64,000 bases of DNA from Terriglobus sp. RCC_193 (GTDB lineage Bacteria; Acidobacteriota; Terriglobia; Terriglobales; Acidobacteriaceae): positions 1,054,001 through 1,118,000 of the forward strand of contig NZ_JBFUPK010000001.1 of NCBI RefSeq assembly GCF_041355105.1. The letters are read 5' to 3'. The first letter of the stretch is position 1, and every line of letters starts with the position of its first letter. Below the pieces are notes generated by a model. The model had not been told where the DNA came from. It did not search any database and saw nothing but the letters and a program-made list of their open reading frames with translations. Of this stretch, positions 1 through 64,000 are shown in pieces. The translations under genes and the position numbers were made by a program.

Positions 1-1959
1 GGGCTTCTGATGAATCTTCACAGCGCCCTTCTTCGTGTACTCATCGATCAGCGTCTGCATGTACACGCCAAACAGTTCCGCGCGCTGCTGTTCAATCAGC
101 TTGTCACGCTGCGCCGGGAACGACTTCGCAATGTCCTCAGCCGAGGGCTCCTGCTTGTCCGTCACCTGCGCCACCACGCCGGTTTCACCATTTGCAATGG
201 GAGCACTGATGCCGCCCTTCGCCAGGTCAAACACCACTGCAGCGCCACCGCTCATCGGCCCCACATCCGGCACATTGCCCGTGCGGCCGACCAGGTCCGA
301 CGACTTCACCGGCAGACCCATTTCCTTCGCAGCCGCATGCAGATCACCCAGCAGCTTCGCCTGATCGCTCAGCTTCTGCAGCTTCGCCTGCAACATCTGC
401 GGTACCTGCTCACTGCGATAGTCGTTCAGCAGCTTGTCCTTCCACTCCGCGAACGTGGGCGCATGCGCGGCCTGCACATCGGCAGTCTGGAAGACAACAT
501 ACGTGCCCTCACCCGCAGGTGCGAAACGCGGCGAATCACCCTTCTTGCCCGTGAATGCCGCCTGCATCATCTGCGCGCTGTCCGGCAAGCCCGGAATGGT
601 ATCGCTGCTGGTCAACCAGTTCGACGTCGTCACCTTCAGGTTGTGCGCGGCAGCGGTCTTGTCCATGCCGTCCTTCGCAGCCTGATTGGCAATCTGTCCG
701 GTCAGCGCCTGCAGTGCCTTCGCTCCATTCTGCTGTTCCAGAATCGGACGAATCTCACCCGCAACCTCGCTCAACGGTTTGTCATGTGCTTCGTCGCGCG
801 CTTCGGCCTGAATGATGTGATAGCCAAACGTCGTGTGCACCAGCCCGGAGGTCTCACCCGCCTTCAGTGCCATTGCGGCATCCTGGAACGGCTTCACCAT
901 CTGGCCATTGGACTTCACATAACCCAGTTCGCCGCCCTGCTCCTTCGAGCCAGGATCGTCCGAGTTCTCTTTCGCCAGCTTCGCAAAGTCGCCACCCGCA
1001 TGGATCTTATCCAGAATCCCCTGAGCCTTGGCCTTCGCCGCTGCATCCGCCTTCGCGTCGCCCTGCGGAGCCGAGATCAGGATGTGGCGCACCTTCACCT
1101 GCTGGTCTACGTGATAGTCAGCCTTGTGCGCGTTGTAGTAGGCCTGCACATCGGCATCGGTCACCTGCGGCTTGCCGCCCGGCAGGTTCGCCAGCGTCAC
1201 AGGGATGTACTGAATCTGCCGCTTCTCCGCAACAGCCGTCGCATAGCGCGCCTTGTTCGCGTTGAACCATTTCTCCAAGTCGCTGTCGATCGGGTTTACC
1301 GTCTTGGCAATGTCCGCGGACGAAACCGTCACGTAGTCGAACTTCACCTTCGCGTCCTGCTTGCGCACCATTTCGCGCACCGCATTGTCGCTCACCACCG
1401 CGCCTGCCGTCACAAACTCCTGCAGCTTGCGTCCGGTCAGCTCCTGGCGGATCTTTTCCTCGAACTCCGCAATGCTCGCAAAGCCAAGGCGTGTCGTCAC
1501 AAACTCGCGATACTTGTCGTCGCCAATGAACTTGCCATCCGGAAAGAAGAACTGGCCAAGCTGACCTGTCTGCAATTCCTTCTGCACATCAGCCGGGCTC
1601 GCGCTCAGGCCAAGGCGGTCGGCCTCGCGATCTTCAATTGCCTGTGCAATCAGCAGCTGCTGTGCCTGCGCCTCAAAACGCGGCATCAGGAACGGCAGAT
1701 ACTGCGCGGGCAGGTTCTGCTGCTGCGCCAGGTTCTGCGCCACCTGCGACACTTCGGTGGCTTTGATCTCCGTCGCATCGCTAAAACGGCCAAAGAAACC
1801 CGGCTTGCGCACCGAAGCATACACGCCCTGTGGCGTGCCGGAGATGCCGTCATACAGACCCGGCACCAGGTAGAGCACCATCGAAAGCGTGGCGACGCCG
1901 ATGATTACGGCGAAAATCGCCTTTGTTACACGGTTATCCTTCTGCAGAGAACGAATCAT
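1..1959 (-). CDS. PpiD/SurA-like periplasmic peptidyl-prolyl isomerase (partial, C-terminus outside window)
   Basis: The reading frame is open from an ATG at 1959 down to base 1 (653 codons, no stop), so the C-terminus lies beyond the window. The protein starts MIRSLQKDNRVTK, followed by one membrane segment at about residues 14-33, as in PpiD, which is anchored in the inner membrane and faces the periplasm. A long SurA_N-like helical region follows. A parvulin-type (PPIC) rotamase domain begins near residue 288 (VRHILIS, then GGELGYV and FGYHIIQ). The family helps newly exported outer-membrane and periplasmic proteins fold. SurA itself is less likely because there is one rotamase domain and an N-terminal anchor rather than a cleaved signal peptide. 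Confidence 0.9.
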   Translation of the reverse strand, partial: MIRSLQKDNRVTKAIFAVIIGVATLSMVLYLVPGLYDGISGTPQGVYASVRKPGFFGRFSDATEIKATEVSQVAQNLAQQQNLPAQYLPFLMPRFEAQAQQLLIAQAIEDREADRLGLSASPADVQKELQTGQLGQFFFPDGKFIGDDKYREFVTTRLGFASIAEFEEKIRQELTGRKLQEFVTAGAVVSDNAVREMVRKQDAKVKFDYVTVSSADIAKTVNPIDSDLEKWFNANKARYATAVAEKRQIQYIPVTLANLPGGKPQVTDADVQAYYNAHKADYHVDQQVKVRHILISAPQGDAKADAAAKAKAQGILDKIHAGGDFAKLAKENSDDPGSKEQGGELGYVKSNGQMVKPFQDAAMALKAGETSGLVHTTFGYHIIQAEARDEAHDKPLSEVAGEIRPILEQQNGAKALQALTGQIANQAAKDGMDKTAAAHNLKVTTSNWLTSSDTIPGLPDSAQMMQAAFTGKKGDSPRFAPAGEGTYVVFQTADVQAAHAPTFAEWKDKLLNDYRSEQVPQMLQAKLQKLSDQAKLLGDLHAAAKEMGLPVKSSDLVGRTGNVPDVGPMSGGAAVVFDLAKGGISAPIANGETGVVAQVTDKQEPSAEDIAKSFPAQRDKLIEQQRAELFGVYMQTLIDEYTKKGAVKIHQKP

Positions 1960-2081
1960 TGGCTTTCGACGGAAACCCTTCAAAGAGTGAATCAGGATGT
2001 GTTGCGCGTACAGGTACAAACGCGCGCATGCCTCCGTCCTCCCGGACGAACGCTTACGAAAGTATAGCCGAGCGAAGACAC

Positions 2082-2118
2082 AGAAAGGGCCGCAGCATCC
2101 TTCGCTGCGGCCCTTTCT
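2082..2118 (-). terminator. Intrinsic terminator downstream of the BON-domain gene
   Basis: A perfect 15-bp inverted repeat (agaaagggccgcagc and its complement) with a 7-base loop lies just after the stop of the minus-strand gene ending at 2131. It separates that gene from the PpiD-like gene downstream. Confidence 0.75.
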
Positions 2119-2130
2119 CATGAACCAGAC

Positions 2131-3498
2131 TTAGTACCAGTACGGTCGCGGTCCCCAATATCCGCGACGATAGTACCCATACGGGTATCCCGGATACGCA
2201 TAGACACGCACTGCTGGATACGGCCGTGCATACGGCCCAGGCCCCTGCGGATACGCACCCGCCGGTCCCGCATAGCCGCCCAGCCGCTGCATTTCGGCCT
2301 CTGACACGGTCACCAGTTGCACCGGCGACGTCAGCCGGAACTGCAACACCGCCTCCGCCGGAACATTCGCATTGCCGCCACCGGAAGCCGCCGACGTACC
2401 CAGACCAGCCGCTCCACCAACACCCGCGCCAATGGCTGCGCCAGTTCCACCGCCGATCGCCGCGCCAAATAACGCACCAACAGCGCCACCGATCAGCGTC
2501 GAATTGACCGACTGCAGGCCCTTATCACGTCCATTGATTACAAATGGCTGGCTCTGCAACGGAATCCGCTGCCCGCCCAGGTTCAGCGCCGTCAGTTGCA
2601 GCGTCAATTCGCCGCGTCCCTTCAGCACACCCGCACCCTTAGCATCCACCACCGTTCCTTCAACGGTCGCGCCGCGAGGAATTGCAATCTGCCCACCGGC
2701 CAGAATATCGCTGGTCACAAACGCGTCAAACGTCGATCCCGGCTGCGCATTGCCGCTGGAGAGCCAGCGATTGATACGCACCGGCAGCACCGTTCCATCC
2801 GGCACCATCACCTGCACACCGCCAGGCTGGCCTTGCGCATAACCCTGCTGTTGCGATCCACCCTGCTGCTGTTGCGCCATCTGCCGCTGATAATCGCGAT
2901 AGTACAAACGATGCTGCGGCGCCTGCTGCGGAGCATTCTCCTGCCCCGGCAACGGATAACTGTTCGGGTCGCTATCCGGCATCTGCGAAGATGCCTGCTG
3001 TCCATCCTGCGACTGGACATCCCCCTGTTGCTGAGGAGTTTGATTTCCATTCGCCGGGTCCGTCTGCGGATGCTGCGCAGCAATGATCTGGCCCTGTGCC
3101 GCAGGGATCGACGAGCCATCCGATGGCAGCATGTTCGCGTCGGCAGGGTCAGCAGCCGCGGTAGCCGGGGCACCCACGGTCAACTGGCTGACCACCTTTT
3201 TCACACCGTCCACATGCGCGGCTACCTGCTCCGCCGCAGCACGCGAAGCTTCATCCGTCACGGTTCCGGTCAACGTCACTGTTCCGAAAACGGTGGAGGA
3301 ATTAATCGACTGGTTCGCCAGATTGTTATCCGCGGCAAATGCCTTCAAAACATTCGCTTCCACCTGCGCATCGCTCAACTTCCCGTTCTGCGTAACGGTT
3401 GAAGCGGTTTCAGACTGGGCAAATCCCGCGACAGGCGCGGCAAGGACCGCCGCCAAAGCGAGCGATCCCAAAGTACGTGCGGCAAGGTTCCACTGCAT
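2131..3498 (-). CDS. Secreted BON-domain protein with glycine zipper
   Basis: A 455-residue protein with a signal peptide (MQWNLAARTLGSLALAAVLAAPVAGFAQ region, Sec-type). A BON domain spans about residues 40-105 (DAQVEANVLKAF, GTVTLTGTV, DEASRAAAEQVA); BON domains are associated with phospholipid or envelope binding. A Gln/Pro-rich linker follows at about residues 130-225. Then comes a module (TVLPVRINRWLSS, IAIPRGATVEGTVV) that loosely resembles the C-terminal beta domain of VirB10/TrbI, and a glycine zipper (GGAVGALFGAAIGGGTG) that may insert in or associate with membranes. The tail is rich in Tyr, Pro and Gly. The start is supported by GGAG eight bases upstream. The exact role is unknown; an envelope structural role is an inference. 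Confidence 0.8.
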   Translation of the reverse strand: MQWNLAARTLGSLALAAVLAAPVAGFAQSETASTVTQNGKLSDAQVEANVLKAFAADNNLANQSINSSTVFGTVTLTGTVTDEASRAAAEQVAAHVDGVKKVVSQLTVGAPATAAADPADANMLPSDGSSIPAAQGQIIAAQHPQTDPANGNQTPQQQGDVQSQDGQQASSQMPDSDPNSYPLPGQENAPQQAPQHRLYYRDYQRQMAQQQQGGSQQQGYAQGQPGGVQVMVPDGTVLPVRINRWLSSGNAQPGSTFDAFVTSDILAGGQIAIPRGATVEGTVVDAKGAGVLKGRGELTLQLTALNLGGQRIPLQSQPFVINGRDKGLQSVNSTLIGGAVGALFGAAIGGGTGAAIGAGVGGAAGLGTSAASGGGNANVPAEAVLQFRLTSPVQLVTVSEAEMQRLGGYAGPAGAYPQGPGPYARPYPAVRVYAYPGYPYGYYRRGYWGPRPYWY

Positions 3499-3651
3499 AA
3501 CTCAAACTCCGCCGGGCTTGCGGCCCCTCAACCATTACGGCCTGCCCGTATACGTTAGAACGCACTTCACAGCAGGAAGTTGCGATTATGTCACATCACC
3601 ACACGAACAACCGCCAGCAGACGAAAACCTGCGCCGGCGCCCAACAGAAAA

Positions 3652-3683
3652 GGACCCGCCCGCGAATCTCGCGAACGGGCCCC
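3652..3683 (-). terminator. Intrinsic terminator after the M61 peptidase gene
   Basis: On the minus strand the sequence folds into a GC-rich stem of about 13-14 bp with a few G-U pairs and a very short loop, followed by TTTT. It lies 14-45 bases past the stop codon of the peptidase gene. Confidence 0.65.
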
Positions 3684-3696
3684 TACTGTCTATGCG

Positions 3697-5628
3697 CTAC
3701 TTGGCTGCAGTCTGTGGTGTCGTCAACGGCTTCAGAATGTCGCCCAGATAATCCGGCGTGCCTTCCTGTCGCACCAGCACGGCATAACGCTCGCCATCGT
3801 GATAGTCCACATCCACGGGACGAATCGTATCCTCCTGCTGCACCAGCAGGTGAATCGGCGCAGAATCAGTCTTCGCCTTCACAATCGCCGACTTCAGAGC
3901 ATCGCCGGAGAACGCCAGCCCATTCACGCTGACAATCTTCTCTCCCGGCCCCAGCTTCGCGCGGTCCGCAGGCCCATCCCACAACACATCGCCGATCACG
4001 CCCTCGCCGATAATGCGAATACCCAGTGAATACCAGACATTCAAACCACCGCGACGGCTGCTCGACAACATCCGCTCACCCTTGCTCGGATGATCCTGAT
4101 ACACCAGCTTGTAGCCACCGCGTTCAATGCCGTCCAGATCCACCTGAGGGTTCACGCCGTTAATGCGGTCGCGCAGGAACTTGTCCCAGTCGTACTTCAC
4201 CACCTGGTTCAGATCGGCAACAATCTCAGGGAACTCATACCCGACAATCAGCGGCCCCGTGTTGCCGCCCTTGCCCAGGAATATCTTCGCAAAATCCGTC
4301 AGCGACTTCTTGTTATCCGTCAGCTTGCGGATCAGCGTATCCGCATCCAGCCAGACCAGCTCGCCTTCCTGGTAATAGTCCTGCCCACGACGCCAGTTCA
4401 TCCACTGCGGATTGCCGCCGCGAATCAGGCTTCCCGCAATCGCCGTATCTTCGGTCGAACGCCAGTTGCGGCCGCGCTTGTAATCCAACGACGCAGCCGA
4501 CATCGCCAGCAGATCGCGATATCCCTCAGCATTTTTCAGCCCCGCGCGCGCCGCCAGCACATTGCCCCAGTACTGTGTCATGCCCTCGTACACCCACATC
4601 AGGTCGCCCTGTTGCGCCGTGGCAAAATCCGGTTGATACAGCCGCGCAGGACGCCGATACTTGCCGTTCCACGAATGCGTAAACTCATGCGCCAGCAGGT
4701 CGGCCTCGGCCAACTGATGCACGTCATCCGCAAATCCCTTCTCGCCTACACCGTTGTCGGAAGACTGGCCATGCTCCAGCCCCTCGCCACCCGCGCGATC
4801 CGAAAGCGTCAGCAAAAAGTGGTACTCGTTGTAATGATGCGAACCATAATTCGCATCCGCTTCACGAACCAGGTTCCCAATCTCCGCCAGCGTCTCCGGA
4901 CGCATCTTCGCGTCCTCCGGCTCATCCGCTACCACGTCAAGAAAGTGCTTCGGCGAAATCTCCGGAGCCAGCGCGAACTCATGGAAGTATTTGCCCGTGA
5001 TCACCGGCGAATCTTCCAACTGCTCCACGTTCGTCACGTCATACTTCGTCGTTACTGCATCCGCAGGCGGCGTGTGCGCACCTTCCAGAACGCCCGTTGT
5101 CTTCGGTGTAGGAACAGTACCCACCGGCTTCAGCGCCGTGCCCGTTCCCCATCCCGCGGGCACCGTCACCGACGGCTGAATCGCAATCTCTTTGACCGGC
5201 ACATGCGCCGGATACAGCATCAGGTGCTCCCACTCCAGCACGCTCATCTTCGACGTCACGCGCCCCGGAATAATGCAGTCCAGATGCGCATGGATCGACG
5301 TCACGCCCTTCGGCACCGTCACGTGAAATTCGGCCAGCTCCACATCATCGCGACGCCACTTCAGCGTCTCGCCACTGCCCGTAAACACCACGCCCGTGAT
5401 CGAGCCAAGCGGCCCACCCGGCGCATGTGTTCCCGGAATCCACTTCGGCGTGATCAGGTCCACCGTCGAATCCGGCTTCACCGGAATATCAATCTCCGCG
5501 TGATACAGGTGGCGAACGCCCTCCGTCAGATCAGCCGTGATCTGGATCGGCGTCTTCTGCGCATGAAGCTGGGACACACCGCACGCAAGCACTGCGGCGG
5601 CAACAAGACTGCGGGAACTCTTCAGCAT
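3697..5628 (-). CDS. M61 family metallopeptidase with PDZ domain (glycyl aminopeptidase-like)
   Basis: A 643-residue secreted protein with a signal peptide ending near LHAQ (about residue 23). The N-terminal beta domain is typical of M61. The zinc site is HEFTH at residues 314-318, followed by the M61-typical SWNGKYRRP. The second conserved glutamate lies in WVYEGMTQYW. A PDZ-like domain occupies the C-terminal part (GEGVIGDVLWDGPADRAKLGPGEKI region, about residues 540-620). Family members cleave N-terminal residues from peptides; with this signal peptide it should act in the periplasm. It stands alone, between its own terminator and a repeat-filled spacer. The family call is firm; the substrate is not known. 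Confidence 0.92.
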   Translation of the reverse strand: MLKSSRSLVAAAVLACGVSQLHAQKTPIQITADLTEGVRHLYHAEIDIPVKPDSTVDLITPKWIPGTHAPGGPLGSITGVVFTGSGETLKWRRDDVELAEFHVTVPKGVTSIHAHLDCIIPGRVTSKMSVLEWEHLMLYPAHVPVKEIAIQPSVTVPAGWGTGTALKPVGTVPTPKTTGVLEGAHTPPADAVTTKYDVTNVEQLEDSPVITGKYFHEFALAPEISPKHFLDVVADEPEDAKMRPETLAEIGNLVREADANYGSHHYNEYHFLLTLSDRAGGEGLEHGQSSDNGVGEKGFADDVHQLAEADLLAHEFTHSWNGKYRRPARLYQPDFATAQQGDLMWVYEGMTQYWGNVLAARAGLKNAEGYRDLLAMSAASLDYKRGRNWRSTEDTAIAGSLIRGGNPQWMNWRRGQDYYQEGELVWLDADTLIRKLTDNKKSLTDFAKIFLGKGGNTGPLIVGYEFPEIVADLNQVVKYDWDKFLRDRINGVNPQVDLDGIERGGYKLVYQDHPSKGERMLSSSRRGGLNVWYSLGIRIIGEGVIGDVLWDGPADRAKLGPGEKIVSVNGLAFSGDALKSAIVKAKTDSAPIHLLVQQEDTIRPVDVDYHDGERYAVLVRQEGTPDYLGDILKPLTTPQTAAK

Positions 5629-5740
5629 GAAAGGCTAAACTCGAAAGGAAAATACGCGAGGCGTACAAAGAAATTCGCGTCTGCACTGATGCTACATCCT
5701 GCCACGACAGCAGCAACCACGCCAACGCCCGTCATGCAGA

Positions 5741-6012
5741 ACGTACGGCTCCCACGGTCAAAGACCGTCATCCTGAGCGAAACAAAGTGAAGCCGAAGGA
5801 CCTGCATTCCTCTCAACCCTCTACAACGCATCAGGAAACCCAAAAACGAACCAGCAGCCACAAAACCGGGTGCCCCAGGTTCGCGAAGCTAACCTGGGCA
5901 TCGCGTCAAAGACGCGATCAAACGACCGAAGGTCGTCTTCTTTGAGGGGCAGAGGCTTCAGCCCTGCCATAAAAAGCAGACAAGGAGAATGGGTCTTTAG
6001 CCCCAGAGGGAA
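5741..6012 (+). repeat. Hairpin-rich dispersed repeat, copy A
   Basis: The spacer between the M61 gene and nadK carries the repeat family. In order it holds: the cggtc-AAA-gaccg hairpin (5755-5767), the gtcatcctgagcgaa...ggacctgcattcc segment, the ccgggtgcc block, the CCAGGTT...AACCTGG stem (5876-5898), atcgcgtc-AAA-gacgcgat (5900-5918), acgacc-GAA-ggtcgt (5922-5936), and the ggcttcagccctgcc end block. I see no convincing gene in it. Confidence 0.85.
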
Positions 6013-6016
6013 ACTC

Positions 6017-6871
6017 TTACCGCTCGCCCCACTTCAACTTCGATCGCAGCACATTGAACAAACCATGCTCGCCCAGCCGCACCAGCCGCACCGAATACTG
6101 CGAACGGCGGCAATGCACCTCGTCTGCCACCTTCAGCTCCACAGCTTCCTGCCCATCCACTGTGAGAAACGTCTGGTCCGCAATCCCCACAACGGAGATG
6201 CGAATCTCCGTATCCGCCGGTGTCACAATCGGCCGCAGCGTCAGCAGGTGCGGACAGATCGGCGTTACCACCATCGCCTCCACGCTGCCCATCACAATCG
6301 GCCCATCCGCCGCCAGGCTATATGCGGTCGACCCCGTCGGCGTGGAAACGATCACACCATCCGCGCGAAACCGCGCCACACTCTGACCGCCAATCTGGAT
6401 GGAGTAATCGCCCATACGCGCAATCGCGCCCTTGCTGATCACCACATCATTCAGCGCGTCCCACGCCTGGTACACCTCGTCATCGCGCCACAGCTCCGCA
6501 TGCATCATGCTTCGCTGGTCCACGGAGCAGGAACCCTCCTGCCAGGCATCAAATGTCTTATAGATTTCCGACAGCGGAACTTCCGTTAGGAAACCTAACG
6601 AACCAAGATTCGCGCTCAGGATCGGCGTATCCGTTTTCGCAAACGCCCGTGCCGCGGACAGCAGCGTCCCATCCCCACCCAGCACAATCACCAGCGACGG
6701 ACAACAACCCGCCATGGTGTTCCGCGCCATGCCATGTTCCTTCACATACGCCGCGCTGGTCTCATCCAGATGCGCTTCAAAGCCACGCTCTTTGAGAAAG
6801 TAAATAAGTTCCGGCAACAAAGTTGCGAGTTCCGGTTTCTGCGGCTTCGAAATAATGGCAACGTGCTGCAT
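6017..6871 (-). CDS. nadK: NAD kinase
   Basis: A 284-residue cytoplasmic enzyme that phosphorylates NAD to NADP. The diagnostic GGDGT motif is at residues 65-69, within VIVLGGDGTLLSAAR. ALNDVVI matches the conserved NE/ND motif, and STPTGSTAYSLAADGP matches the second conserved block. Length fits the family (about 260-300 residues). It is flanked on both sides by repeat-filled spacers, so it is probably transcribed alone. Confidence 0.96.
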   Translation of the reverse strand: MQHVAIISKPQKPELATLLPELIYFLKERGFEAHLDETSAAYVKEHGMARNTMAGCCPSLVIVLGGDGTLLSAARAFAKTDTPILSANLGSLGFLTEVPLSEIYKTFDAWQEGSCSVDQRSMMHAELWRDDEVYQAWDALNDVVISKGAIARMGDYSIQIGGQSVARFRADGVIVSTPTGSTAYSLAADGPIVMGSVEAMVVTPICPHLLTLRPIVTPADTEIRISVVGIADQTFLTVDGQEAVELKVADEVHCRRSQYSVRLVRLGEHGLFNVLRSKLKWGER

Positions 6872-6949
6872 GCCTGTTTAGTGTACTTGCCCCCAACCGG
6901 CTCCGCGAAAGCCCGACTCATACAAAGTTCGTCGTTGTCATCAAAACTC

Positions 6950-7222
6950 AGACAAACAAAATCCGTCATTCCCCGCAGATCGTACAAACGCAGATCGTAC
7001 AAACAAGGCTTGTCATTCTGAGCAAAGCGAAGAATCCCGACGAACCCTCATCCTGCCAAGGTCGCCACAAGCCTTCCAGCCACAAAACCGGGTGCCCCAG
7101 GTTCGCGAAGCTAACCTGGGTATTCGTGCGAAGCACGAACCCAGCAAAGCTCATACGGTCAAAGACCGTCATCCTGAACGAGGCGGAGCGGAGCTGAAGG
7201 ACCTGCATTCTTCTCCCTCACA
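6950..7222 (+). repeat. Hairpin-rich dispersed repeat, copy B
   Basis: The spacer between nadK and the tlyA-like gene carries a copy with the order gtcattctgagcaaagcgaa, the gaatcccgacgaaccctcat segment, ccgggtgccccagg block, ttcgtgc-GAA-gcacgaa (7123-7139), cggtc-AAA-gaccg, and ggacctgcattcttctccct. A short partial unit with cagatcgtacaaa twice (6977-7003) precedes it. No gene is supported here. Confidence 0.82.
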
Positions 7223-7244
7223 AGAATGTGTCCCCGAAGCCACC

Positions 7245-8021
7245 TCACGCAAACCGCGCATACAACAAAAACTCCCGGTTCCCTTCCATCCCTGTAATCG
7301 GCGAATCAATCACCTCCACCGTCTCGCCACCTGCCACACGAATCGCCTCTTTCACGCGCTCCGTTGCAATGCCATACGCCTGCGGATCGCGCACAATGCC
7401 GCCCTTGCCCACCCATTCGCGTCCGGCTTCAAACTGCGGCTTCACCAGCACCACGCACTCGCCTACCCAGCGCGACTCCGGTTTCGTCAACGAAGCCACC
7501 ACCGGCCCAATCACCAGCGACGCAGAGATAAACGAAACATCCATGCAGAAAAAACTCGGCGCAACATCAGCCGACAGCGAAGAAGCCTCTCGCAACAACA
7601 CACCCGGCTCCAGCAGCCGCGCATTCGTGCGTTCCAGCAGCTTCACGCGCGCATCATTACGCAACGACATCGCAAGCTGCCCATACCCCGTATCCACGGC
7701 AAGAACCGCAACTGCACCCGCCTGCAACATACAATCCGTAAAGCCGCCAGTAGAGGCGCCAATGTCCACGCACAGACGCCCCGCAAGCTCCATCTTCCAG
7801 TGATCCAGCGCACCGCGCAGCTTCAATCCACCGCGGCTGACATACGGCATCTCCTCGCCCAGAATACGAATCGCCGCATCCTCGGCCATCGCAAACCCCG
7901 CCTTGGTCTGTTTCTGCTCGTCCACCAGCACGCGGCCGGCCAGGATAAGACTCGCGGCACGTTCTCGCGAAGGAGCCAGCCCACGCTCCACCAATGCCTT
8001 ATCCAAACGAACCTTTGCCAT
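7245..8021 (-). CDS. TlyA family rRNA (cytidine-2'-O)-methyltransferase
   Basis: A 258-residue protein with an N-terminal S4 RNA-binding domain (RLDKALVERGLAPSRERA, about residues 5-60) followed by an FtsJ-like methyltransferase fold. The S-adenosylmethionine loop is VDIGASTGGFTDC (about residues 90-102). The conserved VKPQFE block is present. TlyA proteins methylate 16S and/or 23S rRNA at the ribose 2'-OH; some were first annotated as hemolysins. The start is strongly supported by AGGAGG seven bases upstream. It is divergent from the sigma-factor gene. Confidence 0.93.
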   Translation of the reverse strand: MAKVRLDKALVERGLAPSRERAASLILAGRVLVDEQKQTKAGFAMAEDAAIRILGEEMPYVSRGGLKLRGALDHWKMELAGRLCVDIGASTGGFTDCMLQAGAVAVLAVDTGYGQLAMSLRNDARVKLLERTNARLLEPGVLLREASSLSADVAPSFFCMDVSFISASLVIGPVVASLTKPESRWVGECVVLVKPQFEAGREWVGKGGIVRDPQAYGIATERVKEAIRVAGGETVEVIDSPITGMEGNREFLLYARFA

Positions 8022-8168
8022 CTTTCAGCCTCCTTTCCCATCCTCGCAGATTGCACAAAGCCCGCACCTGCGGGTTAAACTCAACGGGAGGTCAGGTCGC
8101 CTTTGCGGATTCGCATCCAGTTCTGGAAACGCACACCGCCTGAGGACGCGCTGACTTCATCCATACCC

Positions 8169-8792
8169 ATGGCGCCATCAGAATTCTCTTTCGGCAATAT
8201 CACACCGCGACCCAATCCCGCGGAACCCTTCGCGCGTTCCTTCGTCCGCGAAAGCGAAGTGCTGCCAGCCAGCGACGACAACTTCCTCCTGCGTGGCATT
8301 CAGCGCGGCGATGAAGCTGCCATGGCGCAACTCTTCGACCGCTACTCCAAACTCGTTTACTCGGTCGCTCTCCGCGTTCTGCGCGATCCTTCGGCTGCTG
8401 AAGACGTTCTGCACGAAGTCTTCCTGCATCTCTGGAATCAATCGGAATCATTTCAGGACGTAACCGCATCGCTGGGCGGATCGCTCGCTGTAGCAGCACG
8501 CCACCGCTCGCTGGACACGCTGCGCCGCAAAAAAACCGACCCGCAGGTGCAGGAATTCCAACTGCCCTCCGCAGTCCGTCTCTCCGAAGAATCGGAGCGC
8601 AGCGCCACACTTGAACGCACCCATGCCGCCCTGCTGCGTCTGCCGCTCGACCAGCGCAAAGCGCTCGACATGGCCTTTTTCGATGGCCTCACCCACACTG
8701 AGATTGCAGAACTCACAGGCGAACCCGCGGCCACCGTCAAGACGCGCATCCGCACAGGCCTCCTTCAGCTCAGAAAGGCGATGCAGGTATGA
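8169..8792 (+). CDS. ECF-type RNA polymerase sigma factor
   Basis: Sigma-70 region 2 (DEAAMAQLFDRYSKLVYSVALRVL and the downstream AEDVLHEVFLHLWNQ) and region 4 (LERTHAALLRLPLDQRKALDMAFFDGLTHTEIAEL with the helix-turn-helix TGEPAATVKTRIRTGL) are both present. An N-terminal tail of about 35 residues precedes region 2. The chosen ATG at 8169 is not backed by a clear ribosome site; the frame stays open up to a TTG at 8103. It overlaps the next gene by four bases (ATGA), giving a classic sigma/anti-sigma pair. The stimulus it answers is not visible from the sequence. Confidence 0.92.
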   Translation: MAPSEFSFGNITPRPNPAEPFARSFVRESEVLPASDDNFLLRGIQRGDEAAMAQLFDRYSKLVYSVALRVLRDPSAAEDVLHEVFLHLWNQSESFQDVTASLGGSLAVAARHRSLDTLRRKKTDPQVQEFQLPSAVRLSEESERSATLERTHAALLRLPLDQRKALDMAFFDGLTHTEIAELTGEPAATVKTRIRTGLLQLRKAMQV

Positions 8793-9721
8793 CCCGGCAA
8801 CCACCCGTCACCGCGGAAGACCTCTACCTGTACGCCCTGCAACTGCTGGTGCCGGAAGAGCAAACCCGCCTTCAGGAATTTCTGCAGCATTCGCCCGAAG
8901 CCCGCAAGGAACTGGCCAACGTCCGCGGCGACCTCATCCTGCTGTCCCTGACACCGGAACAGCACACACCGCCCGCACTCTGCCGTCAGCGCCTGCTGAA
9001 ACAGGTCGCGCGCGGCAAGAAGTCTGCGGTTCATTCCGTCGCCGACCGCGCCACGGCGCAGCACGCCATTGCCACAGAGCCGATCTTCGCACCGGAACCC
9101 GCGCCTGATCGCCTCAGCCCTATCCGTGACGACAGCTACACACCTTCGCCGGAAACCTCGTTTCCCTTCCGCTCCTTCCAGGCAGAAGAACCGCAACGCG
9201 GCCTCCTCGCCACACTTCTGCCCTGGGTAGGATGGGCTTTGGCTGTGGGGCTCGCCGTCAGCACATGGACCATGTGGCATAAGGCCGAAATACTTCAGGG
9301 GACCACTGCCGCTGCCAATGCGAAGGCGGCACACATCGCATCGGAGTCGGACAAGTCCTTGCGCGCGCTGGACGTCCTGCGCAACAGCGCCGCCCAGCGC
9401 TTCCAACTCACGAAGCAAAGCTCGCAGCCCATCTCCAACGCCCGCGTCACCTACGTATCGGAAACAGGCTCGCTCATCTTCCAGGGTGCCAATCTTGACC
9501 AGTTGCCCGCAGGCAAAGTCTACGAACTCTGGCTCATCCCTGTAGGCGACGGTCGCACACCCATCCCCGCCGGCACCTTCCGTCCCGACGAACGCGGCTA
9601 CGCCAGCGTCGTCCTGCCTGACATCCCCAAGGGCGTCGTCGCAGGCACCTTCGGCGTCACGATGGAAGAAGAGGGCGGAGCCAACAATCCCACGCTGCCC
9701 ATCCTCATGATCGGCGCATAA
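8789..9721 (+). CDS. Anti-sigma factor, RskA family
   Basis: A 310-residue protein. The N-terminal cytoplasmic part (about residues 1-140) begins with a zinc-less anti-sigma-like helical domain (TAEDLYLYALQLLVPEEQ, then LQEFLQHSPEARKELANV). One membrane helix follows at about residues 147-166 (TLLPWVGWALAVGLAVSTWT). The extracytoplasmic C-terminal domain (about residues 215-310) matches the RskA C-terminal fold, with GKVYELWLIPVGDGRTPIPAGTF-type residues. It should hold the preceding sigma factor inactive at the membrane. The genes overlap by ATGA, so they are translationally coupled. Confidence 0.92.
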   Translation: MTRQPPVTAEDLYLYALQLLVPEEQTRLQEFLQHSPEARKELANVRGDLILLSLTPEQHTPPALCRQRLLKQVARGKKSAVHSVADRATAQHAIATEPIFAPEPAPDRLSPIRDDSYTPSPETSFPFRSFQAEEPQRGLLATLLPWVGWALAVGLAVSTWTMWHKAEILQGTTAAANAKAAHIASESDKSLRALDVLRNSAAQRFQLTKQSSQPISNARVTYVSETGSLIFQGANLDQLPAGKVYELWLIPVGDGRTPIPAGTFRPDERGYASVVLPDIPKGVVAGTFGVTMEEEGGANNPTLPILMIGA

Positions 9722-9775
9722 GCAACACAAGACAGCCAAAAGCTCTCACGCGTATTGCCCACAAAGCAAATACAC

Positions 9776-10215
9776 GTGACGGTCATTCTGAGCGCAGCGA
9801 AGAATCCCGACAGACTCTCATCCTGCCATGGCCTCTGGAAGCTTCCAGCCACAAAACCGGGTGCCCCAGGTTCGCGAAGCTAACCTGGGTATTCGTGCAA
9901 AGCACGAACCAGCGAAGCTCCCCGGTCAAAGACCGTCATCCTGAGCGAAACGAAGTAAAGCCGAAGGACCTGTATTCCTCTCAACCCTCTACAACGCATC
10001 AGGAAACCCAAAACGAACCAGCAGCCACAAAACCGGGTGCCCGGGTTCGCGAAGCTAACCTGGGGTATTCGTGCAAAGCACGAACCCAGCGAAGCTCATA
10101 CGGTCGAAGACCGTCATCCTGAGCGAAACGAAGTGGAGCCGAAGGACCTGCATTCCTCCACATCCTCTACAACGCATCAGGAAACCCAAAAGCAAAAGGG
10201 GACCCGAAGGCCCCC
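9776..10215 (+). repeat. Hairpin-rich dispersed repeat, copy C (two tandem units)
   Basis: The 519-bp spacer between the anti-sigma gene and the beta-propeller gene holds two successive units. Each has the ccgggtgcc block, the stem around aacctggg, ttcgtgc-AAA-gcacgaa, a cggtc hairpin and the ggacctg(c/t)attcctc end. The second unit (about 10022-10190) closely copies the first (about 9845-10010), but has cccgggttc instead of ccccaggttc. No gene is supported. Confidence 0.85.
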
Positions 10216-10240
10216 TCTCACCAAAAATCCAACAATCAAA

Positions 10241-11530
10241 CTACTGCGAAACGCGAACTCCAATACCCTTACCCTGCAGCTGGATGGTCGACGTCACAAC
10301 GTCCGTATCGGTGCGGATCATGGTCAATACCTGCGTATCGGCTGCGGTCACCAGCACCTTGCCGGTAGGATTACCCGCGACAGCCTGAATCCAGTTCAGC
10401 TTACCGCCCACGGTGATCGTCTTGGTAGCCACCATGGTGTTCATGTCCACCACTGTAACCGTACCGTCGGAGTTCGCCACGTAAGCCTTGCTCAGATCGG
10501 ACAGAATCGCCACCTGCACCGGCTTGATTCCCACGGGAACCGTCGCCAGTACCTGGCCGAAATTTACAGCATCCGCCGGATTATTAGGATCGCAAGCAGC
10601 GTTGCCCGGCAGCGCGATCTGGCTGCAGAGTGCCACGTTAATGATGCTCAGTGAGCCGGCTGACGTCCCAGTGCCCTGGTTCAGAACAGCAATTTCATTA
10701 ATTGCAGGAGCCACGTCAGCCCACAACGGGTTCGATCCCACCGTAATGGTCTTATCAAGGTTATTGCCCACCGTGTTGATCACGGTCACGGTGCCGCTGC
10801 CCTGGTTCAGAACAAAGGCACGGCGTGCATCAGGAGTCATCACGCCGTAAACCGGGCTGACGCCAACCTGAAGTGTTGCGGAAACAGCATTATTCGAAGT
10901 CCCCGTACCCGCTTCAATCGCCGAGGCCCAGCCCAGGCTCGTACCCGGGGTGTCGCCCTGGCTCAGCGTATACACGCGCGTTGCCGAGGGATTTGCAATC
11001 GTGTACACCGGATTCGCCGGAACAGGCAGTTCCTGCCGGATCGTCGGTGGCGTTCCCGCCGACATCACAGCCACCTTGTCCACTGACGGCTCAATGATGA
11101 ACACCGGCCCTGCGGTACCGTTCGTGGTGATCTGCAGCGGGTTCACGCCCTGCGCCAGCGACGAATGTTTCACCGTCGTCGTCATCAGGCCTTCCGCAGC
11201 ACTAAATGAGTCGATAACAGAATTGCCGCTATGCAGAACGTACGCCTGGCCGCCGGAATCCACGGTAAAGTACAGCGGACTCGGAGCGACAGCCGCCGTT
11301 GCGGCCACCGTCTCACCAAAGACGTTAATCACCGTGGCAAGGCCATCGTTACCGTTGCCCGGATCGGCGACCGCCGTGGCATATACCTGCGGCTGGGTTG
11401 AAGGCCCAACCGGATTGATCGCACTGACAACTGGCCGATAGTTATTGCCGCAACCGGCAACGGCCAACACCGCAATTGCGCTCAGACCAGCCGCGCTTAC
11501 GCGAAATACCTGACGTGGAAGTGAAACCAA
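10241..11530 (-). CDS. YVTN-type beta-propeller lipoprotein
   Basis: A 429-residue protein from a TTG at 11530, chosen because AGGAG lies six bases upstream and the signal peptide then begins cleanly (MVSLPRQVFRVSAAGL). A longer GTG start at 11596 in the same frame is possible. The lipobox AVAGC predicts a lipid-anchored envelope protein. Repeated blades follow with motifs such as PVYGVMTPDARRAFVLNQG, GTVTVINT and AYVANSDGTVTVVDM, the pattern of surface-layer/YVTN seven-bladed propellers. The ligand is unknown. A second member of the same general type lies at 21921. Confidence 0.85.
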   Translation of the reverse strand: MVSLPRQVFRVSAAGLSAIAVLAVAGCGNNYRPVVSAINPVGPSTQPQVYATAVADPGNGNDGLATVINVFGETVAATAAVAPSPLYFTVDSGGQAYVLHSGNSVIDSFSAAEGLMTTTVKHSSLAQGVNPLQITTNGTAGPVFIIEPSVDKVAVMSAGTPPTIRQELPVPANPVYTIANPSATRVYTLSQGDTPGTSLGWASAIEAGTGTSNNAVSATLQVGVSPVYGVMTPDARRAFVLNQGSGTVTVINTVGNNLDKTITVGSNPLWADVAPAINEIAVLNQGTGTSAGSLSIINVALCSQIALPGNAACDPNNPADAVNFGQVLATVPVGIKPVQVAILSDLSKAYVANSDGTVTVVDMNTMVATKTITVGGKLNWIQAVAGNPTGKVLVTAADTQVLTMIRTDTDVVTSTIQLQGKGIGVRVSQ

Positions 11531-11693
11531 ACGCTGCTCCTGCTTCGGGAGCACTGCGGCCCCGCCATCTTCAGATTGTAACGGAAACAAGGCCACAACC
11601 CCGGCACCTTTGCAGATGCCTGTATTGCATTCCTCAACCGAGAGACGAAGTCATCCTCAAATCGTCATCGAACAGACGCCGGAAGAACAACAT

Positions 11694-12359
11694 TTACGCC
11701 TCTTCCTTCCCTTCCATCCATCGTTTCGCCCATCCAGCCTCCACATGCAGCCGAAGGAACGTATAACTCAACATCTCATGCCCAATCCGCCGGAAGTGTC
11801 CCCACGCAGACAAATTTCCATACGGCGCCCGCGGCGAAGTCAACACATCCAGCCCCTCTCGTTCGCACAGCGCCCGTATGCGGAACAGATGCGTCCCATC
11901 GCTCACCACAATCACGCGCTTCCATCCATTCTCACGTGCAATACGCGCCAGCTGATCCACCTGCTGCCCACTATCCAGCGACTCCGTCTCCGCAATAATG
12001 TGGTCATACGGCACGCCATTGGCCAGCAGATAATTTCGCCCCACATCACCTTCGCTGAGTCCGTTCTTCTTATCCGCGGTCCCGCCCAGCGTCACAATGT
12101 AAGGCGCCATTCCGTGGTTATACAAACTCACCACATGGTCCAGCCGCGCATGGTACACCGGCGACGGATGCCCCACATACTGCGCCGCTCCAAAGACCGC
12201 AATCGCATCCGAGGGCGCTGCCTGATCTTCCTGCGCCACGCGGTCAATGCGCATATACAAACTGGCAAACCACACCGCGGCGATCAGCGCGATCACCACC
12301 AGCAGCGTTCGGAACGGATGTCCGCTGCTGCCCTGCCGTCTTCCGTGTCGTCGTGCCAT
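11694..12359 (-). CDS. YdcF/DUF218 family membrane-anchored protein
   Basis: A 221-residue protein with a basic N-terminus and one membrane helix at about residues 16-36 (PFRTLLVVIALIAAVWFAS). The DUF218 domain follows (AIAVFGAAQYVGHPSPVYHARLDH, VTLGGT, AETESLDSGQQVDQL, VIVVSDGTHLFR). This family includes SanA and YdcF, and is linked to envelope integrity, with no settled enzyme activity. It starts 12 bases after the TsaC gene stops and is probably in its operon. Confidence 0.88.
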   Translation of the reverse strand: MARRHGRRQGSSGHPFRTLLVVIALIAAVWFASLYMRIDRVAQEDQAAPSDAIAVFGAAQYVGHPSPVYHARLDHVVSLYNHGMAPYIVTLGGTADKKNGLSEGDVGRNYLLANGVPYDHIIAETESLDSGQQVDQLARIARENGWKRVIVVSDGTHLFRIRALCEREGLDVLTSPRAPYGNLSAWGHFRRIGHEMLSYTFLRLHVEAGWAKRWMEGKEEA

Positions 12360-12371
12360 GTGCCTTTCGTG

Positions 12372-13016
12372 TTAGTGCTGCAAAGCCAGCGCAATCTCAT
12401 GGGTGGGAATCGCACCCTCACGCAGAATCATCCACGAGTTCCCGCCGCCGCTCAGATCCACAATCGTCGTCGGCACCGTCCGCGCCGTCGGCCCGCCATC
12501 CACAATCAGCGGAATTTTATCGCCCAACTGCTCCCGCACGCATCGCGCATGTGTGCATTCCGGATGCCCTGCCAGGTTCGCCGACGTCGCCGTAATCGGC
12601 AATCCCAGGTGCTCCACCACCGCACGCGCAATCGGCGCTTCCGGCACGCGGATCGCCACATTGCCGGTGTGCGCGGTCACCCGCAGCGGCAGCTTGGACC
12701 CCGCCTTCACAATGATCGTCAGCGGCCCGGGCCAGAACCGTTCCGCCAGCCTGTCAAACGCGCTGTCCAGTCCCCGCGCCAGCTCATATCCCTGCGCCAT
12801 GCTTCCAATCAGCAGCGACAGCGGCTTATGCTTCGCGCGGCTCTTCAACTCGTAAATCTGTTCCACCGCACGCAGATTCACCGGGTCTACGGCCAGACCG
12901 TAGAAAGTATCCGTCGGCAGCGCCACCACCTGCCCACGCTCCACACACTGCGCCACATAGCCCACCAGCTCAGCCTCTGGTTCATCCGGATGAATCCGCA
13001 ACACTTCTGCCGACAT
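12372..13016 (-). CDS. L-threonylcarbamoyladenylate synthase (TsaC/Sua5)
   Basis: A 214-residue protein from an ATG at 13016. The Sua5/YciO/YrdC fold is shown by VVALPTDTFYGLAVD, KSRAKHKPLSLLIGS, RFWPGPLTIIVKA, VAIRVPEAPIARAVV and ITATSANLAGHPE. It makes the threonylcarbamoyl-AMP used for the t6A modification of ANN-decoding tRNAs. It lacks the extra C-terminal Sua5 domain, so it is the short, TsaC-type form. An upstream extension of the frame to 13154 looks non-native (Trp/Cys-rich, no family match). Confidence 0.94.
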   Translation of the reverse strand: MSAEVLRIHPDEPEAELVGYVAQCVERGQVVALPTDTFYGLAVDPVNLRAVEQIYELKSRAKHKPLSLLIGSMAQGYELARGLDSAFDRLAERFWPGPLTIIVKAGSKLPLRVTAHTGNVAIRVPEAPIARAVVEHLGLPITATSANLAGHPECTHARCVREQLGDKIPLIVDGGPTARTVPTTIVDLSGGGNSWMILREGAIPTHEIALALQH

Positions 13017-13154
13017 GCACACTCCCAGGATCCCGCGAAGAACCTCAACCGCAGCATCGCCCAAACCACACCGGAACGCAAGCAGCCACAACAACTTAAT
13101 CCCCCAACAATCAGTTCCTGACCCAGCCGACCTTAAACGAATCCCGTCATCCAT

Positions 13155-13375
13155 CGAATCTCATACAGCCAAAGCCGTCATTCTGAGCGAAGCGAAGAAT
13201 CCCGAGGAACTCTACCTCACCACAACCGTACAACCCTTCCAGCCCCAAAACCGGGTGCCCCAGGTTCGCGAAGCTAACCTGGGTATCGCACAAAGTGCGA
13301 TCAAACGACCAAAGGTCGTCATCCTGAACGAAGCAAAGCGAAGCTGAAGGACCTGCATCCCTCTCCCTTGCGGAA
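13155..13375 (+). repeat. Hairpin-rich dispersed repeat, copy D
   Basis: The spacer between the divergent tsaC and trmH-like genes carries one unit: gtcattctgagcgaagcgaa, ccgggtgcc block, CCAGGTT/AACCTGG stem, atcgcac-AAA-gtgcgat, acgacc-AAA-ggtcgt, then the gaaggacctgcatccctctc end. No gene is supported. Confidence 0.85.
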
Positions 13376-13412
13376 ATGCCAGAGCGCAAGCCCCGCTACA
13401 CTTACCAGAGCA

Positions 13413-14180
13413 ATGCCCGAACGAATCACAAGCCGCACCAACGCCCGCGTCAAAGCCCTCCGCGCCGCGCTGACCACGCGCAAGTCCGATCACATCGGCA
13501 TCGAAGGCTTCCATCTCATCCGCGAGGCCATCACGAGCGGCCTGCAGCTCGACACCCTCTACCTCCGCGAAGACCACGCGCACCTCCTGCGCGACCTTCC
13601 TGAAGACGCCGCCCGCGAAATCCTCCTCCTCTCGCCCGACGCCTTCCAGAGCGCCACCGAAACCGAAAACGCGCAGGGCGCAGCAGCACTGCTCGAACGC
13701 CCCGAACTTCCCTATGCCCCACGCACCGGCGACCTGCTCCTCATCGCGGACGGCCTGCAGGACCCCGGCAATCTCGGCACCCTGATCCGCTCCGCCGAAG
13801 CCTTCGGAGCCTCCGCCGTCGCACTCACGCCCGGCACCGCCGATCCCTGGAACGGCAAATGCCTCCGCGCCGCCGCAGGTGCCGCCTTCCGCATCCCGCT
13901 ACCTCGTTGCGATAACACGTTGATCCAGGCATTAAAAGCCGTAGACACCCAACTCCTGGCCGCCGTAGCCAAAGACGGCGAAGCTGCCCACGCTACCGAT
14001 CTCCGAGGCACCATCGCCCTCGTCATCGGCAACGAAGGTGCGGGCGTGTCAGAGAAAATGCTCGCCCTCTGCGACAGGCAGATCACCTTAGCCACCACCG
14101 GTCCCACGGAGAGCCTCAACGCCGCCGTCGCAGGTTCCCTTCTGCTCTACGAAGCATCCCAACAAAGGAACTTCCGATGA
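13413..14180 (+). CDS. TrmH/SpoU family RNA 2'-O-ribose methyltransferase
   Basis: A 255-residue protein with an N-terminal substrate-binding domain ([16 protein letters not shown], about residues 4-75) and the knotted SPOUT methyltransferase domain. The three SpoU motifs are visible: [27 protein letters not shown] and [17 protein letters not shown]. It is most like the RlmB/TrmH group acting on 23S rRNA or tRNA; the exact target cannot be told. It overlaps the rarA start by four bases, so the two are coupled. Confidence 0.92.
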
Positions 14181-15526
14181 GCAGTCTCTTCGCCAATCTC
14201 GAACCAGCAACACCGCTCAACCGCCGCGATATACCGCTACCAGAGCGTATGCGCCCGCGCAACCTCGACGAGTTCGCAGGCCAGAAGCACCTCATCGGCC
14301 CGGGCAAGCCCCTGCGTCTCGCCATCGAACGCGGCGAACCCGGCTCCATGATCTTCTGGGGCCCGCCCGGCACCGGCAAAACCACCCTCGCCAAAATCAT
14401 CGCGCGTGCCACCTCCGCCACCTTCATTGAGTTCTCCGCCGTTACCGCCGGCATCAAGGAAATCAAGCAGGTCATGGCCGACGCGGAACGCGCCGCCGCC
14501 TCCGGTTCTCGCACCATCCTCTTCGTCGACGAGATCCATCGCTTCAACAAGGCCCAGCAGGACGCCTTCCTGCCCTTCGTCGAACGTGGCGCCATCCGCC
14601 TCATCGGAGCAACCACCGAAAATCCATCCTTTGAAGTCAACGCCGCGCTGCTCTCCCGCTGCCGCGTCTACGTTCTGCAATCCATCCCCGACAGCGAGAT
14701 CGTAGAACTCCTCCAGCGCGCCCTCATCGACGAAGATCGCGGCCTCGCCAGCCTCCAGCTCACCGCAGCCGAAGGCGCACTCGAAGCCATCGCCTCCTTC
14801 TCCAACGGCGACGCCCGCTACGCCCTCAACGCGCTCGAAACCGCCGCATCGCTCCTCATCGGCCGCGGCGAAACCACGCTCACCCGCGAAGCCGTCGGCG
14901 ACGCGCTGCAACAGCGCACGCTCCTCTACGACAAGAACGGCGAGCAGCACTACGACCTCATCAGCGCCCTCCACAAAAGCGTGCGCAACTCCGACGTCGA
15001 CGCCTCGCTCTACTGGCTCCGTCGCATGTTAGCCGCAGGCGAAGACCCCATGTACGTCGCACGCCGCGTCGTGCGCATGGCAGTAGAAGACATCGGATTA
15101 GCCGCGCCAGAAGCGCTGAACCTCACCTTGTCAGCGCAACAGGCAATGCACCTCCTGGGGTCCCCCGAAGGCGAACTCGCACTCGCGCAGGCCGTCGTCT
15201 ACCTCGCGCTCGCACCCAAATCCAACGCCGTCTACGTCGCCTTCAACGAGACCGCCGCAGACGTAAACGCCACCGGCGCACAACCCGTCCCGCTGCACCT
15301 GCGCAACGCCCCCACGCGCCTGCTCAAGAACCTGAACTACGGCAGGGACTACCAGTACGCCCACGACCTCCCGGGCAAGGTCGCTGACATGCAATGCCTC
15401 CCCGAAGGCCTCGAAGACCGCCGCTATTACCGGCCCACCGACCAGGGCCGTGAACGCCAACTCGGCCAGCGCATGGAAGAAATCACCCGCACCAAGGCCG
15501 AAGCCCGCAAATCAAAACAAAAGTAA
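14177..15526 (+). CDS. rarA: Replication-associated recombination protein A (RarA/MgsA), AAA+ ATPase
   Basis: A 449-residue ATPase acting at stalled replication forks. The opening PLAxRMRP-like region reads [19 protein letters not shown]. Walker A is GPPGTGKTT (about residue 60), Walker B/DExx is [15 protein letters not shown], and sensor 1 is [13 protein letters not shown]. The C-terminal tetramerisation and MgsA-type domain follows ([42 protein letters not shown]). The length matches the family. It is translationally coupled to the upstream methyltransferase gene. Confidence 0.96.
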
Positions 15527-15544
15527 AGAACGAGATCGAAGGCC

Positions 15545-16027
15545 TTCCAGCAGAGCTCCAACACTCAAAAGACCGTCCAGCGAAGCGCCCACGGTCCAAA
15601 GACAGTCAGTGAAGCTCCAACGGTCAAAGACCATCCCCAGCGAAGCTCATACGGTCGAAAGACCGTCATCCTGAACGAAGCGAAGCGTAGCTGAAGGACC
15701 TGCATTCTTCCACACCCTCTACAAAGCACCAGGAAACCCAACCAACCACCAGCCACCAAACCGGGTGCCGGGTGCCCCAGGTTCGCGAAGCTAACCTGGG
15801 CATCGCTCCAAAGGGAGCGATCCAACGCATAACGTGCGTCCAGCGAAGCTCATACGGTCAAAAGAGCGTCATTCTGAGCAAAGCGAAGAATCCCGACGAA
15901 CCCTCATCCCGCCAAGACCGCAACAAGCTTCCAGCCCCAACTCCAAACCCAGCTTCGCAAGGCGAAGCTCATACACGCAAAGCGCGTCTTCTTTGGAGGG
16001 GCACGGCTTCAGCCGTGCCATAAGAAA
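15545..16027 (+). repeat. Hairpin-rich dispersed repeat, copy E
   Basis: The 855-bp gap between rarA and thiC begins with degenerate cgaagctc/ggtcaaagacc units (15545-15650). A full unit follows (15651-15830: cggtcgaaagaccg hairpin, ggacctgcattct, a doubled ccgggtgcc block, CCAGGTT/AACCTGG stem, atcgctcc/ggagcgat). A second partial unit ends in the ggggcacggcttcagccg block near 16010. The terminator module at 16028 takes up the rest. No gene is supported. Confidence 0.82.
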
Positions 16028-16322
16028 CCCAAACCAAGAAAACCGCGCGGCCAAAAAGACAAACAGGAGCATGAATCAACCCCCGCGCGCCCACGGAACG
16101 ACCATGGCTGGCCGCTCGTCGAGAACGGCACGAAGTGCTGTCAAGGCCCTCAAACCACCCAACTCCAACAAACCAAAGAGACTTGGCATGGTATTTTCCA
16201 CCAAATCACCAAACAGAAACAGGAAAGAAAAGGGCCGCGCAAAGCGCGGCCCTAACACATTTAAAAAGACGATTTACCCCTACCCCCACAGGCAGACGAT
16301 TTTAGCGACACAAAACCCATAG
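16028..16322 (+). repeat. Terminator-bearing repeat module, copy 1
   Basis: About 290 bp matching the module at 43268-43600. Shared blocks are ccgcgcggccaaaaagacaa, caggagcatga, ccccgcgcgcccacggaacg, gagaacggcacgaagtgctg, the gggccgcgc-AAA-gcgcggccc hairpin, and the aagacgattt / caggcaga(c/g)gatttta direct-repeat tail. It lies directly downstream of thiC, as copy 2 lies directly downstream of dsbD. Confidence 0.75.
16231..16253 (-). terminator. Intrinsic terminator for thiC
   Basis: A perfect 10-bp stem (agggccgcgc / gcgcggccct) with an AAA loop. Read on the minus strand it is followed by TTTTCTTTCC, the usual form of a factor-independent terminator. It lies about 130 bases past the thiC stop. 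Confidence 0.7.
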
Positions 16323-16381
16323 ACCTAATAGAAATAGGAGCTCAGAGAAAACAAGGGGTACCCCCCTGAATATCTAGAGAA

Positions 16382-17938
<1,557 letters not shown>

Positions 17939-17995
17939 TCAGTCCGGTAACCGTAGCACCGCCCGCAGGTGCAGGAGTAGAATCTGAGGTAGCTT

Positions 17996-18481
17996 ATGTC
18001 CCAGTCCGGTCGTTCCTCCGTCAAGGTCATCGTCGCCACCGTCGTCATCGTCGGGGCTGTCCTGTTCCTCGCCATTGCGGGTGCTCGCGACAGCAAGGCG
18101 ACCAGCTACTACTGCACCATCAGCGAACTCCAGACAATGGGCAACAAGGCCTTCAAGCGCAACCTGCGCGTGGCCGGTAACGTGAAGCCCGGCTCCATCC
18201 AGCGCGTGGGCACGCACGCTCAGTTCGTCCTGCTGGAACAGGGCAAGGAACTCTCTGTGAACTACGAGGGCACGGAGCCCCCACCAGACACCTTCAAGGA
18301 CGACGCCCAGGCCCTCGCTATGGGCCACCTGGGCCGCGACGGCGTCTTCCAGGCCACCGAACTCCAGGCCAAGTGCGCCAGCAAGTACGCCCCCGCCCCC
18401 AACGGAGCCAAGCCGGGCGCACAACCGGCAGCGATGCCAAACGCAGCCTCCGCCGCTGCGCTGGTTGCACCCTTGAAATAG
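17996..18481 (+). CDS. ccmE: Cytochrome c maturation heme chaperone CcmE (CxxxY type)
   Basis: A 161-residue protein with one N-terminal membrane anchor (about residues 10-28, VIVATVVIVGAVLFLAIAG) and an OB-fold periplasmic domain (KRNLRVAGNVKPGSIQR, SVNYEGTEPPPDTFKD). CcmE carries heme covalently before handing it to apocytochromes. The usual heme-binding HxxxY is replaced by CxxxY: Cys127 and Tyr131 in AKCASKY, a variant known from some other bacteria and archaea. The tail after residue 135 is Ala/Pro-rich. The start has GAGG six bases upstream. It is separated from ccmA by an oppositely oriented gene. Confidence 0.92.
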   Translation: MSQSGRSSVKVIVATVVIVGAVLFLAIAGARDSKATSYYCTISELQTMGNKAFKRNLRVAGNVKPGSIQRVGTHAQFVLLEQGKELSVNYEGTEPPPDTFKDDAQALAMGHLGRDGVFQATELQAKCASKYAPAPNGAKPGAQPAAMPNAASAAALVAPLK

Positions 18482-18483
18482 CG

Positions 18484-19014
18484 TTATACCGTAGGTGGCG
18501 ACACATACGCGGGCGGAGAAGGAAGAGCCCCATAAAGCTCTTCAGCATCTGGCACTACGTAGTCATACAGGAAGTACTGAAAGTACGTTCCGCTAAAGAG
18601 AAATGTCATCACACCGCCAAATGCAAGCCCAACGGTTGCCTCTTGAAGCGCACTGCGCAGCTTGAACGCCGCCATGGTGTAGCTGCCTAGCACGGCAATG
18701 ACTGCGAATACACTGACGGCCGTTGAAAGCATATGGGTGTCCCCAACATCTTGCCCTCGCGACATGATGCCAATGGTGGCTCCCACCATCACCGCGATAA
18801 GAAGCACCACCGGTATCACGGCGACATTCACAATGGACCAGATAAATGCATCCTGTCGCCCTGTTACCTTACGGACCCAGTTTGCCTGAACGACCATCCA
18901 GATCGAATTAAAGTAGCTGCGGGTAAGGATAGATAGCGCAAGTACCCAGCCCCAATGAAGACGTGGAGGCGGAAGTACGATCCGAGGATCGAGTGAAGGC
19001 TTATTTTCTGGCAT
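18484..19014 (-). CDS. Uncharacterised integral membrane protein inside the ccm region
   Basis: A 176-residue protein from an ATG at 19014 (MPENKPSLDPRIVLPPPRLH). Four hydrophobic segments are visible, at about residues 22-40, 57-80, 95-118 and 125-150. I recognise no motif. Its 3' end meets the 3' end of ccmE (two bases apart), and it diverges from ccmA. Its position suggests, but does not prove, a role near cytochrome assembly. Confidence 0.7.
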   Translation of the reverse strand: MPENKPSLDPRIVLPPPRLHWGWVLALSILTRSYFNSIWMVVQANWVRKVTGRQDAFIWSIVNVAVIPVVLLIAVMVGATIGIMSRGQDVGDTHMLSTAVSVFAVIAVLGSYTMAAFKLRSALQEATVGLAFGGVMTFLFSGTYFQYFLYDYVVPDAEELYGALPSPPAYVSPPTV

Positions 19015-19079
19015 GGCCAACACTCTAGCGATACTCCAGTACAAGCTCAAGCGGATTCCGCACTTTATACTTAAAGCTG

Positions 19080-19769
19080 ATGCAGTCCATTCCCAATCTG
19101 GCAGCCGAGGTCACCAACCTCTCCCGGCTCTACGGCAGCTTCGCCGCGCTCAAGCGTGTCTCCTGCACCTTTACCGAAGGCGGCTTCCACGTCCTCCTCG
19201 GCCCCAACGGCGCAGGCAAATCCACGCTCCTCCGAACACTGGCCGGACTCATCACACCCACATCGGGAACCGTACAAACACTTGGCGGAACGCCCTTCCA
19301 CGAGCGTCATCGCATGGCCTACATGAGCCACGCGCCGATGCTCTATGAAGAGCTCACGGCCATGGAAAACCTCCGTTACTTCCTGCGTCTGCAGAACCCC
19401 GGCGCCACCTGCGATTGTGTCGGTTCGCCGGAGATGGCGTTGCGCGCAGTCGGCATCGATCCGTTTCTCACGCGTTCTGTATCGCAGTTCTCCCAGGGCA
19501 TGCGCCAGCGAGTATCCATGGCGCGCGCACTCGTCAGCGATCCCGAACTTCTGCTCCTCGATGAACCCTTCAGCAACATGGACGTCACAGGCGCAAAGGA
19601 ACTTGTCACGCTGCTATTGGACTTCCGCACATGGCCGCTGGCCGGCGGTCGCAAGCGCACCGTCATCGTCACCACGCACCAGTTCGAACTTGTGGCCCAC
19701 GCCGCCGATTCCGTCATCCACATGCGCCACGGCAGTATTGTGACGCCGGAGAATGAGGCGGCTGCATGA
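19080..19769 (+). CDS. ccmA: Cytochrome c maturation ABC transporter ATP-binding protein CcmA
   Basis: A 229-residue ABC ATPase. Walker A is GPNGAGKST (about residues 42-50), the Q-loop area reads AYMSHAPMLYEELTAMENL, the signature is FSQGMRQRVSMARAL (a divergent SQGM form), and Walker B is LLLLDEPFSNMD. The identity as CcmA rests on linkage to ccmB, ccmC and ccmE. With CcmB and CcmC it forms the complex that releases heme-loaded CcmE. It overlaps ybaK by ATGA. Confidence 0.92.
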   Translation: MQSIPNLAAEVTNLSRLYGSFAALKRVSCTFTEGGFHVLLGPNGAGKSTLLRTLAGLITPTSGTVQTLGGTPFHERHRMAYMSHAPMLYEELTAMENLRYFLRLQNPGATCDCVGSPEMALRAVGIDPFLTRSVSQFSQGMRQRVSMARALVSDPELLLLDEPFSNMDVTGAKELVTLLLDFRTWPLAGGRKRTVIVTTHQFELVAHAADSVIHMRHGSIVTPENEAAA

Positions 19770-20251
19770 AGACGAACGCCGCGCGGCTGCTGGACAAACT
19801 CAACATCCGCTATGAAACCCGCGAGTATGAGGTCAACCCCGACGACCTTACCGCAGGCACCGTAGCGCGCAAGATCGACATGCCCGTGGAGCAGGTCTTC
19901 AAGACACTTCTCTGCCGCCTGAATGACGGTGAATACGTCTTCGGCGTCGTTCCCGGCAACAGCGAACTCGACCTGAAGAAACTCTCCGTAGCAGCAGAAG
20001 CCAAGAAGGCCGAACTCGCGTCGTTGAAGGATGTTGAACCGCTCACCGGCTACATCCGTGGTGGTGTCACCGTCATGGGCGCAAAGAAAGCGTACCGAGC
20101 ATTCGTTGACGAATCCATCGAACTCTTCGACACCGTCAGCGTCTCCGCAGGCACGCGCGGCCTGCAACTCCTTCTCGCACCCGCCGACTACCTTCGCGCC
20201 GCAGAAGCAGAAGTCGCCGACCTGACCAAAGACGGAGTCACCGTCGAGTGA
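19766..20251 (+). CDS. ybaK: YbaK/EbsC family Cys-tRNA(Pro) deacylase
   Basis: A 161-residue protein with the YbaK/aminoacyl-tRNA deacylase fold: AARLLDKLNIRYETREYEV, VARKIDMPVEQVFKTLLCR, FGVVPGNSELDLKKLS, LTGYIRGGVTVMGAKK and VSAGTRGLQLLLAPADYL. The family hydrolyses Cys-tRNA(Pro) made by mistake by prolyl-tRNA synthetase. It sits inside the ccm gene order, overlapping ccmA by four bases. A functional tie to cytochrome maturation is not evident. Confidence 0.93.
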   Translation: MKTNAARLLDKLNIRYETREYEVNPDDLTAGTVARKIDMPVEQVFKTLLCRLNDGEYVFGVVPGNSELDLKKLSVAAEAKKAELASLKDVEPLTGYIRGGVTVMGAKKAYRAFVDESIELFDTVSVSAGTRGLQLLLAPADYLRAAEAEVADLTKDGVTVE

Positions 20252-20266
20252 CCCTCTGCCACAAAT

Positions 20267-20325
20267 CCGGGTGCCCCATGTGCGCGAAGCTTACATGGGT
20301 ATCGCGCGACAGCGCGACCTGCTCC
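20267..20325 (+). repeat. Short repeat fragment, copy F, inside the ccm operon
   Basis: The ybaK-ccmB gap carries only the ccgggtgcc block, a stem, and a second hairpin. The stem is CCCATGT...ACATGGG here, where other copies have CCAGGTT...AACCTGG; both arms have changed together. The second hairpin is tcgcgc-GACA-gcgcga. Confidence 0.8.
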
Positions 20326-20345
20326 TGCAACATGAAAGTGGAAGC

Positions 20346-21026
20346 ATGATCTACCTTCGCACCGTCTGGCTCCACCTCAAGAAAGACCTGCGACTCGAGT
20401 GGCGCAGCCGCGAAGCCGTCGCGGGTATGCTCTTCTTCACGCTGCTCATTGCCGTAGCCTTCGCCATGGCCTTTGACCCAACTGGCTATCCCGCCATGGC
20501 ACGACAGATGAGCGGCGGCCTCCTGTGGGTAGGCCTGCTCTTCGCCGCAACCACCTCGCTGAACATCTCCTGGGAGCGCGAACGCCGCAATCAGGTGATG
20601 GATGCGCACCGCATGAGCGCCGCACCGCCGTCTGCACTCTTCCTTGGCAAGGCGCTGGCAAACTTCCTCTTCGTTGCTTTCATTGAAGCCGTTCTCGCGC
20701 CGGTCTTCATCGTCTTTTACAACCTGCATCCGCTGGGCGAACTCAGGTGGTTCTGGCTGATCCTGCCACTGGGCACATGGGCCATCGTGTCCAACGGCAC
20801 GTTCTTTGCCGCGCTGGGCCTGCGCAGCCGCAACCGTGCTCTGATGTTGCCGGCCATCCTCTTTCCCATCTCCATCCCGGCACTGCTCGGCGTCACGCAG
20901 GCAACCACCGCGGTGATCACCGGCGATTTCGAACCCGGCATGTGGGTTCGCCTCATCTTCGGGTTCGACGTCATCTTCACCACCGCCTGCCTCCTCCTCT
21001 TCGAAACGGTTCTCCACGCCGAATAA
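20346..21026 (+). CDS. ccmB: Heme exporter/cytochrome c maturation protein CcmB
   Basis: A 226-residue membrane protein from an ATG at 20346 (MIYLRTVWLHLKKDLRLEWRS). Six hydrophobic segments fit the CcmB permease, and the opening KKDLRLEWRSREA and the GLLWVGLLFAATTSLNISWERE block are typical. It partners CcmA and CcmC in the transporter-like complex. The in-frame extension back to 20271 is repeat sequence and was not used. Confidence 0.92.
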   Translation: MIYLRTVWLHLKKDLRLEWRSREAVAGMLFFTLLIAVAFAMAFDPTGYPAMARQMSGGLLWVGLLFAATTSLNISWERERRNQVMDAHRMSAAPPSALFLGKALANFLFVAFIEAVLAPVFIVFYNLHPLGELRWFWLILPLGTWAIVSNGTFFAALGLRSRNRALMLPAILFPISIPALLGVTQATTAVITGDFEPGMWVRLIFGFDVIFTTACLLLFETVLHAE

Positions 21027-21098
21027 AGAGCGAACGCTGCGGAATCGCCGCGACACTGCGTTCGCTCCGGCTCCTTCGCGATAGACTGTAAGACGATC

Positions 21099-21791
21099 AT
21101 GAAGCGCCTTTTCTGGATGTTGTGCGGTCTGAGCGTGGCCCTGCTTGCGTGGGGTTTCTACGAAGCGGTATTCGTTGCCCCCGTGGAAGCCACGATGGGA
21201 TCGATTTACCGTATTTTTTACTGGCACGTCCCTATCAATATCTCCGCCGAGATATTCCCATACGTAAATATGGTCGCGTCCATCGGTTATCTGTTGGCAC
21301 GTCGTAAGAACCATCCCCTCGCTCTGAAGTTGGATGCGCTTGCCATCGCGACGGCAGAAATCACAGTGCTTTACGTCGGTCTCGGACTTGCGACCGGCAT
21401 GTTGTGGGGACGCCCGGTATGGGGCATCTGGTGGGCATGGGATGCCCGCCTCACGAGCGCGCTCATGCTGTTCCTGCTCTACGTCAGCTATCTCCTCGTT
21501 CGCAGCTTTTCGTCCGGCGGCCAGGGGCCCGTCATTGCCGCGGTCCTCAGCGTATTCGCTGGCATCGACGTCCCCATCGTCTTCATGAGCATCCGCTGGT
21601 GGCGGACCCAGCACCCAGCACCTGTGCTCACAGGCGAAGGTTCTCTGGATCCCAGCATGTGGCCTGCTTTTCTCTGGAACATGGTGGCGTGGTTCTTCTG
21701 GGGATGCACCCTCATCTGGGCGCGTTATGCCATCGTCCGTCGCGAACAGCAAATCGCCGAACGCGCAGCCATGGAAGCACTGGAGGCATAA
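21099..21791 (+). CDS. ccmC: Cytochrome c maturation protein CcmC (heme handling)
   Basis: A 230-residue membrane protein with six membrane segments. The tryptophan-rich signature of the heme-handling family is present as WGIWWAWDARLTSALML, between helices, with histidines such as FYWHVPINISAE upstream. CcmC attaches heme to CcmE. It starts 72 bases after ccmB and ends two bases before the ccmD-like gene, within the same operon. Confidence 0.95.
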   Translation: MKRLFWMLCGLSVALLAWGFYEAVFVAPVEATMGSIYRIFYWHVPINISAEIFPYVNMVASIGYLLARRKNHPLALKLDALAIATAEITVLYVGLGLATGMLWGRPVWGIWWAWDARLTSALMLFLLYVSYLLVRSFSSGGQGPVIAAVLSVFAGIDVPIVFMSIRWWRTQHPAPVLTGEGSLDPSMWPAFLWNMVAWFFWGCTLIWARYAIVRREQQIAERAAMEALEA

Positions 21792-21793
21792 GC

Positions 21794-21919
21794 ATGGAAC
21801 CCACTGTCAACAGCATCCACTTCCTCTGGGCCGCGTATCTTCTTGTCGCCTTCTGCAACATTGCGGTTGTCATCTGGCTTGCGGCACGCTGGTCAGCCGT
21901 GAACCGGAAGCAATCGTAA
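21794..21919 (+). CDS. CcmD-like small membrane protein
   Basis: A 41-residue protein (MEPTVNSIHFLWAAYLLV...) with one membrane helix at about residues 10-32 and a basic C-terminus (RWSAVNRKQS). Its size, helix and place directly after ccmC match CcmD, which tethers CcmE to CcmABC. Sequence similarity in such short proteins is weak, so the call rests on topology and context. The next gene begins one base after its stop. Confidence 0.72.
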   Translation: MEPTVNSIHFLWAAYLLVAFCNIAVVIWLAARWSAVNRKQS

Positions 21920-21920
21920 C

Positions 21921-23102
21921 GTGAAGGTAAGCCGCTCCATCGCTCTTGCTTCCCTGCCGCTGCTGTTACTTGCAGCCGGTTGCCGCCGCATGCGTTTCCC
22001 GCAGCTCGCGGACAACTATCGCGAATACGCTTACGTCGCCAACAACGCTGCTGGCACCGTCACCGTTCTCGATCTGGTGAACTTTCGTGCCGACCGAACA
22101 TTGCAGGTAGGCGCGTCGCCCAGCGCCATTGCCGTGAACCCGGCGCGCAACGAAGTCTACGTCACCAACTCCGGCAGCAGCACCGTCACCGCCATCAACG
22201 CGGACAACAACTCCATCGCCGCCACCATCGGCGTGCAGCGCGGCCCTACCGGCATCGAAGTTGATCCAACCGGCAAGCGCGCCTATGTCACCAATGCGGA
22301 CTCCAACTCCGTCAGTGTCATCGACCTCACGACCCATCGCAGTATTGCAACAGTGGCCGCGGGCATTCAGCCCGCCACCGTGCGTGTCTCACCTGACAAT
22401 CGTTCGCTGCTTGTAGCCAATCGTGGAGCGGGTTCTGTCTCCGTCTATGCCATCGGCGAAGACAATCCCTTGCAGCTTCGTTCCACCTACGGCAAATGCA
22501 TCGGCGCATCCGACATCGCCATCCTCGGCGACTCCTCCAAGGCATTCATCACCTGCCCCGGCAACGATGAAGTCCTGGCCGTAAGCCTTTCCTCCGCACC
22601 GGGTTCGTGGGAAGCCAGGCAGGATCCCGCATCCATGCAGGACCATCTGCTGGCGCGGCTGCGTGTTGGCAAACAGCCCGGACACATTGCCCTGAAGCCT
22701 GATAGCGGTGAGATCTTCGTCAGCAACTACGGCTCGGACAGCATCAGTGAAATCTCAACGTATACGAACGAAGTAGGCGCCACCTACCTCATCGGCACAC
22801 AACCAACACACGGCATGGTCGGTGCGGACAACAGTTCGTTATGGGTTGCTGCCAACGGATCAGACTCCGTCAGCCTCTATTCCATCGACGATGGCCGCAT
22901 GTCTAACAGCATCCACACCGGCCCCGGCCCGGATGCTATGGCCATGTCGCCGGGACAGCCTGTATTGCTCGTAGCCGACTCGCGCGGTGCAGACGTCGCC
23001 GTGATTCGCACACGAGCCTCGCGCGGTCCTGAGCTGTTCACCATGTTGCCCGCCGGACCACATCCTGTTGCCATCGCCATCAAGGCCTACAAAGCGCACT
23101 AG
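21921..23102 (+). CDS. YVTN-type beta-propeller lipoprotein (ccm-linked)
   Basis: A 393-residue protein from a GTG at 21921. A lipobox (LLLLAAGC, Cys at about residue 21) predicts lipid anchoring. At least seven blade-like repeats are visible (EYAYVANNAAGTVTVLDLV, EVYVTNSGSSTVTAINADN, RAYVTNADSNSVSVIDL and so on). Being one base after the ccmD-like gene, it is probably co-transcribed with the ccm genes. Its ligand is unknown. Its stop overlaps the TetR gene's stop by four bases on the other strand. Confidence 0.85.
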   Translation: MKVSRSIALASLPLLLLAAGCRRMRFPQLADNYREYAYVANNAAGTVTVLDLVNFRADRTLQVGASPSAIAVNPARNEVYVTNSGSSTVTAINADNNSIAATIGVQRGPTGIEVDPTGKRAYVTNADSNSVSVIDLTTHRSIATVAAGIQPATVRVSPDNRSLLVANRGAGSVSVYAIGEDNPLQLRSTYGKCIGASDIAILGDSSKAFITCPGNDEVLAVSLSSAPGSWEARQDPASMQDHLLARLRVGKQPGHIALKPDSGEIFVSNYGSDSISEISTYTNEVGATYLIGTQPTHGMVGADNSSLWVAANGSDSVSLYSIDDGRMSNSIHTGPGPDAMAMSPGQPVLLVADSRGADVAVIRTRASRGPELFTMLPAGPHPVAIAIKAYKAH

Positions 23103-23716
23103 GCAACGCGTTCGCGCACGATCTGCTCAATGCGCTTGCGCACTTCTTCTGGCGACAGCGCCCCGGGATCGAAATAAAGGTTCAGTGCAAGGCCATCCAG
23201 CACAGCACCAAATGCTGCAATCACAGCGCGTCGCCTTTGTGAATTCGGTTCAAACAGTTCCGGCACCAGCTGCAGCTTCGAGTCCATGCCCTTCACACAA
23301 AGCGCTTCATGCAGTTCTGCCAGCCGCTGCTGTTTATGCGGATGCCGAATCGCATACATTTTGAATTCCAGGTACAGCATCACGCGTTTGCGATCACACA
23401 ACATCGCTTCCATGTGATCCACAAGGGCAGCCACACGTTCTTCTCGTGATGACTCAGGTGTAAGACGCGTCCGGTAGAATTCTCCATCCGCTTCAACGTT
23501 CTCTTCGATCAAAGCAAAAAAAAGATCTTCTTTATCTGCAAAGTGGTCATAAAGAGCACCGCGTGTCTTACCTGCCTCCTGCGCGATATCCTGCAAACGA
23601 GCCACTTCAAACCCATCGCGCGCAAAGACGCGCCGGGCCGCAACCATCAAATCTTTCCGTGTCCGTACGGCTCGTTCTTGCGTACGATGTTCGGGAGTAA
23701 CTTTTCTCGCAGGCAA
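23099..23716 (-). CDS. TetR/AcrR family transcriptional repressor
   Basis: A 205-residue protein from a TTG at 23716. An in-frame TAG lies 18 bases upstream and the next ATG falls within the DNA-binding domain, so TTG is the only reasonable start. The N-terminal helix-turn-helix is clear (RKDLMVAARRVFARDGFEVARLQDIAQEAGKTRGALYDHFADKEDLF region, about residues 20-66). The C-terminal ligand domain is variable. It diverges from the RND efflux operon, which it most likely represses. Confidence 0.93.
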   Translation of the reverse strand: MPARKVTPEHRTQERAVRTRKDLMVAARRVFARDGFEVARLQDIAQEAGKTRGALYDHFADKEDLFFALIEENVEADGEFYRTRLTPESSREERVAALVDHMEAMLCDRKRVMLYLEFKMYAIRHPHKQQRLAELHEALCVKGMDSKLQLVPELFEPNSQRRRAVIAAFGAVLDGLALNLYFDPGALSPEEVRKRIEQIVRERVA

Positions 23717-23761
23717 CTTATTGAATCCCCGCTATTGGACGCATCATCGTATGTGAAAGAT

Positions 23762-23775
23762 ACATGCGCGTATGT
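23762..23775. promoter_or_regulatory. Candidate operator for the TetR repressor
   Basis: ACATGCGCGTATGT is a near-perfect palindrome (12 of 14 positions match its reverse complement). It lies in the 106-bp gap between the repressor gene and the efflux operon, where a self-regulating TetR site is expected. Confidence 0.35.
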
Positions 23776-23822
23776 TTTCTGTGAGAACGTCCAGGCGCAG
23801 GATCTTTCGCCAAGGAGCATTC

Positions 23823-25070
23823 ATGACCATGCCGGCCGTCCGCCGCGTGAACCAACGCACTCCCCTCGCACAGACCGTTTCCCGTGCGGCTTTTCTCTTT
23901 GCCGGAGCAGGCATCGTTCTGCTGGCAACAGGCTGTGAAAGCAAACACGCCCCACAGCAACCGATGGGCGCACTGCCTGTGTCGGTGGTTACGGTACAGC
24001 CGTCCGACGTTGCTTTAAACAACCAGTGGGTCGGCACACTGGATGGTTTTGTGAACGCGCAGATCCAGCCACAGGTGACGGGTTACCTCATCCGTCAGAA
24101 CTACCGCGAAGGTTCTGTCGTCAGCAAGGGCCAGGTCCTGTTTGAGATTGACCCACGCACATTTCAGGCAGCAGTTGATCAGGCCAAAGGCCAGGTCGCA
24201 CAGGCAGAAGCTGCACTCGGCCAGGCAAAGTCTGCGTTGAAGCTCGCAGAGATCAACGTCACGCGCGACACGCCACTCGCGGAACAGAAGGCGATTGCAC
24301 AGAGCCAGCTGGACCAGGAAGTCCAGACAATGGCGCAGGCCGATGCCAATGTAAAGGCGGCACAGGCGCAGATCGCAACGGCACACGCCACGGAAGAGAC
24401 AGCGCAGATTAACCTCGGCTTCACAAAGGTGCGTTCGCTCATCTCCGGTGTTGCTGGTCAGGCCGTCACGCAGATCGGCAATCTCGTCTCACCGCAAACC
24501 GCACTCACTTCCGTCTCGCAGCTTGATCCCATCAAGGTGTATTTCTCGCTCAGCGATAGCGAATACCTCGCGCTCATCGGTCGCACTGGTTCCAATGATT
24601 CCGATCTGCTCAAGAGCGCGGCCAATGTTCCGCTGACACTGACACTTGCCAACGGCGACACGTATGCGCACAAGGGCAAGATCGCCTTCATTGATCGTCA
24701 GATGAATCAGCAGACAGGCGCCATCCGCATCGCTGCCGTCTTCCCGAATCCCAACAATGTCCTGCGCCCCGGCCAGTTCGGTCGCGTCTCTGCGACCACA
24801 CAGCTCCGCAACAATACCATCACCGTGCCGCAAACGGCAGTGACGGATGTGCAGGGCATGAAGCAGGTGTTCATCGTGGACACGGGCAACAAGGCACACG
24901 CCGTAACGGTGCAGCTTGGTTCCGAGTCTGGAACCAACTGGATCGTGAACTCCGGCCTGGCCCCGGGAAGCCGCGTCATCGTGGACAATCTGCAGAAGCT
25001 GAGCGAAGGTGCGCCCGTCGCGCCGCACGCCCTGGCTCCTGCGAGCGCAACACCCGCGGAAGCGAGGTAA
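23823..25070 (+). CDS. RND efflux periplasmic adaptor (membrane fusion) protein
   Basis: A 415-residue lipoprotein from the ATG at 23823, which has AAGGAG five bases upstream. A signal peptide ends at the lipobox LLATGC (Cys about residue 40). The AcrA-like order is visible: biotinyl-lipoyl halves (QPQVTGYLIRQNYREGSVVSKGQVLFEID), an alpha-helical hairpin (DQAKGQVAQAEAALGQAKSAL to about residue 195), then the beta-barrel (IKVYFSLSDSEYLALIG, LRPGQFGRV) and the membrane-proximal domain. First gene of a three-gene pump operon divergent from the TetR gene. Confidence 0.95.
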   Translation: MTMPAVRRVNQRTPLAQTVSRAAFLFAGAGIVLLATGCESKHAPQQPMGALPVSVVTVQPSDVALNNQWVGTLDGFVNAQIQPQVTGYLIRQNYREGSVVSKGQVLFEIDPRTFQAAVDQAKGQVAQAEAALGQAKSALKLAEINVTRDTPLAEQKAIAQSQLDQEVQTMAQADANVKAAQAQIATAHATEETAQINLGFTKVRSLISGVAGQAVTQIGNLVSPQTALTSVSQLDPIKVYFSLSDSEYLALIGRTGSNDSDLLKSAANVPLTLTLANGDTYAHKGKIAFIDRQMNQQTGAIRIAAVFPNPNNVLRPGQFGRVSATTQLRNNTITVPQTAVTDVQGMKQVFIVDTGNKAHAVTVQLGSESGTNWIVNSGLAPGSRVIVDNLQKLSEGAPVAPHALAPASATPAEAR

Positions 25071-25074
25071 GTTC

Positions 25075-28000
25075 GTGTCAAAATTCTTCATTCGGCGACC
25101 CATTGTCGCCATTGTGATCGCCATTGTTACGGTCATTGTTGGTGTGGTTTCCATGCTGACATTGCCCACGTCGCAATACCCTGACATCGTTCCGCCTGAA
25201 ATTCTGGTGCAGGCCACCTATCCAGGCGCCGATGCGAAAACCCTGTCACAGGCCGTTGCCACACCGCTCGAGCAGCAGATGAACGGCGTGGACAACATGC
25301 TGTACATGTATTCGGTCAACGCAAACAACGGCCAGACGCAGGTCTTCGTAGACTTCGACGTCAAGACGAATGCAGACACAGATCAGATCCTGTCGCAGCT
25401 TCGCGTCTCACAGGCACAGGCACAGCTTCCCGCACAGGTAAACACGGCGGGCCTCACGGTGCAGAAGGCGCTTACGTCGCCCCTGATGCTCGTCGGCATT
25501 AACTCAAACGACAAGAAGTACGATCAGGAGTTCCTCACCAACTACGCCATCATCAACGTGCAGGACGAAATTGCGCGTGTGCCCGGCGTAAGCCGCGTAC
25601 AGGTCTTTGGTGGCCAGTACGCCATGCGTATCTGGGTCGATCCCAGCAAACTTGCAAACCTTGGCGTCACCGCGACAGATGTCATCACTGCCCTGGGAAC
25701 TCAGAACACCGTAAACCCGGCGGGGCAGATTGGTGGAGAACCTGTTCCTAACGGACAGCAGTTCACCTACACCGTACGGACCCAGGGCCGCTTGGTGGAT
25801 GAAAAGGAATTCGAAAATATCGTGGTGCGTGCCAATCCTGACGGATCGGTGCTGCATCTGCGAGACGTCGCGCGCGTTGAGCTCGGACAGCAGCTCTACA
25901 GCCTTTCCGCACGCTACAACGGCGCCCCCGCCGGTATGATGGGTATCTACCAGCTCCCCGGTTCGAACGCGGTACAGGTGGCAGAGCAGGTGCGCAAGCG
26001 CCTGGACGAACTGCAGAAGACCTTCCCCCCAGGCATTAAGTACGATGTACCCCTGGATACCACCAAGGCCGTCAGCGCAGGTATTCACGAAATCGTTCTT
26101 ACGCTTGGTATCGCTCTTGCATTGGTCATCCTGGTGGTATTCATCTTCCTGCAGGGCTGGCGTGCCACGCTGATTCCATTGCTCGCCGTCCCAGTCTCAC
26201 TTATCGGTACGTTCGTGCTCTTCCCCCTGCTCGGCTTCAGCATTAATACGTTGTCGCTCTTCGGTCTGGTGCTCGCCATCGGTCTTGTCGTCGACGACGC
26301 CATCATCGTGGTCGAAGCCGTCGAACATCATATCGAGCAGGGATTGTCACCAACGGATGCAACCATCAAGGCGATGGAAGAGGTAGGCGGTCCCGTCGTC
26401 GCCATTGCTCTCATCCTCGCAGCGGTGTTCATCCCCACGGCCTTCATCCCCGGCATCACGGGGCGACTGTATCAGCAGTTCGCCGTCACCATTGCCATCT
26501 CGGTTCTCATCTCGGCATTCAACGCGCTTACGCTTTCGCCCGCGCTGTCTGCCCTGCTGCTGAAGCCGAAGAACAAAGAGAAGAAGCCGGGTCTGCTCGG
26601 TCGTTTCTTCACCTGGTTCAACCGTGTATTTGGCCACACCACCGACAAGTATGTGGGTACATCCCGCATCCTGATCCACAAATCCGGCCTCTCCATGATT
26701 GCGCTTGCCATCATCGCCGTGGTCGCCGTCTTCATGGGTTCACGCCTGCCCACCGGATTCATCCCTCAGGAAGATCAGGGGTATCTCTTCGCTGCACTGC
26801 AGTTACCGGATGCCACCAGTCTCCAGAAAACGGACGAAGCCGCGCAGCAGATCACGAAGGCTCTTCTTGAAACGCCTGGTATCGGTGGTGTAGTCGCCGT
26901 CAACGGCTTCAGCCTGCTAACGCAGGTACAAAGCACCAACAGCGCCTTCTTCTTCGTCTCTCTCAAACCCTGGGACGATCGAAAGACCAAGGAAGAGCAG
27001 ATCGAGGCGATTCAGGCTTCCGTCGGACAGAAGCTGATGGGCAATCCGGCTGGATTGGCATTCAGCTTCCCGCCACCCGCCATTCCCGGTATCGGAACCT
27101 CGGGTGGTGTCACCATGGTGGTGGAGGATCAGTCTGGCAAGGATGATCCTAATTTCCTCACCCAGAACCTTTACGCCTATCTTGGTGCGCTGAAGAAACG
27201 TCCTGAGATTGCCGCGGCCATCCCCTCGTACCTGCCTGCCGTACCGCAGCTCTACGCCGAAGTCGATCGCGAAAAGGTCATCCAGCAGCAGGTGGATCTG
27301 GGCAGTGTCTATAACACCATGTCCACCTTCATGGGCGGCTACCTGGTCAACTACTTCAACCGCTTCGGTCGCCAGTGGCAGACTTACGTGGAAGCCGAAG
27401 GCTCATCGCGTACGAAGATTGACAACATCAATCAGTTCTATGTGCGCAGCGCAAACGGAGGCCAGGTACCACTTGCATCGCTGGTCCACGTAAAACAGAT
27501 CAATGGACCGGAGTTTGTTCTCCGCTTTAACGAACACCCTGGCGCACAGTTGAACGTCACCGGCGCTCCAGGCTACAGCTCAGGACAGGTGCGAAAAGCA
27601 CTGGAAGAAACCTTCCAGCAATCCATGCCAACCGGCATGGGCTATGACTACACCGGCATGAGCTACCAGGAACAGAAGGCGGCGCAAGGCGTGCCTGCAT
27701 GGGTCGTCTTCGGTCTGTCACTGCTCTTCGTCTTCCTCATCCTCGCGGCGTTGTATGAAAGCTGGAGCCTTCCCTTCAGCGTTCTGCTCTCCACACCGGT
27801 CGCCATTCTGGGTGCGTATCTTGCGCTCAGCGTGCGTTCCATGGAGAACGACATCTTTGCCACCATCGGTCTGATTATGTTGATCGGTCTCTCGGCAAAG
27901 AACGCCATCCTGATCGTGGAATTCGCCGTCATCAGCTACAAAGAAGGCAAGTCCATCGCAGACTCCGCACTGGAAGCTGCAAGACTTCGCTTCCGTCCCA

Positions 28001-28269
28001 TTCTGATGACCAGCTTCGCCTTCGTCTTCGGTTGCCTTCCCTTGTGGACAGCAACGGGGTCGGGCGCGGTATCGCGACGCATCCTGGGAACCGTGGTGAT
28101 CGGCGGCATGTTGCTGTCGTCCATCATCGGCATCCTCATGGTGCCCGTCACCTTCTCCGTGGTCGAATACATCACGCATCGCTTCCGCAAAGGCGGTAAA
28201 GGAACCTCCATGGACTCCAACACGGACTTCGATCCGAGGGCCGCAGCCAACTCGGAAGGAGGCCATTGA
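25075..28269 (+). CDS. RND efflux inner-membrane permease (AcrB/HAE1 type)
   Basis: A 1,064-residue pump from a GTG at 25075 (SKFFIRRPIVAIVIAIV). Upstream in-frame codons lie in the adaptor gene and were not used. The proton-relay aspartates are in GLVVDDAIIVVE (membrane helix 4), and the matching lysine is in GLSAKNAILIVEFA (helix 10). The HAE1 pattern FIPQEDQGY and the two large periplasmic loops are present, and the length is typical. Multidrug or solvent export is likely; the substrate is not deducible. It follows the adaptor gene by four bases and overlaps the outer-membrane gene. Confidence 0.96.
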   Translation: MSKFFIRRPIVAIVIAIVTVIVGVVSMLTLPTSQYPDIVPPEILVQATYPGADAKTLSQAVATPLEQQMNGVDNMLYMYSVNANNGQTQVFVDFDVKTNADTDQILSQLRVSQAQAQLPAQVNTAGLTVQKALTSPLMLVGINSNDKKYDQEFLTNYAIINVQDEIARVPGVSRVQVFGGQYAMRIWVDPSKLANLGVTATDVITALGTQNTVNPAGQIGGEPVPNGQQFTYTVRTQGRLVDEKEFENIVVRANPDGSVLHLRDVARVELGQQLYSLSARYNGAPAGMMGIYQLPGSNAVQVAEQVRKRLDELQKTFPPGIKYDVPLDTTKAVSAGIHEIVLTLGIALALVILVVFIFLQGWRATLIPLLAVPVSLIGTFVLFPLLGFSINTLSLFGLVLAIGLVVDDAIIVVEAVEHHIEQGLSPTDATIKAMEEVGGPVVAIALILAAVFIPTAFIPGITGRLYQQFAVTIAISVLISAFNALTLSPALSALLLKPKNKEKKPGLLGRFFTWFNRVFGHTTDKYVGTSRILIHKSGLSMIALAIIAVVAVFMGSRLPTGFIPQEDQGYLFAALQLPDATSLQKTDEAAQQITKALLETPGIGGVVAVNGFSLLTQVQSTNSAFFFVSLKPWDDRKTKEEQIEAIQASVGQKLMGNPAGLAFSFPPPAIPGIGTSGGVTMVVEDQSGKDDPNFLTQNLYAYLGALKKRPEIAAAIPSYLPAVPQLYAEVDREKVIQQQVDLGSVYNTMSTFMGGYLVNYFNRFGRQWQTYVEAEGSSRTKIDNINQFYVRSANGGQVPLASLVHVKQINGPEFVLRFNEHPGAQLNVTGAPGYSSGQVRKALEETFQQSMPTGMGYDYTGMSYQEQKAAQGVPAWVVFGLSLLFVFLILAALYESWSLPFSVLLSTPVAILGAYLALSVRSMENDIFATIGLIMLIGLSAKNAILIVEFAVISYKEGKSIADSALEAARLRFRPILMTSFAFVFGCLPLWTATGSGAVSRRILGTVVIGGMLLSSIIGILMVPVTFSVVEYITHRFRKGGKGTSMDSNTDFDPRAAANSEGGH

Positions 28270-29690
28270 TGAACACGTACTCCGTTCTCAACACGGCATC
28301 GAAAGCCGGCATCGCAGCTCTGGCGCTCATTGCCATCAGCGGTTGCAACGTCGGTCCCAAATACACACGCCCGCAGGTGCCGGCACCACCGGCATTCCGC
28401 GGCGCGGATGAAGCAGCCGTCTCCAGCGATCCCACCCAATCCATCGGTGATCGCAAGTGGAGCGAGATTTTCCGTGAGCCGGAACTGCAGCAGTACATTC
28501 AACAGGCACTCGCCGCCAACTACGATCTTCGCATCGCAGCGCAGAAAGTATTGGAAGCACAATCGCAGGTGAAAATCACACGCGCAGGCCAGTTCCCCAC
28601 TCTCAACGGTGGCGGTTCCGGTCTTGGTGCGGAGTTACCGGATTCGCTCAGCGATCAGATTGGCTCCCCGCTCACTGCAGGCAGCCTCAATCTCTCCGCT
28701 GCGTGGATTCCTGACTTCTGGGGTCTCTATCGCAAGCAGACAGAGGCCTCGCGTGATCAACTGATCGCGCAGGACTGGGCACGTGCAGCCGTTCGCATCT
28801 CGCTCGTCAGTCAGGTGGCCACCACGTATTTCACGCTGCGCGCTCTCGACGAGCAACTTCTCGTCGCGCGGAACACGCTGAAGGCGCGACAGGATTCTGT
28901 TCGACTCACACGCACGTTGACCGACGGTGGCCGCGCGCCGCTCTCGGATCTTCGTCAGGCGGAACAGCTCCTCTACACTGCTTCCTCTGCCATCCCGGCA
29001 CTGGAACAGCAGCGTGAACAACAGGAGAACGCGATGCGTCTTCTGCTGGGCCAGACTCCCGGTCCGGTCACGCACACAGACGCGTCTGCACTCGCGCCTG
29101 TGCCGCAGGATCTTCCCGTAGGTGTTCCTTCGCAGCTGCTGGAACGCCGTCCGGATATCCAGCAGGCTGAGGCTCAACTGAAGGCAGCCAACGCAAACGT
29201 CGGCGTAGCCAAAGCGGCATTCTTCCCGTCGCTCTCCCTCAGTTTCTCCGCAGGTCTCGGCGGAGATAGCTTCTCGAATCTCTTCGATCCCTCTGGTCGC
29301 ACCATCTACGGCATCGGCTCGCTCGCGCAGCCTATCTTCGCAGGTGGCAAAATCCGCGGGCAGTATGAGCTTTCGAAACAACAGAAGGAAGAGTTGGTCC
29401 TCACCTATCAGAAGACCATCCTCACCGCCTTCCGCGACACCTCCAACGCGCTGATCGCGGTCAACAAGACGCGTTCCACGCGCGAGGAACAGCAGAAGCT
29501 CGTAGCCGCGGCACAGGACGCAACCCGTCTCGCACGCGTTCGTTATCAGGCAGGCGCCGCAACCTATCTGGAAGTGCTGACCAACGATTCCACACTCTTC
29601 TCCGCGCAGTTGAACCTCATCAGCGCGCAGCAGAACGAGGCAACATCACTGGTCACGCTCTACCAGGCACTCGGTGGCGGCTGGCAGTAA
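28269..29690 (+). CDS. RND efflux outer-membrane factor (NodT/OprM family lipoprotein)
   Basis: A 473-residue protein from the ATG at 28269, whose A is the last base of the permease stop (TGATG). The lipobox AISGC (Cys about residue 26) is followed by the family-typical NVGPKYTRPQVPAP. Two TolC-type repeats with long helices and the conserved VPSQLLERRPDIQQAEAQLKAANANVGVAKA block are present. It should form the outer-membrane channel of the pump. A strong terminator follows. Confidence 0.95.
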   Translation: MNTYSVLNTASKAGIAALALIAISGCNVGPKYTRPQVPAPPAFRGADEAAVSSDPTQSIGDRKWSEIFREPELQQYIQQALAANYDLRIAAQKVLEAQSQVKITRAGQFPTLNGGGSGLGAELPDSLSDQIGSPLTAGSLNLSAAWIPDFWGLYRKQTEASRDQLIAQDWARAAVRISLVSQVATTYFTLRALDEQLLVARNTLKARQDSVRLTRTLTDGGRAPLSDLRQAEQLLYTASSAIPALEQQREQQENAMRLLLGQTPGPVTHTDASALAPVPQDLPVGVPSQLLERRPDIQQAEAQLKAANANVGVAKAAFFPSLSLSFSAGLGGDSFSNLFDPSGRTIYGIGSLAQPIFAGGKIRGQYELSKQQKEELVLTYQKTILTAFRDTSNALIAVNKTRSTREEQQKLVAAAQDATRLARVRYQAGAATYLEVLTNDSTLFSAQLNLISAQQNEATSLVTLYQALGGGWQ

Positions 29691-29703
29691 CTCGTACAAC
29701 AAA

Positions 29704-29750
29704 GTAAACGAAAGAGGCCGGGTGAATATCACCCGGCCTCTTTCGTTTAC
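29704..29750 (+). terminator. Strong intrinsic terminator after the efflux operon
   Basis: A perfect 22-bp inverted repeat (29704-29725 with 29729-29750) around a 3-base ATA loop, with the core gaggccgggtga. It begins 13 bases after the stop of the outer-membrane factor. Confidence 0.88.
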
Positions 29751-29780
29751 AGGCTCACAACACACAAGCCTCATTCTTCT

Positions 29781-30078
29781 ATCGCAGCGAAGCTCATACG
29801 GTCGTAGACCGTCATCTTGAGCGAACCAGCGAAGCTCATACGGTCGAAGACCGTCATCCTGACCAAACCAGCAAAGCTCCTACGGCCAAAGGCCGTCATT
29901 CTGAGCAAAGCGAAGAATCCCAACAAAGGCTAACTCCAGCAATACTGCCAAACGCTTTCAGCCAAAGAACCCAACACCAGCTTCGCAAAGCGAAGCTCAT
30001 ACGGTCGAAGACCGTCATCCTGACCGAAGCGAAGCGAAGCGAAGCGGAGCGGAAGGACCTGCATTCTTCTCTGTCCAC
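29781..30078 (+). repeat. Hairpin-rich dispersed repeat, copy G
   Basis: The spacer after the efflux terminator holds three cggtcg/cgaccg-type units (29798, 29838, 30001) and a cggcc-AAA-ggccg unit (29883). It also has the subfamily segment caacaaaggctaactccagc...cttcgcaaagcgaagc, which is close to copies H and I, and an expanded cgaagcgaagcgaagcgaag run near 30020. No gene is supported. Confidence 0.85.
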
Positions 30079-30115
30079 TACGATGCCACGGGGAACCTCA
30101 CTCCGATACGAACCA

Positions 30116-32236
30116 CTAAGCGTTGAGCGCCGTAACAAACTCCTCCACATCACGTATCGGCGGATGACAAGTCATACCGCTGCAAACCAACGCATACACA
30201 CCATCCTCACGAGGCATCTTCGCCACCGTCTCCATCAACGCAGGCGGCAACGCATCCATCTGCTCCCGCTTCACGCGAATCACCGCACGATTCACCGCAA
30301 ACGGCGCCAGCGCAATCAACTCCAACCGCGCGGCTTCCTCTCCATCGCCCACAATCACCACCTGCACCGGCGGACGCGAAAGCCGCCCCAGCGCCAGCGC
30401 AAACGTCGCGGCATACAAACCGAAGTGCTCCACAATGCCCGCGAAAGTCTCCAGCGTCTCCAGCGCATTGTCACGATACATCTGCTTCCCGCTCAACTCA
30501 TGCAGACGCAACAACAACATCGCAGCCGCAGGATTACCAGCAGGCGTAGGCGCATCCTGAATCGGTTTACGCCGCGTGATCAGCGCACCAATCAATTCCG
30601 CCGCATCTGATGGCGTGTCATAGAATCCGCCACCGCGACCGTCATAGAAGCGCCGCAACAGCGTCTCCGCAATCTGCTCGGCAGCAACGTAATACGCCTG
30701 CTCTCCACACGTCTCCCACACATCCAGGCAAGCGTGCGCAAGGAAGACAGCATCATCCAGCACACCCGGCACACGCTGCGCACTCTGCGCTGACTCGGCA
30801 TACGCCACCACATGCGAAACCGCACCATCCTGCAGCGCAGCAGCCAGCACGCGATCCAGCGACTTCTTCGCAAACGCAATCGCCTTCGGCATCTGCAACG
30901 CGCGCCCCGCGGTCACAAACGCGGAGATGCACATCGCGTTCCATCCCGTGTACAGCGTGCGATCAATCAACGGCATAGGCCGCTTCAACCGCGCCTGGTA
31001 CAGCTTCGCGCGCACCATCTTCAACATCATCGGCGCCAGCGCCGCATCCACACCCGCATGTTCCGCAGCCTTCTCCAGCGTCATCGGACGGAACAACACA
31101 TTGCGCGAAGAATCGTGATGCATATCGCCCACCGCGCCAATGTCGTAATACACTTCAGCGAATTTCAATTCTTCCGGCGTTAGAACTTCCGCAGCCTCTG
31201 CGCGCGACCATGTGAAGTAGTTGCCATCATCATCCAATGACTGGTCTGCATCCTGCGAAGCATAAAACCCACCATGCTCACGGTCGCACAGCCATTCATC
31301 CATCCACTGCACAATGCCGCGCGCCGCTGCCGCACACTCCGCATCCGCAAACGTCTGAAAGGCATGGCAGTAACTCCTAAGCATTTCGGAGTTGTCATAA
31401 CTCATCTTCTCGAAGTGCGGCACGATCCATCTCTCATCCACTGAGTACCGATGGAACCCGCCTCCAAGCTGATCGTAGATACCACCGCGCGCCATCTTCT
31501 TCAGGGTCGTCAGCACCGCTTCGGCACTCTGCGCTGCATTCGCTTCACCGCGCGACGCCGCATCCGTCAGCATCGAAAGCGCTCCAGGATGAAGAAACTT
31601 TGGCTCCGATCCAAAGCCGCCATGCACCGGATCAAATAGCTTCAACGCTGAATCCACCATGCGATGCAGCAATGCAATCCCTGCCCCATCGCGTTCCAGA
31701 TTGCTCATCGCGCCGGAGAACGTTTCGCCCTGTTCAATCGCCTCCATCACACTTGATGCAGACTCAAAAACATCGTCGCGCTGGTTCTGATACGAAGCTG
31801 CCATCGTCATCAACACACGCCGAAACGAAGGGCGTCCGTAGCGCTCTTCCGGCGGAAAATACGTGCCGCCAAAGTAAGGCCGCCCATCCGGCGTAAGAAA
31901 CGCCGTAAGCGGCCATCCGCCCTGGCCGCTGATTGCAGCCACCGCCGCCTGATAACGCGTGTCCACATCCGGCCGTTCATCACGGTCCACCTTCACCGCA
32001 ATGAAGTGCTCGTTGATGAGCGCCGCGGTCTCCGCATCTTCATATGATTCGCGGTCCATCACATGGCACCAGTGGCACCACACCGCACCCACATCCAGCA
32101 ACACCGGCTTGTCCTCCGCCAGTGCACGTTCAAAAGCCTCCGGCCCCCATGGAAGCCATTGCACGGGCTGATGCATAGCGGAGCGCAGATACGACGAAGA
32201 CGAGGAGGAAAGCGCGTTTGCAACGATTTCAGACAT
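30116..32236 (-). CDS. YyaL/DUF255-type thioredoxin-domain protein
   Basis: A 706-residue protein. The N-terminal DUF255 thioredoxin fold (about residues 15-180) has a CxxC active site within VWCHWCHVMDRESYED, and GGWPLTAFLTPDGRPYFGGTYFP downstream. The rest resembles a six-hairpin glycosidase fold (GGIYDQLGGGFHRYSVDERW, PHFEKMSYDN, DADQSLDDDGNYFTW). Homologues (bacterial YyaL, mammalian SPATA20) are widespread but lack a settled function. It is preceded by a terminator and so is probably transcribed alone. Confidence 0.92.
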   Translation of the reverse strand: MSEIVANALSSSSSSYLRSAMHQPVQWLPWGPEAFERALAEDKPVLLDVGAVWCHWCHVMDRESYEDAETAALINEHFIAVKVDRDERPDVDTRYQAAVAAISGQGGWPLTAFLTPDGRPYFGGTYFPPEERYGRPSFRRVLMTMAASYQNQRDDVFESASSVMEAIEQGETFSGAMSNLERDGAGIALLHRMVDSALKLFDPVHGGFGSEPKFLHPGALSMLTDAASRGEANAAQSAEAVLTTLKKMARGGIYDQLGGGFHRYSVDERWIVPHFEKMSYDNSEMLRSYCHAFQTFADAECAAAARGIVQWMDEWLCDREHGGFYASQDADQSLDDDGNYFTWSRAEAAEVLTPEELKFAEVYYDIGAVGDMHHDSSRNVLFRPMTLEKAAEHAGVDAALAPMMLKMVRAKLYQARLKRPMPLIDRTLYTGWNAMCISAFVTAGRALQMPKAIAFAKKSLDRVLAAALQDGAVSHVVAYAESAQSAQRVPGVLDDAVFLAHACLDVWETCGEQAYYVAAEQIAETLLRRFYDGRGGGFYDTPSDAAELIGALITRRKPIQDAPTPAGNPAAAMLLLRLHELSGKQMYRDNALETLETFAGIVEHFGLYAATFALALGRLSRPPVQVVIVGDGEEAARLELIALAPFAVNRAVIRVKREQMDALPPALMETVAKMPREDGVYALVCSGMTCHPPIRDVEEFVTALNA

Positions 32237-32259
32237 CGTATCCAGTGTACTTTGCGCGC

Positions 32260-32308
32260 AAATGCAGAAGAGGCAAAGGACGTTATGTCCTCTGCCTCTT
32301 CTGCATTT
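32260..32308 (-). terminator. Long hairpin terminator after the TolC-like gene
   Basis: A 22-bp inverted repeat (32260-32281 with 32287-32308) around a 5-base loop, with one mismatch. It begins 13 bases beyond the stop of the minus-strand TolC-like gene and just upstream of the next gene. Confidence 0.8.
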
Positions 32309-32321
32309 GGTGTTGTGTACG

Positions 32322-34481
32322 CTACTTCTGTTGCGGCGTCTGGAACGGTGGCAACGGTGGTGGCGTGTTGGTCAGCGGCTTCGGCGCTTCCGGATCCTTT
32401 GGTGCCGTCAATCCGGGAATCACCGGCGCATTGCTCATCGTGCCGGAAGCAGCCTGCTCCAGGTTGATGTTGTAGCGCTCCAGCGTATTAGCCAGCAGTT
32501 GCTGCAGCGATGCGCGGTCACGCGCATACACAGCCGTTGCTGTAATCAATGTATTCTCTGCCGTTGCCAGGTTACGTTCCTGCTGCAACACATTGGCAGT
32601 CGTCGATGCACCCAGCCGGAAGCGCTTCTGTTCTGCTTCCAACGCCTGTGCCTGGTAGTCGCGCGTGGCCTGCGCAGCCACTACGGAGGCGCGATCATTG
32701 GTCAACGCGTACTGACCGTTGATCACCTGGATGCGCGTCTGAGTGTACAGCTGCTGCAAACGCATCTGTGCCTGGCGATATTCCATCTGCGAACGCGCCT
32801 GATCAGCCTGCGCCGGACGGTTGCGGATAGGAATGCTCAGCGTTGCACCCACGCCCCGATCGGGAGCGCTATTGTTGAATGCGCCAGAGAACGCTGTCCC
32901 ATACGCGCCATAGTTACCAAGACCGCAGTTCGGCAGCGTGGGATTGTTCGTACATGCAGAGCTGGCAGGATTTGCCGTACCGGCAATACCCGTGCCGCCG
33001 TAGAAGGCATACGCATTCAGCGTCGGCAGCAGACCATTCTTTTCTGCGCGAATTGTGATTTTATTGGTCTGCATGTTGAGCACGGCCTGCTCAATCGATG
33101 GATTGTTCACGTAAGCCTGCTTCACCAGGTCTTCTATCGGCGTATCTTCTTCCGGCAGACGATCCAGGCTGACGCGGTCCGTTGGAACCACCGGAGCGGT
33201 TGCAAGCTGCGGATCGTTAAGATCACGCACAATCGCCTGCTTCATCACCAGTTGCTGATACTCCAGGTTTGACTGCGAGGTCACCAGCGATTGACGATCT
33301 GTGCTCACAGCCTGATCGCTGTTCACCACATCCAGCGGTGCCAGCGTTCCAATCTCAAGCTGGCGGCGATTATCGGCTGCCAGTTTCGTGGACTGTTCCA
33401 GTGCGCGCGTCTTCGCCTGTACGTCTTCATACGCACTCACCAGGTTCCAGTAGATGCTCTCCACCTGCGTGATGGTATAGATCAATTGCTGACGGAAGGC
33501 CGAATCCGTGATGCGACGATTAATCTTCGCCTGGACCACGAAGCGCCCCTGGATCCAGGGGCCAAAGCCCTGCAGCAGGTTCTGCGTCACAGTTGCCTTG
33601 AAGTTCGAGTTGAACTGCGGCGTGTAAGCGCTCAGGAACGAAGTCGAAGTCACACGCGAGTTTGTGAAACTCACATTGAGCTGCGTGCCGGTCAGGAATC
33701 CCTGCTGGTAGCCGAAGTTATACGTCGCAGTATCGGTCGTCGTGGAATTCGGATTGAAGATGCTCGTACCACCGGGTGCGATCGCGCTCTCGTACTGCAG
33801 CGTGCCCGTCACCAGAGGGTCACGGTTCAGCGGCACAGGACCGCCGCCATTGGTCGAAAGCACAAGGCCGGAAGCACCGGTACCGGAACCACCCGACGAA
33901 GTTGTCGTACCGCCAGGACCACCACCACCCGTTACGGTGGATGAGGTTCCGCCCAGCGTATTCGTCACCAGGCCGGTGGACACACCGCGCAGCGTACTTC
34001 CTGCCTTGGCGCGCAGGATATCGGTATCTGCAATGTCCAGGTTGATACGGGCAATCTCAATGTCGAAGTTATTTTCCAGCGCCAGCAGCACCGCGTCGGA
34101 AAGGCTCAGGTACACCTTCCCGTCACGCAGCAGGTCATTCAGGTGCGGCGTGTTGCTAAGCCGTGGAGCATTGTAATCCGTAGCCGTGTAAGGCGCAATC
34201 GGATTCTTCCAATGGCTCTTCAGGTTGCTGTAATCCTTGCCCGTCTCACGCAGAAACAACGGTCCCGGATGCGCCGGTTCAGGAGCCTGCGGAATGCCCG
34301 GTGTGCCAGTCGTGGTTATCTGCTGCGCCTGGGGGGCGGCTGGTGTCGTGGCAGCGTTTGCCGGCACACCCGCCGGGGGGGCCTGCTGTTGTCCAGCCTG
34401 CGCCAACGCCACATCCTGGCCAAGTGTTCCCATGAAAAGCAGCGCAACTCCGGCCGCTCCCTGCAATGTTCCTGCTTTCAC
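32322..34481 (-). CDS. TolC family outer-membrane protein with extended N-terminal and Gly/Ser regions
   Basis: A 719-residue protein from a GTG at 34481, preceded by GGAG at nine bases and opening a signal peptide (KAGTLQGAAGVALLFMGTLG to VALAQ). A Pro/Ala/Gln-rich stretch follows (about residues 30-75). The TolC-type body has LSLSDAVLLALENNFDIEIARINLDIA and, further on, LEAEQKRFRLGASTTANVLQ. A glycine/serine/threonine-rich insert lies at about residues 170-200. It is much longer than typical TolC (450-500 residues), which is common in Acidobacteria. No partner pump gene adjoins it. Longer starts upstream (to 34565) are possible but unsupported. Confidence 0.9.
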   Translation of the reverse strand: MKAGTLQGAAGVALLFMGTLGQDVALAQAGQQQAPPAGVPANAATTPAAPQAQQITTTGTPGIPQAPEPAHPGPLFLRETGKDYSNLKSHWKNPIAPYTATDYNAPRLSNTPHLNDLLRDGKVYLSLSDAVLLALENNFDIEIARINLDIADTDILRAKAGSTLRGVSTGLVTNTLGGTSSTVTGGGGPGGTTTSSGGSGTGASGLVLSTNGGGPVPLNRDPLVTGTLQYESAIAPGGTSIFNPNSTTTDTATYNFGYQQGFLTGTQLNVSFTNSRVTSTSFLSAYTPQFNSNFKATVTQNLLQGFGPWIQGRFVVQAKINRRITDSAFRQQLIYTITQVESIYWNLVSAYEDVQAKTRALEQSTKLAADNRRQLEIGTLAPLDVVNSDQAVSTDRQSLVTSQSNLEYQQLVMKQAIVRDLNDPQLATAPVVPTDRVSLDRLPEEDTPIEDLVKQAYVNNPSIEQAVLNMQTNKITIRAEKNGLLPTLNAYAFYGGTGIAGTANPASSACTNNPTLPNCGLGNYGAYGTAFSGAFNNSAPDRGVGATLSIPIRNRPAQADQARSQMEYRQAQMRLQQLYTQTRIQVINGQYALTNDRASVVAAQATRDYQAQALEAEQKRFRLGASTTANVLQQERNLATAENTLITATAVYARDRASLQQLLANTLERYNINLEQAASGTMSNAPVIPGLTAPKDPEAPKPLTNTPPPLPPFQTPQQK

Positions 34482-34575
34482 GCCTGTGTTCTCCAACAAC
34501 TGTGAGGAAAAGTCTTTCCTAAGGAAGACGTTCACCGAACCCGTTCGGACGCACCTTTCTTCCATGCAACCGGTT

Positions 34576-34613
34576 ATCAGATCAATTCAATCCCATTGGA
34601 TTGCCTGTCTGAT
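34576..34613. promoter_or_regulatory. Interrupted stem-loop between divergent tolC-like and truA genes
   Basis: ATCAGA (34576-34581) pairs with TCTGAT (34608-34613) and CAATCC (34588-34593) with GGATTG (34598-34603), giving a nested dyad. It lies in the 264-bp divergent intergenic region, where promoters or an operator are expected. Its function is unproven. Confidence 0.3.
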
Positions 34614-34745
34614 CCCGTTTGCAGGCTACCTGTGCGCCCGTGTTCCCTTCGGAAGTCAAAGTATACCAACCACCGGCCACGCCACACGGCATGGTCGTGC
34701 ATGGTACGTTCGAAACATCCGCAATGTTCCCGCGGACCCCTTGCC

Positions 34746-35597
34746 ATGTCCGATCCCACGCCCCAGCCTGAAGCCGCCACACACACCTTCCGGCTCACGC
34801 TGGCTTACGACGGTACAGATTTTTTCGGCTGGCAGATCCAGCCAGAACGCCGAACCATCCAGGGCACCCTCGCCAGAGTCATCCGCGAAACCATCGGCGA
34901 AGAGACCTTGCCCCAGGGCTCCGGTCGCACTGACACCGGCGTCCACGCCTTCGGTCAGACCGTCTCCCTCACCTTAACAGCCGACGTCCCCGCAGATCGC
35001 CTTCACCGCGCGTTGAACCGGCGGCTTCCCTCTGCCATCCGCATCCTCACCTGCGAAGCGGCACCTGGCTTCCACGCCCGCGCGGGGGTCCTCAACAAAA
35101 CCTATGAGTACCGCGTCTTCCCGCGCCGCACACCCGGCAGTCGCGAAGAACGCATCTGCCTGCCGCACATCGCGCGTTTCGCATGGGACTGCCGCTGGCC
35201 GCTGCAACTGGAACCCATGCAACAGGCCGCAACAGCACTCATCGGCACGCACGACTTCTCTTCCTTCGCCGCTCGCGACCCTGACCGCACGCGTCGTGCC
35301 GAAGAATCCGGCGAGCCGCTGAACAATATCCGCACCATCTTCGCCTCGGAATGGCTGCAACAAGACAACTTGCTCATCTACCGCGTCACCGGCACCGGCT
35401 TCCTGCATCACATGGTGCGCAACATCGTCGGCACCTGTGTTGAAATCGGCGCAAGCCGCATTCCCGCTGACAGCATCTCCGCCATCCTCGCCGCAAAGCA
35501 ACGTGGCGCCGCCGGAGTCACCGCACCGCCGCAGGGCCTGCACATGATGCAGGTGGTCTATCGCGATCATCCAACCACAGAGGGGGCCACCACATGA
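34746..35597 (+). CDS. truA: tRNA pseudouridine(38-40) synthase TruA
   Basis: A 283-residue enzyme from the ATG at 34746. The catalytic aspartate is Asp63 in GRTDTGVHA. Other TruA blocks are LAYDGTDFFGWQIQP, FHARAGVLNKTYEYRVF, IGTHDFSSFAA and GTGFLHHMVRNIVGTCVEIG. It modifies the anticodon stem of several tRNAs. Its stop overlaps the start of the peptidase gene (ATGA), opening a three-gene coupled run. Confidence 0.95.
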   Translation: MSDPTPQPEAATHTFRLTLAYDGTDFFGWQIQPERRTIQGTLARVIRETIGEETLPQGSGRTDTGVHAFGQTVSLTLTADVPADRLHRALNRRLPSAIRILTCEAAPGFHARAGVLNKTYEYRVFPRRTPGSREERICLPHIARFAWDCRWPLQLEPMQQAATALIGTHDFSSFAARDPDRTRRAEESGEPLNNIRTIFASEWLQQDNLLIYRVTGTGFLHHMVRNIVGTCVEIGASRIPADSISAILAAKQRGAAGVTAPPQGLHMMQVVYRDHPTTEGATT

Positions 35598-36853
35598 TTC
35601 TTCGCGACCGCGAACTCCTCCCCCTCGCCCGCATCGCGCAAATCGCGCAGGATCGCGCCGTGCATCGCGCCTTCGGCTGGTTCCATCTGCACGAACCGCG
35701 CATCCGCGCATGGCAGAAGGAGTGCGTTGCCATCCCCGCACCACCGTTTGGTGAAGCCACACGCGCCGCATGGTTCGTCGACCGCATGAACGAGCTCGGC
35801 CTCGCCAACGTCCACATCGACGAAGCAGGCAACGCGCTCGGTTTGCTCCACGAAAACGACGGCGCTTCCCCCGTCGTGCTGCTCTCAGCGCATCTCGACA
35901 CCGTCTTCGCCGCGGAAACCGAACTCGACATCCGCGAAGACGAATCGCTCCTCATCGGCCCCGGCATTTCGGACAACGGAGCAGGACTCGCCGCACTCCT
36001 CGCTATTGCCGCCGCCATGCGCCACGCGGACATCGACCCCGCCGCCAACATTCTCTTCGCCGCCAACACCGGCGAAGAAGCCGAGGGCGACCTCCGCGGC
36101 ATGCGTCATCTCTTCCACACGTCACCCTTCGCATCACGCATCTGTGGATCGCTCGCACTCGAAGGCGCGGGCAACGAAACTGTCGTCCCCCGAGCCCTTG
36201 GCAGCCGCCGCTTCCGTGTCGAAATCACCGGCCCCGGCGGCCACGCATGGACAGACTCCGCGCTGCCCAACCCCATCGTCATCCTCGCGCAGGCCATTAG
36301 CGAACTCGCCGTTCTGAAGCTTCCCGCACGCCCCCGCACCACGCTGAACATCGGCGAGATCCGCGGCGGCACATCGGTCACCTCCGTCCCGCAATCCGCC
36401 TCCGCCACCTTCGACATCCGCTCCACCGACGCCAGCCAGATCCTCTCGCTGGAGGTCCGCCTGTACCGCGCCGTCGAAGACGCCATGCTCTCCATCCCGC
36501 GCTCCCACCGCAACACCCTCAAAGCCGCCATCACACTCATCGGCGACCGCCCTGCCGGCGAACTCGCACCCAACTCGCGACTCCTCGCCAGCATCCACGC
36601 CGCCGACCGCCACCTGCGCCTCCGCACCGAAGAACGACTCGGCTCCACCGACGCCAACATTCCGCTCTCCCTCGGCCGCGAAGCAGTCGCCATCGGCGCG
36701 GGTGGCCTCGCCGGAGGCGTCCACACCACCAACGAATGGCACGACACCCGGGGCCGCGACCTCGCCCTCCGCCGAGTCCTTCTCGTTCTGCTCGACCTCT
36801 GCGGCTACGCCGGTACAAATCTCGCCGACTGCGACACGGAGACCCAGCCTTGA
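35594..36853 (+). CDS. M20 family metallopeptidase
   Basis: A 419-residue cytoplasmic-looking protein without a signal peptide. Zinc ligands are recognisable in LLSAHLDTVF, GPGISDNGAG and NTGEEAEGDL, with a late HTTNEWHDTRG block. The dimerisation domain lies at about residues 195-305 (RFRVEITGPGGHAWTD). The family includes PepT and carboxypeptidase G2-type enzymes that cut small peptides or amide bonds; the substrate is unknown. It overlaps truA upstream by four bases and the EamA gene downstream by four bases (TTGA). Confidence 0.9.
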   Translation: MILRDRELLPLARIAQIAQDRAVHRAFGWFHLHEPRIRAWQKECVAIPAPPFGEATRAAWFVDRMNELGLANVHIDEAGNALGLLHENDGASPVVLLSAHLDTVFAAETELDIREDESLLIGPGISDNGAGLAALLAIAAAMRHADIDPAANILFAANTGEEAEGDLRGMRHLFHTSPFASRICGSLALEGAGNETVVPRALGSRRFRVEITGPGGHAWTDSALPNPIVILAQAISELAVLKLPARPRTTLNIGEIRGGTSVTSVPQSASATFDIRSTDASQILSLEVRLYRAVEDAMLSIPRSHRNTLKAAITLIGDRPAGELAPNSRLLASIHAADRHLRLRTEERLGSTDANIPLSLGREAVAIGAGGLAGGVHTTNEWHDTRGRDLALRRVLLVLLDLCGYAGTNLADCDTETQP

Positions 36854-38076
36854 GCAGCGCTCGTCGCCAATCGCTGCTGGCCCACGGACTTTTGCTTGCA
36901 GTCGTCGCCGTCTGGGGAGCCACCTTTGGCATCGTCCACGACGCCTTGCGCGATTGCTCACCGCTCCTCTTCGTCCTCATCCGCATGGCACTCGCCTTCG
37001 CGGCACTGGCCATCTTTTACCGTCACGAATTCCGCCGGATGTCCCGCACCACCATCGCCGCCGGAGCCATCGCCGGATTCTTCCTCGCCACGGGCTACGC
37101 TCTGCAGACCGCGGGCCTTATGACCACCACGGCCACACACTCCGCCTTCCTCACCGGTCTCGTCGTAGTCATCGTCCCAATCCTCTGCCTCATCCCCGCC
37201 CTCCGCCCCACAAGCGAAGCACCTGCAACCAGAGACCGTCGCTCAAGCGAAGCTCAACCGACTGAAAACCGCCGCCCCCGCGAAGCTCAAACGACCGAAG
37301 GTCGTCATTCTGAGCGAAGCGAAGAATCCCAACAAAGGCTGACGCCAGCAATACTGCCAAACACTTTCAGCCAAAGAACCCACACACCAGCTTCGCAAAG
37401 CGAAGCACCTGCAACCCAAGACCGTCACTCCAGCGAAGCTCATACGGTCGAAGGTCGTCATCCTGAGCGAAGCGAAGGGGACCCGCATTCCCCTCACGCA
37501 ACTCCAACCTCCTGGGAAGCCGCAACACCCCTCCTCGGCGCATGCGGAGCCTTCATCGGCATCGTCCTTCTCACTACACCTGCAAACCTCCCGCTCACCG
37601 AGTTCACCCACGGCTTCCGCATCGGCGACATCCTCAGTCTCCTCTGCGCCTTCGCCTTCTCCGGCCATCTTCTCTCCCTCGCGCATCTCGCAAAGAAGAT
37701 CCCCACATCCCATCTCGCCACCCTGCAGATAGGCTTTGCCACCGTCTTCCTGGCCATCGTCACACCGCTCGTCGAACATCCCCATCTGCACTGGACCGGC
37801 TACCTCGTATTCGCCCTCCTGCTCTGTTCTTTGGTCGCCACGGCCGCAGCATTTTACATCCAGTCGTGGGCGCAGCAGCATCTCGCCGCCAGCCACACTG
37901 CATTACTCCTCGCACTCGAACCAGCCTTCGCTCTGCTGACCGCGCTGATATTTTTCGGAGAGCGACTTACCCTCCGCTCCGGCCTCGGCGCGACGCTCAT
38001 CCTCATCAGCCTCATCGCCAGCGAATTGCTGTCATCACAACCAGTCTCTGAGCAACCCGAAGCCAACGCTGCATAA
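36850..38076 (+). CDS. EamA/DMT superfamily transporter carrying an in-frame repeat insertion
   Basis: A 408-residue membrane protein from a TTG at 36850, overlapping the peptidase stop (TTGA). It has the two EamA halves with about ten helices: GLLLAVVAVWGATFGIVHDAL at the start, and AHLAASHTALLLALEPAFALLTALIFFGE-type features near the end. Residues about 122-221 are not transporter sequence. They are encoded by a copy of the dispersed repeat (RHSERSEESQQ, RHPERSEGDP) placed in frame between membrane helices 4 and 5. Without it the protein would be about 309 residues, the normal family length. Whether the product folds and transports anything is untested; the frame itself is intact. Confidence 0.88.
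   Translation: MSSARRQSLLAHGLLLAVVAVWGATFGIVHDALRDCSPLLFVLIRMALAFAALAIFYRHEFRRMSRTTIAAGAIAGFFLATGYALQTAGLMTTTATHSAFLTGLVVVIVPILCLIPALRPTSEAPATRDRRSSEAQPTENRRPREAQTTEGRHSERSEESQQRLTPAILPNTFSQRTHTPASQSEAPATQDRHSSEAHTVEGRHPERSEGDPHSPHATPTSWEAATPLLGACGAFIGIVLLTTPANLPLTEFTHGFRIGDILSLLCAFAFSGHLLSLAHLAKKIPTSHLATLQIGFATVFLAIVTPLVEHPHLHWTGYLVFALLLCSLVATAAAFYIQSWAQQHLAASHTALLLALEPAFALLTALIFFGERLTLRSGLGATLILISLIASELLSSQPVSEQPEANAA
37213..37509 (+). repeat. Hairpin-rich dispersed repeat, copy H, inside a coding region
   Basis: About 297 bp (99 codons) with the family's hallmarks: acgacc-GAA-ggtcgt at about 37290, gtcattctgagcgaagcgaa, the caacaaaggctgacgccagc subfamily segment, cttcgcaaagcgaagc, and gtcatcctgagcgaagcgaa followed by ggacccgcattcccctc. 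It has no stop codon in the transporter frame. Flanking codons for Pro-Thr-Ser occur at both ends. Confidence 0.88.
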
Positions 38077-38179
38077 CACCCCTCTTCGCGCATACAATTT
38101 CTATGCGGAGGCGTCTAATCCGCTGAGGTGCCGCATCCGCGACACGTACGCTCCAAGGAAGAACGAGGAATACCCTTTC

Positions 38180-39829
38180 ATGGCATCGAACCAGACCCTT
38201 TCAGAACGGATTCGCAACAACCGGCTTGCGACGTCGTTCGTGCTGCTCGGAACGCTCTCTGTCGGCGTCATCGCTGGCTCAGTGATGACCGGCACCGTTC
38301 ACGGCGCAATGCAGCAGAAGAAGAACGACACCTCCGACGCAACGCCGCTGAAAATCCCCGGCATGGTTGCGGAGCCGAATCAGTTCACCAAGATCGCCAA
38401 GGAAGTGGGTCCTGCGGTCGTCAACATCAATACCGAATCGCTGCCCAAGCAGGTCACCAATCCGCGCAACCGTCGCGGAAACCGCCGCGGCGGCCAGGGC
38501 GATGACGACCAGCAGCAGAACGACATGCAGGACTTCTTCAACCGCTTCTTCGGTGGCAACGGCCAGGGCCAGGGCGATGGTGGAGATGACGATGACGATC
38601 AGGCAGGCCCAATGGGTGCCGAACGCCATGCCCTCGGCTCCGGCTTCATCGTCGATTCGCACGGCTACATCGTCACGAACAACCATGTCGTCGATAAGGC
38701 CGACCGCATCTACGTCAAGCTGACCACCGACCCCGAAAACGACCCCGGCCACCCCGCCCGCGTCATCGGTGTCGACAAGGAAACCGACATCGCCGTCATC
38801 AAGATCGATGTCCCCAACTCCTTGCCCACCGTGAAGCTCGGCAACTCCGACGGCGCACAGGTCGGCGACTGGGTGCTCGCCATCGGCAGCCCCTTCTCCC
38901 TCTCGCAGACCGTCACCGCCGGCATCGTCTCCGCCAAAAACCGCACCGACCCATCCGGCGCAGGCAGCCAGTTCCAGAAGTTCATCCAGACCGACGCAGC
39001 CATCAATCCCGGCAACTCCGGCGGTCCGCTGCTTGACATGTCCGGCTCCGTCGTCGGTGTGAACACGGCCATTTACACGCAGTCGATGGGCTCCGTCGGT
39101 GTGGGCTTCGCGGTTCCGTCCAACACCGTCATCAACGTCTACAACAACCTCATCTCGCCAGAGCATAAGGTGGTTCGTGGCTCTATCGGCATCAGCTTCC
39201 AGCCTGGCATCTCCTCCGCGGTCAGCCGCATCTACGGCTTCTCCAAGGGCGGCGTCCTGGTCTCCACCGTCACCCCCGGTGGTCCGGCAGCCAAGGCTGG
39301 CATCAAGCCGCAGGACGTCATCACCGCCATCGACGGCACCCCGGTCAAGGACGGTGACGATCTCGTCTCCAACGTCTCGCCCCGCCACCCCGGCTCGACA
39401 GCACGTCTCACCTACCTGCGCGACGGTAAGGAAAGCAACGTCACCGTTACCATCGGCGACCGCGCCCAGACCACCGCAGCCATGGACGGCGACTCCGACG
39501 ACGACAGCAGCCCCAACGCCCCGCCCAAACCCAACGTCTCGCAGGACAAGTTCGGCATGTCCGTTCAGGCTGTGCCCGCTGAGATCCTCAGCCGCCTTAA
39601 GATCTCCGGCGGTGTCATGATCACCAACATCAAACCCGGCTCCTTCGCCGATGACCTGCCGCTGCAAAAGGGCGACATCATCACCGAAGTGAACCGCCAC
39701 GCCACCCCGACGCTACCGGAATTCGAAGCCACGATCGCAAAGCTGAAGTCTGGCGACGACGTGGTCTTCGTAGTCCGCCCGGTCAACAGCCGTAACGGCA
39801 GCAGCTTCGTCGGTGGCAAGCTCCCGTAA
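38180..39829 (+). CDS. DegP/HtrA-type periplasmic serine protease
   Basis: A 549-residue protein with an N-terminal hydrophobic anchor or signal (about residues 17-43). The catalytic triad is His169 (IVTNNHVVD), Asp203 (KETDIAVIK) and Ser280 (NPGNSGGPLL). Two PDZ domains follow (about residues 330-425, GVLVSTVTPGGPAAKAGIKPQD; and 445-540, GVMITNIKPGSFADDLPLQKGD). A Gly/Asp/Gln-rich stretch (about residues 95-145) precedes the protease domain. It degrades or refolds damaged envelope proteins. It is about 100 bases downstream of the EamA gene and ends at a clear terminator. Confidence 0.95.
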   Translation: MASNQTLSERIRNNRLATSFVLLGTLSVGVIAGSVMTGTVHGAMQQKKNDTSDATPLKIPGMVAEPNQFTKIAKEVGPAVVNINTESLPKQVTNPRNRRGNRRGGQGDDDQQQNDMQDFFNRFFGGNGQGQGDGGDDDDDQAGPMGAERHALGSGFIVDSHGYIVTNNHVVDKADRIYVKLTTDPENDPGHPARVIGVDKETDIAVIKIDVPNSLPTVKLGNSDGAQVGDWVLAIGSPFSLSQTVTAGIVSAKNRTDPSGAGSQFQKFIQTDAAINPGNSGGPLLDMSGSVVGVNTAIYTQSMGSVGVGFAVPSNTVINVYNNLISPEHKVVRGSIGISFQPGISSAVSRIYGFSKGGVLVSTVTPGGPAAKAGIKPQDVITAIDGTPVKDGDDLVSNVSPRHPGSTARLTYLRDGKESNVTVTIGDRAQTTAAMDGDSDDDSSPNAPPKPNVSQDKFGMSVQAVPAEILSRLKISGGVMITNIKPGSFADDLPLQKGDIITEVNRHATPTLPEFEATIAKLKSGDDVVFVVRPVNSRNGSSFVGGKLP

Positions 39830-39860
39830 AACAAAACCAAAGCAGCACAACCCAAACACG

Positions 39861-39890
39861 AGAGAGGTCGGGCAAATGCCCGGCCTCTCT
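39861..39890 (+). terminator. Intrinsic terminator after the degP-like gene
   Basis: A 14-bp stem (agagaggtcgggca with tgcccggcctctct, one G-T position) around a 2-base gap, 31 bases past the stop. Its core resembles the terminator at 29704-29750. Confidence 0.82.
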
Positions 39891-39905
39891 GCTTGCGTTT
39901 GCAAA

Positions 39906-40150
39906 CTTCACCAGCGAAGCTCGGACGGTCGAAAACCATCGCTTCAGCGAAGCTCATACGGCCAAAGGCCGTCATTCTGAGCAAAGCGAAGAATCCCAAC
40001 AAAGGCTGACGCCAGCAATACTGCCAAACACTTTCAGCCAAAGAACCCACACACCAGCTTCGCAAAGCGAAGCTCGTACGGTCGAAGACCGTCATCCTGA
40101 GCAAAGCGAAGCGCGGTGCCCCAGGTTCCCGAATCGAATCTGACCATCGC
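39906..40150 (+). repeat. Hairpin-rich dispersed repeat, copy I
   Basis: The spacer between the degP-like and permease genes holds one unit with cggcc-AAA-ggccg, the caacaaaggctgacgccagc segment, cttcgcaaagcgaagc, a cggtcg/cgaccg hairpin, and a decayed version of the gtgccccaggttc block. Positions 39970-40073 match 37303-37406 in copy H at 103 of 104 bases by eye. Confidence 0.86.
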
Positions 40151-40257
40151 ACAAGCGCACACTTCGCTATACGTACTTTTCACTTTTCTTAATTTTTTGG
40201 AACCACACAACCTCTCGCATACGTATTCCAGGGTGCAGCCCATCGACAAGAGGACCC

Positions 40258-42825
40258 ATGCTTACAGATCTGCGCGACGCCCTACGCCAACTTCGGAAGG
40301 CTCCAGGATTTACCGCCACTGCAATTCTGACCCTTGCCTTGGGCATCGGCGCCACCACTGCGATCTTCACGCTCGTTCACCAGGTCATGCTGAAATCGCT
40401 GCCGGTTGCCAAACCCGAGGAGCTTTGGCGCGTCGGTGACAAGATCCGCTGCTGCAACTGGGGTGGCTACACTCAGGGCGACGACAACAACTTCTCCCTC
40501 TTTTCTTGGGAAGCGTATGACTACTTCCGCAGGCACAGCCCGGAGTTCACAGACCTCGCCGCATTGCAGGCAGGCAACGCCCCGCTGGGTGTCCGCCGTG
40601 CAGGAGCCCACACCCCTGTCGACACACACAATGGTCAGTACGTCTCCGGAAACTTCTTCCGTACCTTCGGCGTTCAGCCATGGATCGGTCGTCTCTTGTC
40701 CGACTCGGACGACAAGGAAGGCGCGCCACTCGTCGCGGTCATGAGCCATCGCGTCTGGCAACAGAAGTATGGCGCTGATCCCTCCGTCATTGGTTCCAGC
40801 TTTCAGATCAACGGCTACGCCTTCACCATCATTGGTGTGGCTCCGCCGGGCTTTTATGGCGCAAAGCTCTCCGGCTGGGGCATGCCCGATTTCTGGCTCC
40901 CCATCGCCTCAGAACAGGCGCTTCCCGGCACTCAGGCCCGTATGAAGAAATCCCGCGCTGCCTATCTTGACATCATCGGCCGTGTCCGCCCCGGCACGGA
41001 TCCGCAAAAGCTGGAAGCCAGACTTCGTGTCGAGCTACATGACTGGCTTGGCAGCCATGTACCCGAGATGGAACCCGGTGAATTGCAGCTTTGGCAGAAG
41101 CAGACGCTTCACCTCATCCCAGGTGGAGACGGCGTCACCTCCATGCGCAATGATTACAAGGATGGCCTCAGGCTCCTCTTTGTTGCCGCCGCCTGCGTTC
41201 TCCTTGTAGCCTGCGGCAACCTCGCCAATCTCATGCTCGCCCGCGGCCTCAAAGATCGTGGCCAGATTGCGATCCGCGTCGCGATGGGTGCTTCTCGCGC
41301 ACGCCTCATTCGCAAAGCACTGGTTGAGACGGTCACACTTGCCGTCATCGGCGGAGCCTGCGGCATAGCCGTCGCCATCTGGGGAACACGCCTCATCCTC
41401 TATCTCGCCGTCCAGGTTGGCGGCAAGGATAACTACGTCCCCATCAGTTCCACCCCATCATGGCCTGTGCTTTTCTTCACCCTCGGCATCTCGGTACTCA
41501 CCGGCATCCTCTTTGGCGTTGCTCCCGCATGGATGACATCCCATGCTGATCCGGCGGAAGCTCTCCGTGGGGCCAATCGTTCCGTGGGCAGCAACCGCTC
41601 CATCACGCAGAAGGTACTCGTCATCGGTCAGGTCGTCATGTCCATCGTTCTGCTCTCTGCGGCAGCACTGCTTGGCCGAAGTCTCAGCAACCTCAAGCAC
41701 CAGGATTTCGGATTCGATCACCACGGCCGCTACGTCGCCTGGATCAATCCCACCCTCTCCACCCTCAAGCCTGAGCAGATGGAGCCGCTCTATCGCCAGC
41801 TCAATGATCGACTCCTCGCTATCCCCGGCATCCGTGCCGTTGCGTCCGCAACCTACGCTCCCATGACCGGCGACAGTTGGAACGAAGGTATCCGCGTCCA
41901 GGGACAACCTGAGCCCGATGCCAAAGCAGACTCCAGCGCGGGTTGGGCTCGTATTACCCCCAGCTTCTTTAGCACCATCGGCGCCAAAGTCGCCCTGGGC
42001 CGCGCGTTTACCGAAGAAGACACCGCGACCACCCGCCACATCGCCGTCGTGAATCAGGCCTTCGTCAACCGCTTCCTCAAAGGGCAAAACCCAATCGGTC
42101 AACACTTCGGCGAGAACCGCCTGAAATACTCCGGAACCTATGAGATCGTGGGCGTCATTCGCGATATTCGCTACATGACATGGGGTTACAAAGAACCAAT
42201 CGGTCCCATGTTCTGGGTTCCTGAAGCGCAATCCGTGCAATACGACGATCCCAACTTCACCGACGGCGACCGCTGGTCCCATTACCTCTACAACATCGTC
42301 CTCTGGGCGCCCGGCAACCCACCCGGCCTGGAAGAACAAGTCCGGAAAGCTCTGACAGGCGTCAACTCGGAACTCGTTCTCAATGGCGTCAATCCCTATA
42401 CCTCCGTCGTCAACGCCGACTTCCAGCAGCAGGACATGATCGCTACACTCACCACAATCTTCGGTGTGCTCGGCCTTCTCCTTGCCGCTATCGGACTCTA
42501 TGGCGTCATGTCCTACATCGTCGAACAACGCACCAGCGAAATCGGACTCCGTATGGCAGTAGGCGCCAACCGGTCGGACATGGTCCGCATGGTTCTGCGT
42601 GGTTCGTTCTGGCAGATCGCCATAGGCCTCGGTATCGGTATCCCGCTCGCTATCCTCGCTGGAAAACTTCTCAAAGATCAGCTCTTCAACGTTCAGCCCT
42701 GGGACCCTGTCATGCTCATCGGGGCTGCTCTGCTGCTCGCGTTTGCCGCCCTCATAGCCTCAGCCATCCCCGCACGTCGCGCCGCCAGCATCGAGCCCAT
42801 GATTGCCCTTCGCAACGAAGGTTAG
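40258..42825 (+). CDS. ADOP-type (acidobacterial duplicated orphan permease) ABC transporter permease
   Basis: An 855-residue protein with two MacB/FtsX-like halves. The opening DLRDALRQLRKAPGFTATAILTLALGIGATTAIFTLV is the ADOP signature. Each half has a periplasmic MacB_PCD domain and an FtsX domain (for example LLFVAAACVLLVACGNLANLMLARG and EQRTSEIGLRMAVGANRSDM). The family is expanded in Acidobacteria and occurs without adjoining ATPase or adaptor genes, as here. Its substrate is unknown. It is isolated between repeat-filled spacers. Confidence 0.93.
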   Translation: MLTDLRDALRQLRKAPGFTATAILTLALGIGATTAIFTLVHQVMLKSLPVAKPEELWRVGDKIRCCNWGGYTQGDDNNFSLFSWEAYDYFRRHSPEFTDLAALQAGNAPLGVRRAGAHTPVDTHNGQYVSGNFFRTFGVQPWIGRLLSDSDDKEGAPLVAVMSHRVWQQKYGADPSVIGSSFQINGYAFTIIGVAPPGFYGAKLSGWGMPDFWLPIASEQALPGTQARMKKSRAAYLDIIGRVRPGTDPQKLEARLRVELHDWLGSHVPEMEPGELQLWQKQTLHLIPGGDGVTSMRNDYKDGLRLLFVAAACVLLVACGNLANLMLARGLKDRGQIAIRVAMGASRARLIRKALVETVTLAVIGGACGIAVAIWGTRLILYLAVQVGGKDNYVPISSTPSWPVLFFTLGISVLTGILFGVAPAWMTSHADPAEALRGANRSVGSNRSITQKVLVIGQVVMSIVLLSAAALLGRSLSNLKHQDFGFDHHGRYVAWINPTLSTLKPEQMEPLYRQLNDRLLAIPGIRAVASATYAPMTGDSWNEGIRVQGQPEPDAKADSSAGWARITPSFFSTIGAKVALGRAFTEEDTATTRHIAVVNQAFVNRFLKGQNPIGQHFGENRLKYSGTYEIVGVIRDIRYMTWGYKEPIGPMFWVPEAQSVQYDDPNFTDGDRWSHYLYNIVLWAPGNPPGLEEQVRKALTGVNSELVLNGVNPYTSVVNADFQQQDMIATLTTIFGVLGLLLAAIGLYGVMSYIVEQRTSEIGLRMAVGANRSDMVRMVLRGSFWQIAIGLGIGIPLAILAGKLLKDQLFNVQPWDPVMLIGAALLLAFAALIASAIPARRAASIEPMIALRNEG

Positions 42826-42835
42826 AGCCAGAACA

Positions 42836-43267
42836 AACAGGTGCCCCAGGTTCGCGAAGCTAACCTGGGGTATCGCTCGGCTTTTCGAGAACGGCACGAA
42901 GTACGCGATACAACGCACAAAGTGCGTACAGCGAAGCTCCAACGAACGAAGTTCGTCCCCAGCAAAACTCCTTCGCTCAAAGCACCGTCATCCAGCGAAG
43001 CTCCAACGGTCGCAGACCGTCATCCTGAACGAAGCGCAGCGAAGCTGAAGCATGCCCTCGAGCGAAGCGAAGGGGACCTGCATTCCTCCACACCTTCTAC
43101 AACGCACCAGGAAAACCCAAAACGAACCACCAGCCAAAGAACCGGGTGCCCCAGGTTCGCGAAGCTAACCTGGGCAGAGCGGCTTTTGCCGCTCTCCATC
43201 GCTCCAAAGGAGCGATCCAACGCGCAAAGCGCGTCTTCTTTGAAGGGGCACGGCTTCAGCCGTGCCA
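42836..43267 (+). repeat. Hairpin-rich dispersed repeat, copy J
   Basis: The 810-bp gap between the permease and dsbD begins with a ccccaggttc block and CCAGGTT/AACCTGG stem. Degenerate units follow (acgcac-AAA-gtgcgt near 42913, acgaac-GAA-gttcgt near 42942, a ggtcgcagacc unit near 43007, then ggacctgcattcctcc). A second ccgggtgcc unit has four hairpins in a row: agagcggc/gccgctct, atcgctcc/ggagcgat, acgcgc/gcgcgt and ggcacggc/gccgtgcc (43184-43266). Confidence 0.85.
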
Positions 43268-43600
43268 TAAGAGAAACCCAACCAAGAAAACCGCGCGGCC
43301 AAAAAGACAAACAGGAGCATGAAGCAAACCCCGCGCGCCCACGGAACGATCATGGCTGGCACCAAGCCGAAGTATTCAAGAACGGCACGAAGTGCTGTCA
43401 AGCCCCCAACCAACCCAACCCCAACAAACCAAAAGAAATAAACTTGGCAGAGGATTTCCCTCAAACCACTAAAATAGAAACAGAACAGAAAAGGGCCGCG
43501 CAAAGCGCGGCCCTAACCCATTTAGAAAGACGATTTTGCCCCTAACCCCAACAGGCAGAGGATTTTACATCCACCAAAACCCTAACCCCAATAGAAAGAC
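43268..43600 (+). repeat. Terminator-bearing repeat module, copy 2
   Basis: Matches the module at 16028-16322 through ccgcgcggccaaaaagacaa, caggagcatga, ccgcgcgcccacggaacgat, agaacggcacgaagtgctgt, the gggccgcgc hairpin and the aagacgattt direct repeats (43527 and 43591). A 40-codon frame starting MKQTPRAHGT is open here. Its counterpart in copy 1 agrees only up to SRTARSAVK, so I do not call it a gene. Confidence 0.75.
43492..43514 (-). terminator. Intrinsic terminator for the dsbD operon
   Basis: The same perfect 10-bp agggccgcgc stem with an AAA loop as at 16231. On the minus strand it is followed by TTTTCTGTTCTGTTT. It lies about 120 bases past the dsbD stop. Confidence 0.7.
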
Positions 43601-43635
43601 GATTTTAGAAAAACAGGGGGGAGGGGGTACCCCTC

Positions 43636-45765
43636 CTACTGTTTCAGATCCTTCGCCAGCGCATCCAGCACCACACTCTTGCTCAGCACCTCGGGCAAAA
43701 CATCTACGGGAGCTGATGGATTCGCCGGATAGACAATGTACGTCGGAACACCATCGCGGCCTGCAGCCTGCAATGCGGCAGTGATCTTGGCGTCGTACTG
43801 CGTCCAATCCGCCTTCATCGCCACCACGTTGGGCTGGGACAACTGCTTCTCCACCTCGCTGGATTTCAGCACAATACGTTCATTCACCTGGCACGACAGG
43901 CACCACGCAGCCGTGAAGTCCACGAACACGGCCTTGCCCTGCGAACGGGCCTGCGCCACGGCATCCGCGTCGAAGGTCTGCCACGTCACCGCACTCTTAC
44001 TCTCGCGCGCAGCATACAGCGGCAACGCAATCGCCAGCACGCAAAGCACCGCTGCAACAGCCGTGCTCCACTTACGCACCGGCCAGCGCCCCAGCGTCCA
44101 CGCCGCAATCACTACCAGCAGTAAACCGCCAAGCAGCATCGCCATGGCAAAGATGCCGTTCGCCGCCGACAGACGCCCATAGATGTAGACCAGCCAGATC
44201 ACCGTAAGGAACAGCGGCAACGCAGTGATCTGCTTCAGCAGGTCCATCCAGGCGCCGGGCTTGGGCAGCAACCGAACCCACGCCGGATTGAGGGTCAGCA
44301 GCATATAAGGCGCCGCCAGACCAAGCGCCAGCGTGGTAAACACCAGGAACGTCACCGGGGCCGGCTGAGCCAGGGCAAACCCGATCGCCGCTCCCATAAA
44401 CGGCCCCACGCAGGGCGTCGCCACCACCGTCGCCAGCACACCGGTGAAGAAGCTGCCGGTATAACCGCTCTTGTGCGTCAGCGAATCACCCGTGCTCGTC
44501 AGCGACAGGCCAAAGTCGAACATGCCTGCAAGCGACAGAGCGAAGAAGAACAGGAAGCTCGCCAGCACCACCACAAATCCCGGCGACTGCAACTGGAATC
44601 CCCAGCCAAGCTGCCGCCCTTCGGCGCGCAGGGCCAGCAGCGCCGCAACCACCAGCCAGAACGACGCCACAATCCCCAGCGTGTACGCCACACCGTGCGA
44701 ACGCACATGCTGCTTCTCTGCCGATGAGGTCTGCAACAGCGACAACGCCTTCAGGAACAGCACCGGGAACACGCACGGCATCAGGTTCAGCAGCACGCCG
44801 CCAACGAATGCCAGCGCTGCAGCACCAACCGCCGTCGCCGTACTCAGAGTCCCGGCACCAGCCCCGGCAGCCTGCACCGGCGGGGGCCCAGCCACAATGG
44901 GCACATCAATGGTGTAGCTCTCGTCAGTGGCCAGCTTCAGCACGCCAGATAGCTGCTTCGGCGGCGTCTTGGCATTCGGCGAACGAGTGAGATGAATCTG
45001 CGCGCCGTTATCCAGGATGTCTGTCTGTATCTGCGCCACATCGGCAATAACGTCCTGCTCCGCCGGGAAGAACTCGGCATCCGTCTCGCGCGTGCCGGTG
45101 ATCGCTGTGAGGACAATGTTGTTGCCAGAACTGCTCGCTGTAATCCGGAACTTCTCGGGTAGCGGCTTCGGCATACCCTTCAGCGCCGCGCCCAGTTCGC
45201 CTACCTGCTCGCCATCATGGCTTACGGCTGTTCCGGCAGGCACCAGCTTCAGGTCCAGTCCCAGGTTCGCCTTGCCGGGGATGCAGACCTGCTTGCACAC
45301 AAGCCAGCTAATCTCCGCTGCGAGGTGGACATTGCCAGTCTTATCCGCCTTAGGCTTCTTCCCTGCTTCCACCGTTACGGGATAGGCCACCGAATCCTCA
45401 TAGCCATAATCCACCGTGGTATCCAGCGGCAGACGTTCCGGCGCGGTGAACTGGAGCGGCCCGGCGGTAATGCCGTTTGGCACCGTCCACTTTACCCGCG
45501 GCGGGAACCCGGCAAACCCGGCATTCTTCCAGTACACGTGCCACCCCTCCTCCATGGAGAAGACGAACGCCACCGTCTGCGTCCCACCGGCGGCAATCTG
45601 CGGCCCGGCAGAGATCATCTCCACCGTCAGGTGCTGTGCCTTGGCAGGCCCCGGTCCCCCATTCCCCACCACGGTCCCAATCTGCGCACAGAGACAACCC
45701 GGCATAAGGGTTAGCAGAAGGGCAAAAAGAAGGCGGGAGGAACGAAGTGAGAGCATTGCATTCAT
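43636..45765 (-). CDS. dsbD: Thiol:disulfide interchange protein DsbD
   Basis: A 709-residue three-domain reductase. After a signal peptide (ending near LCAQ), the N-terminal beta domain spans about residues 40-280 (EEGWHVYWKNAGFAGFPP). The eight-helix membrane core follows (LMPCVFPVLFLKALSL, ATPCVGPFMGAAIGFALA). A C-terminal thioredoxin domain has the CxxC in DFTAAWCLSCQVNE. It passes electrons from cytoplasmic thioredoxin to periplasmic disulfides, including those of the cytochrome c pathway. The ATG at 45765 is used; a GTG at 45795 with a weak GGAG would overlap the upstream gene's end. Last gene of a five-gene minus-strand run. Confidence 0.93.
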   Translation of the reverse strand: MNAMLSLRSSRLLFALLLTLMPGCLCAQIGTVVGNGGPGPAKAQHLTVEMISAGPQIAAGGTQTVAFVFSMEEGWHVYWKNAGFAGFPPRVKWTVPNGITAGPLQFTAPERLPLDTTVDYGYEDSVAYPVTVEAGKKPKADKTGNVHLAAEISWLVCKQVCIPGKANLGLDLKLVPAGTAVSHDGEQVGELGAALKGMPKPLPEKFRITASSSGNNIVLTAITGTRETDAEFFPAEQDVIADVAQIQTDILDNGAQIHLTRSPNAKTPPKQLSGVLKLATDESYTIDVPIVAGPPPVQAAGAGAGTLSTATAVGAAALAFVGGVLLNLMPCVFPVLFLKALSLLQTSSAEKQHVRSHGVAYTLGIVASFWLVVAALLALRAEGRQLGWGFQLQSPGFVVVLASFLFFFALSLAGMFDFGLSLTSTGDSLTHKSGYTGSFFTGVLATVVATPCVGPFMGAAIGFALAQPAPVTFLVFTTLALGLAAPYMLLTLNPAWVRLLPKPGAWMDLLKQITALPLFLTVIWLVYIYGRLSAANGIFAMAMLLGGLLLVVIAAWTLGRWPVRKWSTAVAAVLCVLAIALPLYAARESKSAVTWQTFDADAVAQARSQGKAVFVDFTAAWCLSCQVNERIVLKSSEVEKQLSQPNVVAMKADWTQYDAKITAALQAAGRDGVPTYIVYPANPSAPVDVLPEVLSKSVVLDALAKDLKQ

Positions 45766-45784
45766 TGTAGTGGTGCGGCGCAAC

Positions 45785-46186
45785 TTAGCGCTCACGCATC
45801 CGATGCTCCACCATAATGCAACGATCCATCACCACATGAATTCCCGCCGCTTCGGCCCTACGGGCGGCCTCCTCGTTACGAATCCCCTGCTGCACCCACA
45901 GATTCGTCAGGCCAAGCTCGATCATCTCTTCCACAATCGCGGGGATCGCCCTGGGAAGACGGAAAACATTGACGACTTCCGGTTTCTCCGGAAGATCACG
46001 CAGGGAGGCATAACTCGTCTCACCCAGCACAGATTGAACAACAGGGTTCACCGGCAGAATCTTCTTCCCTGCCTGTTGCATGTATGCAGAGACAAAGTAA
46101 CTCGGTTTCGATGGATCGCCGGATAGCCCGACCACAGCGATTGTCTTTGCCGCCAGCATCCTCTCGATATCTTCCGATGAATTCAC
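45785..46186 (-). CDS. CoA-binding domain protein (YccU type)
   Basis: A 133-residue Rossmann-like protein from a GTG at 46186 that overlaps the upstream stop (GTGA). A longer ATG start at 46210 is also open. CoA-binding motifs are AAKTIAVVGLSGDPSKPSYFVSAYM, ILPVNPVV, PEVVNVFR and LGLTNLWVQQGIRNEEAARRA. These single-domain relatives of succinyl-CoA synthetase alpha bind CoA in structures, but their role is unclear. Confidence 0.88.
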   Translation of the reverse strand: MNSSEDIERMLAAKTIAVVGLSGDPSKPSYFVSAYMQQAGKKILPVNPVVQSVLGETSYASLRDLPEKPEVVNVFRLPRAIPAIVEEMIELGLTNLWVQQGIRNEEAARRAEAAGIHVVMDRCIMVEHRMRER

Positions 46187-46689
46187 GCGTGACCTTTCTT
46201 CGGTTTCCACGTGCCCAGAAGCCGTCGGGCCATCACCAACTCTCCCGTGTGATATGCCTCATGGTCTGCAATCAAGAGCGCCTCACGCAGCAGATTCTGG
46301 CTGCCATCACCCCACGGAAATGGCTTAATCAGATCGCCCTCCGCCAGCAGCTTCTCGAAGGCAGCACGATCTTTCCTGAGCGATTTCACGCTCGCGTCCC
46401 ACGCCTTCTCATCGGGCGGCACCGGCGACTTCGGCCAGTAGTCATCCGGCCATTTCAGTTCCTTGTAACTGCCGTCCACATTGTCACTGAATTCGAGAAT
46501 GTCCTTTTGCGCAATGCGGATATGTTCCAGCAACTGCCACGGTGAATAAGGCAGTCCCTGTGGAACTTTCCCCTGCACATCGAAAGGCACGCCAGACACT
46601 GCATCGTCCAGCTTCGCGTGCGCCTGCCCGCCATCCAGCAGCGCTTTCAGTTGTTTCTTCAGTTCGGTTTCGAGCGTGGTGTTTGCCAT
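46183..46689 (-). CDS. DinB family protein
   Basis: A 168-residue four-helix-bundle protein. The likely metal-binding histidines are in QLLEHIRIAQ and in DHEAYHTGELV, the usual DinB/YfiT pattern. Some relatives are thiol transferases or stress-induced proteins; this one has no specific assignment. It starts 39 bases after prfB and overlaps the CoA-binding gene. A second DinB-like gene lies at 58467. Confidence 0.85.
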   Translation of the reverse strand: MANTTLETELKKQLKALLDGGQAHAKLDDAVSGVPFDVQGKVPQGLPYSPWQLLEHIRIAQKDILEFSDNVDGSYKELKWPDDYWPKSPVPPDEKAWDASVKSLRKDRAAFEKLLAEGDLIKPFPWGDGSQNLLREALLIADHEAYHTGELVMARRLLGTWKPKKGHA

Positions 46690-46728
46690 GCACGATTGGA
46701 TGCCGCATGAAGAACAGCGGCATCACTT

Positions 46729-47857
46729 CTAGTCAATATCTTCTGCAATTTCCGCAGGAATATTGCCTTCGCGTCTCATCTTCAGGTAACCACGGATGAA
46801 CGGCTGCAGATCGCCATCCAGCACACGGTCTACATCGCCTACTTCCACGCGCGTGCGGAGGTCTTTTGCCATGCGATACGGCTGCAACACATACGAACGA
46901 ATCTGTGAGCCGAAGTTGATATCCAACTTGGAATCTTCCAGCTTCTTGCTTGCTGCTCGCTTCTTCTCAAGCTCGAACTCATACAGGCGCGAGCGCAGCA
47001 TCTTCATCGCCTTCTCTTTATTCTTGTGTTGCGAACGCTCGTTCTGGCAGCCCGCGACAATGCCCGTAGGAAGATGCGTAATACGCACGGCAGAGTCCGT
47101 CGTGTTGACGTGCTGTCCGCCTTTGCCGCCGGAACGATAGGTGTCGATGCGAAGATCATCCGGCTTAATGTCGATCACGATCGAATCATCAATTTCCGGC
47201 GATACAAAGACAGACGAAAATGAAGTGTGACGACGTTTTGCCGAATCAAAGGGAGAGATACGCACCAACCGGTGCACACCTGTTTCTCCGCTTATAAGGC
47301 CGAAGGCGTTTTCGCCGGAGATGGTAAATGTCGCAGACTTAATGCCTGCTTCGTCCCCATCCTGAATTTCGTTGATCTCAGTCTTGAAGCCATTGCGCTC
47401 GGCCCAGCGCAGATACATGCGCATCAGCATCTCCGCCCAGTCCTGACTCTCCGTTCCGCCTGCGCCCGGATGCACGGTAACGATGGCGTTGAGAGGATCA
47501 CTCTCCTGCGAGAGCATGGTCTTCGCGTCCAGGTCTTCCACGAAGCGATCAATCTCTTCAATCGCCTTGGCAAGGTCGGCTTCTACATCTTCGCCCTCGC
47601 GTGCCAGATCAAAGTAGGCTTCCACATCCTCACTGCGGCGCGATAACTCTGCATCGTCGGCAAGCAGTGTTTCCAGGCGTTTGCGTTCGCGCATCAATGG
47701 CTGTGAACGCGCCGCATCGGCCCACAGTGCCGGGTCCGCAATCTGCGTTTCAACGGCTTCCAGTTGCTGTTTGAGTTTGGGCGAGTCAAAGATACTCCCG
47801 CAGATCGCGCACGCGTGCACGAACCGGGGAGTATTGGTATTCAAGATCGGTCAACAT
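46729..47857 (-). CDS. prfB: Peptide chain release factor 2 with programmed +1 frameshift
   Basis: The gene starts at the ATG at 47857 and reads MLTDLEYQYSPVRARVRDLREYL, then meets an in-frame TGA (47788-47786). The ribosome must shift +1 at CTT-TGA-C to continue as DSPKLKQQLEAVE to the stop at 46729. The shift site has the canonical GGGAG-TAT-CTT-TGA-C form. The peptidyl-release GGQ is in GGKGGQHVNTTDSAVR, and the stop-codon-recognition SPF is in VRISPFDSAKRRHTSF. A start at 47844 in the downstream frame would give an unrelated N-terminus and was rejected. It follows lnt by seven bases. Confidence 0.95.
47786..47800 (-). promoter_or_regulatory. prfB: RF2 programmed frameshift site
   Basis: On the minus strand the sequence reads GGGAGTATCTTTGAC. 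A Shine-Dalgarno-like GGGAG sits three bases before the CTT slip codon, and TGA is read slowly when RF2 is scarce. In well-studied bacteria this makes RF2 regulate its own synthesis. Confidence 0.93.
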
Positions 47858-47864
47858 ATCGTTC

Positions 47865-49421
47865 TCAGTTTATCGCGATGCGCTGCCGAGTCGTCCCATA
47901 CAGAAGAAAGCCGATACCTATCCCTGTACATACAAGTGCGAAGACATCTCCAAAGCGGGTATAGAAAGTAAGGTCATGGAGATAGTCAAAATGCACAGCA
48001 GCAGCGCCGCGCTGGTGGCGTTCCATGCGCTCCACCACTCGGCCATTCGGGTCAATCGAAGCCGTAATGCCGTTATTGGTGCCACGCAAAATCCAGCGAT
48101 GATTCTCAATTGCCCGCATCCGCGCCATATTGATGTGCTGGAAAGGCGCGCTGGTGTCGCCATACCAGCCATCGTCCGATAGGTTCGTCAGCACCTCGGC
48201 GCCATTGGCCACAAACTGCCGGATTTCGTCGCCAAAGATGGACTCATAGCAAAGAAAGACGCCATAACGATGGCCATCTGCACCCAGCGGCACACGGCTG
48301 CTGCCCCGATCAAAGGTGCCTACGGCCTGCGTTAATCCACTGGCGAAAGAAAACAGGCTGGCATACGGTGTGAACTCGCCAAAAGGCACCAGATGAATCT
48401 TGTCGTATCGCCCTACATAGCCCCGGGGCGGAAGAAAGAGCGCAGCCGAGTTATAGATGTGATAGCCGCGCCGTTCCTGCGGAGCCGCCTCCACCCCGAT
48501 GGTTCCGGCAATCATCGGTGCATGTACCGCCTCAACAAGTTGTGCCGCGACTGAAGTAAAGTCTGGTCGATTGGTATAGAACGGCGAAGGAGATTCCGGC
48601 CACAAAACAATCCGCACAGGAGAGTCATCCAGCGAAGCAGCCTGTATTGATAGACCAGCGAAGTTTCTTGCCAGCGTCCCAGCGTCTTCCGCTTCTTCCT
48701 GCCCCACGGAAAGATTCGGCTGCATCAGGACAGCTTTCTGCGAACCCGCCTGGCGTTGAGGCGCCATCCATCCGCCCACATTCTGCACCCCGGCAGCCAG
48801 CACCGCACCACACAATGCAGCGACAGCGGGAATGCGTCTGCGCGGCAAGACAAGCGCCGCTGCAATCGCAGCGTTTACTGCCATCAACACAAAACTGATG
48901 CCGTAGACACCAGTCAAAGGAGCGAGTCGTGTCAGCGCATAGCTATCGACCTGCGAGTATCCCAGAAGGTTCCACGGAAAGCTGGTGATGCGTGCCCGTG
49001 CAAGTTCAACGCCAACCCATAAAAACGGCGCGGCGATCAGTGCCACTGCAATTCCCGCTCTGCGTGCTACGGCTAATAAACCGGCAAATAACGCGTGATA
49101 CAGCCCTAAATAAAGGCAGAACAGCACCATCACCAGCGCCGCGACCGGAGTTGGCAATCCTCCGTAGAGGTGCATGGTGGAGTAGACCCAGTAACAGGTA
49201 CCTAGATACCAGAGCACGCCATTCGCATAGCCAACTGCTGCGCATTTCCATGCGCTCCAAGTGCGGCCCTCGACCAATAAAAGCCACAACAGGGGTACCA
49301 GTGCGAACCATGAAAATGCCGCCCGCCACACCGGCAGCGGTCCTGCAACGGGGAAAATCACCACCTGCAAAACACTGGTAAGAAGAAGCGCGGCAAAAGC
49401 GCGCACCGAGAGCACTCGCAT
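47865..49421 (-). CDS. lnt: Apolipoprotein N-acyltransferase
   Basis: A 518-residue inner-membrane enzyme from an ATG at 49421 (MRVLSVRAFAALLLTSVL); a longer frame to 49478 is open but would overlap the divergent small gene. Several N-terminal membrane helices precede a nitrilase domain. The Glu-Lys-Cys triad is visible in VLWPESPSPF, KIHLVPFGEFTPY and FLCYESIFGDEI. It adds the third acyl chain to lipoproteins, matching the lipoproteins predicted in the window. First gene of the lnt-prfB-dinB run. Confidence 0.95.
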   Translation of the reverse strand: MRVLSVRAFAALLLTSVLQVVIFPVAGPLPVWRAAFSWFALVPLLWLLLVEGRTWSAWKCAAVGYANGVLWYLGTCYWVYSTMHLYGGLPTPVAALVMVLFCLYLGLYHALFAGLLAVARRAGIAVALIAAPFLWVGVELARARITSFPWNLLGYSQVDSYALTRLAPLTGVYGISFVLMAVNAAIAAALVLPRRRIPAVAALCGAVLAAGVQNVGGWMAPQRQAGSQKAVLMQPNLSVGQEEAEDAGTLARNFAGLSIQAASLDDSPVRIVLWPESPSPFYTNRPDFTSVAAQLVEAVHAPMIAGTIGVEAAPQERRGYHIYNSAALFLPPRGYVGRYDKIHLVPFGEFTPYASLFSFASGLTQAVGTFDRGSSRVPLGADGHRYGVFLCYESIFGDEIRQFVANGAEVLTNLSDDGWYGDTSAPFQHINMARMRAIENHRWILRGTNNGITASIDPNGRVVERMERHQRGAAAVHFDYLHDLTFYTRFGDVFALVCTGIGIGFLLYGTTRQRIAIN

Positions 49422-49477
49422 CGCGTGGAGTCTAGCACCCCTGGCCAATCTGTGCGTTGGGATTACAATGAACATCA

Positions 49478-49642
49478 ATGCTTGATCTGATCATCCGCGG
49501 ACTTGCACACGTTCTCATCCCCATGTTCCTTATCGGCATGGGAGGATCGGCCATTGTCGTGGCGATCACCCTGGTAAAAGACATGCACGACTTCTTCTCT
49601 GACAACGGCGAAGAGTCCAGCGCAGCTGACAATCTGCATTAA
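49478..49642 (+). CDS. Small membrane protein of unknown function
   Basis: A 54-residue frame (MLDLIIRGLAHVLIPMF...) with one strong membrane helix at about residues 8-34 and an acidic cytoplasmic-type tail (DNGEESSAADNLH). It is divergent from lnt, with 56 bases between start codons. I know no family for it. The hydrophobic then acidic pattern and the clean stop suggest a real gene rather than chance. Confidence 0.55.
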   Translation: MLDLIIRGLAHVLIPMFLIGMGGSAIVVAITLVKDMHDFFSDNGEESSAADNLH

Positions 49643-49753
49643 GCTCCCACGACATGATTGACTGCTATCCCCACCGGCAGTAGACTCACCGCTGGGCGCT
49701 TTTTCGCATGTGCAGGTTTCTTCGGCACATCAAGCGGACAGGCCCGGTACAAG

Positions 49754-52117
49754 ATGGCGTCGAAACGCACTTACACACCACCCGTTCCAAATCGTGTCCG
49801 CCTCGTGGTCGCATCCTCCGTGATGCTGACCTTCATTTCCTTTTGGCGAGCGGCCGCCATCGTTCTCAACGATCTTGGATCTTCAGCCTTTTATGCGGGT
49901 GGCATCGCGGAAGAAGCGGTGGGCAAATCTGCCCCCTGGCTCATCCTGGGCACCATGTTCTTCTCTTATGCGGTGCGCGCGGTCTACGTGGAAAGTTGTT
50001 CCATGTACACACGTGGTGGCGTCTACCGCATTGTGAAAGAAGCCCTCGGCGGCACCTTTGCCAAAGTCAGTGTCTCCGCGCTGATGTTTGACTACGTCCT
50101 TACGGGACCCATCTCGGGCGTATCTGCCGGACAATATGTCGTCGGACTTCTCAATGGCCTGCTGGCTCAGGCCGCCGTCTCGCCCCGATATCATCACTGG
50201 GCTGTAAACGCGGCAGGCGTACCTCTTCAACTCAATGTGAACCATACTTCGGCGTTCATCGCTGTGCTGATCACTATTTTCTTTTGGTGGCAGAACATCA
50301 AAGGCATTGAGGAATCCAGCGAAAAGGCTCTCAGCATTATGAAGATCACCACCGTTATGGTGGTCGTTCTCATTTGTTGGGGCCTCTTTAGCGTGGGACA
50401 CATCGGAGCAACTCTTCCCCCCTTTCCTACACCTTCAAACTTTAAGTTCAGCCCGGACGCTCTGGGCTTCCTGAAACACACTCAGTTCGCGAAAAATCTC
50501 GGCCTCTTCGGCATCCTGATGGCCTTCGGCCATTCGGTGCTTGCCATGTCTGGCGAGGAATCGCTGGCCCAAGTCAATCGCGAAATTGAACATCCCAAAT
50601 TGAAGAACCTGAAACGTGCTGCTCTGGTCATCGCCATTTACAGCATGGTCTTCACCGGTCTGGGCTCTCTGCTGGCAGTGATGCTTATTCCGGATAGCGT
50701 TCGCGTCAGCGTGTATCGCGATAACCTGATCGCCGGCATGGCCATGTACATGGTCGGTCCGCTGGCACTCCGCGTCGCCTTCCGTATTTTTGTTGTAATC
50801 GTTGGCTTCCTGATCCTGGGAGGCGCTGTAAATACTGCCATTGTGGGTTCCACAGGCGTGCTGATGCGCGTGGCAGAAGATGGCGTACTTGCGGATTGGT
50901 TCCGCAAACCGCAGAAGCGTTTTGGGACCAGTTACCGCATCGTGAACATGGTGGCACTGATCCAGCTCTTCGTCATCGTGGTGACACGCGGCGACGTCAT
51001 CATGATTGGCGAAGCGTACGCCTTTGGCGTCATCTGGAGCTTCACTTTTAACGCACTCGCCATGCTCGTCCTGCGATGGAAATACAAAGGTGAACGCGGC
51101 GCAAAGGTTCCTGTAAACCTTCGCATTGGCAAAACCGAGCTACCGATTGGCCTGTTCTGTGTCTTCCTTGTACTGTGCACCACGGCGGTCGTGAATCTCT
51201 TCACGAAATCGGTGGCTACCGTCAGTGGCATTATTTTCGCCATTGGATTTTTCATCATCTTCTCTTTGTCGGAACGGGATAACAAACGTCGTCACAAACA
51301 GACGGAACGACAGATGAAGGAGCACTTCCAGTTAGAACATTCGGAAGAAGTAGGCCGCGATGATCTTGCCATCCGCCCTGGCGGCGTCCTGATTACCATG
51401 CGCGATGCTGCCACACCACATGCTTTGAAATGGGCTTTGGCGCGCACGGATACCGAAGAGCAGGACATCGTCGTTCTAGCTGCGCGCATGATGGGCGCAG
51501 GTGGACCGGAGTATGTTGATGCCTCAGAACAACTTTTTAGTGAACACGAACAAATGTTGTTCACCAAAGCTGTCTCTGTTGCAGAAAGCTTTGGCAAACA
51601 TATAGGACTTGTTGTCGTTCCTGCTGGCGATATCTTCGCAGCGATTGTCCGCACGGCTAATTCATTGGATGTGGCCGCAGTTGTTTCTGGACTTTCCACC
51701 AAACTAACGGCGCAGGAGCAGGCCTATCATGTAGGCCAGGCGTGGGAAACATTACCTGAACCCAAGCGCCAGTTCACTTTTTACGTTGTGCCACCCACTG
51801 GTGAAGCAGAGAGTTTCCATATTGGTCCTCATGCGCCAACCATTCCGGCCAGCGATGTCCAGCTTGTGCATCGTCTCTGGCTGAACATGCGGCGCGACCC
51901 GCATATGGATGATCTACACCATTCGGACATCGTGTCCTTTGCGCTAACCCGTCTTGCAGCGTCTTATGCCAATGACCGCACTGTTACGTCACAACAGTTA
52001 CGAGCCGCCATTGATGATGGTAGCCAGCGGCGCGGCCTCGGAGCCGTTTCCCGTTTTGAAGATACCGATGAAAATCCTGGGTATTCACTGACCGCGTCTC
52101 GTCCAGATAGTTTCTGA
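49754..52117 (+). CDS. APC-superfamily amino-acid permease with C-terminal soluble domain
   Basis: A 787-residue protein from the ATG at 49754 (MASKRTYTPPVPNRVRL); an upstream in-frame ATG at 49658 is possible. About twelve membrane helices occupy residues 15-500 (GGVYRIVKEALGGTFAKVSV, AFGHSVLAMSGEESLAQVNREI, the latter typical of APC helix 6-7). After a basic linker (SLSERDNKRRHKQTERQ) a soluble domain covers about residues 520-787. It has universal-stress-protein-like features (GGVLITMRDAATPHALKWAL, IVVLAARMM, HIGLVVVPAGDIFAAIVRTANSLD). The substrate is unknown; the C-terminal domain may be regulatory. Confidence 0.87.
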   Translation: MASKRTYTPPVPNRVRLVVASSVMLTFISFWRAAAIVLNDLGSSAFYAGGIAEEAVGKSAPWLILGTMFFSYAVRAVYVESCSMYTRGGVYRIVKEALGGTFAKVSVSALMFDYVLTGPISGVSAGQYVVGLLNGLLAQAAVSPRYHHWAVNAAGVPLQLNVNHTSAFIAVLITIFFWWQNIKGIEESSEKALSIMKITTVMVVVLICWGLFSVGHIGATLPPFPTPSNFKFSPDALGFLKHTQFAKNLGLFGILMAFGHSVLAMSGEESLAQVNREIEHPKLKNLKRAALVIAIYSMVFTGLGSLLAVMLIPDSVRVSVYRDNLIAGMAMYMVGPLALRVAFRIFVVIVGFLILGGAVNTAIVGSTGVLMRVAEDGVLADWFRKPQKRFGTSYRIVNMVALIQLFVIVVTRGDVIMIGEAYAFGVIWSFTFNALAMLVLRWKYKGERGAKVPVNLRIGKTELPIGLFCVFLVLCTTAVVNLFTKSVATVSGIIFAIGFFIIFSLSERDNKRRHKQTERQMKEHFQLEHSEEVGRDDLAIRPGGVLITMRDAATPHALKWALARTDTEEQDIVVLAARMMGAGGPEYVDASEQLFSEHEQMLFTKAVSVAESFGKHIGLVVVPAGDIFAAIVRTANSLDVAAVVSGLSTKLTAQEQAYHVGQAWETLPEPKRQFTFYVVPPTGEAESFHIGPHAPTIPASDVQLVHRLWLNMRRDPHMDDLHHSDIVSFALTRLAASYANDRTVTSQQLRAAIDDGSQRRGLGAVSRFEDTDENPGYSLTASRPDSF

Positions 52118-52207
52118 TCGGACAACAAATCGATTACCGATATCTTGGTTTTGTGTTACTCCAATTGGTATCCAAACGGGTAATCTTTGATCTAAACTCA
52201 TTTTCAA

Positions 52208-52223
52208 TGAGCATTTATGCTCA
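52208..52223 (+). promoter_or_regulatory. Perfect inverted repeat just upstream of a ribosome-binding site
   Basis: TGAGCAT-TT-ATGCTCA ends one base before CAGGGGG, the ribosome site of the next gene. It could be an operator or a hairpin that affects translation. Confidence 0.45.
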
Positions 52224-52237
52224 CAGGGGGTAATTTC

Positions 52238-52492
52238 TTGGAAGTAAATCGTATTCTTGCAGAGATTGATGCACAGATTGCCAAGCTGCAGCAGGCCCGT
52301 GCATTGCTTGCTGGCGGCAGCAGTGCTGCCCCGGCGGTAGTAAAGAAGCCTGTGGGACGTCCACGCAAGAGCACCACGACATCCGCTTCCAAGGCAACTC
52401 CAAAGAAGCGCACCTTGAGTGCAGAAGCACGCAAGCGGATTGCAGATGCGCAGAAGAAGCGCTGGGCAGAAACCCGCAGGGCCCAGAAGTAA
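52238..52492 (+). CDS. Small basic protein with AT-hook-like motif
   Basis: An 84-residue protein. The start is taken as the TTG at 52238, because AGGGGG lies seven bases upstream; an ATG at 52217 in the same frame lies inside the inverted repeat and lacks a ribosome site. The N-terminal third is a helix (VNRILAEIDAQIAKLQQARALL). The middle has KKPVGRPRKST, close to an AT-hook (GRP core), and the C-terminus is Lys/Arg-rich (SAEARKRIADAQKKRWAETRRAQK). Similar small proteins occur in Acidobacteria. Nucleoid or DNA binding is an inference. Confidence 0.75.
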   Translation: MEVNRILAEIDAQIAKLQQARALLAGGSSAAPAVVKKPVGRPRKSTTTSASKATPKKRTLSAEARKRIADAQKKRWAETRRAQK

Positions 52493-52507
52493 AAGCCGGA
52501 ATTCGGT

Positions 52508-52549
52508 CAGTAAATAAGGGGGAGCCCAGTGGCTTCCCCTTATTTACTG
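52508..52549. terminator. Bidirectional intrinsic terminator
   Basis: A 14-bp stem (cagtaaataagggg with ccccttatttactg) lies between the convergent basic-protein and methyltransferase genes and could serve both. Confidence 0.85.
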
Positions 52550-52550
52550 T

Positions 52551-53168
52551 CTACCGAGTCACAAGCACTTCCCGCAGATTGTCCTTCGCGAGAAAGAATT
52601 TGTAACTCGCAAACTCACGAAACAGCTGTTCAATCTGCCGATTGGTCAACGTATCGCGTACGTCCACCGGTGCCGCAAACTGCGTGTCCACCTGGCCATC
52701 ATCACGCAGATGGTAACGTTGCAGGCCGCTCTCCGGTTTGACATGGAAAAATGCCAGTAACTGTCCGCCTGGCTGCATGACCTCATGAATACGGCGCACT
52801 ACGGCTGTGCGCAATTCGGTCGGAAAATAATCTGCAGTATCCCAGAACAGTACTGTGTCGAAGAGTCTTTCCCCAAAATCCAGATTCTCGCGCACGAAGT
52901 CTTCCGTCGGAAAAGGTGCGTCCGCATCCGTCCGTGCCCATTTTGGGTCGGCGACATCCTCCACCAGGTCCGCCATGTACACGCTGTGCCCCATGGCCGT
53001 CAGGAAATTAATATTCGTGGACGACGTGGGCCCAATATCCAGAATGCGCAAACCTTCCTGCTCGCGCAGCGATTTCTGGAGTTGACTCCATCCACTGGAA
53101 GGTCTGGGAATACGAGCGTTTGCCTTTGCGCTCGCCCCGCGCGATTCGTTGCTGCCAAATAGACGCAC
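52551..53168 (-). CDS. Class I SAM-dependent methyltransferase-like protein
   Basis: A 205-residue protein from a GTG at 53168, with GGAGG five bases upstream. The nucleotide-binding core is seen in LRILDIGPTSSTNINFLTAMGHSVYMADL (motif I with the acidic residue after strand 2). FDTVLFWDTADYFP and IHEVMQPGGQLLAFFH follow. The substrate cannot be inferred. It follows the bactofilin gene by 68 bases on the same strand, so the two may be co-transcribed. Confidence 0.83.
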   Translation of the reverse strand: MRLFGSNESRGASAKANARIPRPSSGWSQLQKSLREQEGLRILDIGPTSSTNINFLTAMGHSVYMADLVEDVADPKWARTDADAPFPTEDFVRENLDFGERLFDTVLFWDTADYFPTELRTAVVRRIHEVMQPGGQLLAFFHVKPESGLQRYHLRDDGQVDTQFAAPVDVRDTLTNRQIEQLFREFASYKFFLAKDNLREVLVTR

Positions 53169-53236
53169 ATCTACCTCCGGTGCTTTGACTGCCGATGTAT
53201 CGCATCGACGTTAGCTCTCCATGAAAAGACGGCGGC

Positions 53237-53572
53237 CTATTCTTTCGTCCCCGACAACGATACGCGACCCTGAATTGCGGATCCTTCCTCAATGGAGAGC
53301 CGAGCCGCGTTGAGATCGCCCATCAGCGAAGCTCCCTTACGCAATTCCACACGTCCTGTTGCTGTCACATTGCCGTTCACCCGGCCCAGGAGAATCGCGT
53401 CGTGCACATGCAGTTCTGCCTCCACCTCAGCATCTGGGCCCACTGTAAGGCGGCTTTCCTTCAGCGCAACACTTCCCTGCAGCCGACCGTGCACAATGAC
53501 ATCTTCCGCGCCGGAAATTTCGCCGCGCACCTGAATTGATTTTCCCAGAACTGTCGATCCTTCTGCCGCCAT
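53237..53572 (-). CDS. Bactofilin (polymer-forming cytoskeletal protein)
   Basis: A 111-residue protein that is almost all bactofilin domain: VLGKSIQVRGEISGAEDVIVHGRLQGSV, then repeated short beta strands (AEVEAELHVHDAILLGRVNGNVTATGRVELRKGASLMGDL), the beta-helix pattern of the family. Bactofilins polymerise without nucleotide and help place envelope or shape functions. GGAGG precedes the ATG. It is adjacent to the methyltransferase gene. Confidence 0.93.
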   Translation of the reverse strand: MAAEGSTVLGKSIQVRGEISGAEDVIVHGRLQGSVALKESRLTVGPDAEVEAELHVHDAILLGRVNGNVTATGRVELRKGASLMGDLNAARLSIEEGSAIQGRVSLSGTKE

Positions 53573-53708
53573 CGCTTAAACTCTCCTCCTGACCTCCCGG
53601 TGAGTCTAATCAAGTGCAGGCTGCTCGGCAACGCGGAGATTCTGTCCGCACCTGCAAAGTCACCTAGTAGGCTAGGAAAGCATCCTACGGCAGAGTTAAA
53701 CGGCGCCC

Positions 53709-54569
53709 ATGTTGAGAATCGTTTGGAATCAGTATTTTGTGTGGCTGGCCATCGCCAGCTTTCTCATCAGCATTACAGCAGGCGCACAGGAATCTCTTAC
53801 CCCGTCCTCTGTCTCTGCCATTCTTCAGCAGGCGGTCCAATTTCAATTGGATGACTTCCATCATCGCGGATGGGGATTACAGTACCGTGTCCATCGCACA
53901 GACCAAAAAGAAGACAGCATCCGTGAGGTCATTGAAACAGAGGATGGAAACATATCGCGCACGCTTACTTTCAAAGGGCGTCCGCTCACTACGGAAGAAG
54001 AAAGCGGCGAATTTGCACGCCTTCACGCACTTACACCCGAAGATGTCCGCAAGCGCCGTCAAAAATCCGAGAGCAGTGATAAATACGGCATCGAGCTGAT
54101 GAAAACGCTGCCAAAGGCAATGATCTTTACACCAGTAACAGGACAGCCACAGCTCCCCAATCATCCACGACAGCAAATCGTGCTGGATTACGCGCCTGAC
54201 CCTGCATTCCATCCCGGCTCCACAACGCAATCACTGCTGATGGGAATTGCCGGCCGCATCTGGATCGACGCGGAAACCCATCACCTTACGCGTATCGAAG
54301 TTCGCATTATTCAGAACCTGAATCTGATGTTTGGCATTCTTGCACGTGTCTACCAGGGGGGTACCGTGTCTTATGAGCAAAAGCCCGTCAGCCTCACACA
54401 TGACGCATACACCGAAATCAAGATGGACGTAAAACTCCGCGAATTAATGGTGCATGTTGCTCCGTATCAACAGACATTGTCCGTGACAGACATACAGTTT
54501 CTTCCGACCGCACCTTCCGTGCGTGATGCGGTCAATACCCTGCTGGCAATTCCTTCGATTAAGCCGTGA
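53709..54569 (+). CDS. Secreted protein of unknown function
   Basis: A 286-residue protein with an N-terminal signal peptide (about residues 1-26, ending ITAGAQE). No transmembrane segment follows. The middle has AGRIWIDAETHHLTRIEVR, a phrase that recalls the beta sheet of LolA/LolB-like outer-membrane lipoprotein-sorting folds, but I would not assign that function. Its last 11 bases overlap the 3' end of the convergent menC-like gene. Confidence 0.72.
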   Translation: MLRIVWNQYFVWLAIASFLISITAGAQESLTPSSVSAILQQAVQFQLDDFHHRGWGLQYRVHRTDQKEDSIREVIETEDGNISRTLTFKGRPLTTEEESGEFARLHALTPEDVRKRRQKSESSDKYGIELMKTLPKAMIFTPVTGQPQLPNHPRQQIVLDYAPDPAFHPGSTTQSLLMGIAGRIWIDAETHHLTRIEVRIIQNLNLMFGILARVYQGGTVSYEQKPVSLTHDAYTEIKMDVKLRELMVHVAPYQQTLSVTDIQFLPTAPSVRDAVNTLLAIPSIKP

Positions 54570-55668
54570 TGCGTTGCTGGCGGACAGTAAGCGCGTCTAC
54601 ACGATCCCTTCGAACCTCATAACCACGGCCCGCAGAACCAGGAACAATAATCTCGCCCTCGCTGCTGACGGTAACTTCCGGATCAATGATGTCTTCACTC
54701 CAGTAACGAGCAGAAGCGGAGACATCACCCGGCAGTGAGAAATTCGGCAGGCTGCTCAACGCGATATTCTGCGTGCGACCGATACCACTCTCCAACATGC
54801 CACCACACCATACCGGCACGCCGTGCTTCTGCGACACGTCATGTACCGCAATCGCTTCCGTAAAGCCGCCAACACGTCCCACCTTGATATTGATGATCTT
54901 TCCACTGCCAAGTTCCAGCGCAGCCTGTGCATCCCGTGCATTGCGGATGCATTCATCCAGGCAGATTGCAGTGTGGATACGCTTCTGTAACTGCGCATGG
55001 AAATAGAAATCGTCATACCAGAGCGGCTGTTCAATCATTAGTAGCTTGTATTGATCCCATGACGCGATATGGTCTGCATCACTTAATTGATAGGCAGAAT
55101 TGGCATCGCAGCTTAGCAGGATATCCGGCCAGCGCTTGCGCACTGCTGCAAACATCTCCGAGTCATACCCGGGCTGGCACTTCAACTTAATGCGCTGATA
55201 TCCCGCAGCTACTTCCTTCGCAACGCGGTCAAGCTGCTTCGGAATATCCATCTCCATCCCAATGGAAACACCGCAGGCAATCTTCTCTCGCGTGCCGCCC
55301 AGCAACTTAGCCAGCGAAATCCCACGGACCTGCGCCTCCAGATCCCAAACAGCATTCTCCAACGCAGCTTTCGCCATGCGGTGCCCGCGCACCTGCAACA
55401 GCAACTGCGGAACATCACGGCCCGCCGCAATATCTCTGCCCACCAGACGCGGAGCCAGTTCGTGCTCTGTGATGAACCATGCCGTGTCGATCATCTCGTC
55501 GGAAAAGAACGGATGTTCGCCTGCAACACACTCGCCCCACGCAGTGAAACCTTCACTCTGCAACTCAATCAGAAGAATGCGACGGTCCGTCGTAAGCCCA
55601 AAGCTGGTACGGAATGGATGCACGAGGGGCATCTTGATTTCGCGCAAAACAATCGCATCAATTTTCAT
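54559..55668 (-). CDS. menC: o-Succinylbenzoate synthase / enolase-superfamily racemase (MenC-like)
   Basis: A 369-residue enolase-superfamily enzyme with AGGAG six bases before its ATG. Catalytic features of the MenC/N-acylamino-acid-racemase group are visible: YQRIKLKCQPG (KxK), LLSCDANSAY, MIEQPL, CLDECIRN and NIKVGRVGGFTEA. MenC makes o-succinylbenzoate for menaquinone. Because no other men gene is nearby, a racemase role remains possible. It sits 9 bases after the GNAT gene in a mazG-GNAT-menC run. Confidence 0.88.
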   Translation of the reverse strand: MKIDAIVLREIKMPLVHPFRTSFGLTTDRRILLIELQSEGFTAWGECVAGEHPFFSDEMIDTAWFITEHELAPRLVGRDIAAGRDVPQLLLQVRGHRMAKAALENAVWDLEAQVRGISLAKLLGGTREKIACGVSIGMEMDIPKQLDRVAKEVAAGYQRIKLKCQPGYDSEMFAAVRKRWPDILLSCDANSAYQLSDADHIASWDQYKLLMIEQPLWYDDFYFHAQLQKRIHTAICLDECIRNARDAQAALELGSGKIINIKVGRVGGFTEAIAVHDVSQKHGVPVWCGGMLESGIGRTQNIALSSLPNFSLPGDVSASARYWSEDIIDPEVTVSSEGEIIVPGSAGRGYEVRRDRVDALTVRQQRITA

Positions 55669-55677
55669 TGTCTTCTC

Positions 55678-56427
55678 CTAATATCTTGGGAGTTCGGCTG
55701 GTGGAACTCCCAGCAAAAACTTGCCTGTACCGTCTTCCGCGCGATCATAACCAATCACAGCAAGTCCCTCGGCAAAGTGTCGTTGCAATGCCTCCCGCAC
55801 TCGCGATTGTGTCTCCGCGGCATGCCTATCGCCATCCGCCTTCCACGCATAGATCTGCGCGGGTACAGAGACCATGGCTTCTATTTTCTCGTTCAGCGGC
55901 TCACGCGCCATGACACGTTTCGCATGATCCGAATCAATCCACCATTCCGCATAGAGGCGATCTGTCGGCAAACCACCCTGCAAAGGCGATGACGATGCTC
56001 CATAAAAGTCAGGGATATATCGGCGACTAATTGCACCCAGACGAGAAAGGTTAAAAAAACTGTTCTTTATTTCCAGCGGATCATAGGTCCACTCAATTAA
56101 CTTAATGCCCTGCTCCAACGCAATCTCACGCTGCTGCAGCTTCATGGTGCGGCCCAGGCCGCTATTGCGATACTCCGGCAGCACCGCCAGCATCTGCGAA
56201 TGGATGTATGCCATTCCATGGCGATGTGCGGGCAGGCCTAAGTTGAACCCCACCAAGGTAGCGCCATCCCATGCGCCCAGCACATGCCCACCCAACTTAT
56301 CGGCAAGAAAGAAGACCCTGCGCGGCAGTAACTCACCCGCGGAATACTGCCATGTCTTCTGCTGTAAATGCACGCAGGCATCGAACTCTTCCTGCGTATG
56401 CAGCTGCTCTACACGAAGCTCACTCAC
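55678..56427 (-). CDS. GNAT-superfamily acetyltransferase (COG3375-like)
   Basis: A 249-residue protein from a GTG at 56427, with AAGGAG eight bases upstream and a GTGA overlap with mazG. The acetyl-CoA loop region is recognisable in IHSQMLAVLPEYRNSGLGRTMKLQQRE, and GIKLIEWTYDPLEIKNSFFNLSRLGA follows. The group's substrate is not established; similar genes are often found beside menC, as here. A link to menaquinone or amino-acid metabolism is an inference from that placement. Confidence 0.86.
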   Translation of the reverse strand: MSELRVEQLHTQEEFDACVHLQQKTWQYSAGELLPRRVFFLADKLGGHVLGAWDGATLVGFNLGLPAHRHGMAYIHSQMLAVLPEYRNSGLGRTMKLQQREIALEQGIKLIEWTYDPLEIKNSFFNLSRLGAISRRYIPDFYGASSSPLQGGLPTDRLYAEWWIDSDHAKRVMAREPLNEKIEAMVSVPAQIYAWKADGDRHAAETQSRVREALQRHFAEGLAVIGYDRAEDGTGKFLLGVPPAELPRY

Positions 56428-57233
56428 AGGCTCTTCTCCTTGAGCTTTGCCTTGTTCCAAAGCGCATCTTTTTCGTTCAGTGGTAACGCCACAAATCCCT
56501 CACCCGCCATCTGCTCCATCGCACGAAATCTCCGACGAAACTTCGCATTCGCTTTCTTCAATGCCTGTTCCGGATCAACCTGCAAATGCCGCGAAAGATT
56601 GGTCAGCACAAAGTAAAGGTCACCAATCTCTTCTTCCAGCAATTCCACATTCGGAGTCTCCGTCATCTCTTCGCGAACTTCGGCAATCTCTTCCTGCACT
56701 TTGTCCAAAAGGCCGCTCACATCCGGCCAGTCGAAACCAACCTTAGCTGCCTTGGAACCAAGCTTGCGCGCCTCAACCAGTGCAGGTACAAAACGCGGGA
56801 CTTCGCCCAGCAGGCCGTCATCCTTTGCGGGCTTACCTTCCCGCTCTTTCTGCTTCACCGCATCCCACGTCTGAATGACATCGCCGGCTGTCTCGGCAAC
56901 CACATCGCCAAAGATATGCGGATGCCGCCGGACCAGCTTCGCGCTCAATCCACGCACCACATCATCAATGTTGAAATGGCCCTCATCCTCGGCCATCTGC
57001 GCGTAGAACAGCACCTGCAACAGCAGGTCACCAAGCTCATCGCGCAATTCGCCCCAGGCACGCCGATCAATTGCGTCGAAGACCTCATAGGTCTCTTCCA
57101 GCGTATGCGGTTTGATGGAATCGAAGGTCTGCTCGCGGTCCCAGGGGCAACCACCCGGACCACGCAGCCGCGCCATAATCGCCGCAGCTTCACGGAATGC
57201 ATCTCCAGCTTTCGCGGACGTGCTTTCACTCAT
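56424..57233 (-). CDS. mazG: Nucleoside triphosphate pyrophosphohydrolase MazG
   Basis: A 269-residue protein with two MazG helical repeats. The metal-binding ExxE/ExxD motifs appear in TLEETYEVFDAI plus RDELGDLLLQVLFYAQMAEDEG, and in the second half as VQEEIAEVREE with EEEIGDLYFVLTNLSRHL. WDREQTFDSIKPHT is typical near the start. The enzyme removes non-standard NTPs and lowers nucleotide-alarmone effects in E. coli. First gene of a coupled three-gene run. Confidence 0.94.
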   Translation of the reverse strand: MSESTSAKAGDAFREAAAIMARLRGPGGCPWDREQTFDSIKPHTLEETYEVFDAIDRRAWGELRDELGDLLLQVLFYAQMAEDEGHFNIDDVVRGLSAKLVRRHPHIFGDVVAETAGDVIQTWDAVKQKEREGKPAKDDGLLGEVPRFVPALVEARKLGSKAAKVGFDWPDVSGLLDKVQEEIAEVREEMTETPNVELLEEEIGDLYFVLTNLSRHLQVDPEQALKKANAKFRRRFRAMEQMAGEGFVALPLNEKDALWNKAKLKEKSL

Positions 57234-57272
57234 ACCTTCATCGTATCAACGCATCTGCGCTATCCTTGGCGC

Positions 57273-57479
57273 ATGCAGGAACCAGTCGAAAACGAAAAGC
57301 GAAACCGTGGATGGCTGTGGCTTCTGCTGCTGCCTGTCGTGGCGCTCATCTTCCCCAGCCTCTACAACCGCGAGACTCCCACGCTCTTCGGCTTCCCGTT
57401 CTTTTACTGGTACCAGTTACTGTGGGTCTTCATCGCAACGGCCATCCTCGGCCTGGTCTATAAGCTGGTCAAGGATTAG
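57273..57479 (+). CDS. DUF3311-like small membrane protein
   Basis: A 68-residue protein with two membrane helices (about residues 13-31 and 43-64) and the family-typical FPSLYNRETPTLFGFPFFYWYQLLW. DUF3311 proteins usually precede and assist sodium:solute symporters. No symporter gene follows here; the next gene runs the other way. It diverges from mazG with 39 bases between start codons. Confidence 0.8.
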   Translation: MQEPVENEKRNRGWLWLLLLPVVALIFPSLYNRETPTLFGFPFFYWYQLLWVFIATAILGLVYKLVKD

Positions 57480-57536
57480 CTCTCCAGCGCAAAGCGCATG
57501 TGCGTAAAACGGAGGAGCCGGCGATCATGTAGCTCT

Positions 57537-58391
57537 CTAGTTCTCAGAGGGCTTCTCGATATGGTCGATGACTAGAATCTCGACGTGCCCCTTTGTCGGA
57601 ACAAGTTTGAGACCAAGTTCCTTTACTGCCTCGGAAACAGACAACCCAGAACGATTGGTGGATGCCTCTTGGCTTGGCGAATCCATCGAGGGCATTTTTA
57701 GGGAGATATCGTACCTACCGGTAAGTCCTGTCGCATCCTGCACCGGTCGCGCCATGATGTTGGATAACACTCCGGCAACGGCGCTAAGAGGCACACCGTA
57801 AAAGTGCATAACACCCTGGCTGTCGCTGGGTATAAACTCACCACCGCCGGGAATAGGCCCTCCCGTCGGGTGCCTGGATCCTGGAATAGATTCAGTAAAT
57901 CGGGGACCTTCTTTAGACAAGGTTAAAGAATAGACCGCCACCTCTCTTGACTCGCGGTGGACAGCAAGCTTGCAGCGGTCTGCCAACATAGAGCTCATCA
58001 TAGAGTGGAGCAAATCTGCCCGTGTAGCAGGGTTTTGCCACTTTTCGAGGTCGTTATCTCCGATCCGGGCGTCAATCACATACAAGTCGTCCATGGCCCA
58101 ATTGGGAACCCCTTCGACTTGCTTCAAAGTATAAAAGGCCGCGTTTCCCGGAGGCGGGGTGTAAGTATGAAGAATCGCGGCGAACAATGACTCATCGTTC
58201 AACCGCCATCCGTTCGCCCTGACTTCTATGTCTGGCTGGTCATTGCTTCGTTGTGCATCAGGACTCACCTGTCGAATAGAGACCACGTCAAAAGAGGGTG
58301 TCGGTGAAGGCTCCTGGGCAGAGACAGAGACAACGTTAAGGCAAAATATCGGGAGTGAAGTCAGGAGAACACTGAGACGAGAAAAGTTCAC
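57537..58391 (-). CDS. TIGR03435-type secreted protein
   Basis: A 284-residue protein with a signal peptide (ending near SVSAQE, about residue 26). The acidobacterial TIGR03435 pattern is present: PSFDVVSIRQVSP near the start, MMSSMLADRCKLAVHRESREVAVYSLTLSKEGP in the middle, and VQDATGLTGRYDISLKMP near the end. The family is greatly expanded in soil Acidobacteria; its function is unknown. Lower GC and less biased codon use than neighbours are apparent by eye. Confidence 0.88.
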   Translation of the reverse strand: MNFSRLSVLLTSLPIFCLNVVSVSAQEPSPTPSFDVVSIRQVSPDAQRSNDQPDIEVRANGWRLNDESLFAAILHTYTPPPGNAAFYTLKQVEGVPNWAMDDLYVIDARIGDNDLEKWQNPATRADLLHSMMSSMLADRCKLAVHRESREVAVYSLTLSKEGPRFTESIPGSRHPTGGPIPGGGEFIPSDSQGVMHFYGVPLSAVAGVLSNIMARPVQDATGLTGRYDISLKMPSMDSPSQEASTNRSGLSVSEAVKELGLKLVPTKGHVEILVIDHIEKPSEN

Positions 58392-58466
58392 GATCAGGTC
58401 CCCCTCCTGAAAGACGATTTAGCTGAAGATTGTACTGCGCGGTTTACGAAGCCCGCTTCTCTCCCA

Positions 58467-58988
58467 TCAACTTCCTTCCGCATCCTTCAACGCCGCAGCC
58501 ACCTTCGCCGTAGTAATCAACTGCCCCACATGGCGCTGTGTATGTTCTGCAATATGGATCAGCAGGCCCACCAGCGTCGTCGGCAATCCTGCCCCTCCCA
58601 CACTGCGCAGTTCGTTCAACTCTTCCTGTGAAAACTGCGCCGCAAAAGGCCGAACCTTACGAATTGCCTCCACCACCTGGTGTCGCAGCTCCTCCACACT
58701 CCTTCCAGCAACGTGCTCTGATCGCAGCGCGGCTATCTGCGCTTCTGACAATCGAAGCCCATCCGCATAGGTCAGTAACCGGTCAATACTCCGCGCAATA
58801 TGCCGCATCTGAAACGCAACCGAAGGCAGCCCCAGCGGCTTCATTTCCAGCATTTCGTCATCCAGATCGCGCGTCCACCGCAGCACATCCTCTTCCGCCA
58901 GCTCCAACGCATGCAGAACGGCGCGCCGCACCGGCTCTACCTCAGTCAACGTCCCGCGAAGCCACGGTTCTGGCCGTTCCTCTGCCAT
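58467..58988 (-). CDS. DinB-like four-helix protein
   Basis: A 173-residue protein of the DinB_2 type. The histidine pattern is SVAFQMRHIARSIDRLL and, near the end, LLIHIAEHTQRHVGQLITT. These residues commonly bind a metal ion. The function is unknown. It diverges from ffh with 46 bases between start codons. Confidence 0.83.
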   Translation of the reverse strand: MAEERPEPWLRGTLTEVEPVRRAVLHALELAEEDVLRWTRDLDDEMLEMKPLGLPSVAFQMRHIARSIDRLLTYADGLRLSEAQIAALRSEHVAGRSVEELRHQVVEAIRKVRPFAAQFSQEELNELRSVGGAGLPTTLVGLLIHIAEHTQRHVGQLITTAKVAAALKDAEGS

Positions 58989-59034
58989 CCTCGGTTCTCC
59001 TTCTCTTCACTGTTAAACTTAGATGGACAAAGCC

Positions 59035-60429
59035 ATGTTTGAGAATCTTCAGGAAAAACTGCAGCGCGCCTTTAAGAACCTCCGCGGTCAGGGCACCATC
59101 ACGGAAGAGAACATCTCCGAGGCCCTGCGCGAAATCCGCCTTGCACTGCTCGAATCCGACGTCAATCTGAACGTCGTCAAAGCCACCATCGACCACATCC
59201 GCGAAAAGGCTGTCGGCACACAGGTAGCCACCGCGCTCTCGCCCACCGAGCAGATCATCAAGATCGTCAACGACGAGCTGATCGAAATCCTCGGCAAGGA
59301 CACCGCGCGCTTCAAGTTCTCCTCGCAGCCACCCAGCGTCATCCTTATGGCGGGCCTGCAGGGCTCCGGTAAAACCACCTCCACCGGCAAGCTGGCCACA
59401 TGGCTCAAGAAGGGCGGCCACCGCCCCCTGCTCGTCTCCGTGGACGTCTACCGCCCTGCCGCACGTGAGCAGCTTGCCATCGTTGCCAAAGCCGTCGGTG
59501 CGCAGATCTACATCGGCAAGGTCAACGAAGAAGAAGTCGGCACGCCACTCGTCCTGCGTCTCGCAAAGGAAGCACTGCGCGAAGCCCGCAACTTCGGCAA
59601 CGACATCCTCCTCGTCGATACCGCCGGACGTCTCGGCATTGACGAAGCGCTGATGGATGAGATGAAGCAGCTCAAGGCTGCGCTCAACCCCAGCGAAATC
59701 CTCTTCGTGGCCGACGCAATGACCGGCCAGGATGCCGTCAACTCCGCCGACGCCTTCCACAAGCAGCTCGGCATCACCGGCGTCATCCTCACCAAAATGG
59801 ACGGCGACGCACGCGGCGGCGCGGCACTCTCCATCCGCAACGTCACCGGCGCGCCCGTCAAGTTCCTCGGCACGGGCGAAAAGCCGGAGCAGTTTGAAGC
59901 CTTCCACCCGGACCGTATCGTCTCGCGCATCATGGGCATGGGCGACATCGCCACCCTGCTTGAGCGCGCCGAAGAAAAGCTCGACCGAGGCAAGGCAGAA
60001 GACTTCGCCAAGAAAGCCCTCAGCGGCGACGGCTTCACGCTCGAAGACTTCCGCGACCAGCTTCGCCAGATCAAGAAGCTCGGCTCCATGCAATCCATCC
60101 TCAAGATGATGCCCAGCGTTGGTCCCTTCCAGGGTCTGCAGCAGGCCGCCGAGCACGTCGACGACTCGCAACTTGCGCGCACCGAAGCCATCATCAACTC
60201 GATGACGAAGAAGGAACGCATCGACCACGAGATGATCAACGGTTCTCGCCGTCGCCGTATTGCAGTCGGCAGCGGCACATCGGTTCAGGAAGTGAACCAA
60301 TTGCTGAAGCAGTACGGCCAGATGCGCAAGATGTTCAAGGGTCTCGGTTCCGGTGGCGGCAAGATGCAGCGCCGTCTCATGAGCCAGATGGGACAAGCCG
60401 GCCGCATGGGTGGCGGTTTCGGCCGCTAA
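59035..60429 (+). CDS. ffh: Signal recognition particle protein Ffh (SRP54)
   Basis: A 464-residue GTPase. The start is taken at MFENLQEKL, the usual family start; an ATG four codons upstream (59023) is also open. The N domain is followed by the G domain with GLQGSGKTTSTGKLA, VDTAGR and TKMDGDARGG. The methionine-rich M domain binds SRP RNA and signal sequences (MQSILKMMPSVGPF to the Gly/Met-rich C-terminus). It targets nascent membrane and secreted proteins. A terminator lies about 120 bases downstream. Confidence 0.96.
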   Translation: MFENLQEKLQRAFKNLRGQGTITEENISEALREIRLALLESDVNLNVVKATIDHIREKAVGTQVATALSPTEQIIKIVNDELIEILGKDTARFKFSSQPPSVILMAGLQGSGKTTSTGKLATWLKKGGHRPLLVSVDVYRPAAREQLAIVAKAVGAQIYIGKVNEEEVGTPLVLRLAKEALREARNFGNDILLVDTAGRLGIDEALMDEMKQLKAALNPSEILFVADAMTGQDAVNSADAFHKQLGITGVILTKMDGDARGGAALSIRNVTGAPVKFLGTGEKPEQFEAFHPDRIVSRIMGMGDIATLLERAEEKLDRGKAEDFAKKALSGDGFTLEDFRDQLRQIKKLGSMQSILKMMPSVGPFQGLQQAAEHVDDSQLARTEAIINSMTKKERIDHEMINGSRRRRIAVGSGTSVQEVNQLLKQYGQMRKMFKGLGSGGGKMQRRLMSQMGQAGRMGGGFGR

Positions 60430-60430
60430 G

Positions 60431-60463
60431 CACTTCGTGCCGTTCTCGACGCGCTTTCGCGCG
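60431..60463 (-). repeat. Inverted fragment of the dispersed repeat after ffh
   Basis: The reverse complement of 60431-60451 equals 16117-16137 base for base (core gagaacggcacgaagtg), followed by an acgcgc-TTTC-gcgcgt hairpin. It is the only piece seen in this orientation. Confidence 0.65.
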
Positions 60464-60547
60464 TATCTCCATCATCCACAAAAGCCCTATGCTCATTCGT
60501 TAGAGATCGCAGACGGCCTTCGAACTCAACCCAACCAATACATGAGA

Positions 60548-60567
60548 AGCCCCTGTTTGCAGGGGCT
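60548..60567 (+). terminator. Intrinsic terminator after ffh
   Basis: An agcccctg/caggggct stem with a 4-base TTTG loop is followed by TTTCTTT, a textbook form. Confidence 0.88.
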
Positions 60568-60611
60568 TTTCTTTGCCTGCTCGCCGACTCAATCAGTCGC
60601 CATTTTCAGCA

Positions 60612-61154
60612 ATGGCATCTTCGTATCAACATAGAGGAATGCCATCGACAGAAAGTACCTTCAGCAACATCCAGGGCCTCATTACAGACGAACAGAGCTT
60701 CCTGCTGCGCATCGTCCAGCCTGGTCTCGTCGGTCTGATGGATGGCTCAGTCTCCACGCTCGCCCCCATCTTTGCCACTGCTTTTGCGACACATAATTCG
60801 CACACGGCGTTCCTGATCGGCGCCGCGGCAGCCGTAGGCGCTGGCATCTCCATGGCTTTCTCTGAAGCGCTGTCAGACGACGGCAAGCTCACGGGCCGCG
60901 GCAGCCCCATTCTGCGAGGCATCGTTACCGGTGCCATGACCTTCATCGGCGGTTTCCTCCACACGCTGCCCTTCCTCATCGGCAACGTGCATCGCGCCCT
61001 CATCCTCGCTTACTTTGTCGTCGGCATCGAATTGCTGGTCATCTCCTGGATTCGTTACCGCTTCATGAAAACCAGCTTCGCCGTCAGTTGCCTGCAGGTC
61101 ATCGTCGGTGGCGGACTGGTCTTTCTCTCCGGCATCCTGATCGGCGAATCCTGA
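60612..61154 (+). CDS. VIT-family (vacuolar iron transporter-like) membrane protein
   Basis: A 180-residue protein with about five membrane helices. The motifs SFLLRIVQPGLVGLMDGSVSTLAPIFATAFA and GAGISMAFSEALSDDGKL fit the VIT/CCC1-type helices 1-2. The rest gives FIGGFLHTLPFLIG and a C-terminal GGGLVFLSGILIGES. The relatives move iron or manganese; the metal here is not known. The start is uncertain: an ATG at 60639 is directly preceded by AGAGGA with no spacing, so the ATG at 60612 is kept. Confidence 0.82.
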   Translation: MASSYQHRGMPSTESTFSNIQGLITDEQSFLLRIVQPGLVGLMDGSVSTLAPIFATAFATHNSHTAFLIGAAAAVGAGISMAFSEALSDDGKLTGRGSPILRGIVTGAMTFIGGFLHTLPFLIGNVHRALILAYFVVGIELLVISWIRYRFMKTSFAVSCLQVIVGGGLVFLSGILIGES

Positions 61155-61209
61155 TCCTGCGAAAGATTTATCCTGACGAGCCACCGTGGGCCGACTTATA
61201 CTTCGGCGC

Positions 61210-62130
61210 ATGAGACTCCGCGCCCTTGCACTCGTCGCCTCCCTGCTCTTCAGCGCCACCGCCGCTATCCATGCACAGGACTGGGCGGTGAAACGCCTCG
61301 ACGCCTCCCCGCGCCACCACGAATACGTCAAGCTGCAGGCCAACGGCAAGCCACTCGACGCATTTGTTGTGTATCCCGAAGTGAAAACGAAGGCCACCTC
61401 TATCGTCCTCATCCCGGAGATCTTCGGCCTCAGCGCCTGGGCCAAAAGCATGGCCGATGATCTTGCCGCCGCGGGCTACATCGTGATCGCGCCGGACGTC
61501 CTCACAGGCCTCGGTCCCAACGGCGGCGGAACAGACAGCTTCCCCTCGCAGGACCAGGTCACCAAGGCCGTCAGTGGTCTCGATAACGCCGTTGTCATGG
61601 CCGATCTCGACGCCGCAGCCGACTACATCACCAAAGTGCCCGCATCCAACGGCAAGCTGGCTTCCGTCGGGTTCTGCTGGGGTGGCGGCAAGAGCTTCGC
61701 CTTTGCCACGCACCGCAAGGATCTGAACGCAGCCTTTGTCTTCTACGGCCCACCACCCACCACTGCGGACATGGCCTCGATCAGTGCGCCTGTCTATGGT
61801 TTCTACGGAGGCAACGACGCGCGCATTGACGCCACCATCCCCGCGACTATCGAAGCGATGAAAGCGGCAGGCAAGAAGTACGAGCCCGTAACCTATGATG
61901 GCGCGGGGCATGGCTTCATGCGCGCAGGCGTCGACCCCACCAACACGGTGGAAGGCAACAAGACTGCACGTGAACAGGGCTTTGCACGGCTCACCGCAGA
62001 GCTGGCAAAACTGAACACAGCACCAGCAAGAAAGCGTTCTTCACTTCGCTCTCCTACCCCTGCAAAACGTGTCGTAACAGCAAAGGCCGCACCCATGCGG
62101 TGTCATGACATGGATATGGCAGGAATGTAA
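61210..62130 (+). CDS. Secreted dienelactone hydrolase family protein
   Basis: A 306-residue alpha/beta hydrolase from an ATG at 61210 with a signal peptide (ending near AAIHAQ). The nucleophile is a cysteine in SVGFCWGGGKS, as in dienelactone hydrolase. The Asp is probably in YGGNDARID and the His in YDGAGHGFMRAG. The C-terminal 35-40 residues are a basic Ala/Arg/Lys tail ending in CHDMDMAGM. The substrate is unknown; a periplasmic location is suggested by the signal peptide. Confidence 0.9.
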   Translation: MRLRALALVASLLFSATAAIHAQDWAVKRLDASPRHHEYVKLQANGKPLDAFVVYPEVKTKATSIVLIPEIFGLSAWAKSMADDLAAAGYIVIAPDVLTGLGPNGGGTDSFPSQDQVTKAVSGLDNAVVMADLDAAADYITKVPASNGKLASVGFCWGGGKSFAFATHRKDLNAAFVFYGPPPTTADMASISAPVYGFYGGNDARIDATIPATIEAMKAAGKKYEPVTYDGAGHGFMRAGVDPTNTVEGNKTAREQGFARLTAELAKLNTAPARKRSSLRSPTPAKRVVTAKAAPMRCHDMDMAGM

Positions 62131-62151
62131 GCCACATGAAAATTCATTGTC

Positions 62152-62190
62152 AGCGAAGAAGAGACGGCGCTATGCCGTCCCTTCTTCGCT
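62152..62190 (+). terminator. Hairpin terminator after the hydrolase gene
   Basis: A 17-bp stem (62152-62168 with 62174-62190, one mismatch) around a 5-base loop, 21 bases past the stop. Confidence 0.72.
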
Positions 62191-62230
62191 AAGCAATGTG
62201 TACAATGTCCACATTAAGGAGAACGCCTTC

Positions 62231-62683
62231 ATGGCCATCGCATCCACGCACAAAATCACACCGTTTCTCTGGTTCAACGGCAACGCAGAAGAGGCTGTCG
62301 ATTTCTACATATCCGTATTCCCGGACGCTGAAAAAACAGGCGGTCTCCCCGGCCCCGGTGGCAAACCACTGACGATCTCTTTCCGCCTGGAAGACCTCTC
62401 CTTCACAGCACTGAACAGCGACACCGAATTCCGCTTCACGAAAGCCATTTCTTTCCTGGTCACATGCAAGGACCAGGAAGAGATTGACTATTACTGGAAT
62501 AAATTAACAGCCAACGGTGGTCAGGAAATCGCCTGCGGATGGCTGGAAGACAAGTTCGGTCTGGCGTGGCAGATCTGCCCTGAAAACATCTTCGATCTGG
62601 TGAAGACACCCCAGGGATTTCAGGCCATGATGCAGATGAAAAAAATCATTGTCGCCGATCTGGAAGCCGCCGCAAAGGGATAG
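62231..62683 (+). CDS. VOC superfamily (PhnB-like) protein
   Basis: A 150-residue protein with a vicinal-oxygen-chelate fold: ITPFLWFNGNAEEAVDFYISVFPDAE at the start, EIDYYWNKLTANGGQEIACGWLEDKFGLAWQICP in the second half. It is of the PhnB/3-demethylubiquinone-methyltransferase-like type, whose members often lack a known activity. The ATG at 62231 has AAGGAG a short distance upstream. Its stop directly abuts the stop of the convergent HD gene. Confidence 0.9.
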   Translation: MAIASTHKITPFLWFNGNAEEAVDFYISVFPDAEKTGGLPGPGGKPLTISFRLEDLSFTALNSDTEFRFTKAISFLVTCKDQEEIDYYWNKLTANGGQEIACGWLEDKFGLAWQICPENIFDLVKTPQGFQAMMQMKKIIVADLEAAAKG

Positions 62684-63262
62684 CTACGCTCCGAAGAAGC
62701 CGCGTTCTTTCGCTTCGGCAAGGCGCGGCTCCATATACTGCCACAGTGCCGGGCATCCTTCTTCAATCTGCCCGCGAATACGCTTCACCACGCGCTCATA
62801 ACTGATGCCGTTTTCTTTCCAGCTCTGGCCGTTGTTATTCAGGTTCAGCAATGCAGGCATAGCGCGGTCAATCGCATTGGCAAACCTTGCCTCCGCCGTC
62901 TGGCCCGCTTCAAATTCCTGCCACAACGATTCCAGTTCCGCGGCCTTATCTTTTGGTAGAAAGCCAAAGATACGCCGAATCGCCGCGAGTTCATCGCGCT
63001 TGCGTTCCGCCCATCCGCCTTCCACAAACGCCATGGTGTCGCCCGTATCAATCTCGCCGATGTCATGCACCAGCAGCATGCGGATCACATGATTCATGTT
63101 CACGGGCTCGGCTGCATACACTTCCAGCGAATACGCAAACAGGCAAAGCTGCCAGCTATGTTCTGCGGAGTTTTCATACCGCTCCAATTCCAGCGGTTTC
63201 ACCTTCCGCGTTACCGTCTTCAGCTTTTCTACTTCCAGGATGAACTCAATTGCCTGATGCAT
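62684..63262 (-). CDS. HD-domain phosphohydrolase (YfbR/HDDC2-like)
   Basis: A 192-residue protein. The metal-binding HD residues are in RYENSAEHSWQLCLFAY, MLLVHDIGEIDTGD and ANAIDRAMPALLNL. Close families are 5'-nucleotidases acting on deoxyribonucleoside monophosphates, but the substrate has not been shown here. It is convergent with the VOC gene and divergent from the peroxiredoxin-like gene. Confidence 0.9.
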   Translation of the reverse strand: MHQAIEFILEVEKLKTVTRKVKPLELERYENSAEHSWQLCLFAYSLEVYAAEPVNMNHVIRMLLVHDIGEIDTGDTMAFVEGGWAERKRDELAAIRRIFGFLPKDKAAELESLWQEFEAGQTAEARFANAIDRAMPALLNLNNNGQSWKENGISYERVVKRIRGQIEEGCPALWQYMEPRLAEAKERGFFGA

Positions 63263-63311
63263 TTATCCAGCTTAGTTGAAGCAAAGCGCCGAAACATCAG
63301 ACAATAAAGCC

Positions 63312-63980
63312 ATGGCCGCTTTGCAGGATAAGCTCGACGAGATTACACAGAACACGCGAAAGCTGGTGCAGGCCGAACGGCTCGCCATCAGCGAGCAGGC
63401 CATTGCCGAACTTTTCAGCTCTGGCATTGAAGATCACATCCTGCCCGTGGGTACTCTGGCGCCATCATTCGCGCTGGCAGACGCTGTCAGCAGCAAGATC
63501 GTTCGTTCCTCCGATCTTCTCGCGCTCGGTCCGCTCATCATCAATTTCTTCCGCGGTCGCTGGGATCCCTATTGCGTTACTGAACTCGAAGTCTGGCGCG
63601 ACCTTTATCCGCAGGTGCGCGAACGCGGTGCGTTGCTCATCGGCATCTCACCGCAGACGCTGCGCCAGAGCGACTTCACCGTGCAGCAGCACCATATCCC
63701 CTACCCTCTGCTGCAGGACGCAAACAGCGTACTGGCAGAGCAGTTCGGCATTGCCTATGCCGTATCAGCAACGCTGCAACGCTACTATCGTTCCATCCTG
63801 GTGAATATCCCGTTCATCAACAGTGGCAAGAACATCATGGCCGCACCGGATGACAGCGTATGGAAGCTGCCACTGCCTGCTACCTTTGTCATCGGTCAGG
63901 ATGGCACCATACGTTTTGCGCAGGCTCACGCCGACTTCCGTGTCCGCCCTGAACCGGAAGACGTCCTCGCCGCGCTCTAA
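63312..63980 (+). CDS. Peroxiredoxin-like AhpC/TSA-fold protein with altered active site
   Basis: A 222-residue protein from the ATG at 63312. After a helical N-terminal region (about residues 1-50) it has a thioredoxin/AhpC fold. The active-site segment reads FFRGRWDPYCVTELE, where related proteins usually have RGxWCPYC, so Asp85 replaces the first cysteine and only Cys88 remains. LLIGISPQTLRQSDF and LPLPATFVIGQDGTIRFAQAHADFRVRPEPEDVL complete the fold. It may use Cys88 alone or may have lost peroxidase activity. Confidence 0.85.
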   Translation: MAALQDKLDEITQNTRKLVQAERLAISEQAIAELFSSGIEDHILPVGTLAPSFALADAVSSKIVRSSDLLALGPLIINFFRGRWDPYCVTELEVWRDLYPQVRERGALLIGISPQTLRQSDFTVQQHHIPYPLLQDANSVLAEQFGIAYAVSATLQRYYRSILVNIPFINSGKNIMAAPDDSVWKLPLPATFVIGQDGTIRFAQAHADFRVRPEPEDVLAAL

Positions 63981-64000
63981 CAGCACACTGCTGAACGAAG

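Follow-up and report, generated by a model that had tools for sequence, protein, structure and literature searches.

In-frame array of a dispersed palindromic repeat in an EamA transporter gene of Terriglobus and palindromes of several kinds in other conserved genes

A gene for an EamA-type transporter in Terriglobus sp. RCC_193 (Acidobacteriota) carries an array of a dispersed palindromic repeat that keeps the reading frame, and the same genome has in-frame hairpin repeats of several kinds in at least four housekeeping genes besides EamA, those for DNA polymerase I (PolA), MnmG, lysyl-tRNA synthetase (LysS) and QueA. The insertion of palindromes in frame, best known from Rickettsia, is thus extended to a phylum of soil bacteria, where five genes of a single genome, some of them for core enzymes, are affected and relatives have cases of their own. 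We are confident, short of certainty, in the account as a whole, namely that a REP-like array is tolerated in frame, that the process recurs in the genus and that two kinds of mover are at work. A sequence-only reading of the window, as we call the whole stretch of 64,000 nucleotides that was analysed, had described a dispersed repeat lying in frame in EamA, and this was confirmed, as residues 122-220 are open throughout and the exact 12-mer core GTCATYCTGARC of the repeat occurs 358 times in the genome (196 and 162 by strand; places are given for the first 100 of the 358) whereas the reversed pattern does not occur. That reading had treated EamA as a single case, which the four additional genes correct. 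The gene, its insert and its neighbours are located in the window as follows:

35594..36853, plus strand: upstream gene, putative M20-type peptidase as read from the sequence (ORF, gene order)
36850..38076, plus strand: EamA/DMT transporter gene carrying the insert (ORF; Pfam PF00892; neighbour order kept in 9 relatives)
37213..37509, plus strand: repeat array, in frame, residues 122-220 (net 97 codons more than in the nearest relatives)
38180..39829, plus strand: downstream gene, putative HtrA-like protease as read from the sequence (ORF, gene order)

The EamA ORF (36850-38076) begins with a TTG start overlapping the stop codon of the upstream gene, encodes 408 amino acids and matches Pfam EamA (PF00892) in two stretches (E 3e-23; 83 bits against a cut-off of 28.2). 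It is flanked by the same two genes in the nine relatives compared and is therefore a positional orthologue. The insert (nt 37213-37509) contains no stop codon, encodes the peptides RHSERSEESQQ and RHPERSEGDP, and has a GRAVY of -1.71 as compared with 0.96 for the remaining residues of the protein. It had been placed in the loop between membrane helices 4 and 5, and hydropathy agrees, as the insert lies between a segment ending at residue 124 and one starting at residue 222, which are helices 4 and 5 by our own count. A protein search matched 39 of 61 genomes, its own genome among them, and 29 of the 38 matching relatives were aligned in 30 rows, T. roseus being present twice (L008 and L042) and row L023 missing part of the first half. 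The insert is missing from 29 of 29 aligned relatives, which have 24-31 residues at the loop as compared with 126 in the window protein; the 12 nearest rows, which stand for 11 genomes because of the two rows of T. roseus, all have 29 residues. The size given for the insert, about 99 codons covering residues 122-221, therefore holds as an open span of residues 122-220, whereas the net difference from the nearest relatives amounts to 97 codons, and the ancestral joint that had been proposed, LRPTSWEAATPLLG, is two residues shorter than the loop of the 12 nearest rows.

Pro-Thr-Ser codons do occur on both sides of the insert as had been claimed (CCCACAAGC and CCAACCTCC), but the codons differ, so that a target duplication read from them was rejected, and at the junctions neither a direct repeat nor a target duplication at the DNA level was found. 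The right edge of the insert is similar to the 3' end of the repeat itself, and because of this and of the two residues by which the proposed joint is too short, the insertion joint cannot be fixed to the base. Three inverted pairs were reported at the insert and none of them abuts it. An Rfam scan of the window yielded no known RNAs at gathering scores. An AlphaFold model of the protein, obtained with two sequences and too poor (mean pLDDT 41.6) to give more than a hint, assigns the lowest confidence to the insert and shows it without helix.

Within the insert, the following parts can be distinguished:

37213..37302, plus strand: tandem units of about 33 nt, each with GCGAAGC (37214, 37247, 37280)
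37303..37330, plus strand: left REP core CGTC-ATTCTGAGCGAAGCGAAGAAT-CCC (tag, stem, tail)
37331..37406, plus strand: spacer ending in the hairpin GCTTCGCAAAGCGAAGC; lies within a 90-bp run from 37317 that is identical to a run from 39984
37456..37480, plus strand: right REP core CGTCATCCTGAGCGAAGCGAAGGGG

The typical element of about 200 bp is made up of a left core CGTC-ATTCTGAGCGAAGCGAAGAAT-CCC and a spacer with CTTCCAGCCAC, the hairpin GCTTCGC-AAA-GCGAAGC and the stem ACGGTC-GAA-GACCGT, and a right core CGTCATCCTGAGCGAAGCGAAG which continues into GGACCTGCATTCC and CAGGAAACCC. Most distances between left and right cores (n=45) are 109-119 or 140-176 bp. Among 92 cores of the left type, 86 have a CGTC (68) or TGTC (18) tag, 85 have the stem ATTCT/AGAAT, which starts with A-T and T-A, and the 3-nt tail is CCC in 88 and CCA in 1. 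The core is predicted to fold as DNA into 5 bp, a 2x2 internal loop and 2 bp, that is a stem with G.A mismatches closed by the 3-nt loop GAA, with an energy of -1.9 kcal/mol that is no better than that of shuffled sequences. The stem unit preceding the core folds well (z -3.2), and in 131 of 196 cases at least 5 of the 6 positions of its arms pair, the distinct stems numbering 47; when arms were re-dealt 200 times, a control that ignores kinship among copies, such pairing was reached by 90 cases on average and by 103 at most. The stem before the core thus keeps pairing while its sequence changes. Adjacent cores less than 220 bp apart form 60 direct and 9 inverted pairs, and inverted pairs were also seen in loci of the relatives G004 and G010. 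The motif GCGAAGC is an unusually stable DNA mini-hairpin. It forms the hairpin tip of the core CGTCATTCTGAGCGAAGCGAAGAAT and recurs through the array.

The DNA of the insert has at least 63 matches in its own genome at E<=0.001 (40 of 251 candidates scored), and exact 14-mers of the repeat were found 41 times as compared with 0 for the control. Copies were compared in the window and 81 further stretches of the same genome, G000 (L048-L128; 517,180 bases before removal of overlaps), where 4 of 196 cores are located inside called genes, a proportion which is no genome-wide rate because the stretches were chosen for holding the repeat, and one MnmG core falls outside this count owing to the choice of the start codon. 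Among 297 genomes of the phylum (its own included), 28 contain the strict 25-base core, 20 of these 28 belonging to the same family.

Passages of Di Nocera et al. (2013; PMC3733652) describe a CGTC superfamily of repeats, for which Proteobacteria, Chlorobi, Bacteroidetes, Spirochaetes and Thermotogae are named and to which RPE-6 and RPE-4 of R. conorii belong as CGTC-1 and CGTC-4. According to these passages, its members have an unpaired CGTC (with TGTC and CCTC variants) at one end, a stem of 8-9 bp that starts with A-T followed by T-A, a loop of 4-5 nt and a 3-nt tail that is mostly CCA; head-to-head dimers predominate and head-to-tail ones are negligible, there is no associated transposase, and intragenic units occur. 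The repeat in EamA resembles the CGTC-tagged REPs so described in its CGTC or TGTC tag, the A-T/T-A arms and the C-rich tail of three bases, as well as in having in-frame intragenic units (EamA, PolA, MnmG) and no adjacent transposase that could be found. It differs from the same published description by its predicted 3-nt loop, the G.A-mismatched stem, a CCC instead of a CCA tail, a mostly head-to-tail arrangement (60 direct, 9 inverted), composite elements of about 200 bp and a host phylum, Acidobacteria, outside the five named there. It is probably a new REP-like family that is allied to the CGTC superfamily and stands outside its four published families.

Rickettsia palindromic elements had been cited in the sequence-only reading as a parallel from an unrelated family and another phylum. 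The likeness is upheld, as palindromes lie in frame in conserved genes (EamA, PolA, MnmG, LysS, QueA) and are absent in orthologues, and so is the difference in phylum, the host being a Terriglobus of the Acidobacteriota. The word unrelated appears doubtful in view of the tag (86 of 92), the A-T/T-A start of the stem and the CCC tail (88 of 92), given that RPE-4 and RPE-6 are placed in the CGTC superfamily in the cited passages of PMC3733652; the loop is of another size and the dimers are oriented differently, and the likeness is judged from published descriptions. Unlike the elements of Rickettsia, those reported here occur in a soil acidobacterium, use several frames and include an array of 97 codons. 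Compared with intragenic MITEs as described in passages of PMC10969869, the repeat shares a non-autonomous nature and the capability of in-frame fusions, whereas the EamA insert has neither a target duplication nor closely bracketing inverted repeats. In the literature on Acidobacteriota, covered mostly as titles and as passages of PMC3733652, PMC6006769 and PMC10969869, no report of such inserts was found, and in literature text GTCATTCTGAGCG and three strings of the HSERSEES type occurred in no paper. REPs in frame are already published, and the EamA-type inserts extend them to the Acidobacteriota.

Besides the CGTC family, two other kinds of palindrome were found in frame in genes of this genome. 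DNA polymerase I (PolA, L123:6858-9908, identified by Pfam) contains an in-frame core of the CGTC family, HTNEVRHPERSAAELKHALERSEGD, and MnmG/GidA (L069:2826-5003, minus strand, identified by Pfam) contains the in-frame CGTC-family cores NAGPLRFAQDDGF and NAGPLRFARGHASTSLRSAQDDGF, so that this tRNA-modification enzyme has two in-frame antisense REP inserts. The second palindrome, GGTGCCCCA followed by a hairpin, occurs at 82 sites in the window and the fetched DNA (the reversed word at 1); 77 of the 82 have a stem of at least 7, and 6 are in called genes, of which 2 were left out for having no hairpin of at least 7 while the other 4 fall in LysS (2; L118:2176-4101), QueA (1; L123:840-2009) and PolA (1). 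A third kind, GGAAGGG..CTTCAG..CCG, was found at 9 sites as compared with 0 for the control, LysS containing one of the 9, and a close relation of it, GCTTTGAAGGGG..CTTCAG.., is located within PolA. In alignments with the relative G003, which has none of these inserts, the linker of G003 is 27 residues shorter in QueA and 48 in LysS, and its MnmG and PolA are shorter by 63 and 82 residues, respectively, over the span that was matched. The genome has no second full match to LysS, and therefore, judging from this gene content, the insert-bearing enzyme probably works, unless a class I LysRS exists. Nine large ORFs overlying arrays were compared with Pfam, which gave one MnmG, seven without a match and one below the cut-off, and those eight were not counted as genes; N-terminal overlaps (e.g. 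in L109, L073 and L091) were left out because the start is uncertain. According to passages of PMC3733652, many of the REPs that lie in frame within genes are found in genes of DNA synthesis and repair, that of DNA polymerase I included, and some in those of tRNA enzymes. The hits on PolA and tRNA enzymes match that list, in a sample that is small and biased.

The same linker regions are occupied by different pieces in relatives. PolA of G001 contains SSVILSEAKDPL and PolA of G004 contains AAVILSVAKDPAG, both being cores of the first family in another frame than in G000, and peptides of the second family (GAPRLASETWD, GAPYIRKADVWD and similar) are present in PolA of G011, in MnmG of G005, G010 and G011 (two linkers) and in QueA of G005 and G011. 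Inserts of relatives were read at the DNA level for PolA and MnmG and from protein alignments for QueA; the loci aligned were 16 of 19 for MnmG (without L166-L168), 13 of 19 for PolA (without L141, L143-L146 and L148) and 18 of 19 for both LysS and QueA. The repeat is read in sense phase 1 in EamA and PolA of G000, in sense phase 0 in PolA of both G001 and G004, and in antisense in MnmG. The use of three reading frames suggests that the inserts are tolerated insertions, and as both orientations are used as well, the repeats are not built to encode.

Its own genome possesses five Y1_Tnp genes, three of which reach the cut-off of 80 of the NCBIfam model for REP-associated tyrosine transposases, NF047646 (L045 110.6, L046 88.8 and L047 83.8 bits), whereas the other two score as IS200-type, one above and one below the cut-off. 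The three are arranged as follows:

L046:1411-2014 (G000:C2 about 1662332-1662935): ORF 1438-1980 for a REP-associated tyrosine transposase, lying between inverted copies of the GGTGCCCCA palindrome
L045:1408-1854, minus strand: REP-associated transposase, inverted palindromes of the GAAGGG..CTTCAG kind with 35-bp arms
L047:1378-1923, plus strand: REP-associated transposase, inverted palindromes of the GAAGGG..CTTCAG kind with 20-bp arms

On the two sides of L046 there are exact inverted copies, 32 bp long, of GGGTGCCCCACGTCTCGCTTTTGAGACGTGGG that abut or slightly overlap the ORF. The exact inverted copies around L045 measure 35 bp and are of a palindrome with GGAAGGGCAGGGCTTCAGCCCTGCCG, and L047 lies between exact inverted 20-bp arms, GCTTTGAAGGGGCCCGGCTT, one of which lies inside the 3' end of its ORF. 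L043 has 16-bp arms of another sequence and L044 no arms of 12 or more. LysS contains the 16-mer GGTGCCCCACGTCTCG of the L046 arms and a variant of the L045 palindrome, and PolA contains the 12-mer GCTTTGAAGGGG of the L047 arms. As kin of the palindromes in LysS and PolA bracket three transposase genes, these palindromes have likely movers in the same genome, the REP-associated tyrosine transposases, which would have made the inserts. The arrangement resembles that of RAYT and TIRYT genes with flanking palindromes, the REPtrons and TIRtrons of the cited passages of PMC3733652, and differs from what is described there in that palindrome kin lie in frame in LysS and PolA and that the GTAG tag does not occur in the sequences seen of the arms bracketing L045, L046 and L047. 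TIR-flanked transposases are reported in the same source for T. saanensis and three other Acidobacteria, and therefore such genes are not new to the phylum. In both LysS and PolA, kin of the GGTGCCCCA palindrome of L046 are found in frame. The word GGTGCCCCA is present in 6 of 34 Y1_Tnp loci, and on both sides in L046 only.

For the CGTC arrays, a different route is suggested by the relationships among copies in and around EamA:

39914..40112, plus strand: array with the greatest likeness to the insert (90% over 162 bp), 3' of the next gene
29787..30040, plus strand: second most similar array (86% over 165 bp)
36751..37950, no strand: block divergent from the relative G003 (L007), 61-78% identity in 150-bp bins inside and 83-97% outside, covering most of EamA

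The two arrays most similar to the insert are its neighbours, 2.7 and 7.4 kb away and on the same strand, and the array at 39.9 kb shares with it an identical run of 90 bp, whereas the next six arrays listed by likeness reach 76-78%. Among 54 multi-core arrays from the window and the fetched DNA, 7 have their best match within 20 kb, a number that 73 of 20000 permutations reach, and 47 do not, so that local copying explains only some of them. Local copying is therefore likely to be behind some CGTC arrays, and the sequence comparison suggests it for the array in EamA. Identity with G003 is 87-94% per 150-bp bin before 36.75 kb, 61-78% up to 37.95 kb and 94-97% just after, a profile by which the bulk of EamA belongs to a sharply bounded block that was recombined or replaced in one lineage. 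Since EamA lies inside this block, the allele may have been imported together with the array, or the array may have been copied in later.

That the array in EamA, or the CGTC units, were instead transposed by an enzyme acting in trans is a possibility we regard as somewhat doubtful. In its favour, 47 of 54 arrays have no best match within 20 kb, and the genome contains three REP-associated transposases bracketed by other palindromes. The CGTC core of EamA brackets none of L045, L046 and L047, as would be the case for RAYT-mobilised palindromes. A Y1 transposase adjoining a CGTC core was rejected as a candidate, as none of 34 Y1_Tnp loci (all 5 of its own genome and 29 of relatives, in which the matches listed outnumber the loci covered) has a CGTC core in flanks of up to 1.5 kb, which agrees with PMC3733652. 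For one Y1 gene (G000:C1:1548259-1548582), CGTC cores lie slightly beyond these flanks, at a distance of 2.1 kb on the near side and 1.6 kb past the gene, which speaks for transposition in trans, whereas the missing target duplication and the closest similarity of the insert to its physical neighbours speak against it.

The account that we prefer can be given in steps. A CGTC-tagged, REP-like and non-autonomous palindromic array would have entered EamA in a loop that tolerates extra residues, the insertion would have kept the frame by chance, and the insert would be translated as an unstructured, hydrophilic and presumably neutral loop. Throughout the genus, palindromes of several families would enter genes, and those in frame in loops and linkers (EamA, PolA, MnmG, LysS, QueA) would survive, a process that appears to recur in relatives (PolA, MnmG, QueA). 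Palindromes of the LysS/PolA type would be moved by REP-associated tyrosine transposases and the CGTC arrays by copying between neighbouring arrays together with a further long-range route.

It could also be that the EamA allele is dying, i.e. that the insert inactivates the gene and stops have yet to accumulate, which we judge unlikely. An insert of 97 residues in a membrane protein of about 310 residues is large, the 90-bp identity with the neighbouring array would allow it to be recent, dN/dS against relatives (0.14-0.26, with dS near saturation) is above that of two pairs of close relatives (0.036 and 0.067), and 24 of 199 residues that are invariant in four relatives are changed in G000. 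However, the frame of 408 codons is intact, lineage-specific replacements are not in excess (with T. roseus as outgroup, 31 unique residues in G000 and 32 in G003, that is no acceleration), neighbour order is kept, a GGAG precedes the overlapping start by our own reading, and comparable inserts are present in LysS, PolA, MnmG and QueA. On these grounds the view that the loop is permissive and the gene still functional-looking, which had been put forward earlier, appears to hold.

At the other extreme, the repeat might be domesticated, its encoded peptide being functional and selected, and that in-frame copies recur, both across five genes of this genome and in relatives at the same linkers, could be taken in this sense. 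We consider this very improbable, as the peptides differ and derive from three frames and both orientations, and as openness is a property of the repeat anywhere: a frame is open over 297 nt in 21 of 54 multi-core arrays (17% for mononucleotide shuffles), and 12 of 54 are open in the frame used in EamA. The repeat is thus mildly permissive of open frames wherever it is located. An assembly artefact that put an intergenic array inside the gene is highly improbable. Repeats are the usual cause of misjoins, but the array is not identical to any of the 53 other arrays compared (best 90%), the frame is kept, the contig has 2.05 Mb, the other 13 protein matches in its own genome, obtained from 30 scored candidates of 147, cover the repeat part and neither half of EamA, and four other genes present the same situation.

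These cases raise a wider reading that we offer tentatively, as quite possibly correct: in Terriglobus-like Acidobacteriota, several families of palindromes, some moved by their own REP-associated transposases, would keep invading coding sequences and, at sites shared between species, would lengthen linkers in core enzymes (DNA polymerase I, lysyl-tRNA synthetase, MnmG, QueA). Hairpin repeats would thus go on supplying new segments of proteins outside Rickettsia, and would lean to replication and tRNA genes as reported for other phyla. Since the same linkers are hit in different species and frames, this set permits a direct test of whether such inserts are tolerated passengers or raw material for proteins, and as this genome also has a candidate mover for the LysS/PolA palindromes, the path that leads from a transposase to a segment of protein is open to testing. 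There is also a practical warning, as linkers with RHSERSEES, VILSEAKDP, LRFAQDD, GAPHLDSEMWD or FSPSV in predicted proteins may be repeat DNA.

Minor observations concern the occurrence and orientation of the cores. A 36-base query found ten plasmid records at weak E-values (0.008-0.3), among them ones from Granulicella, Novosphingobium, Calothrix and Planktothrix, and the plasmids AP025021.1 and AP025020.1 (Calothrix) and AP017994.1 (Planktothrix) contain cores of 25-26 bases with 92-96% identity, likewise at weak E-values. Between positions 5766 and 43018 of the window, all 18 relaxed cores are on the plus strand, and a looser 14-mer occurs 19 times on the plus and 3 times on the minus strand. 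Where cores lie between co-directional genes in the window and the 81 stretches, 64 are oriented with and 31 against the direction of the genes.
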